Shown: in pieces, positions 1-25,060 of the stretch
How the letters are laid out: every line of letters begins with the position of its first letter
Numbering within the stretch: position 1 is the stretch's first letter
IMG/VR virus record: IMGVR_UViG_3300023443_001656
Location: 1-25,060 of that record
Length of the DNA: 25,060 bases
Reading direction: 5' to 3' (one strand)
DNA from: a virus
The notes under the pieces: generated by a model
Databases searched by the model: none
What the model was told of the DNA's origin: nothing
Seen by the model: only the letters and a program-made list of their open reading frames with translations
Made by a program: the position numbers and the translations under genes

Positions 1-3000
1 CTATGTGTTAATAGCATCAAAAACATATGCCACAGTTCCCCAATTACCATTATCTTGTTTAACAAACTTTGTAAGTGTACTGGCAATTTCAATAAATCCT
101 TCTGCTCCTTTATGATCTCCAAATGCAGCATCTAATGCAGCAATAGTAGTAGATACTCCCGATATAACTAATGGAGAGGCAATCATTCCTTGAGATCCAG
201 TATTAAAACTGGCATTATCTTGTACTGCAATTTGTAATGTAGTAGCTGCACTGAGAGGCGAAATTTTGTGTGCGGCACTTCCTGTTTCATCTATTAAACC
301 AAATGCTAAATCAGATGTGATTCTAGCTGGGATAGAAAGATATGACCTAAGATTATTGTTACCTCCATTTATAACAAGTGCATCAGTAAGTGAATTGTTA
401 TTATCTGCTCTAACTTTAATTGATAATCTTCCTGAATCTGTACTCTCTTTTACTTGGGGTACGATTCCAGCATAAGATAATGGTGTGGCACCTCCACTTT
501 GAAATATGATGGGAGTAAAGTCTGCATCTACAGTATTACTTGATAGTTTTTGTAAAAATAATCCAGTTGTATCAAATAAATAAGAAAAGCTGGAGGTGGG
601 ACTAAATTTTATCTCATTTATCAAAGAGTCTGCAACAATCATTCTTTCAGTTAGAGCTCCGTTAATCAGATCAACTGCAAATCTTCCGTTTTCAGATGTA
701 TCAGATACATCAGCTGCCTCTATACTGACTGAACCATACTGAGTATCATTTCCTGCACTGTCCTCACCTCTAAACTGAATAACCCCAATAGTGACATCAT
801 CGATAGTCATGCTAGTGTCGTTTCTTCTTAATCTTAGAATAGCATCATCCCCATCTTGATCTGATTCTAACATCATGGAGCCACGAAAAGAGTGGAAAGT
901 GTTTGTATTGATTAGACCAGCTCCACCCGTAATGGAATAGCTGTTATCAGTACCCACAAAATTAGAAGTACCTTTACTTGTAACATCAAAAATTATTTTT
1001 CCATTCTCTAAAGTATTTGCAAATTCTGCAGTTAGAAATCCATATTGAGCATACTGAGTTCCTGAAACACCAGCATCGTTTCCGCTGAAAAATCTTTCAA
1101 ATTGAATTATTTTATTTGCAGATATTGTGACTTGACTGTCATCCCAAAACACATTCCATTGATCTAATGGGGTAGCAGTAAATCCTCTATAATCTATAAA
1201 ACCATTATTACTTGAATTTACTTCTAATGTGTATTGTAAATTTGCACCATTTGAAAGGAATAATTTAGGTTGAGATGTGGTTACTTGTTCTACTGATAAT
1301 ACTACATTACCATCTTCAATAGAACTTTGAGGACCAATATTACTTAGATTTCTAACTGCATCACCTGAGAATACTTTGACATCTATACCGTTCAATCTAA
1401 ACTCACCAGCAAGTCCAGGGTCAACACCAGAAGACGGTGCAATTAGAAATTGTGATGCAACAGTTAAAACGTCAGTATCAATGGTATTAATGACAAATTT
1501 ACCCGTATCTGTTCCAGTTCTTACAAGACTTGCTAATCTATCAGTGTCTGCATACCAAGCGTGTTCATCAGTAGTTAATGCTACTGAATATCTTAGCTCC
1601 TTATCTGTAAAGTCAAACCCAATTGAATTTTCATTTGATGGTGTATTGACATTTGAATTATCAAAATTTGCTTTCTTGATTAAGTTAATGTCATTTTGTG
1701 ACATGTTAATCACATGAGATCCAAGTATTGTTAATCCAGTTGTGTCATCAATTTCAAGAATGTCAGTAATATTTGATGTAAAAATTGCCTTATCACCAGC
1801 AAGAATAGAAAACCTCGCACCGACTCCTAATGGTCCACTTATGTTTAGTTTTGTAGCTCCTGCAGAATCCTCTACATCCAAAGATAGTAAATTATTAAGA
1901 GAAAATCCTACTGCATCAATATTTGATAACCAAGGTGTTTGATTTTGACCCCCCCCAGAGCTTGATCCTACTGATGTAGCGTGGGTAACTACTATCCCCC
2001 CATCTATTGTGTATAGCATCACAGATGTTCGGGTACCAGCTACTGTAGATACAACTGGAGGATTATTCACACTTTCAGGCCAGAGAGGAGTAGCAAAACC
2101 GCCAATCTCATCAATGTCAATTATTACTAGCACCCCTTCATATTTTCCTGATGGTGGCAAATTAGAGAAATCAAAAACTGTGTCAGCAGTCATTGTTAGT
2201 ATGTTGGGATTTTTACTCCAGTCAATAATTGATACTGTCGGAGCTGTTTGTTGAGTTACAATATTAGGTGTTAAAATAATAGGTTCAGTTAATCCACCAC
2301 CACCATTTGTTCCACCACCAAGAGAAAATATCTGACCCCACGTCCCCAAAGTTTGGAGGGTGCCAGCTCCTAGAACGTCAGTGGATGACAACCTCACATA
2401 GACATCTGCAGCAGTTGCATCAACAAATGCACTAGATACGGGAGCCTCTGATGTACTGGTAAGGGCTGTATCAAAAGTGATAGAAAGTGAAGCACTTCCT
2501 ATGTTTACTGGTGTGGTAAACGCCAAATCAGATGATGACTGCCATTGAGCTCGTAGGGAATCATTAGTACCTACAATTAACACAGATGAATTCAACTGAA
2601 AAATTCCCCCCGATAATTTGAATATGCCATCACCCTCCTCTGTAATTCCTGTACCTACTGGAGATTCTGAAGTAAATTCAAAATCAACTACCCCAGCTAA
2701 CTGGGATGATGGTAACAAAAGAGTTGCAACTGATACATCTCCTGTAACACCACCTGTTCCACCACTACTAATCCATACAACAACCCAAGCACTCAATAAC
2801 TGTGAATAATATAATTTTACAATCTCGCCAAATGATAGAATCAAATCATTACCATCAGGTGTAATAATATTACCACCGATACCTTCTAGATTTTTTAGTG
2901 TAATATTTACAAGATCATTTGGATTTTGTAGGTATAATTCTTGATTAAGGAATACCCTCTCTCCAGGTATGATTAATGATAAATCATCAGCAGCCCCACC

Positions 3001-3306
3001 CTCAGGATTTAAAATTAAAAAGGGAACAAAGTTTGATGTTGTAACTGATACGTTTATCGTATTATCAATTATTTCTAAAATTGTAAACTCGTTACCCATT
3101 GGTCCTAATCGTACATCCCCTGACTTTGAAAGATAGTTACCTGATGCACTTCCTTCTGCACTACTTTGCTCGCCAGATAATCCAAATACGGGAGATGTGG
3201 AATTGTACACTTTGGTATCATCAATGATTTGTTTTGTAATGTCTATTGTATTATCATTAATTCTTTGAGATGTGTTTCGTGGTTTGTCTACTCCTGTACT
3301 ACCCAT
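1..3306 (-). CDS. Large tail fibre / receptor-binding-type structural protein (1101 aa)
   Basis: Probable virion appendage protein that contacts the host surface. It is rich in Ser, Thr, Asn, Gly and beta-branched residues with few cysteines, as in beta-structured phage fibres. Two glycine-rich hinges are visible, near residues 327-340 and 446-455. The C-terminal ~70 residues contain an 'AALDAAFG' stretch and a 'DNGNWGTV' ending resembling terminal repeats of phage fibre and collar proteins. It starts with ATG at 3306, 13 bp after the hub gene's stop codon, and ends with TAG at positions 1-3, so it is complete. It is the last gene of the tail cluster in this window. The second hinge is encoded by a run of eight G. 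No enzymatic domain was recognised. The fibre role is inferred from composition and position; the exact target is unknown. Confidence 0.6.
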   Translation of the reverse strand: MGSTGVDKPRNTSQRINDNTIDITKQIIDDTKVYNSTSPVFGLSGEQSSAEGSASGNYLSKSGDVRLGPMGNEFTILEIIDNTINVSVTTSNFVPFLILNPEGGAADDLSLIIPGERVFLNQELYLQNPNDLVNITLKNLEGIGGNIITPDGNDLILSFGEIVKLYYSQLLSAWVVVWISSGGTGGVTGDVSVATLLLPSSQLAGVVDFEFTSESPVGTGITEEGDGIFKLSGGIFQLNSSVLIVGTNDSLRAQWQSSSDLAFTTPVNIGSASLSITFDTALTSTSEAPVSSAFVDATAADVYVRLSSTDVLGAGTLQTLGTWGQIFSLGGGTNGGGGLTEPIILTPNIVTQQTAPTVSIIDWSKNPNILTMTADTVFDFSNLPPSGKYEGVLVIIDIDEIGGFATPLWPESVNNPPVVSTVAGTRTSVMLYTIDGGIVVTHATSVGSSSGGGQNQTPWLSNIDAVGFSLNNLLSLDVEDSAGATKLNISGPLGVGARFSILAGDKAIFTSNITDILEIDDTTGLTILGSHVINMSQNDINLIKKANFDNSNVNTPSNENSIGFDFTDKELRYSVALTTDEHAWYADTDRLASLVRTGTDTGKFVINTIDTDVLTVASQFLIAPSSGVDPGLAGEFRLNGIDVKVFSGDAVRNLSNIGPQSSIEDGNVVLSVEQVTTSQPKLFLSNGANLQYTLEVNSSNNGFIDYRGFTATPLDQWNVFWDDSQVTISANKIIQFERFFSGNDAGVSGTQYAQYGFLTAEFANTLENGKIIFDVTSKGTSNFVGTDNSYSITGGAGLINTNTFHSFRGSMMLESDQDGDDAILRLRRNDTSMTIDDVTIGVIQFRGEDSAGNDTQYGSVSIEAADVSDTSENGRFAVDLINGALTERMIVADSLINEIKFSPTSSFSYLFDTTGLFLQKLSSNTVDADFTPIIFQSGGATPLSYAGIVPQVKESTDSGRLSIKVRADNNNSLTDALVINGGNNNLRSYLSIPARITSDLAFGLIDETGSAAHKISPLSAATTLQIAVQDNASFNTGSQGMIASPLVISGVSTTIAALDAAFGDHKGAEGFIEIASTLTKFVKQDNGNWGTVAYVFDAINT
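1949..1956 (-). repeat. G8 homopolymer inside the fibre gene
   Basis: Eight C on the plus strand encode part of a Ser-Gly-Gly-Gly hinge near residue 450 of the 1101-aa fibre. Other runs of six occur (for example in the same gene), but this is the longest G/C run noticed. Confidence 0.6.
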
Positions 3307-3319
3307 TATTCATCATCAC

Positions 3320-6232
3320 CTATGTTTCAGGCCATACCCTTGTTGCAATATGGAACTTGTTGCGAAATCCTGCCTCGCCTTCAGGAGTTTTGTTTAGTGT
3401 AATTACATTTTTCAATACAACCATCTTTAGTGTATTATCTAAAGAGTCTGTAGTATCATCTACTTGTTCTGTATCTGTGTAATATACAGGATCTCCATGC
3501 TTAATGTCACACCTCCCACTGACAGTTATTTTAAATTCCTGTCTCTGAAAATTTTCATATTTTTCTAACCCCAATACCAAATCTTTGGCTTGTGCATAAT
3601 TAATAATCTCCTTGAATCTTTTTAGACCTCCTTCTACATTTCTTGCAGGTTTATTGTTTGGCTCATCTACATTTGTGACAAATAACGGTTTTATTGCTCT
3701 AAATGCATCTATTCCCATTTCTAATAATTCAGCATCAAAGAATCTGTTTCTCAGTCCAGGATCTAATGCAAATGCACTTGCAGCTTTGTACCTACCCTGT
3801 TTATCAAATGCGTCTTTTGGGTATATTGCCATTTTAATTACTTCAAGTGGATTAAATGCATTGGAAGGATCAGGTTCCGTAGATTTAAAAAAGAATGCAT
3901 CTCCTGTAACTCCTTTGTATGATTTTCCAGGGAGATTAAATGATACAGGTACAATGTCCCCGTCTTTTGTTTGTGTAATGTCAATTAACATGGTTTGGTC
4001 ATTTCTATCGACCATTCTAAAAGTAATGGTATAATCTCCTTCTTGATTATTTTGAACTACATTAACATCCTCAAAAAAGTAAAATATCATTGCCCATGCA
4101 TTTAACGCCAGATAGTCTTCTGATGCTGGACCAAACCATTCTACATCTCCTTTTGTAGTCTTGTACATATTATTGAGATCAAGTGTGCCATTTGCCAAAA
4201 ATTCACCTGTACTAACTGATGTAAAGGGAATATTATTAGAGGATGCTGGTTGCAATACCCAATTATTAAATCCAACATACAAAGGATTTACAGGTGCTGG
4301 TGCTTGTTGTTCTGTAGGGTCTGAAGTTATGACAATTCCTGAATCCTCATTAGTATCAATGTCTGTAAGTTTTCTATGAAATATATCAATATGTCCCAAT
4401 GTATCATTCCACCTTACAGAATGAACACATGAAAATTGTTTGTCTTGTGAAAAACTTCCAACAGATCCAACTCCAGGTATTTCAAAGAGCCCATAATTTC
4501 CAGTAATAAATCCAGCATCTCTTGAACCAATAGTACATACTCCACTTTGGTCTACAAAAGATAACAACCCAGTACATGGATTTTTAATCCAAGATAATCC
4601 TTCATCGTAATCATAAATTTCCTGGTCTTGTGGCATATCCTTTCTATTTAGTACGATAAATCTTCCTACAATAGGATTGGTAGGATCAGCCCTGAATTCT
4701 GCAACATTTCCTGCAAATGGAATACCATTAATGTCATTTCCTCCAAATACTGATCCAAATGATTCAATTACTGCAGTACCCCCTGTTGCAGTATATGTTG
4801 GGGTTGCCACCAATACTCTAAACCCATCAGGTATTACTCCTCCTTGAAAGTAAATGGATGGAATGTCATCAAAACTGCTTCCGACAAATCTTACATAAGT
4901 TCTTGGATGAAGGGAATCAAAGATAATCTCATTTGGATCAATCATTGCAGTTCTATTATTGTGAGTAGCTGCATGTTTTGCTCCACCTAATCCATTTACC
5001 CAATTTTGTAATCCTTTATCGCCTTGCGTTAATGAAGAATATTCTGAACCAGGAAGGAAGTTAAGTCTAGTCCAAAGATCTGGATCTAGTCCTGGCTCAT
5101 TCCCACTATTTCCATTAAGCAGACTTTTGTATACAATATTGTTGTTAGTTACAGTTGCATTGATTAGATAGTTTGTAACATTGTTCCATTGTGGTGGAAT
5201 TTCAAAGGGTCTAACTATCCAAAATGATTCACTTGGTGGTTGTTGATTTGTGTTATCTGCAATGCATTCATACACCAGATTATCTATCTGTACTCTATCC
5301 CCAAAGATATAGTCTGCATCTGCATTCCAAAATTGCGTATTATCAAATACAAATTTAGCACTAACAAATTTGGCATAATTAGTTGGATATGTACCTGCAT
5401 TGTTATTACAAACTATTTTGATATTTGTTGATAGTTCGGGGGTTTCATTTGATGTGTTTACAAGAGTGTTTGTGGTGGTATCTGTTTGAACTCCGTGTTT
5501 TAGAGTAACGTTTGGTATGTTTGTAAATTGCCCTCCGTTATCATTGAATCCTTGTGCGTATGCCTGTAACACCACCTCATCAAGAAAGTCTCCACTAGAA
5601 TGATCATACTTTGAGGTAAATCGTATTGTTGGCGGCTGTTCAGCTCCACCTCCACTTACAGGTAAGGCCTCAATTCTTCCAATCTCTCTAAATATACTTT
5701 CAGGTTTTTCCACCTCAAACTTGTAGAAATTTGTGGTGTTTTTACTCAGATTATTTCCAGTCTTTGTTGTAATGTCAAATGTTGAAGGGGAAAAAACTGT
5801 TGGATCATTATTCCCAATATTTTCAGGAAGATTTAGTTGTCTAATCACTTCATCAAGTGCTTGTGATCCAGAAATACCATTTAATGTAAAAGATATGGTT
5901 CTCTTCCACAAGTTGGAGGATTGATGAGGACAGATTAATCTTAATTGTTGACCTTTAAGTGGTTGTCGTAGTCTTTCTATTTCTTTAACATGAAACACTT
6001 CTTTTAGTACATTGTCATTTTTATCAGTAATTTCCAAATAAATCCTGTCATATTTTTGAATTAAAGGAGCAGTTGTAAGAAATTTCCCCAGTTTTGCATT
6101 AAGAGTTAATATCATTGAGGGCTGAATGGTATCATCAAATTCAATTTCTACCCAAAAATCTTCTAAATCAACATCTGCACCATGATCCTTTAGAATTAAA
6201 AGTACATTGGTTAGTCCTTCTAAAAGTCCCAT
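3320..6232 (-). CDS. Tail hub / tail-tip protein with two carbohydrate-binding-like modules (970 aa)
   Basis: Likely the hub at the tail tip. The N-terminal ~130 residues resemble hub proteins in pattern: a beta-rich segment, then 'DRIYLEITD', 'VFHVKEIERL' and 'GQQLRLICPH'. The last ~110 residues ('RQEFKITVSGRCDIKHGD' onward) again look like the beta-barrel end of hub proteins. Between them, residues about 298-345 and 346-392 form two tandem modules with the pattern W-x4-Y-x2-G-x-V-x4-Y-x-(~12)-P-x-W. This resembles chitin/cellulose-binding modules of the CBM5/12 type found in tail proteins. The start ATG overlaps the previous stop as TAATG, suggesting translational coupling. The hub role is inferred from position and length; the binding modules rest on motif reading only. 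Confidence 0.6.
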   Translation of the reverse strand: MGLLEGLTNVLLILKDHGADVDLEDFWVEIEFDDTIQPSMILTLNAKLGKFLTTAPLIQKYDRIYLEITDKNDNVLKEVFHVKEIERLRQPLKGQQLRLICPHQSSNLWKRTISFTLNGISGSQALDEVIRQLNLPENIGNNDPTVFSPSTFDITTKTGNNLSKNTTNFYKFEVEKPESIFREIGRIEALPVSGGGAEQPPTIRFTSKYDHSSGDFLDEVVLQAYAQGFNDNGGQFTNIPNVTLKHGVQTDTTTNTLVNTSNETPELSTNIKIVCNNNAGTYPTNYAKFVSAKFVFDNTQFWNADADYIFGDRVQIDNLVYECIADNTNQQPPSESFWIVRPFEIPPQWNNVTNYLINATVTNNNIVYKSLLNGNSGNEPGLDPDLWTRLNFLPGSEYSSLTQGDKGLQNWVNGLGGAKHAATHNNRTAMIDPNEIIFDSLHPRTYVRFVGSSFDDIPSIYFQGGVIPDGFRVLVATPTYTATGGTAVIESFGSVFGGNDINGIPFAGNVAEFRADPTNPIVGRFIVLNRKDMPQDQEIYDYDEGLSWIKNPCTGLLSFVDQSGVCTIGSRDAGFITGNYGLFEIPGVGSVGSFSQDKQFSCVHSVRWNDTLGHIDIFHRKLTDIDTNEDSGIVITSDPTEQQAPAPVNPLYVGFNNWVLQPASSNNIPFTSVSTGEFLANGTLDLNNMYKTTKGDVEWFGPASEDYLALNAWAMIFYFFEDVNVVQNNQEGDYTITFRMVDRNDQTMLIDITQTKDGDIVPVSFNLPGKSYKGVTGDAFFFKSTEPDPSNAFNPLEVIKMAIYPKDAFDKQGRYKAASAFALDPGLRNRFFDAELLEMGIDAFRAIKPLFVTNVDEPNNKPARNVEGGLKRFKEIINYAQAKDLVLGLEKYENFQRQEFKITVSGRCDIKHGDPVYYTDTEQVDDTTDSLDNTLKMVVLKNVITLNKTPEGEAGFRNKFHIATRVWPET

Positions 6233-6759
6233 TAAATATCAGGTCCTGTACTTCTTCTAAACGTAAGAACAATATCTGTTCTGTTTTTGTTAGGATCATA
6301 ATCTTTTGTGTAACCTTTGAATAATAACCCCAATGCACTGGGTCCAATCGGAATTAATGTATTTGTGGAATCATTAGAATCCTTTATTGCAAATCTTCCT
6401 GCCTCCCATACACCCTTTATGATGTTGGGATTTGCTTTCCAAGTACCCAATAATAATAATATAGTATTTGTCAAACCACTATCATCATTTCCATCAGTTT
6501 TTGTAACAAAGCCAGTCAGAACATATGTTTTTTCTGTAACACCTAATGACTGAATGTTTCCATCTGGTTTTTCTGCAGCTTGATTAACACCCAATCCTTC
6601 AGGTTCTACAACCTTAAAACTGGTAAAATATCCTCCAACCTTTTTACTGTCTTTAAAGTCATCTGCATCAGGATCATTGAAAATTATTTTGTCAGCTGTA
6701 TCAATATTATCGTCAGAAGCTGTAAATCTTGCAATTAGTATTGGTTTTGCTATTGCCAT
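6232..6759 (-). CDS. Putative tail protein of unknown role (175 aa)
   Basis: Not assigned to a named family. It is acidic in the N-terminal third (about residues 14-40, many Asp) and otherwise beta-rich, ending with 'RTDIVLTFRRS'. No signal peptide, membrane helix or catalytic motif is seen. It sits between the short coiled-coil protein and the tail hub, where tailed viruses often encode a distal tail or hub-adaptor protein; that role is only a positional inference. Its TAA stop overlaps the hub ATG by one base, so the two are probably co-translated. The ATG start at 6759 lies 3 bp after the upstream gene's TGA. Confidence 0.55.
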   Translation of the reverse strand: MAIAKPILIARFTASDDNIDTADKIIFNDPDADDFKDSKKVGGYFTSFKVVEPEGLGVNQAAEKPDGNIQSLGVTEKTYVLTGFVTKTDGNDDSGLTNTILLLLGTWKANPNIIKGVWEAGRFAIKDSNDSTNTLIPIGPSALGLLFKGYTKDYDPNKNRTDIVLTFRRSTGPDI

Positions 6760-6762
6760 TAT

Positions 6763-7296
6763 TCAATCATATCCTGATGTGTTTTCTAATCTGTAAGTTG
6801 ATTCTATAAAAGATACATTTGCATCTGATTCATTAAGAGAGTTGTAAGCGTTTCTGGGATTAATACTTCCATCCCCGTTAGTAATAATTATTTGTTGAAG
6901 GTTTGCATCAACTCTTGCTTGTTCTTGGTTACTTAGTGATATGTTTATTCTATCATCAACATCTTCTGTAAATTTTATCTGTATATCATTTAGTTGTTTT
7001 AGCATTGATGTGATTATTGCAGTTAATCCAATAATTGCAGATAATGCGGGTAGTGATGTTTTTAGTGTAGAGAAGATAAAACCAGATAGATTCTGAGAAT
7101 TATTCTTTATAAAATCTTTAAATCGCTTGTCTTGCTGCTTGTCTTGTTTTTTTGTTTGTTTACTTTTTTGCGTCTTCTTTTTTTGCTTCTGTATCTGTTT
7201 TATTACATCAACATTTGCCTTGATTAGTTTCTGGGCTTGCTCCTGGTTTAGAGATGATAAATCATATACAATTTCCAAAGTCTTATTGACTGCCAT
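6763..7296 (-). CDS. Short tape-measure-like or tail-tip coiled-coil protein (177 aa)
   Basis: The sequence has three parts. Residues ~10-65 are very rich in Lys and Gln and predicted helical/coiled. Residues ~75-100 form a hydrophobic helix ('SAIIGLTAIITSML'). The rest is a polar Asn/Asp-rich tail. A basic coiled coil with a hydrophobic helix is typical of tape-measure proteins, and the gene lies where a tape measure is expected, after the tail-tube and gp10-like genes and before the hub. However, 177 residues is far below the usual several hundred to thousands. It may be a minimal tape measure, a tail chaperone or a membrane-interacting tail-tip protein. The start is ATG at 7296, next to the upstream stop. 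Confidence 0.55.
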   Translation of the reverse strand: MAVNKTLEIVYDLSSLNQEQAQKLIKANVDVIKQIQKQKKKTQKSKQTKKQDKQQDKRFKDFIKNNSQNLSGFIFSTLKTSLPALSAIIGLTAIITSMLKQLNDIQIKFTEDVDDRINISLSNQEQARVDANLQQIIITNGDGSINPRNAYNSLNESDANVSFIESTYRLENTSGYD

Positions 7297-7298
7297 TA

Positions 7299-7808
7299 TT
7301 ACCCACTCACCATCTGGTTCAGGCTAGCTGCTATCTGCTTCTCATAACTATTCCTAAATGCCTGCTGATTTTTGTTAATGTTTGTCTCAATTATTAGTAA
7401 TCGTTTTATTCCACTGGGATGTGTATGTTTTCTAAATACTCTCTTTCCAGTATTTTGATCAACATATGAAAGCCATCCATTAGGATTCTTTGGAAATACA
7501 TCGTGATCTTGTGTACCCTCTTCTCTAGCATTTGATACATCAAATCCCGAATCCGATACATATTCAGAAATAAAATGAATTTTTGCACCATTGGGAGTCT
7601 GTTCAATTGGTCCAACAAATGTCTTATCTATGATTTTTTTTGAGAAATCATTTGTTTCCATGTCAGTATGAATGCTAGTCAGTACAGCTTCATCTGCTGC
7701 TCGCTCCAGTGCCTTTTTTTGTAGTGTTGGTATATTTGCAGATAAAGCTTTTAGTTTTTGATTAAATGCCTTTAATTCAGATAGGGTGCGAATTACAATT
7801 TTGGCCAT
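7299..7808 (-). CDS. HK97 gp10-like neck / tail-completion protein (~169 aa)
   Basis: Probable neck or tail-completion protein. The middle and C-terminal part reads like the HK97 gp10 family: 'AREEGTQDHDVFPKN', then 'GKRVFRKHTHPSGIKR', then a helical end around 'FRNSYEKQI'. This follows the family pattern of a 'v(E)xGT ... PK ... G ... HPG' core and a terminal helix. I place the start at the ATG at 7808 (product begins MAKIVIRTLSELK). It follows the tail-tube stop by 5 bp and has GAGGG about 10 nt upstream. An in-frame ATG at 7823 would add five residues and overlap the upstream gene by 11 bp. The gene ends just before the 177-aa gene. Confidence 0.6.
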   Translation of the reverse strand: MAKIVIRTLSELKAFNQKLKALSANIPTLQKKALERAADEAVLTSIHTDMETNDFSKKIIDKTFVGPIEQTPNGAKIHFISEYVSDSGFDVSNAREEGTQDHDVFPKNPNGWLSYVDQNTGKRVFRKHTHPSGIKRLLIIETNINKNQQAFRNSYEKQIAASLNQMVSG

Positions 7809-7812
7809 TTCT

Positions 7813-8328
7813 TTAACCCTCATTGTTTGCAGTCGCTTGTCTTCTCACTTGGGTAATGGTAGTTATCTCACCTGAAATTACAACATCCTGCACACCTTGA
7901 TCTAACACCTGGTCTAGTGGCACATCCATTACCCTTCCTGTAAATATCAAGTTAAGGAAGCTGTTACTATCAGCATTTACTGCTTTCATTACTGGTGCAA
8001 AGATAATACTTGATGGTGTGCCGTTTGCAATATTTTCAATCCATTTTGATAATAACAAATCGTCACTAGGACTAGCTGCTGTATCATAAAGAGACACAAG
8101 ATTTTTGAGATTAAATGAAAATGTTCCTAAAATGTCATTTACTTTGGTGTATATGGGACCTGCAGTATCAATCCTATCTACATCCCACTCATCCATGGAT
8201 GGTGTAAAGTTCCATGCAGTAGCAAAGGCTAATTTCTTGGCATTACTATCATCTGCCCACTGGACAAAAGTACCATCTTCTTCATATGTGCCTGTACGGT
8301 CTTTAGTGTTAAGAATAGTTTGCGTCAC
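7813..8328 (-). CDS. Probable major tail (tube) protein (171 aa)
   Basis: Likely tail-tube subunit. The size and the alternating beta-strand pattern fit, especially the second half, which runs from 'NSFLNLIFTGRVMDVPLDQ' to an ending around 'VVISGEITTITQV'. It is first in its transcription unit, with a GTG start at 8328 and a CTTAATAAGA promoter element centred 46 bp upstream. Having its own promoter fits a protein needed in many copies. No Shine-Dalgarno site is obvious in its short leader. The tube assignment is inferred from size, fold pattern and position before the gp10-like and hub genes; a head-tail connector role is not excluded. Confidence 0.5.
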   Translation of the reverse strand: MTQTILNTKDRTGTYEEDGTFVQWADDSNAKKLAFATAWNFTPSMDEWDVDRIDTAGPIYTKVNDILGTFSFNLKNLVSLYDTAASPSDDLLLSKWIENIANGTPSSIIFAPVMKAVNADSNSFLNLIFTGRVMDVPLDQVLDQGVQDVVISGEITTITQVRRQATANNEG

Positions 8329-8368
8329 GAAATAGATTTTTGTGTAAAGTTTTTTACCTTTGTTAATT

Positions 8369-8379
8369 TCTTATTAAGA
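8369..8379 (-). promoter_or_regulatory. CTTAATAAGA promoter element upstream of the tail-tube gene
   Basis: An 11-bp near-palindrome, TCTTATTAAGA on the plus strand, centred 46 bp before the GTG of the tail-tube gene. It matches four other elements in the window at similar spacing. Being almost symmetric, and lying 54-64 bp before the plus-strand start at 8433, it could also serve the divergent 72-aa gene. Confidence 0.55.
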
Positions 8380-8407
8380 TTAAATAGTATTTTTTTTAAT
8401 TCATAAA

Positions 8408-8417
8408 AGGAGGTGAT
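8408..8417 (+). promoter_or_regulatory. Full-length Shine-Dalgarno site of the 72-aa gene
   Basis: AGGAGGTGAT is complementary to the canonical 3' end of 16S rRNA over ten bases, by far the strongest such site noticed in the window. Spacing to the ATG at 8433 is 15 nt, longer than usual. In-frame ATA (8424) or ATT (8427) lie 6 and 9 nt away and could be alternative starts. Confidence 0.65.
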
Positions 8418-8432
8418 AGAAAAATAATTAAC

Positions 8433-8651
8433 ATGCGTTATCATATGGAAGAAATTCAGTATAATATATCCAAGCTGACCGCTTCCGTAGAAAATGATAA
8501 TACAACAAAACCATTCATTAATTTTATTCTAAATGAATTAGGCATACTATACTCTATGTTTGACCAACAAGACTCCTATAACATGGATATTAGTAAAAGA
8601 CTAAAACTTTTAGAAAATCAGATGAATGAACTAGAAAAAAAGAACAAATAG
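8433..8651 (+). CDS. Small helical protein encoded against the tail operon (72 aa, unknown)
   Basis: Not recognised. The protein is short, charged and predicted helical. Residues ~50-72 ('RLKLLENQMNELEKKNK') look like a coiled coil suited to oligomerisation, and there is no cysteine. It is one of only two plus-strand genes in the window and sits between two minus-strand tail genes. A perfect Shine-Dalgarno site lies upstream and a stem-loop with a T-tract lies at its end, so it looks like an independent transcription unit of the 'moron' type. It might act as a regulator, an anti-host factor or a superinfection factor, but the sequence does not show which. The expression signals make a chance reading frame unlikely. 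Confidence 0.65.
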   Translation: MRYHMEEIQYNISKLTASVENDNTTKPFINFILNELGILYSMFDQQDSYNMDISKRLKLLENQMNELEKKNK

Positions 8652-8695
8652 AAATACACACACTTTCTATTATTCCAACTTACTTTAATTTTTTT
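8647..8695 (+). terminator. Stem-loop plus T-tract after the 72-aa gene
   Basis: AATAGAAA (8647-8654) and TTTCTATT (8664-8671) form a perfect 8-bp stem around a 9-nt loop that overlaps the stop codon. A T7 tract follows at 8689-8695. The T-tract also suits archaeal-type termination. The stem is AT-rich, so hairpin strength is modest. Confidence 0.4.
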
Positions 8696-9461
8696 AATTT
8701 AACACATCCATTGCAAGTATCTGAGTTTGTACTTCACTTCTTGGACCAGATGCTGTAAGTGTTGAGAGGTTTACTGTTCTTTGATCAGGTACTCCCCCCT
8801 TGGTAAATGTGATAGTTATGTCCTTAGCTGCAAAGATTTGGGTCTTTATATTATTTTCATCTGACACTGATACTGCCACCTCAACTGATAAAATACCATC
8901 ATTACGTATTTTGGTAAATACTTCCTCAGATGCAGTACCTAAATCCAAGTCCTTGATAATTCCTGCCTCATCCGTGATTACATTGATTACATCTATAGTT
9001 CCAACAATTGGAAGAGTTATGGACACCTTATCACCTACTATACCCTCCCCATCAGTTGAGGATATGGCCTCAGATGTGACTCTGATCGTAGAAACAACTC
9101 TGGATAGTGGGAAGGTTTCAGACTTTCTATCCCATCCTTGGATTACCTGTACGAATTCATCCATGGTTTGTAGTGAGTCTAAAGAATCAAAGATCTGGTT
9201 CTCTGTCTCTTTAATGTCTGGCTCTTGGTCAGCTCCTGTGGCTCTAGTTCTAACGTATAGGTGAACTAGGAAAACCTGCTTTGTAGTTTTTGTGGGAAGT
9301 CCCTCAATTTCTTCTTGTCCTGTAATGTTTTGTATATCGATACTGGGGTATTTTCTGTGAGATTCATTTTTCTCTACATATGCGTTGATTCGCTTTATGT
9401 CAATATTGGTAAATGTAATAGCATCTAACTGTGTTTTTATTTGTGCTGCAGTAAGGGTCAT
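8694..9461 (-). CDS. Tail terminator / completion-like protein with C-terminal extension (255 aa)
   Basis: The N-terminal ~120 residues resemble tail-terminator or completion proteins: an opening helix, then 'KYPSIDIQNITGQEE', a beta-strand 'KQVFLVHLYVRTR', and a helix with 'ETENQIFDSLDSLQ'. This matches the common pattern of strand pairs followed by a helix of about 30 residues. The second half (~130-255) is a beta-rich extension I do not recognise. Its ATG at 9461 overlaps the stop of the 55-aa gene as ATGA. Function is inferred from order (after capsid genes, before the tube gene) and pattern, with no catalytic motifs. Transcription coming from the capsid side meets the convergent 72-aa gene directly downstream. 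Confidence 0.5.
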   Translation of the reverse strand: MTLTAAQIKTQLDAITFTNIDIKRINAYVEKNESHRKYPSIDIQNITGQEEIEGLPTKTTKQVFLVHLYVRTRATGADQEPDIKETENQIFDSLDSLQTMDEFVQVIQGWDRKSETFPLSRVVSTIRVTSEAISSTDGEGIVGDKVSITLPIVGTIDVINVITDEAGIIKDLDLGTASEEVFTKIRNDGILSVEVAVSVSDENNIKTQIFAAKDITITFTKGGVPDQRTVNLSTLTASGPRSEVQTQILAMDVLN

Positions 9462-9625
9462 GGGGATTCTTCTGGTATTGTTGGAACTATAGTTGCTATA
9501 AAGTCTTCAATCTGCTCATCTAGATTTTGATTGGGAACTGTTCTTTTGTAATATTGTATACCTCTTATTTGATCTTCATGTATAGAAATACACAATGGCT
9601 TTTTTAGATTCTTTTTGAACTGCAT
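9458..9625 (-). CDS. Small protein linked to neck genes (55 aa, unknown)
   Basis: This short frame begins with ATG at 9625, overlapping the stop of the 192-aa gene as TAATG. It ends with TGA at 9458, overlapping the next start as ATGA. Both junctions show it is part of a translationally coupled chain, which is the main reason to accept it. The protein has a basic start ('MQFKKNLKKPLCISIHED'), a central Tyr-rich part and an acidic end ('IPEESP'). No domain is recognised. It may be a neck accessory protein. Confidence 0.7.
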   Translation of the reverse strand: MQFKKNLKKPLCISIHEDQIRGIQYYKRTVPNQNLDEQIEDFIATIVPTIPEESP

Positions 9626-10203
9626 TACTCTTTCTTTGTTGCTGCTGTATTTTTGACACGTACAATCTTTTCAATGTGATTTTTCATTACCTCATCTACT
9701 GGTGTCTTAAAGAAAGTATCCTCATCAACTGATATTGGGTATGTAGTTCCCTTTAGCATCTGAAATGTAGTAATCTGGTTTAATCCAATATCTCCCACAA
9801 TACTTTTCATTAGTTTGGTGTTTTGCTCATTTACGGGTATGGTATAATCCCATATCCTTTTACCTTTAACTAAAACTTTGTACTTCTCTTTTGTTACCTG
9901 ATTTTCTCGTTCTTCCCATTCTGCCTCTTCATAGATACGTTTCCCTGGAGTTTCTGGATCTTTTGAGAATGTTCTTTTGCCTATTGCTGTAACATTTCTA
10001 CCCAACCACGCAAAGTCTTTTGATTCTTCTGACACATCATAATCTCCTCGCTGTTCATCCTCACCATAAAATCGTACAATATATGCAAAGTAAAATTCAC
10101 CTTTGGTTCTTTTTTCTTTGGATATTGTGATGGCTCTCCATTTTTTAGCCCCTTCAAATTTTTTAAGATCAGTGATATATGTTGGTTGGATAATTAGGCT
10201 CAT
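9625..10203 (-). CDS. Virion-associated protein next to the capsid gene (192 aa, unknown)
   Basis: Not recognised. It is highly charged, Lys/Glu-rich and soluble-looking, with a beta-rich aromatic segment ('EFYFAYIVRFYGEDE', residues ~36-50) and a C-terminal basic helix. It follows the major capsid gene and precedes tail-terminator-like genes, where viruses encode head-tail connectors or head-completion proteins; this is only a positional suggestion. The ATG at 10203 has its own CTTAATAAGA promoter element centred 37 bp upstream. The 12 nt immediately before it (ATTCTTAATAAC) also occur just before the small-terminase start. Confidence 0.6.
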   Translation of the reverse strand: MSLIIQPTYITDLKKFEGAKKWRAITISKEKRTKGEFYFAYIVRFYGEDEQRGDYDVSEESKDFAWLGRNVTAIGKRTFSKDPETPGKRIYEEAEWEERENQVTKEKYKVLVKGKRIWDYTIPVNEQNTKLMKSIVGDIGLNQITTFQMLKGTTYPISVDEDTFFKTPVDEVMKNHIEKIVRVKNTAATKKE

Positions 10204-10234
10204 GTTATTAAGAATAAAGTAAATACTATATTAA

Positions 10235-10245
10235 TCTTATTAAGA
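10235..10245 (-). promoter_or_regulatory. CTTAATAAGA promoter element upstream of the 192-aa gene
   Basis: TCTTATTAAGA on the plus strand, extending to the 15-bp odd palindrome AATCTTATTAAGATT at 10233-10247. It is centred 37 bp before the ATG at 10203, in the gap between the capsid gene and this gene. Confidence 0.55.
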
Positions 10246-10258
10246 TTCCATTAGAAAA

Positions 10259-10287
10259 TTAATAAGAATAAAAGAGAAAAAATGTCT
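10259..10287 (-). terminator. Poly-T terminator after the major capsid gene
   Basis: Just after the TAG of the capsid gene the coding strand reads a T6 run followed by further T-rich tracts (T6 at 10277-10282 by plus-strand A-run), without a stem. This is the usual appearance of an archaeal intrinsic terminator, and a new promoter follows at 10235-10245. Confidence 0.4.
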
Positions 10288-10289
10288 TT

Positions 10290-11483
10290 CTAACTTGGTG
10301 GTGCTAATGGCGTATACACACCAGTCATTTGAATACCTGTAACTTTGTTTAATACGGCAGCCAAGTGATGATCTAATATGGCATAGTTTTGAGTTGCCAA
10401 GAATTCATCTACTTTGGTAGCGATTCTCGTTGGTCCCTCCAATAGTATTCCTGTTGCCTCACTTCCTACATCTGTAAGTAGTGCCACACCCTGTGTGATG
10501 AACTGGTCATTAACTTCAGTTACTCCAGTGAATCCCTTGAATGGTCTAGTCCCAGGAGCTAGTTCTGCAGTATCTACAGGGTTAACTATACCTCTAAGGA
10601 AAGAGTTTGTATCGTAAATTTTTCCACCGATTTGATGTAATCCAATTCTATCAAACTTTCCACCGACATTGGTGCCCTCAATACTTTGTGTAACTATTCT
10701 AGTGATATCAGTAGTTGGATCATTTGTAGAACGATCAGTCCCTGCAACAAATGTATCCCATGCAGTTCCGGCTATAGTGTCAAGTTCTGCAATTAATGCT
10801 TCAATTACATTAAATGATTTGCGTTGTAACACTTTGGTTCCAGCAACTGTAACTGAGTCTTGGAACGGATTGTGTACGTTCTTTCTAATGGACTCATCAG
10901 AAATTCTAATCCACATACCAAACTTGTTAGTTTCTAAGAGTCGTCTTTCATATTCAATACTTTTGACTCGGGGCATTGTCATTTCTGGGATTTGTTCCAT
11001 TCCCTCCATTTTGATTACCTTATCAAAGTTTAGGATAAGTTCTTCAGTTGCAACCCTTTTCATGAGTTCTACTCCAGCATATGCCCTGTCTTTAAGACCG
11101 TATAATTGTGAGAATATTCTGACAACATTTACTGCTGGATTGTCAGTTGATAGCATTGCTGCCTCTTTTACTCTATGTCCTGACAGATGAGAATGAAATT
11201 CATCCAAATCTGTAGTAAGATCACCATCTAAACTTGCAGATGGCAAACCATCTCTAAAGTTTTGAGAGTCTGCTCCATCCATTCTTGCTTTGTCAATTAA
11301 ACGAATATTGTTTGAACCAATCTCTACGTTGTATATGGCTGATGCATTAATCTCATTTGTGAAACCGTGGTCTGGCTGCTCAAGTGTTGTGTATACAATG
11401 TTGTCTTTTGGATTTATCCAGAACTGATCAAACATCTGGCCATGATTATCATGACGCATTCGCATTTTAGTCATTTTAATCAC
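10290..11483 (-). CDS. Major capsid protein, HK97-fold candidate (397 aa)
   Basis: Probable main shell protein. Length, position after scaffold and decoration genes, and overall pattern fit HK97-type capsid proteins. There is a charged N-terminal region, a middle with long helices (about residues 110-170, 'EERRLLET'-like charged helix), and a C-terminal part with 'GVALLTDVGSEATGILLEG' and 'QNYAILDHHLAAVLNKV', typical of the P-domain/A-domain end. The upstream frame to GTG at 11483 overlaps the previous gene by 8 bp. ATG at 11474, two bases after that stop, is an equally good start. GGAGG lies 3 nt before the GTG and 12 nt before the ATG, so the start is uncertain by three residues. A poly-T terminator follows. 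Confidence 0.75.
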   Translation of the reverse strand: MIKMTKMRMRHDNHGQMFDQFWINPKDNIVYTTLEQPDHGFTNEINASAIYNVEIGSNNIRLIDKARMDGADSQNFRDGLPSASLDGDLTTDLDEFHSHLSGHRVKEAAMLSTDNPAVNVVRIFSQLYGLKDRAYAGVELMKRVATEELILNFDKVIKMEGMEQIPEMTMPRVKSIEYERRLLETNKFGMWIRISDESIRKNVHNPFQDSVTVAGTKVLQRKSFNVIEALIAELDTIAGTAWDTFVAGTDRSTNDPTTDITRIVTQSIEGTNVGGKFDRIGLHQIGGKIYDTNSFLRGIVNPVDTAELAPGTRPFKGFTGVTEVNDQFITQGVALLTDVGSEATGILLEGPTRIATKVDEFLATQNYAILDHHLAAVLNKVTGIQMTGVYTPLAPPS

Positions 11484-12006
11484 TTGCCTCCAATAACGTG
11501 AACCATCCTATCTCACCTGCTGTGAGTGGTTGGTCAGGAATTACACCAACACTAAGATCTTCAGAAAATGGTGTGGTACCATCTCGGCTAAATACACCTG
11601 CTTCTCTACCAAAGTAACGAGCATATCTTCTTTCGTTAGCAGCTTTTGTCCATGGGATTAATTCACCTGAACCTGAAGTATTTACCTGAACATAATCGCC
11701 AGGGTTTAGTGTTCCAGATTCCAGTTCCATTGCCACTTGTTGGAGTGGTCCTACACCTCGAATCTCTAGGTCTCCTATCGAACCACCAGAATTATCTTTA
11801 GTCTCTACAGGTACAAATGGAGCATAGTTTCCAGTTGCTAAAGTATTAGTTGTAATAGTAATTACGCCATCTACTTGAAAACATGGAGTTCCTTTTGGAA
11901 TGTTTTCAGCTGCTTCACGTCTTGATATTTGGTCGTCATTAAATCCAGGGGTGTCCCCTGCTTGAATTTGTCTGGTAGGTGATGTGCTAAATGATTCAGA
12001 ACTCAT
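11476..12006 (-). CDS. Capsid decoration / stabilising-type protein (176 aa)
   Basis: Probable capsid decoration protein. The middle resembles small beta-barrel decoration proteins: 'IPKGTPCFQVDG', 'VGPLQQVAMELESGTLNPG', then 'DYVQVNTSGSGELIPW'. That is the 'gdvv...G...Gva...a..G..v.v...G' pattern of head stabilisers. A C-terminal helix-like 'NERRYARYFGREAG' and 'TAGEIGWFTLLE' follow. It starts with ATG at 12006, overlapping the scaffold stop, and ends inside the capsid gene start. Its place directly before the capsid gene is the classical decoration-protein position. Family assignment is from pattern only. Confidence 0.5.
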   Translation of the reverse strand: MSSESFSTSPTRQIQAGDTPGFNDDQISRREAAENIPKGTPCFQVDGVITITTNTLATGNYAPFVPVETKDNSGGSIGDLEIRGVGPLQQVAMELESGTLNPGDYVQVNTSGSGELIPWTKAANERRYARYFGREAGVFSRDGTTPFSEDLSVGVIPDQPLTAGEIGWFTLLEASD

Positions 12007-12644
12007 TAGTATTTACCTCCAGGTAAGTAATTTTGATTTGTTTCAGTGTCATCGAAATTATCTAAATCAAATGTGCCTTCCTCTAGTTGGGCTTGCTTTA
12101 TTGATGCTGCAACTTTGCCACCAAGTAATGCTTGAGCCTCATTAACTTGAGCCTCTAAAATTCCTACAGGCTGTACTCTACTCATAAATTCTGCAATTTT
12201 TGATTCTCGCATTGGCACTGGGAAGAGTTGTGCATATTTCTGAGCGAGTTTTTCTTTCTGAGAGTCCTCTTTTATTGTTTCATTTTCTTTTTTTAATTCT
12301 TCAAATTGAGCTTGTAATTGTGAGAATCTATTTTTAAGATCATTGTCATCTTCTTGTTCATCACCTAATCCATGGTCTGCTGCACCATGCATTGAATTAT
12401 CTTCTCCAGGTTTCTCTTGATTATTTTGAGTAACATCAATGCCTTCCCCTCCTTGTTCCCCTGGAATTGATTCTTGAATTTCAGACCCGATTTCAGCTAT
12501 AGTTGCTGCCATCTCGATAATAGGATTAATAGCTTCAATTGCCTCATCAGGGGACATTGTACCTCCTAGCTGTGCTGTTTTGAATTTATCTACAGTTGAT
12601 GCCAGTGTTAAGCTAGCTTGTTTAATTGAAATTTTACCTGCCAT
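12006..12644 (-). CDS. Scaffolding-type protein (212 aa)
   Basis: Probable assembly scaffold. It is strongly acidic and low-complexity from about residue 55 to 105 (Gln, Glu, Asp, Asn, Gly). A coiled-coil region follows at ~107-140 ('RFSQLQAQFEELKKENETIK'-type heptads), then a helical C-terminus. This acidic-linker plus coiled-coil organisation directly before decoration and capsid genes is typical of scaffolds, which are not kept in the mature particle. The ATG at 12644 follows an 83-bp gap with a CTTAATAAGA element centred 48 bp upstream, so scaffold, decoration and capsid genes probably form one transcription unit. No protease motif is visible in it. Confidence 0.55.
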   Translation of the reverse strand: MAGKISIKQASLTLASTVDKFKTAQLGGTMSPDEAIEAINPIIEMAATIAEIGSEIQESIPGEQGGEGIDVTQNNQEKPGEDNSMHGAADHGLGDEQEDDNDLKNRFSQLQAQFEELKKENETIKEDSQKEKLAQKYAQLFPVPMRESKIAEFMSRVQPVGILEAQVNEAQALLGGKVAASIKQAQLEEGTFDLDNFDDTETNQNYLPGGKY

Positions 12645-12687
12645 TTAAAAAATTACTTTAATGATGAGATATAACTAACTCGATTTT

Positions 12688-12696
12688 CTTATTAAG
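12688..12696 (-). promoter_or_regulatory. CTTAATAAGA promoter element upstream of the scaffold gene
   Basis: CTTATTAAG on the plus strand (coding strand CTTAATAAGA), centred 48 bp before the scaffold ATG at 12644. It would start the scaffold-decoration-capsid unit. Confidence 0.5.
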
Positions 12697-12727
12697 TTTG
12701 TAAATTATTTTACAGTTAATTATTTTT

Positions 12728-13638
12728 CTATATTCTTTTTTTTCTCATGCCATAAATTGGAACGGCTTGAGTTTCTGTAATGTCTGTAGATAACAAGGCT
12801 GATACTTTTTCTTTTGCAAATTTTGTTTCAGTTGCAAGGATTGACATGTCTGATGCAAATGATTTGGTACATTGTGTAATGGTTCCGTTACATGTGCCAT
12901 CATATGTGGCCTGACTTCCATATGCAGGTCTATCTTTTAATCCCGTAAGATTTGTAACTCTCCACTTTGTTATTTGTCCTTCTGGTTCTAACATGTCATC
13001 TTGAAATATTGAGATGCTACAGAATGGTGGCATTTGATGATTTGCAAATTTAGGATCTCTAGTCATGACAGTTCTCCAAAATCCTTTTTCAGTATCAAAA
13101 AATACTTTTTTCATTTCTGCCACATGATATGGTTCCTGAAACTTTAGATTGTCCTCAAAAATATTAGGGTTTAGTCCTGCCACTAGATGTGCATGATGTT
13201 TCAAAAAGTGTCGAATATTTGGATGCATAAATTTATCCCCGTATAGAGAGTTTTCTATAAACTCATTTGATGATACTACAAATGGTCTTCCAATAGCTGA
13301 CTCGATATTTTTAGGAATTGATGGCTCCGTTACTCCCCAGTTGTTCCCATTAATTTCATCTCCTGCAATTAAAAAGTAAGAGTCCTGCTGTCCTTCAATG
13401 TCTGGGTCTGCTGTAAATTCAGTATCTAGTGAAGCTGTTAGTACCCTGTTAAGCTTTTTTTTTGAGCAAACTTGTTTCTAATAGAGTATGATAATAGATT
13501 AACCTGTGTAAGTTGTGCTTCTCTGCTAAATCTTAGTAAGGATTCTCTTTGTTTGTTTAGACATATGGCTACTGCCTGATCTTGTGGTTTGCCTGCTCTA
13601 ACCTCTTTGCTTATGCATTCAGATTCTGCAGATGCCAT
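12728..13638 (-). CDS. Probable prohead protease / capsid maturation protein made by -1 frameshift (303 aa joined)
   Basis: The frame starting with ATG at 13638 stops at 13438. The frame ending at 12728 stays open upstream to a stop at 13478-13480, without a suitable ATG until 13228, yet its translation across 13229-13440 is clearly protein-like ('DSYFLIAGDEINGNNWGV', 'IESAIGRPFVVSSNEF'). Both frames share the A9 tract at 13455-13463. A -1 slip there joins them into 303 residues. The product lies between MuF and scaffold genes, where the prohead protease normally is. The region 'PPFCSISIFQ' ... 'EGQITKWRVTNLTGLKDRPAYG' resembles the 'S-x-S-I ... W/h-x-l-x-l-v-x-x-PAYG' pattern of head-maturation proteases, but I cannot assign catalytic residues firmly. 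A sequencing error or disabling mutation in the homopolymer is the alternative. Confidence 0.5.
13438..13638 (-). CDS. Zero-frame product of the frameshift gene (66 aa)
   Basis: If the ribosome does not slip at the A9 tract, this 66-aa protein is made. Residues 7-28 carry 'CISKEVRAGKPQDQAVAIC', a short motif found at the ends of various phage head proteins, followed by a helical segment. It then reads ten residues past the slip site to a TAA at 13438. It may be a functional short form or merely the unshifted by-product. No clear Shine-Dalgarno site precedes the ATG; an AT-rich 51-bp gap with a CTTAATTATAA stretch lies upstream. Confidence 0.5.
   Translation of the reverse strand: MASAESECISKEVRAGKPQDQAVAICLNKQRESLLRFSREAQLTQVNLLSYSIRNKFAQKKSLTGY
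13455..13463 (-). other. A9 slippery tract (candidate -1 frameshift site)
   Basis: On the coding strand the zero frame reads CAA AAA AAA AGC. A slip back by one base gives AAA AAA AAG CTT and continues in the long downstream frame. Runs of A AAA AAA/G are efficient slip sites, and are also prone to sequencing indels. Confidence 0.5.
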
Positions 13639-13689
13639 GATGAATAATTCTCACATATTATAATTAAGGTTTTGTTTTGAAATGAAAAT

Positions 13690-14283
13690 TTAAAATTGCC
13701 CAAGGTTCTCACCTGTCACTCCATCCAGATAAAAACATCTACAGTTAGGATGCGTCTGGCTGGGAATCCTTACTCTTTTTACATCATCTATTGGATACAC
13801 TGTTCCCTCTAAGGGAAGACAGATAATATCATCTACCTTGTTGTCTCTCTGTGTCATGAATATTACAGGGCGTTTCTTTTGGGAAACCAAACTCACTATT
13901 TGCTCATCATCATTTAGTGCATTTGTAAGTATAGTAGCAAATGATACAGCTAGTCCCCCAGAGATTAAAGCGTTGGTAAAGGCAGAATTTGTTATATTTT
14001 TTACTTTGGGAATATTTGGCGGATTCTTTAACTCTACAAGCTGAACTGAATTAGTTACATCGACAGATAATTTCTTTGAGAGTCCTGCATCAGTTAGTGC
14101 TTTTGTGAATATGCTTGACTGTCTATCTGATAGTGTAAAGTTGGTACCAGATCCTATAATTCTAATTAGTGCCTGATTGCCTGATAAATTATTTAACACA
14201 AGTGATGCAGTACCAACAGCAAAACCTGATGATAACAGTGATTTTATGAAACGCTCATTTTCAGTTTGAACTTTGGCTGACAT
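13690..14283 (-). CDS. MuF / SPP1 gp7-type minor head protein (197 aa)
   Basis: Minor capsid protein next to the portal, thought to act inside the head near the portal. The C-terminal part carries the MuF signature: residues 144-160 'TQRDNKVDDIICLPLEG' and 178-183 HPNCRC, matching the family's D...C..L.G ... P.HP.CRC pattern. The N-terminal 120 residues hold three similar helical repeats, F12-N31, F59-N78 and F102-N121, each with F-x3-L-x3-G and an Asn 19 residues after the Phe. The protein is shorter than many MuF proteins and has no fused toxin domain. ATG at 14283 lies 7 bp after the portal stop, consistent with co-expression. Confidence 0.75.
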   Translation of the reverse strand: MSAKVQTENERFIKSLLSSGFAVGTASLVLNNLSGNQALIRIIGSGTNFTLSDRQSSIFTKALTDAGLSKKLSVDVTNSVQLVELKNPPNIPKVKNITNSAFTNALISGGLAVSFATILTNALNDDEQIVSLVSQKKRPVIFMTQRDNKVDDIICLPLEGTVYPIDDVKRVRIPSQTHPNCRCFYLDGVTGENLGQF

Positions 14284-14290
14284 TTAATTA

Positions 14291-15997
14291 TTATTGTCGA
14301 GATAATTTCTTTTTAGAAATTTTGTTTTGAATTTCAAGATGCTCCTTTGCCACCTTTAGCACATCTATCTTACTTTTTTGAATCTCATTCCATTGGTTTC
14401 CATGTGTGTGCCAGTTTTTAGCTAGTTCTGGTCTGCCATTTCCCCATACAGATGGAGTATGCCAACTATTCCCTCTATTCCCCCAGGTGGAGTGATTCTG
14501 TTTCTCCCATGTCTTTCTTGTTGGGGAGGTATCCGTCCCTTGAGTTGGGGAATCCTTCATCATGTCACGTAATCCATATCGCTCCATTACCAGCTCCATT
14601 GTGGTAAATCCGTTATCGACTAGCTGCATCATAATGTTCCATTCCTCTGGAGGAATCTCTGTAGCAAAGACTGGCTTTTCATAGTTGTGTGTGATTTTTA
14701 GTGGAACTTGATCTATATCTTCAGGCTCTACCATGAATAGGATAGCTAATACCCTGTCATAGAACTGGTTCTCTAGTGTCTTTTCATATCTTTCCTGAGC
14801 TGGTTTAATCTCATCATTAAGTAGTGAATCATTTTCCTCCCTGTTTGCATTTCCTCCCATATTTCCAGTAACCCCCTTTGATAGTTGAAATAATGGAACG
14901 TGGTTATATCCTGCAATTCCCTCAATACATGTTCGCTCAATTTCTAGTAAAGCTGAGATATTACCAGAGTTAGTGGCACCATTAACTACACTTACACTAT
15001 GCGGTACTGATACGTCAGCATTTCCAACATTGGCAATATCTGCATTAAAATCCTCAAGGATTGCTTTGGCCTCTGAATACTTTGAGGTTGGGAGATCATG
15101 CTGGTAAATGTTTGGTGTCCTCCATGTACGGTTTGCAGCATTTATCAGGTCTCTTGCATATATGATTAATAATACCTGCCCCAAGTCATCGATTGCTTGT
15201 ACTGCTGAGACTCCATAAAAGTCGCCAAACAATTCTAAATTTTTTGAATTATTAAAATAGATACATCTGTTAGCATCTAATAATGAACCATTTGATGATA
15301 ACCCTGTTACTTCTACTCCTACAAGTTCTCCATTATCAAAATTTACTATTGGTCTTCTCAACAAGTCTGGCCTGATTAATCGTAACGCTACAGGTAAAAC
15401 GTACTGTCCATTTTTATTTCTAGTTTCAGGAAACATTCCAATTGCTGTTCTTCCCTGTTCCCGCTCAAAGAGAAACGCATCATACACCAGACTATCCAAA
15501 TCTAATGTGGTGGCGTACTCATCCATCCATATTTTAATCTCGTCTGGTGACATTTTCTCACCTAGCAAAGGAACATCAATCTTTTCAGTTCTCCAGGTCT
15601 CAAGATCTTCTTCTCGTATCTCCTGGTTTAATCTGGGGAGAACTGACCTAGTTGATTTTTGTATGGTTAGCTGTTGTAAAATTTGATTAGCCTTGAGGAC
15701 TGCCCAATTATTTCTCATTAGTACCCTCCACAATGCCCGTTCTTCTGGGAGGGATGGATCAACTGATGGATATATTGTAAGATTTTTGAATGGTGCAATT
15801 TTCTTTAATGCTTTTGAATCTTTACTTGTCTCAAGGCCTCGTCTTGTGGTGGGTTTACGCATTCCAGTAGCTGCCCATGAAGGAATTTGTGCAAATCTTT
15901 GTGGACCTGCAGTAAATGCCTTTACATCAAGGTCTAATTCTAATGCTGGGACTGATGTAGCAAAGGGCTTTACTTGTTTTTTGTTTTTGCCCATCAT
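14291..15997 (-). CDS. Portal protein (568 aa)
   Basis: Forms the dodecameric DNA gate at one capsid vertex. Length and features fit the portal family: a helical stem/wing region with 'YDAFLFEREQGRTAIGMFP' (~residues 190-210), the 'RLIRPDLLRRP' segment, and a conserved-looking loop region around 'VNGATNSGNISALLEIERT' and 'LFQLSKGVTGNMGGNA' before the crown helices. Residues ~495-535 form an unusual tail rich in Trp, His, Gly and Asn (WGN and WHT motifs), followed by a basic coiled C-terminus. The gene follows the nuclease paralogue and has its own CTTAATAAGA element. ATG at 15997 or the next codon at 15994 can be the start; no Shine-Dalgarno is evident, suggesting a short-leader transcript. 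Confidence 0.8.
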   Translation of the reverse strand: MMGKNKKQVKPFATSVPALELDLDVKAFTAGPQRFAQIPSWAATGMRKPTTRRGLETSKDSKALKKIAPFKNLTIYPSVDPSLPEERALWRVLMRNNWAVLKANQILQQLTIQKSTRSVLPRLNQEIREEDLETWRTEKIDVPLLGEKMSPDEIKIWMDEYATTLDLDSLVYDAFLFEREQGRTAIGMFPETRNKNGQYVLPVALRLIRPDLLRRPIVNFDNGELVGVEVTGLSSNGSLLDANRCIYFNNSKNLELFGDFYGVSAVQAIDDLGQVLLIIYARDLINAANRTWRTPNIYQHDLPTSKYSEAKAILEDFNADIANVGNADVSVPHSVSVVNGATNSGNISALLEIERTCIEGIAGYNHVPLFQLSKGVTGNMGGNANREENDSLLNDEIKPAQERYEKTLENQFYDRVLAILFMVEPEDIDQVPLKITHNYEKPVFATEIPPEEWNIMMQLVDNGFTTMELVMERYGLRDMMKDSPTQGTDTSPTRKTWEKQNHSTWGNRGNSWHTPSVWGNGRPELAKNWHTHGNQWNEIQKSKIDVLKVAKEHLEIQNKISKKKLSRQ

Positions 15998-16035
15998 TTA
16001 AAATGAGTAAAATTTAGAATAAAAATAATATCATA

Positions 16036-16048
16036 TTCTTATTAAGAA
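16036..16048 (-). promoter_or_regulatory. CTTAATAAGA promoter element upstream of the portal gene
   Basis: TTCTTATTAAGAA, a 13-bp odd palindrome and the longest perfect-arm copy of the TTCTTA arms, centred 45 bp before the portal ATG. It lies in the 88-bp gap separating the terminase genes from the portal unit. Confidence 0.6.
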
Positions 16049-16085
16049 ATTAAAGTTTGGTGATAGTTTTTAGAATTGTGTAATA

Positions 16086-16805
16086 TTAGAAGTATCTCTT
16101 GCTTTTAAAAATATTGTATGTATCCATATTTTTTTTAATTTTTGAGCCAGTCTTATTATCTACAAACAATTCCCCTAGCAGTTCCTCCTCGTATGATGGA
16201 TGCTTTGGCGGATCAGGTGTTACGCCTTTTTGAATTATAAATGGCATCACTCCATGCTGTAGGTGGTGTCTGCCTGCAAAACAGCATATCATTAATGCTC
16301 TGGTTAAATTATCCCACTCATCTCCTGGTGCATAATATGAGATGGTACCGGATTCTGTAGTGTACTCTGTAAACATTTCCACCTGAGACATTAATTTTTT
16401 CATGGTATCAGTGGGGTTTGGGGGGAACTGTATTTTATGATCCTGCTTTAGGGATAAAAATAACTGAGTCATTTCTGTCTGGTCCATTACTTTGATTTTT
16501 TCAATATCCTCAGGGTCTTTCAGGTTTTTCTGGGTGGTAATGGTATGCATTACAAAGCCTACCTTATGCTCAATGTTTCTGATTAGTGATTGGCCTATTA
16601 GCTGGTCAGCAAAGGTGTCAGTCCATTTTATTTTAGAATAAACATTTTTGACATCTGTAGGAATTTTGTTTAGATTATCCCTACTCCATTGTTTTGCCAG
16701 TCTTACATATGCTGTTTTTTTCTTTTCATCTAATTCTATCCCGACCATTCCAAATTGATTTCTATGTTTAGAGTGGGAGAATGCTACGATCGTATCATTA
16801 TTCAT
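16086..16805 (-). CDS. Degenerate paralogue of the terminase nuclease (239 aa)
   Basis: This protein aligns by eye with the adjacent 193-aa terminase nuclease. 'FGMVGIE' and 'RLAKQW' match 'FGAVGLQ' and 'RHAKQF'. Near the C-terminus 'SGTISY...WDNL' matches 'SGHVSY...HDDL'. The catalytic acids are changed: the first Asp (D20 of the nuclease) corresponds to S10, the Glu (E77) to Q72, and the last Asp pair to D165/N166. It therefore looks like an RNase H-fold domain that no longer cuts DNA. It could be a structural subunit of the packaging motor, a regulator of the active nuclease, or a DNA-binding protein. ATG at 16805 overlaps the nuclease stop as ATGA, so the two are made together. The C-terminal ~60 residues have no counterpart in the nuclease. 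Confidence 0.6.
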   Translation of the reverse strand: MNNDTIVAFSHSKHRNQFGMVGIELDEKKKTAYVRLAKQWSRDNLNKIPTDVKNVYSKIKWTDTFADQLIGQSLIRNIEHKVGFVMHTITTQKNLKDPEDIEKIKVMDQTEMTQLFLSLKQDHKIQFPPNPTDTMKKLMSQVEMFTEYTTESGTISYYAPGDEWDNLTRALMICCFAGRHHLQHGVMPFIIQKGVTPDPPKHPSYEEELLGELFVDNKTGSKIKKNMDTYNIFKSKRYF

Positions 16806-17383
16806 AATTGATTATCCCACCATATCCTAATCGCATTACATCCAATTAATTTACATAAAAATAAATCATCATGTCGTCCTCTTTGTCTCTTGTATGATAC
16901 ATGACCTGATGGGGTGGTAATTCCTACCATTTCATTTTGTTGGTTTATCAATTCTGCCATGTCTGCAGATATGTTTGTGGGGTATTGGATGGTATGTATT
17001 TTGTATTCTTTTTTTAGCCAGCCTATCATGTATGGTTTGTCTACTGCCCATCCTTTGGAACGATTCTTTTCTGTGAGATTCCCAGTAGTTGATACATAGA
17101 TGATTGGTAAATGTGCAAATGCCTTTGATATATTATCATAGTCAAAGTTCTTTTCCAGTATCATCATGTCAGGTTTTACTTTATGTTGTAGTGTGGTAAA
17201 GTGATTTGCAACTATTCCATATGGTTCATTCCAGAACTGCTTTGCGTGTCTGATGTATATTTTTCTTTCAGGCCATGTTCCCTGTAATCCTACTGCACCA
17301 AACGCATCGCCACTTTTTGCAGGATCACCTACTAAAATTTTCAAACTAGTTTCCAAGCTTGACTCCTTGATTTCTCGCTCCAC
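16802..17383 (-). CDS. Terminase large-subunit nuclease domain as a separate protein (193 aa)
   Basis: Likely the DNA-cutting half of the large terminase. It has the RNase H-fold layout: strand with D20 in 'ILVGDPAKSGD', glycine-rich 'FGAVGLQ', second strand 'KIYIRHAKQF', E77 in 'MMILEKNFDYD', and D172/D173 in 'RGRHDDLF'. These are the three acidic positions expected of terminase nucleases that cut concatemers during packaging. No ATPase motifs are present; the ATPase lies about 0.8 kb upstream (18204-19280), with four small genes between. The longest frame starts at GTG 17383, overlapping the 53-aa gene by 38 bp. No later Met precedes D20, so the exact start is uncertain. Confidence 0.65.
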   Translation of the reverse strand: MEREIKESSLETSLKILVGDPAKSGDAFGAVGLQGTWPERKIYIRHAKQFWNEPYGIVANHFTTLQHKVKPDMMILEKNFDYDNISKAFAHLPIIYVSTTGNLTEKNRSKGWAVDKPYMIGWLKKEYKIHTIQYPTNISADMAELINQQNEMVGITTPSGHVSYKRQRGRHDDLFLCKLIGCNAIRIWWDNQL

Positions 17384-17507
17384 ACTTTGAGCATTGTCTT
17401 TTCTCGGCAGTTCCTATGTAATAATGACCGCAGATTTTTTTGTTTGGTAAAATATTTTTACAATTAAAGAGATATTGAGGCACGTATGTTATATTATAAC
17501 TATCCAT
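17346..17507 (-). CDS. Small putative zinc-binding protein (53 aa)
   Basis: Starts with ATG at 17507, nine bases past the 34-aa gene's stop, and ends with TAG at 17346 inside the nuclease gene in another frame. It has Cys16, Cys26 with His28 two residues on, and a Cys39-x2-Cys42-Gly knuckle, so four potential metal ligands in 53 residues. The end is basic (Arg37, Lys41, Arg45, Lys50). This suggests a small zinc-stabilised nucleic-acid or protein-binding element. A copy of the GTTATATTATAAC repeat lies within its first codons. I do not recognise a family. Confidence 0.55.
   Translation of the reverse strand: MDSYNITYVPQYLFNCKNILPNKKICGHYYIGTAEKRQCSKCGARNQGVKLGN
17488..17500. repeat. GTTATATTATAAC near-palindrome, copy 1
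   Basis: A 13-bp odd palindrome identical to copies at 18027 and 18061. This copy lies just inside the start of the 53-aa gene, 105-117 bp before the nuclease start. Confidence 0.5.
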
Positions 17508-17515
17508 ATTAACTC

Positions 17516-17620
17516 TCAGCCCCAATTCTTCCCAAATTCAGAACACCAGGCACAATACCCATTTTTTCCAGATTTACCAATTTCAACTTGTTTACATTCT
17601 TTACAATATTGGTTTGTCAT
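17516..17620 (-). CDS. Zinc-knuckle microprotein (34 aa)
   Basis: A 34-residue frame starting with ATG at 17620, which overlaps the stop of the 71-aa gene as ATGA, and ending with TGA at 17516. It has two CxxC knuckles, Cys6/Cys9 and Cys23/Cys26, spaced by 13 residues. This is a complete four-cysteine zinc-ribbon-like pattern in a minimal protein. The overlap and the regular cysteine spacing argue for a real gene despite its size. Similar miniature zinc ribbons occur in virus and archaeal genomes as adaptors or transcription-related factors, but a role here is not shown. Confidence 0.6.
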   Translation of the reverse strand: MTNQYCKECKQVEIGKSGKNGYCAWCSEFGKNWG

Positions 17621-17832
17621 TGGTTCTCCACCACTTTCTCATATTTTTGCTCAGCCCATTTTATTTGTTGTATTCTGGAATGCAATTTTGAATACTCTTT
17701 TTTGGCTAGGAATAACTGAATCTCCAATTCCTTTGTTTTTGGCAATAAAATTTTCAACTCATCATATAGGATGTCTTTCTCTTTGGCTAATTCTGTTTGT
17801 AGTGTAGATAAGCCTTTGTAGATGATAGCCAT
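17617..17832 (-). CDS. Small coiled-coil protein (71 aa, unknown)
   Basis: Predicted almost wholly helical and highly charged, with heptad-like Leu/Ile spacing from about residue 8 to 65 ('LQTELAKEKDILYDELKI', 'KKEYSKLHSRIQQIKW'). It is probably a dimeric coiled coil. ATG at 17832 overlaps the preceding stop as TGATG, and its own TGA overlaps the next ATG, so it is one link in a chain of four micro-genes between the terminase ATPase and nuclease. No family recognised. Confidence 0.65.
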   Translation of the reverse strand: MAIIYKGLSTLQTELAKEKDILYDELKILLPKTKELEIQLFLAKKEYSKLHSRIQQIKWAEQKYEKVVENQ

Positions 17833-18026
17833 CAGTACTCAGCCTCATAATCTTCTATCATGGTTTTGATATTTTTACAAATATCTCTATATTTTGCATT
17901 GTTTGTAATGTCATTATATGCCATCACTTTTTTTGCTGTGGCAATAAAATTCTCACAGACTTTGTCGGTTTTGTGTATTTCTTTTACTATTTGACTATTA
18001 GTCATTTCTTGTATTGTTATATTCAT
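17832..18026 (-). CDS. Small helical protein (64 aa, unknown)
   Basis: First gene of the micro-gene chain. The protein is predicted helical, mixed charge, with Cys24 and Cys50 too far apart for a simple zinc knuckle. ATG at 18026 lies directly against one GTTATATTATAAC repeat (18027-18039), with a second copy 35-47 bp upstream, so the gene starts inside what looks like its control region. The stop overlaps the next start as TGATG. No family recognised. Confidence 0.6.
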   Translation of the reverse strand: MNITIQEMTNSQIVKEIHKTDKVCENFIATAKKVMAYNDITNNAKYRDICKNIKTMIEDYEAEY

Positions 18027-18039
18027 GTTATATTATAAC
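18027..18039. repeat. GTTATATTATAAC near-palindrome, copy 2
   Basis: Identical 13-bp repeat immediately abutting the ATG of the 64-aa gene. Protein bound here would block the transcript start or leader. Confidence 0.55.
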
Positions 18040-18060
18040 AACTACTTCCTTATAATACTT

Positions 18061-18073
18061 GTTATATTATAAC
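18061..18073. repeat. GTTATATTATAAC near-palindrome, copy 3
   Basis: Identical 13-bp repeat 34 bp from copy 2. At 35-47 bp before the ATG it is at the right distance to be a TATA-like box or an operator overlapping one. Confidence 0.55.
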
Positions 18074-18188
18074 ACTTTTTTTATATAATAAAATGTATTT
18101 TCCTTGTTTTTTAGACCATTTAATCCAAGATGGAAGAGATTGCAATAAAGTAATGTAAAGATTAAACATTAATAGAAAGTATTAAAAA

Positions 18189-18200
18189 CTTAATAAGATT
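18189..18200. promoter_or_regulatory. Isolated CTTAATAAG element after the terminase ATPase
   Basis: CTTAATAAGATT on the plus strand resembles the shared promoter core but is about 165 bp from the nearest minus-strand start (18026) and faces no plus-strand gene. The rest of the 177-bp gap 18027-18203 holds two GTTATATTATAAC copies and AT-rich sequence. Confidence 0.25.
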
Positions 18201-18203
18201 TAT

Positions 18204-19280
18204 TCATTTATTCCGGTCTAGTGTATCCCAATTTATATCTGGAGAAACCTCTTCGTCTGGTTCATCATTATCATCTAACCATTCGCTTTTACCTTGTTGA
18301 TCATCTTTTGTAACTGTTCCAAAAATAGAGTCTCGTCCACTCGTAGGAATGCACATGTATTCTTGTTGTGGGTCTTCAGTACTTGCATTCATCATGTTAT
18401 GTACCTGCTCTTTTGTGTAAAGATTACCCACTGCTCGCTCTATGGTGTATTCTAAAAATGTATAATCAGGATCCTTATCTCGCCATATTTTATAAAATGT
18501 TTTAATTGGACCTTTGAATGTTGATACCAGATACAAGTCAGCACCATTGGAACGTATAATGGGCAATACTGAATTAAACACAGGTGAGTCATCTACTAGT
18601 TTCCATTTCGCTGATTCGTCTTTGAATACTGCTGCAAATTTTGTCAATCCAGTTATTGCTTCTTCAGATGCCGGGAATGCCTCTACCTGAATGCCATTAG
18701 CTATTTCCACAATATTTGATTTGATTCCATTAGGTATTACATTACGAATATGTGTAAATAATCTCATGAATCGCTTTAGGTTCTTTCTAGCTAGATTTCC
18801 ATTCACTGCTGCAATTATTGCGATATTAGAATCCGGTGCATACCGAGTAAAGCAGAAATGAAATATTAATCTCAATACAAATTCTGTAAATCCCATCTGC
18901 CTCCCCTTTAGTATATGAAACATGTGTGCTAGTCTGTCCCATTCTGTTTGATCCATACCCTCAGGTTTTGTGACTGCCTTGATTATCTCATCTATAAATT
19001 CCAGTTGGAATGGTGTGGGGGGCATCTCTATATTTAATGCCGGATGGACGGGTAACCCTGCCACATGTTGTGTGCAGCAAAAATCATTATAATATTGGGG
19101 GTTCTCCTTGTGCTTTGTATTATTACCGCACCAAAAGGGGAGATTCTTCATTTTTGTAAGAATTTCTTTGGGGGTTAACAGAGAGTTTAATTCAATGTTA
19201 CCATTACCATCTTGCTGTTCTTCTTCTTCTTGTTGCTTTTGTAATGTTTGTAAAAGTTTACGTGGTAATTTTACGCTCAT
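18204..19280 (-). CDS. Terminase large-subunit ATPase (358 aa, no nuclease domain)
   Basis: Motor ATPase that drives DNA into the capsid. Residues 125-132 KGRQMGFT form the deviant Walker A of terminases. Residues 215-222 FAAVFKDE are Walker B with catalytic Glu222. 'LYLVSTFKGP' (~residues 250-260) fits motif III, and 'QQEYMC' near residue 315 fits the segment that normally leads into the nuclease domain. The protein then ends with an acidic ~45-residue tail instead of a nuclease. An N-terminal Cys/His cluster (C51, H57, C68, C69, H72) is unusual. It starts with ATG at 19280, overlapping the small terminase by 23 bp. The missing nuclease is encoded separately at 16802-17383. Confidence 0.75.
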   Translation of the reverse strand: MSVKLPRKLLQTLQKQQEEEEQQDGNGNIELNSLLTPKEILTKMKNLPFWCGNNTKHKENPQYYNDFCCTQHVAGLPVHPALNIEMPPTPFQLEFIDEIIKAVTKPEGMDQTEWDRLAHMFHILKGRQMGFTEFVLRLIFHFCFTRYAPDSNIAIIAAVNGNLARKNLKRFMRLFTHIRNVIPNGIKSNIVEIANGIQVEAFPASEEAITGLTKFAAVFKDESAKWKLVDDSPVFNSVLPIIRSNGADLYLVSTFKGPIKTFYKIWRDKDPDYTFLEYTIERAVGNLYTKEQVHNMMNASTEDPQQEYMCIPTSGRDSIFGTVTKDDQQGKSEWLDDNDEPDEEVSPDINWDTLDRNK

Positions 19281-19644
19281 TATTTTTCTTTAGTGCCATT
19301 AATGTTGGTCCCTCCCCCTGCATTACCCATCTTGTATTGATTGTTTCACGTAGTTCTCTTATAACTTTGAGTTTATCATCTTGTGTTATGGCTTTTTGTC
19401 TTAGTTGCTGCAACTCTAACTCAATATCGTATAGAGAGTCTATTGTCTGTCTTGTTACAAAAACATAGCCCTCATTTGCATATCCGTATAACCACTTTTT
19501 AGAGTTATTTTTAAAATATTTAAAATCCTCATAAACTGTTTTTACATTTATCTTTAAATGTTTAGCAATATCCTCAGGCCTTACAACAGACTTTGCCATG
19601 AGACGAGATATGTCATTTCTACGCTGCATTACTTGTTGTTTCAT
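19258..19644 (-). CDS. Small terminase subunit (128 aa)
   Basis: Probable DNA-recognition subunit of the packaging terminase. Residues ~20-43 ('RPEDIAKHLKINVKTVYEDF') form a helix-turn-helix. The middle and C-terminus form helices ('IELELQQLRQKAI', 'LKVIRELRETINTRW') suited to the ring-forming oligomerisation domain. Length and position directly before the terminase ATPase, with a 23-bp overlap, fit the role. The ATG at 19644 is preceded by ATTCTTAATAACA, a stretch shared with the 192-aa gene's leader, and by AT-rich sequence without a clear copy of the main promoter core. Confidence 0.65.
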   Translation of the reverse strand: MKQQVMQRRNDISRLMAKSVVRPEDIAKHLKINVKTVYEDFKYFKNNSKKWLYGYANEGYVFVTRQTIDSLYDIELELQQLRQKAITQDDKLKVIRELRETINTRWVMQGEGPTLMALKKNNERKITT

Positions 19645-19732
19645 TGTTATTAAGAATTATACAATAAGTTAATAAAATTACCTCTTTGTTGAAATTAGTG
19701 ATATAATACATCTAAAACCCCTAAAATTAAGA

Positions 19733-19746
19733 AAATATGCATATTT
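19733..19746 (+). promoter_or_regulatory. 14-bp perfect palindrome before the methyltransferase gene
   Basis: AAATATGCATATTT is a perfect palindrome with ATGCAT at its centre, 20 bp before the methyltransferase start in the divergent gap with the small terminase. It could be an operator or part of the promoter. Confidence 0.4.
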
Positions 19747-19766
19747 ATCTAATACAAATGTAATGA

Positions 19767-20969
19767 GTGGTATTGAGTGAGATAAAGATACCAACCCCCG
19801 TATTATTAAAAATTGGGGAATTAGTAAAGCATGAATTAAACGTAAAGGAGCACCCAGAAGAACAGATTAATAATTTAATGAAACTAATCCAACTGGTAGG
19901 ATTCAAAGACCCAATAGTGATAGATAAGGATAATACTATTTGGGCAGGCCATGGGAGATTGGAGGCTGCATATAGATTGGACATGGATCTTGTCCCATGT
20001 ATTTACCTGGAGGATCTCTCAGAGTCACAAAAGAAATTATTCATGTACATGGATAATCAGATTAATGAATCGCCTTGGGTAATGGAGAACGTAAAGATTC
20101 TGTTAGGCGAAATACCGCAAATAGAGTTAGAAGAGTTTCAAGTTGACTTTAATGATATTTTAGGTATTGACATTACAGCCGAAGAAGAACCAATACCCGA
20201 GGTTCCTGCAGAGCCTAAATCTAAACGAGGTCAAATATATCAATTGGGTAATCATAGAATAATGTGTGGAGATACAAATACAGATTACAAAAAACTATTG
20301 GGAGATAAAAAAGCAGATCTCCTACTTACAGATCCTCCTTATAATCTTGCTAAATATATGGACCCCCACTTTTACGAAACGACTACTGCAAAATCTCTTC
20401 AGAAATTATCTAATACGGGGTGGGATAAAGACTTTGAACCATTATTTGCAGAAAAATTTAATGATTATATGAATCAAGACTCTTCAGTTTACATATTTAC
20501 TTCACATATTTTATTTGGAAAATTAGTAGAACTGGTGAAAAAATGGGCAAAGTTTGATTATTTTTGTGTGTGGTGCAAACCAAATCCAATGCCATCTTTT
20601 ATGATGAGGTATTGGACACATTCAACAGAACTAATTGTTTTTGGAACTCATGGGAAACACACTTTTAATTTTAACAAAGGAGAACATAATTTCAACTATT
20701 TATTAGTCAATAAAAAAAAGGATACTTCACACATTACAGAAAAACCAACAGAATTACTCAAGGAAATAATTACCCATTCAAGTAACAAAAACCATCTAGT
20801 ATTGGATCTGTTTCTAGGTTCAGGTAGTACACTTATCGCATGTGAGCAAACAAACAGAATATGTTATGGCATGGAGATAGATCCTGGATACATAGATGTT
20901 ATTATTCAAAGATGGGAAAACTTTACAGGTAAAAAGGCTGAATTAATAAAATTAACCAAACATGTTTAA
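19767..20969 (+). CDS. ParB-like domain fused to a beta-class DNA methyltransferase (400 aa)
   Basis: Virus-encoded DNA base methyltransferase acting on adenine N6 or cytosine N4. Residues ~1-130 form a ParB/sulfiredoxin-like domain with 'WAGHGRLEAAYRL' at 59-71. Residues ~150-400 are the methyltransferase: DPPY at 189-192 (motif IV) comes before DLFLGSGS at 347-354 (motif I, S-adenosylmethionine binding), which is the beta-class order. Such fusions are common beside terminase genes in tailed viruses. Methylation may protect the virus from host nucleases or mark DNA for packaging. The longest frame starts at GTG 19767; TTG at 19773 is an alternative. It is transcribed opposite to its neighbours, and its 3' end overlaps the 120-aa gene by 18 bp. 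No cognate endonuclease is visible nearby. Confidence 0.85.
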   Translation: MVLSEIKIPTPVLLKIGELVKHELNVKEHPEEQINNLMKLIQLVGFKDPIVIDKDNTIWAGHGRLEAAYRLDMDLVPCIYLEDLSESQKKLFMYMDNQINESPWVMENVKILLGEIPQIELEEFQVDFNDILGIDITAEEEPIPEVPAEPKSKRGQIYQLGNHRIMCGDTNTDYKKLLGDKKADLLLTDPPYNLAKYMDPHFYETTTAKSLQKLSNTGWDKDFEPLFAEKFNDYMNQDSSVYIFTSHILFGKLVELVKKWAKFDYFCVWCKPNPMPSFMMRYWTHSTELIVFGTHGKHTFNFNKGEHNFNYLLVNKKKDTSHITEKPTELLKEIITHSSNKNHLVLDLFLGSGSTLIACEQTNRICYGMEIDPGYIDVIIQRWENFTGKKAELIKLTKHV

Positions 20970-21314
20970 TTTTCTTTGAACGTTGTCATCGCTTCTTCTT
21001 AATGATACAGAATCAGGGGATGTATTTTGTATTCTAACAAAGAAATCAAAGGAAGTATCTTTAGAAAGATCCGGTGTTGGTCCTTCTAATACTCTAATGT
21101 CACCTTCTTCAGTTATTCTGGTGGATACACCATCTTCTAAAATTCTAAAGAATGGTGGAATGAAAGAGTTTACTTGTTCTCGAGTTATTACCCATGGAAT
21201 AAATGATGCACCAATTAGTATTATATCCCCAATACCTGGCTTTAGTGCTACTGGTTTCTCAAAGTTTGAGAGCAGTTTAGGATTTTGCGTGTCAGTGAAT
21301 ACTCGATAATTCAA
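20952..21314 (-). CDS. Small fibre-associated protein (120 aa, unknown)
   Basis: Not recognised. It is beta-rich with a hydrophobic strand ('GDIILIGASFIPWVI', ~residues 29-43) and a polar C-terminus, without membrane helices. It begins 4 bp after the stop of the 917-aa fibre gene with a TTG start at 21314, and there is no in-frame ATG near the N-terminus. Its 3' end overlaps the convergent methyltransferase gene. Position suggests a fibre partner: a chaperone or terminal subunit. Confidence 0.55.
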   Translation of the reverse strand: MNYRVFTDTQNPKLLSNFEKPVALKPGIGDIILIGASFIPWVITREQVNSFIPPFFRILEDGVSTRITEEGDIRVLEGPTPDLSKDTSFDFFVRIQNTSPDSVSLRRSDDNVQRKLNMFG

Positions 21315-21318
21315 TTTA

Positions 21319-24072
21319 TTATGATCCTAATTGAGTCATTAGACACGCAAAGCTAATTATTTCAATATCTCCTGACCCCGTAGAAGATTCTATGAAAAAT
21401 GAAATTCGCTCACCTATGGCCACATCAACAAATCCTGTACTTGGTATAACTTGATCTTCCTCACTAGTTTGAATAGTTATAGTTAATGGTGGCTGAATTA
21501 CACCGTTTACTGCTACACCTACATCCATAGCTTCACTTTTACCGTTAGTTCCTACTAGGATAACTAAATCGCTTATTCTCATGGCTGCAGGCATTGGTAT
21601 TTCTCTAAGTTCATTATCTTCATCTGGATCATCGTGATCAAAAAATGAGAGGTATCTATCAGCACCGATGGTATGTCCTTGACCAGTTCCAGCTATCATT
21701 GAAAATGCAAGTTCTGAGAATTTGGCTCTACGTAATGCCCCTCCACTTGTTCTAAATAATAGCTCATCAGCTGATTCAGGTATTGCTGGAGTTTGTCCAG
21801 CTATTAGATCTTCAGTAATGCTTAGAGTTGTAATACCTTCAACGGTGACAGCATCCATTCCTTTAGATGGAGTTCCTACAATGGAATTAATGTGATTTTC
21901 ATTTCTAAATAGTTCTATCCAACTTGTACCATCAAAGATTAACCCCATGTAATTGCTGACATCATCCATTACAAAGTCGGCATCATTGATTAATGTGATA
22001 TTGCCAGTGTCTTTTACGGTAATTGTATTGTTTAGCTGTGGTCCTAGGAGAAGGATGTCTCCAAACCCACCTATAGAAATTAGATCAAGATCATCAACTG
22101 TTCCTGTTTCTGCTTGTATACGTGTGTCTGTAGCTTGGGGAGTTAAACCAGTAGGAGTAAGTTGGGTATTGACTCGCAAATAATTTAAAGTTCCTAAATC
22201 GTCCAAATCATTTCCATTCCAGTCAGCAAATCCATCTTTGAAATCATAAGTGGTAGATCCTGGATTCAAAGTTACATTTACATCACTTACTAACTCTACT
22301 TCATTTGTACCGTTTATTGTTAAAGTTTGATTACCGTTACTAGCTAGTATGTCATTGTTGGATCCTTGAAATCCTAGTTGTAACATTCCAAATAGATTAT
22401 TTCCATGCCAATTTACACCACTAAGAGAAAATGTGTATTTAGGGGAATCACCAAAACGTAAAACTATATCGGGATTTGGTGAACCCACATCTAATTGTAA
22501 ATTATTCCCACTTCGTTGAATTGAAACATCCGTATCAAGGTCAGTGTTAAATGATAAAATTCCCATGTTGTCCAAATTATTATTTCCCAAATCCAAGGTT
22601 TGAGTTTGTACTCCTAGTCCTGTGATTAGTGTAGTTCCTGTGACGGTATTAGTCATTACTGCATTTTGTAATTCATTACCATTCCAATCAGCTAATGTAG
22701 ATGTAAAATTATATTCTTCAACATCTGTTGATGCTCCATCAAATATTCGTAAAACTATTTCTCCATTATTTTCAGTATCTAATTGTAAATCATTAATAGT
22801 ACCTTCAGCAACATTTCCACGTTTGATGGTTACATTACCACTAGGAACGTTAGATGGTTGGGTTTCAAATTGTATCGCTCCCATCTCGGCTATGCCATGC
22901 CTCTGAAAATTGGAGTTGTTGGGACCAAATTGATAAGTAAATTCACCTTCATCTTCACCGATAGATATTCTAATTTGAGTATCAGAGTCAGTATGTAATT
23001 CTAAATTATCTCCGTGTTGATGTATGAAATGTTGGTCATCTTCAAATTGAACTGCATTAGAACCCATGATTAAATTATTGAACTGTGTTACTATCCCATC
23101 TTTACTAATCTCCCATATGATAGATCCATTGTTTGATATTCCAAGGATGGGTCTGGTATCAATGGCAGCAGCTGCTTGATGTGCATCAATGGTAATAACT
23201 GGATTAGTTCCTTCATCTGTATTATCTACAATTTCAGCTTCAATGGTAAGTGCAATAGCTGTAGTTGTTGCTAGTGCTAGTTTTTGAACGGTAAGAAATT
23301 TGGCTGTAAAATCATTTCCTGCTGAAGTATTTTCAAGTGTAATTCTTCCTTGCTGGGAATCAATGTCAAAGTTATGTGAACCATCACCATCAGGTGCAGT
23401 AATCAAAAAATCAGTTGCAGCATCAGATGTAATAGTCCATCCATCGTTTCCTACAAAAATATCTTGAGGTACTTTAAGACTATCAGAAATTTGTAAAGTT
23501 TGATCACTAGGAGAATTTATAGCAGAAATAGTAGGATTGCCACCGCTCCCAGTATTGGTAAAAGAAATAGTAGCCAAAGCATCCATTACACCCCCAGCTA
23601 GTGGAAGGAATGTACCTGTACCAAAAGCTAGTAGGTTCGTATCATTTCCCAAATGGTCTAGGAAAAATAATGTGGTAATACCTGTAACATCCTTAACGTA
23701 TAGTCTTCCTGCAGTTTCTAGTGGTACAGCAGGAGTTGTTATTTCTCGCATCTCTAAAAACCCAGCTTGTAAAATATTGTTTATTCCCATTTCTAGATCT
23801 TGGGTTTGTGTACCTACTCCTGTAATTGCTGAAAACACTCCAGTTACTAATGCGGAATTAGTTAGTGGTTCACCCTCCGAATCATCTGAATGATCATGTG
23901 ATGCCAAAGTGAAATCAGTGATAGTAGGTTGTCCTGTAATGATTGGATCAGTAAGAATTTGAGCTAGTGTAACTTTGGATGATGTAGTAGTACCAAACGC
24001 TACCTCAAACTGTAATGCAGGGTTTAGTGGTGTTGCAAGGGATGGTAATCCAGAAATAGGTACTTGACTCAT
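21319..24072 (-). CDS. Repeat-containing tail fibre protein (917 aa)
   Basis: Probable host-contact fibre. The N-terminus ('SQVPISGLPSLATPLNPALQFEVAFG') is the type seen at the virion-anchoring end of phage fibres. The shaft contains repeats. 'TGVGTQTQDLEMG' and 'TGLGVQTQTLDLG' are two copies of one unit. 'ADWNGNEL', 'VNWHGNNL' and 'ADWNGNDL' (near residues 463, 554 and 618) are three copies of another, each after a Y-x-F strand. The last ~130 residues form a distinct beta-rich head ('SFFIESSTGSGDIEIISF'). ATG at 24072 overlaps the upstream stop as TAATG. The fibre role is inferred from repeats and composition; the receptor is unknown. Confidence 0.6.
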   Translation of the reverse strand: MSQVPISGLPSLATPLNPALQFEVAFGTTTSSKVTLAQILTDPIITGQPTITDFTLASHDHSDDSEGEPLTNSALVTGVFSAITGVGTQTQDLEMGINNILQAGFLEMREITTPAVPLETAGRLYVKDVTGITTLFFLDHLGNDTNLLAFGTGTFLPLAGGVMDALATISFTNTGSGGNPTISAINSPSDQTLQISDSLKVPQDIFVGNDGWTITSDAATDFLITAPDGDGSHNFDIDSQQGRITLENTSAGNDFTAKFLTVQKLALATTTAIALTIEAEIVDNTDEGTNPVITIDAHQAAAAIDTRPILGISNNGSIIWEISKDGIVTQFNNLIMGSNAVQFEDDQHFIHQHGDNLELHTDSDTQIRISIGEDEGEFTYQFGPNNSNFQRHGIAEMGAIQFETQPSNVPSGNVTIKRGNVAEGTINDLQLDTENNGEIVLRIFDGASTDVEEYNFTSTLADWNGNELQNAVMTNTVTGTTLITGLGVQTQTLDLGNNNLDNMGILSFNTDLDTDVSIQRSGNNLQLDVGSPNPDIVLRFGDSPKYTFSLSGVNWHGNNLFGMLQLGFQGSNNDILASNGNQTLTINGTNEVELVSDVNVTLNPGSTTYDFKDGFADWNGNDLDDLGTLNYLRVNTQLTPTGLTPQATDTRIQAETGTVDDLDLISIGGFGDILLLGPQLNNTITVKDTGNITLINDADFVMDDVSNYMGLIFDGTSWIELFRNENHINSIVGTPSKGMDAVTVEGITTLSITEDLIAGQTPAIPESADELLFRTSGGALRRAKFSELAFSMIAGTGQGHTIGADRYLSFFDHDDPDEDNELREIPMPAAMRISDLVILVGTNGKSEAMDVGVAVNGVIQPPLTITIQTSEEDQVIPSTGFVDVAIGERISFFIESSTGSGDIEIISFACLMTQLGS

Positions 24073-24410
24073 TATGATGTCGAGAAAGCTGGCTTGAATC
24101 TCTTCTCAAGAGCTACTCTAGCCTTTACTCTTACCTCCTCTCTGTGTGTTTTTGCTTCTTCTGTATTGTTTGACATTACCCAGAAATATGCTGTCTGTAA
24201 CTCCACTGCCAGTTGTCTCAACCATGCAGGAAGTTCAGTTACATCTACTGAAAAATCAATATTTCCATTAAATAAATTCTCTAGTTCTGAGCTGGCGTTT
24301 TGATTTGAACGTGTAACTAACTGTAAGATATTGGTATTGGTTGTATCAACTTCATCTATATCCTGTTTACAAAGATCATCATCACCAAATTCTGCAAAAT
24401 CTAAAGACAT
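24072..24410 (-). CDS. Head-tail connector-like helical protein (112 aa)
   Basis: Acidic N-terminus, then a helical C-terminal half: 'VTELPAWLRQLAVELQTAY' and 'EEAKTHREEVRVKARVALEKRFK'. The order (residues that could build a small helical bundle, then D/T-x-LP-x-x-L-x-x-L-A, then a charged helix) resembles gp6/DUF1320-type head-tail connectors. If so, it is displaced from the rest of the head genes and sits before a fibre gene. It could instead be a fibre-linked protein. The ATG at 24410 has a CTTAATAAGA element centred 47 bp upstream, so it probably leads the unit with the 917-aa and 120-aa genes. Confidence 0.4.
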   Translation of the reverse strand: MSLDFAEFGDDDLCKQDIDEVDTTNTNILQLVTRSNQNASSELENLFNGNIDFSVDVTELPAWLRQLAVELQTAYFWVMSNNTEEAKTHREEVRVKARVALEKRFKPAFSTS

Positions 24411-24450
24411 GTAAAATAATCTGAAATAATTACATTTTACTATTATTAAA

Positions 24451-24462
24451 TTCTTATTAAGA
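24451..24462 (-). promoter_or_regulatory. CTTAATAAGA promoter element upstream of the 112-aa gene
   Basis: TTCTTATTAAGA on the plus strand, centred 47 bp before the ATG at 24410, in the 59-bp gap after the partial fibre-like gene. Confidence 0.55.
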
Positions 24463-24469
24463 TGTCAGA

Positions 24470-25060
24470 TTAGAATTGTTCTTGGATAGTTGCAAGAACT
24501 GACGCATTGCCACCAGATGTTATTACCTGTAATTCTATTACAGTGGCAGTTATAGTAGTTACAGTATTTTGACCAGCTTGAGAAATAAAAAACTCAGAGT
24601 CAAAAGTAGGTACTCCTGCAGGACCTGCTCCTCCAACTAAGACGATAGTTGCTCTATGTCCAATAATTTGATTAACTATTTCTACAGGAAAATTAACCCC
24701 TTGGGTTGTGCTTAAGAATATTATTTGTTCATCATTTGTCATATCAATTTCTACTGCTATTCCGTCTACGGTATTTACTAATGTATTTGTTTCAGGCATA
24801 ACAGCAGATGGCTTTGCAGCTGTTATTTTTCCATCTGAATGAGTACCTCCAGCTCCTATGTGTAGCATACTTTGGACATCTAACGTTTGAATATGGGCGT
24901 GTTTAGTTACCTGTAATTGTGAAGTGTCTACCACACCAGCATTGATTGCTTGGGTGAAGTGACCTTGGAGATTTAATACATTTAGTTTGGCATCTTCTCC
25001 ACTATTTTTTGTTCCAAGGTATAGGAAATTGCCTAAGAAGAATAATGAACTTGCTTCATC
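24470..25060 (-). CDS. Fibre-like structural protein, 5' end outside window (partial, >=196 aa)
   Basis: The frame stays open from the stop at 24470 to the right edge, so the gene starts beyond 25060. A GTG at 24934 could be mistaken for a start, but the 42 codons before it read as good protein ('FFLGNFLYLGTKNSGEDAK', 'LNVLNLQGHFTQAINAG'). The visible part is beta-rich with Gly, Thr and Val, including 'ATIVLVGGAGPAGVPTF' and an end with 'VIELQVITSGGNASVLATI'. This kind of ending is common in phage fibre and spike proteins. Function is inferred from composition and from the neighbouring fibre gene. Confidence 0.55.
   Translation of the reverse strand, partial: DEASSLFFLGNFLYLGTKNSGEDAKLNVLNLQGHFTQAINAGVVDTSQLQVTKHAHIQTLDVQSMLHIGAGGTHSDGKITAAKPSAVMPETNTLVNTVDGIAVEIDMTNDEQIIFLSTTQGVNFPVEIVNQIIGHRATIVLVGGAGPAGVPTFDSEFFISQAGQNTVTTITATVIELQVITSGGNASVLATIQEQF

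Follow-up and report, generated by a model that had tools for sequence, protein, structure and literature searches.

Two overlapping genes of a virus record encode proteins of 193 and 239 aa (p193 and p239) that are homologous beyond doubt. Judged from its sequence, p193 is a predicted active nuclease domain of the large terminase (TerL) with an intact active site and a gene of its own, and p239 is very probably a catalytically dead paralogue of this domain. Our preferred reading, to which we give a probability of around 0.5, is that they would belong to a three-protein TerL with a division of labour, in which we infer p239 to be a non-cutting structural or docking subunit.

The packaging module and its two nuclease-like genes

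The window, which is the whole stretch of DNA analysed, is an IMG/VR virus record of 25,060 bases and holds a tailed-virus packaging and head module on the minus strand. Its features are the following:

19258..19644, minus strand: probable small terminase, 128 aa, HTH, overlapping the start of the ATPase gene (from its position and weak HTH and Terminase_5 matches)
18204..19280, minus strand: TerL ATPase as a gene of its own, 358 aa, without nuclease domain (Pfam Terminase_6N, E 9e-7; PHROG terminase large subunit, E 2.7e-17)
17832..18026, minus strand: 64-aa ORF between the ATPase and nuclease genes (ORF list)
17617..17832, minus strand: 71-aa ORF between the ATPase and nuclease genes (ORF list)
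16802..17383, minus strand: p193, 193 aa, predicted TerL nuclease domain as a separate gene, with D20, D26, E77 and H171-D172-D173 (Foldseek, homologue alignment)
16802..16805, minus strand: overlap of the p193 stop and the p239 start, 4 nt, ATGA (sequence)
16086..16805, minus strand: p239, 239 aa, predicted catalytically dead paralogue of p193 (S10, N16, W164, N166; D67 and D165 kept), with a C-terminal tail of about 55 residues (Foldseek, homologue residue counts, dN/dS)
14291..15997, minus strand: probable portal protein, 568 aa, directly after p239 (location between terminase and MuF genes, same place in relatives)
13690..14283, minus strand: MuF-like minor head protein (weak Pfam Phage_Mu_F and PHROG minor head matches)

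The ATPase polypeptide stops shortly past its ATPase domain, therefore the nuclease domain, which normally comes next in the same polypeptide, is encoded elsewhere. Instead of the single ATPase-nuclease fusion there are three genes, both in the window and in its relatives. The two nuclease-like reading frames lie in tandem on the minus strand, at 17383-16802 (p193) and 16805-16086 (p239), as the initial annotation had placed them, and thus occupy the same genomic place as in phage TerL, between ATPase and portal, although they are encoded apart from the ATPase.

Regarding the other genes of the module, the Walker A region of the ATPase (KGRQMGFTE) is missing the usual lysine before T/S and has an earlier one, and the ATPase N-terminus carries a Cys/His-rich stretch (WC...CCxxH..GLPxH) that is missing from the L030 homologue. 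In the relative L013 the ATPase homologue (L013:2295-3333) is divided into two ORFs (2295-2825 and 2917-3333) by a frameshift, an insertion or an assembly error. The probable portal protein matched no Pfam or PHROG family. The MuF-like protein of L001 (L001:10103-11515) has an insertion matching Pfam Intein_splicing (E 6e-11), which the window copy does not have. On the strand opposite to the packaging module (19767-20969, plus), a ParB-like domain is fused to an N6/N4 DNA methyltransferase. No RNA was found by an Rfam scan of the window and no tRNA by ARAGORN.

p193 and p239 share the patterns FGxVG, RxAKQ[FW], SGx[IV]SY and [HW]D[DN]L in the same order, which had already been noticed. Blastp aligned them with E=5e-9, their Smith-Waterman score was 97 (1000 shuffles gave 32.5 +/- 5.5, with 0 as high), and the profile-profile comparison reached a probability of 99.4% (E=2e-21, 182 columns). 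Neither could be assigned to a credible Pfam or PHROG family, with matches at chance level only, and both are too far diverged for the Pfam and PHROG models of phage large terminase nuclease domains. A sequence search of the PDB with p193 gave chance matches only, and tblastn of both proteins against 50,697 phage records found no credible relative.

The AlphaFold2 models of p239 and p193 were built from alignments of 33 and 31 rows respectively. The p193 model had a mean pLDDT of 88.8 and the p239 model one of 74.6, the latter being around 90 across most of residues 1-180 but lower near 90-110 and 140-160, and below 50 in the tail (residues 185-239), which is predicted to be disordered. In Foldseek searches the best PDB match of both models was the G20c TerL nuclease 5m1f (E 2.8e-7 for p239 and 1.6e-6 for p193), and the best matches of the p239 model were all TerL nuclease domains. 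Both models best matched those of G20c, P74-26, SPP1, Sf6, P22 and T4 (gp17). The structural similarity expected by the initial annotation is therefore borne out by the models, in which both proteins have the RNase H/RuvC-like fold of the phage large terminase nuclease domain (Pfam Terminase_6C).

Catalytic residues in the two copies

We took the active site of TerL as the reference. The G20c enzyme coordinates metal A through D294 and D429 and uses D347 for metal B, and D428 steadies metal A via a water; furthermore, activity was lowest in the mutants D294N, D347N and D429N (PMC5389553). In the P74-26 TerL sequence, D294, D300, D347, H427, D428 and D429 occupy the positions reported for the G20c enzyme. 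The six residues of p193 listed above are in register with these six of P74-26 and are invariant in 16/16 homologues, with E where TerL has D347. Accordingly, the acids equivalent to D294, D347 and D429 are D20, E77 and D173, in the same columns in all 16. The column assignment to P74-26 was based on the joint alignment, the identical motif spacing and the fold; with the 15-sequence profiles, hhalign gave no significant match to P74-26 alone, and only the nuclease profile with outgroups reached 80% (E 1.3e-5).

The codons of p239 that matter for the comparison are three:

16776..16778, minus strand: S10, in place of the first catalytic Asp (D294 of P74-26 TerL); Ser in 10, Ala in 4, Thr in 2 and Asn in 1 of 17 homologues
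16605..16607, minus strand: D67, the kept motif II acid (equivalent to E77 and D347); Asp in 16 and Glu in 1 of 17 homologues, paired by profile-profile alignment
16308..16313, minus strand: D165-N166, the D428 equivalent kept and the D429 equivalent lost; position 165 is Asp in 17/17, and position 166 is Asn in 9, Cys in 3, His in 3, Gly in 1 and Ser in 1

The initial annotation had proposed that p239 lost two catalytic acids, D20 to S10 and E77 to Q72. The number was right and so was the first replacement: the S10 position is never acidic in the 17 homologues of p239, whereas the same column is Asp in all 16 nucleases, in the 8 single homologues and in the 3 fused ones. However, the second replacement was misidentified, since the acids lost are D20 and D173, and E77 is kept as D67. 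The pairing of E77 with Q72 was ruled out by several lines of evidence. Between motifs I and II the profile-profile alignment contains no gap and, shifted by ten residues, sets E77 opposite D67. The same pairing came out of an L-INS-i alignment that included 11 outgroup nucleases, of which eight were single-gene and three were fused TerL. P74-26 and the predicted strands lead to the same pairing, E77 being the end of strand 73-77 in the p193 model and D67 the end of strand 63-67 in the p239 model. The motif II column, which holds D67, is E or D in every other sequence of the joint alignment, and the Q72 position holds E three times and N once among the 17 homologues.

The loss of the third catalytic acid had gone unnoticed: D173 of p193, equivalent to D429 of P74-26 and G20c TerL, is N166 in p239 and is never acidic in the 17 homologues. 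An alternative alignment of p239 thus recovers D67 but does not restore three acids, because the equivalents of D294 and D429 are non-acidic in 17/17 and only that of D347 is kept. In addition, the D300 position is mostly N or T among these homologues, and the H427 position is never H. Since both metal A ligands are missing in all of them, p239 should not cut DNA, an expectation drawn from mutants of a distant homologue.

It could be argued that p239 still cleaves DNA or binds metal through a rearranged set of acids, namely D67, D108, E163 and D165, all of which are invariant or nearly so among its homologues. We consider this highly improbable, given that single substitutions of the missing ligands were enough to give the lowest nuclease activity in G20c TerL, and that D108 and D165 have equivalents in p193 as well, so they may be structural. 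Nevertheless, the near-invariance of the four acids is not obviously required by a purely structural role either, and this counts against our preferred reading.

Distribution, origin and selection of the pair

We searched viral contigs with single sequences and then with alignments, which gave relatives whose identity ranged from 95% to about 38%. The nuclease followed by the dead copy, in the same order, was present in 16 contigs, 15 of them viral and one belonging to a Nitrosopumilus sp. MAG (the window, L001, L005, L006, L007, L011, L012, L013, L014, L020, L021, L023, L025, L027, L028 and, from the MAG, L039). The survey of related viruses suggested initially therefore shows the pair occurring together, with the substitution at the D20 position (S/A/T/N) fixed in the 17 homologues. 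The pair follows a separate ATPase gene, so that the conserved order is ATPase, nuclease and dead paralogue. An overlap of 4-19 nt joins the two genes in 8 of these contigs, and 109-619 nt separate them in the other 8.

A search of five whole virus records and one MAG gave no further copies. The records of L028, L025, L011 and L012 (G431-G434) had two matches each, the record of L030 (G430) had one, and the G150 genome (MAG) had one.

The hosts are apparently ammonia-oxidising archaea, although single contigs may be binning errors. A first genome scan, with a narrow ATPase alignment, had no matches. Of 250 genomes in the family of the Nitrosopumilus MAG, three had matches. In one of them (G122) a p239 homologue and a nuclease fragment are on different contigs, and the contig of the p239 homologue also carries apparent housekeeping genes of these archaea, identified by eye (HesB-like, DnaG-like, acyl-CoA synthetase and crotonase). 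Another (G042, locus L070) has two ATPase copies 6.8 kb apart (G042:C1:94567-95568 and 101403-102404) with one in-frame TGA each and nuclease fragments downstream; this region is a decayed, repeated provirus. The Nitrosopumilus contig itself includes the first part of a protein (L039:14949-20665) that is at least 1905 aa long, begins with a signal-like N-terminus and has weak, unrelated Pfam matches only. We take it to be similar to a thaumarchaeal S-layer protein, and its gene is either virus-borne or a host gene next to a provirus.

Regarding the origin of the pair, the outgroups L030, a viral contig, and L047 have one intact nuclease gene each, and no second nuclease gene was found in their whole records. 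Like L030, several Nitrososphaeria elements encode a single nuclease whose active site is intact, in a gene distinct from that of the ATPase, and in other Nitrososphaeria elements the nuclease is beside or near a separate ATPase. L055, L060, L062 and L030 match Pfam Terminase_6C above its cut-off. The single-gene nucleases of the Nitrososphaeria elements (L047, L052, L055, L060 and L062) resemble p193 in having a gene of their own, adjoined by the separate ATPase in several cases (L055 and L060). Unlike the window, these elements have one intact gene with a tail and no dead copy. In the maximum-likelihood tree one clade unites the nucleases (98/98) and a second one the dead copies (100/99), all the single-copy homologues fall outside both, and the loss of motif I is confined to the p239 clade. 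Given the single intact gene of the outgroup virus and of the archaeal elements, the likely origin of the pair is a duplication after which one copy lost catalysis. The tree neither rejected nor supported a single clade of nucleases and dead copies (p-AU 0.44), so the duplication may or may not have taken place within this lineage.

In five close pairs the dN/dS of p239 was 0.043-0.069 and that of p193 was 0.10-0.20. The low value for p239, tighter than that of p193, means that p239 is functional. The lost catalytic residues might otherwise suggest a decaying pseudogene left by a recent duplication. We rejected this explanation and give it practically no credit, considering that p239 is constrained to a dN/dS of 0.04-0.07, that the gene is open in all 17 copies, and that its clade is old, predating the split of viruses whose p239 proteins are about 40% identical. 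Thus, the dedicated inactive partner proposed by the initial annotation stands in the sense that a dead paralogue under strong purifying selection always adjoins the active copy in the 16 contigs.

Possible roles of the inactive copy

p239 probably acts in packaging. The two roles proposed by the initial annotation, a regulator of cutting or the structural half of a heteromeric machine, are hypotheses. According to our preferred reading, a tailed ancestral nuclease would have been duplicated and its functions divided between the copies. The residues after the D428 equivalent number 20-30 in the nucleases, 43-77 in the dead copies and 46-77 in the single-copy nucleases, so that p193 appears to have kept catalysis without the tail and p239 the tail without catalysis. 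p239 would stand in for the TerL C-terminal domain as a structural part of the translocating motor, its tail would dock the ATPase ring to the portal without the risk of cutting, and p193 would be recruited only for the initiating and headful cuts. The kept tail favours such a structural or docking role, as the C-terminal arm of D6E TerL has been implicated in portal docking (PMC5727402). Nevertheless, the tails of the p239 homologues are poorly conserved and predicted to be disordered, so a common docking motif would be conjectural.

The nearest precedent is the C-terminal domain of phi29 gp16, a vestigial TerL nuclease in which the motif I Asp at strand 1 is replaced by Tyr and which contacts DNA in the motor (PMC7672431). 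A motor can therefore make use of a nuclease domain that is dead. p239 likewise combines a TerL-type fold, as predicted, with lost catalytic residues, so in this respect an inactive terminase nuclease is not as unusual as the initial annotation had it. There are, however, several differences. phi29 has one ATPase-CTD fusion, no active nuclease and unit-length protein-capped genomes, whereas p239 is a separate protein, apart from the ATPase at 18204-19280, that stands beside an active twin and would keep the full RNase H core. Furthermore, the phi29 domain contacts DNA, whereas the pI of the p239 core, mostly around 6-7 (p193 around 9.4), does not suggest DNA binding. As the core is not basic, this argues against p239 gripping DNA like the phi29 domain, and hence against that version of a motor role.

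The main rival explanation, which we consider possible but unlikely, is that p239 chiefly regulates p193. Paralogous pairs with one dead subunit are known among active/inactive nuclease heterodimers such as XPF-ERCC1. Their fold and process differ from those of p193 and p239, for which a dimer is hypothetical. The dead subunit would place p193 on DNA or hold it off until the head is full, and cutting would need a change of partner. Several observations are in line with this: the genes are translationally coupled or adjacent in a fixed order, the pair is always together, the dead copy is more constrained than the live one in close pairs, and p193 has lost its own tail. But no TerL nuclease domain is known to depend on a dimer partner, and the loss of the tail in p193 only is better explained by a division of labour.

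We regard it as very unlikely that p239 has left packaging to become either a DNA-processing factor or a decoy for host defence proteins that recognise terminases. Avs3 recognises a TerL, and PDB 8dgc was among the structural matches. Even so, p239 is encoded after the nuclease, within the packaging module, in every contig, and its constraint, tighter than that of the nuclease, is unlike a typical defence decoy.

Returning to the division of labour, we tentatively suggest, at somewhat less than even odds, that a lineage of archaeal head-tailed viruses split the TerL C-terminal domain into a tailless, cutting-only nuclease and a tailed, dead, portal-facing motor domain. A dead TerL nuclease domain was already known from phi29, but a separate dead paralogue beside a separately encoded active nuclease was not found in the open-access literature searched, nor was a split TerL or a paralogous inactive TerL of this arrangement, so its novelty is unproven.

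Because both activities reside in one polypeptide, it is an open question how a terminase avoids cutting while it pumps and then switches to cutting once the head has filled. Here the cutting domain and its dead equivalent are separate proteins, and their roles could be assayed apart. It could be asked separately which of them is part of the motor, what brings in the nuclease at headful, and whether the domain is needed for translocation at all. The pair is conserved, well defined and testable, its functional role being the part that we infer. If this reading is true, the cutting and translocation states would be physically separated in these viruses, whereas the known terminases switch both within a single protein.
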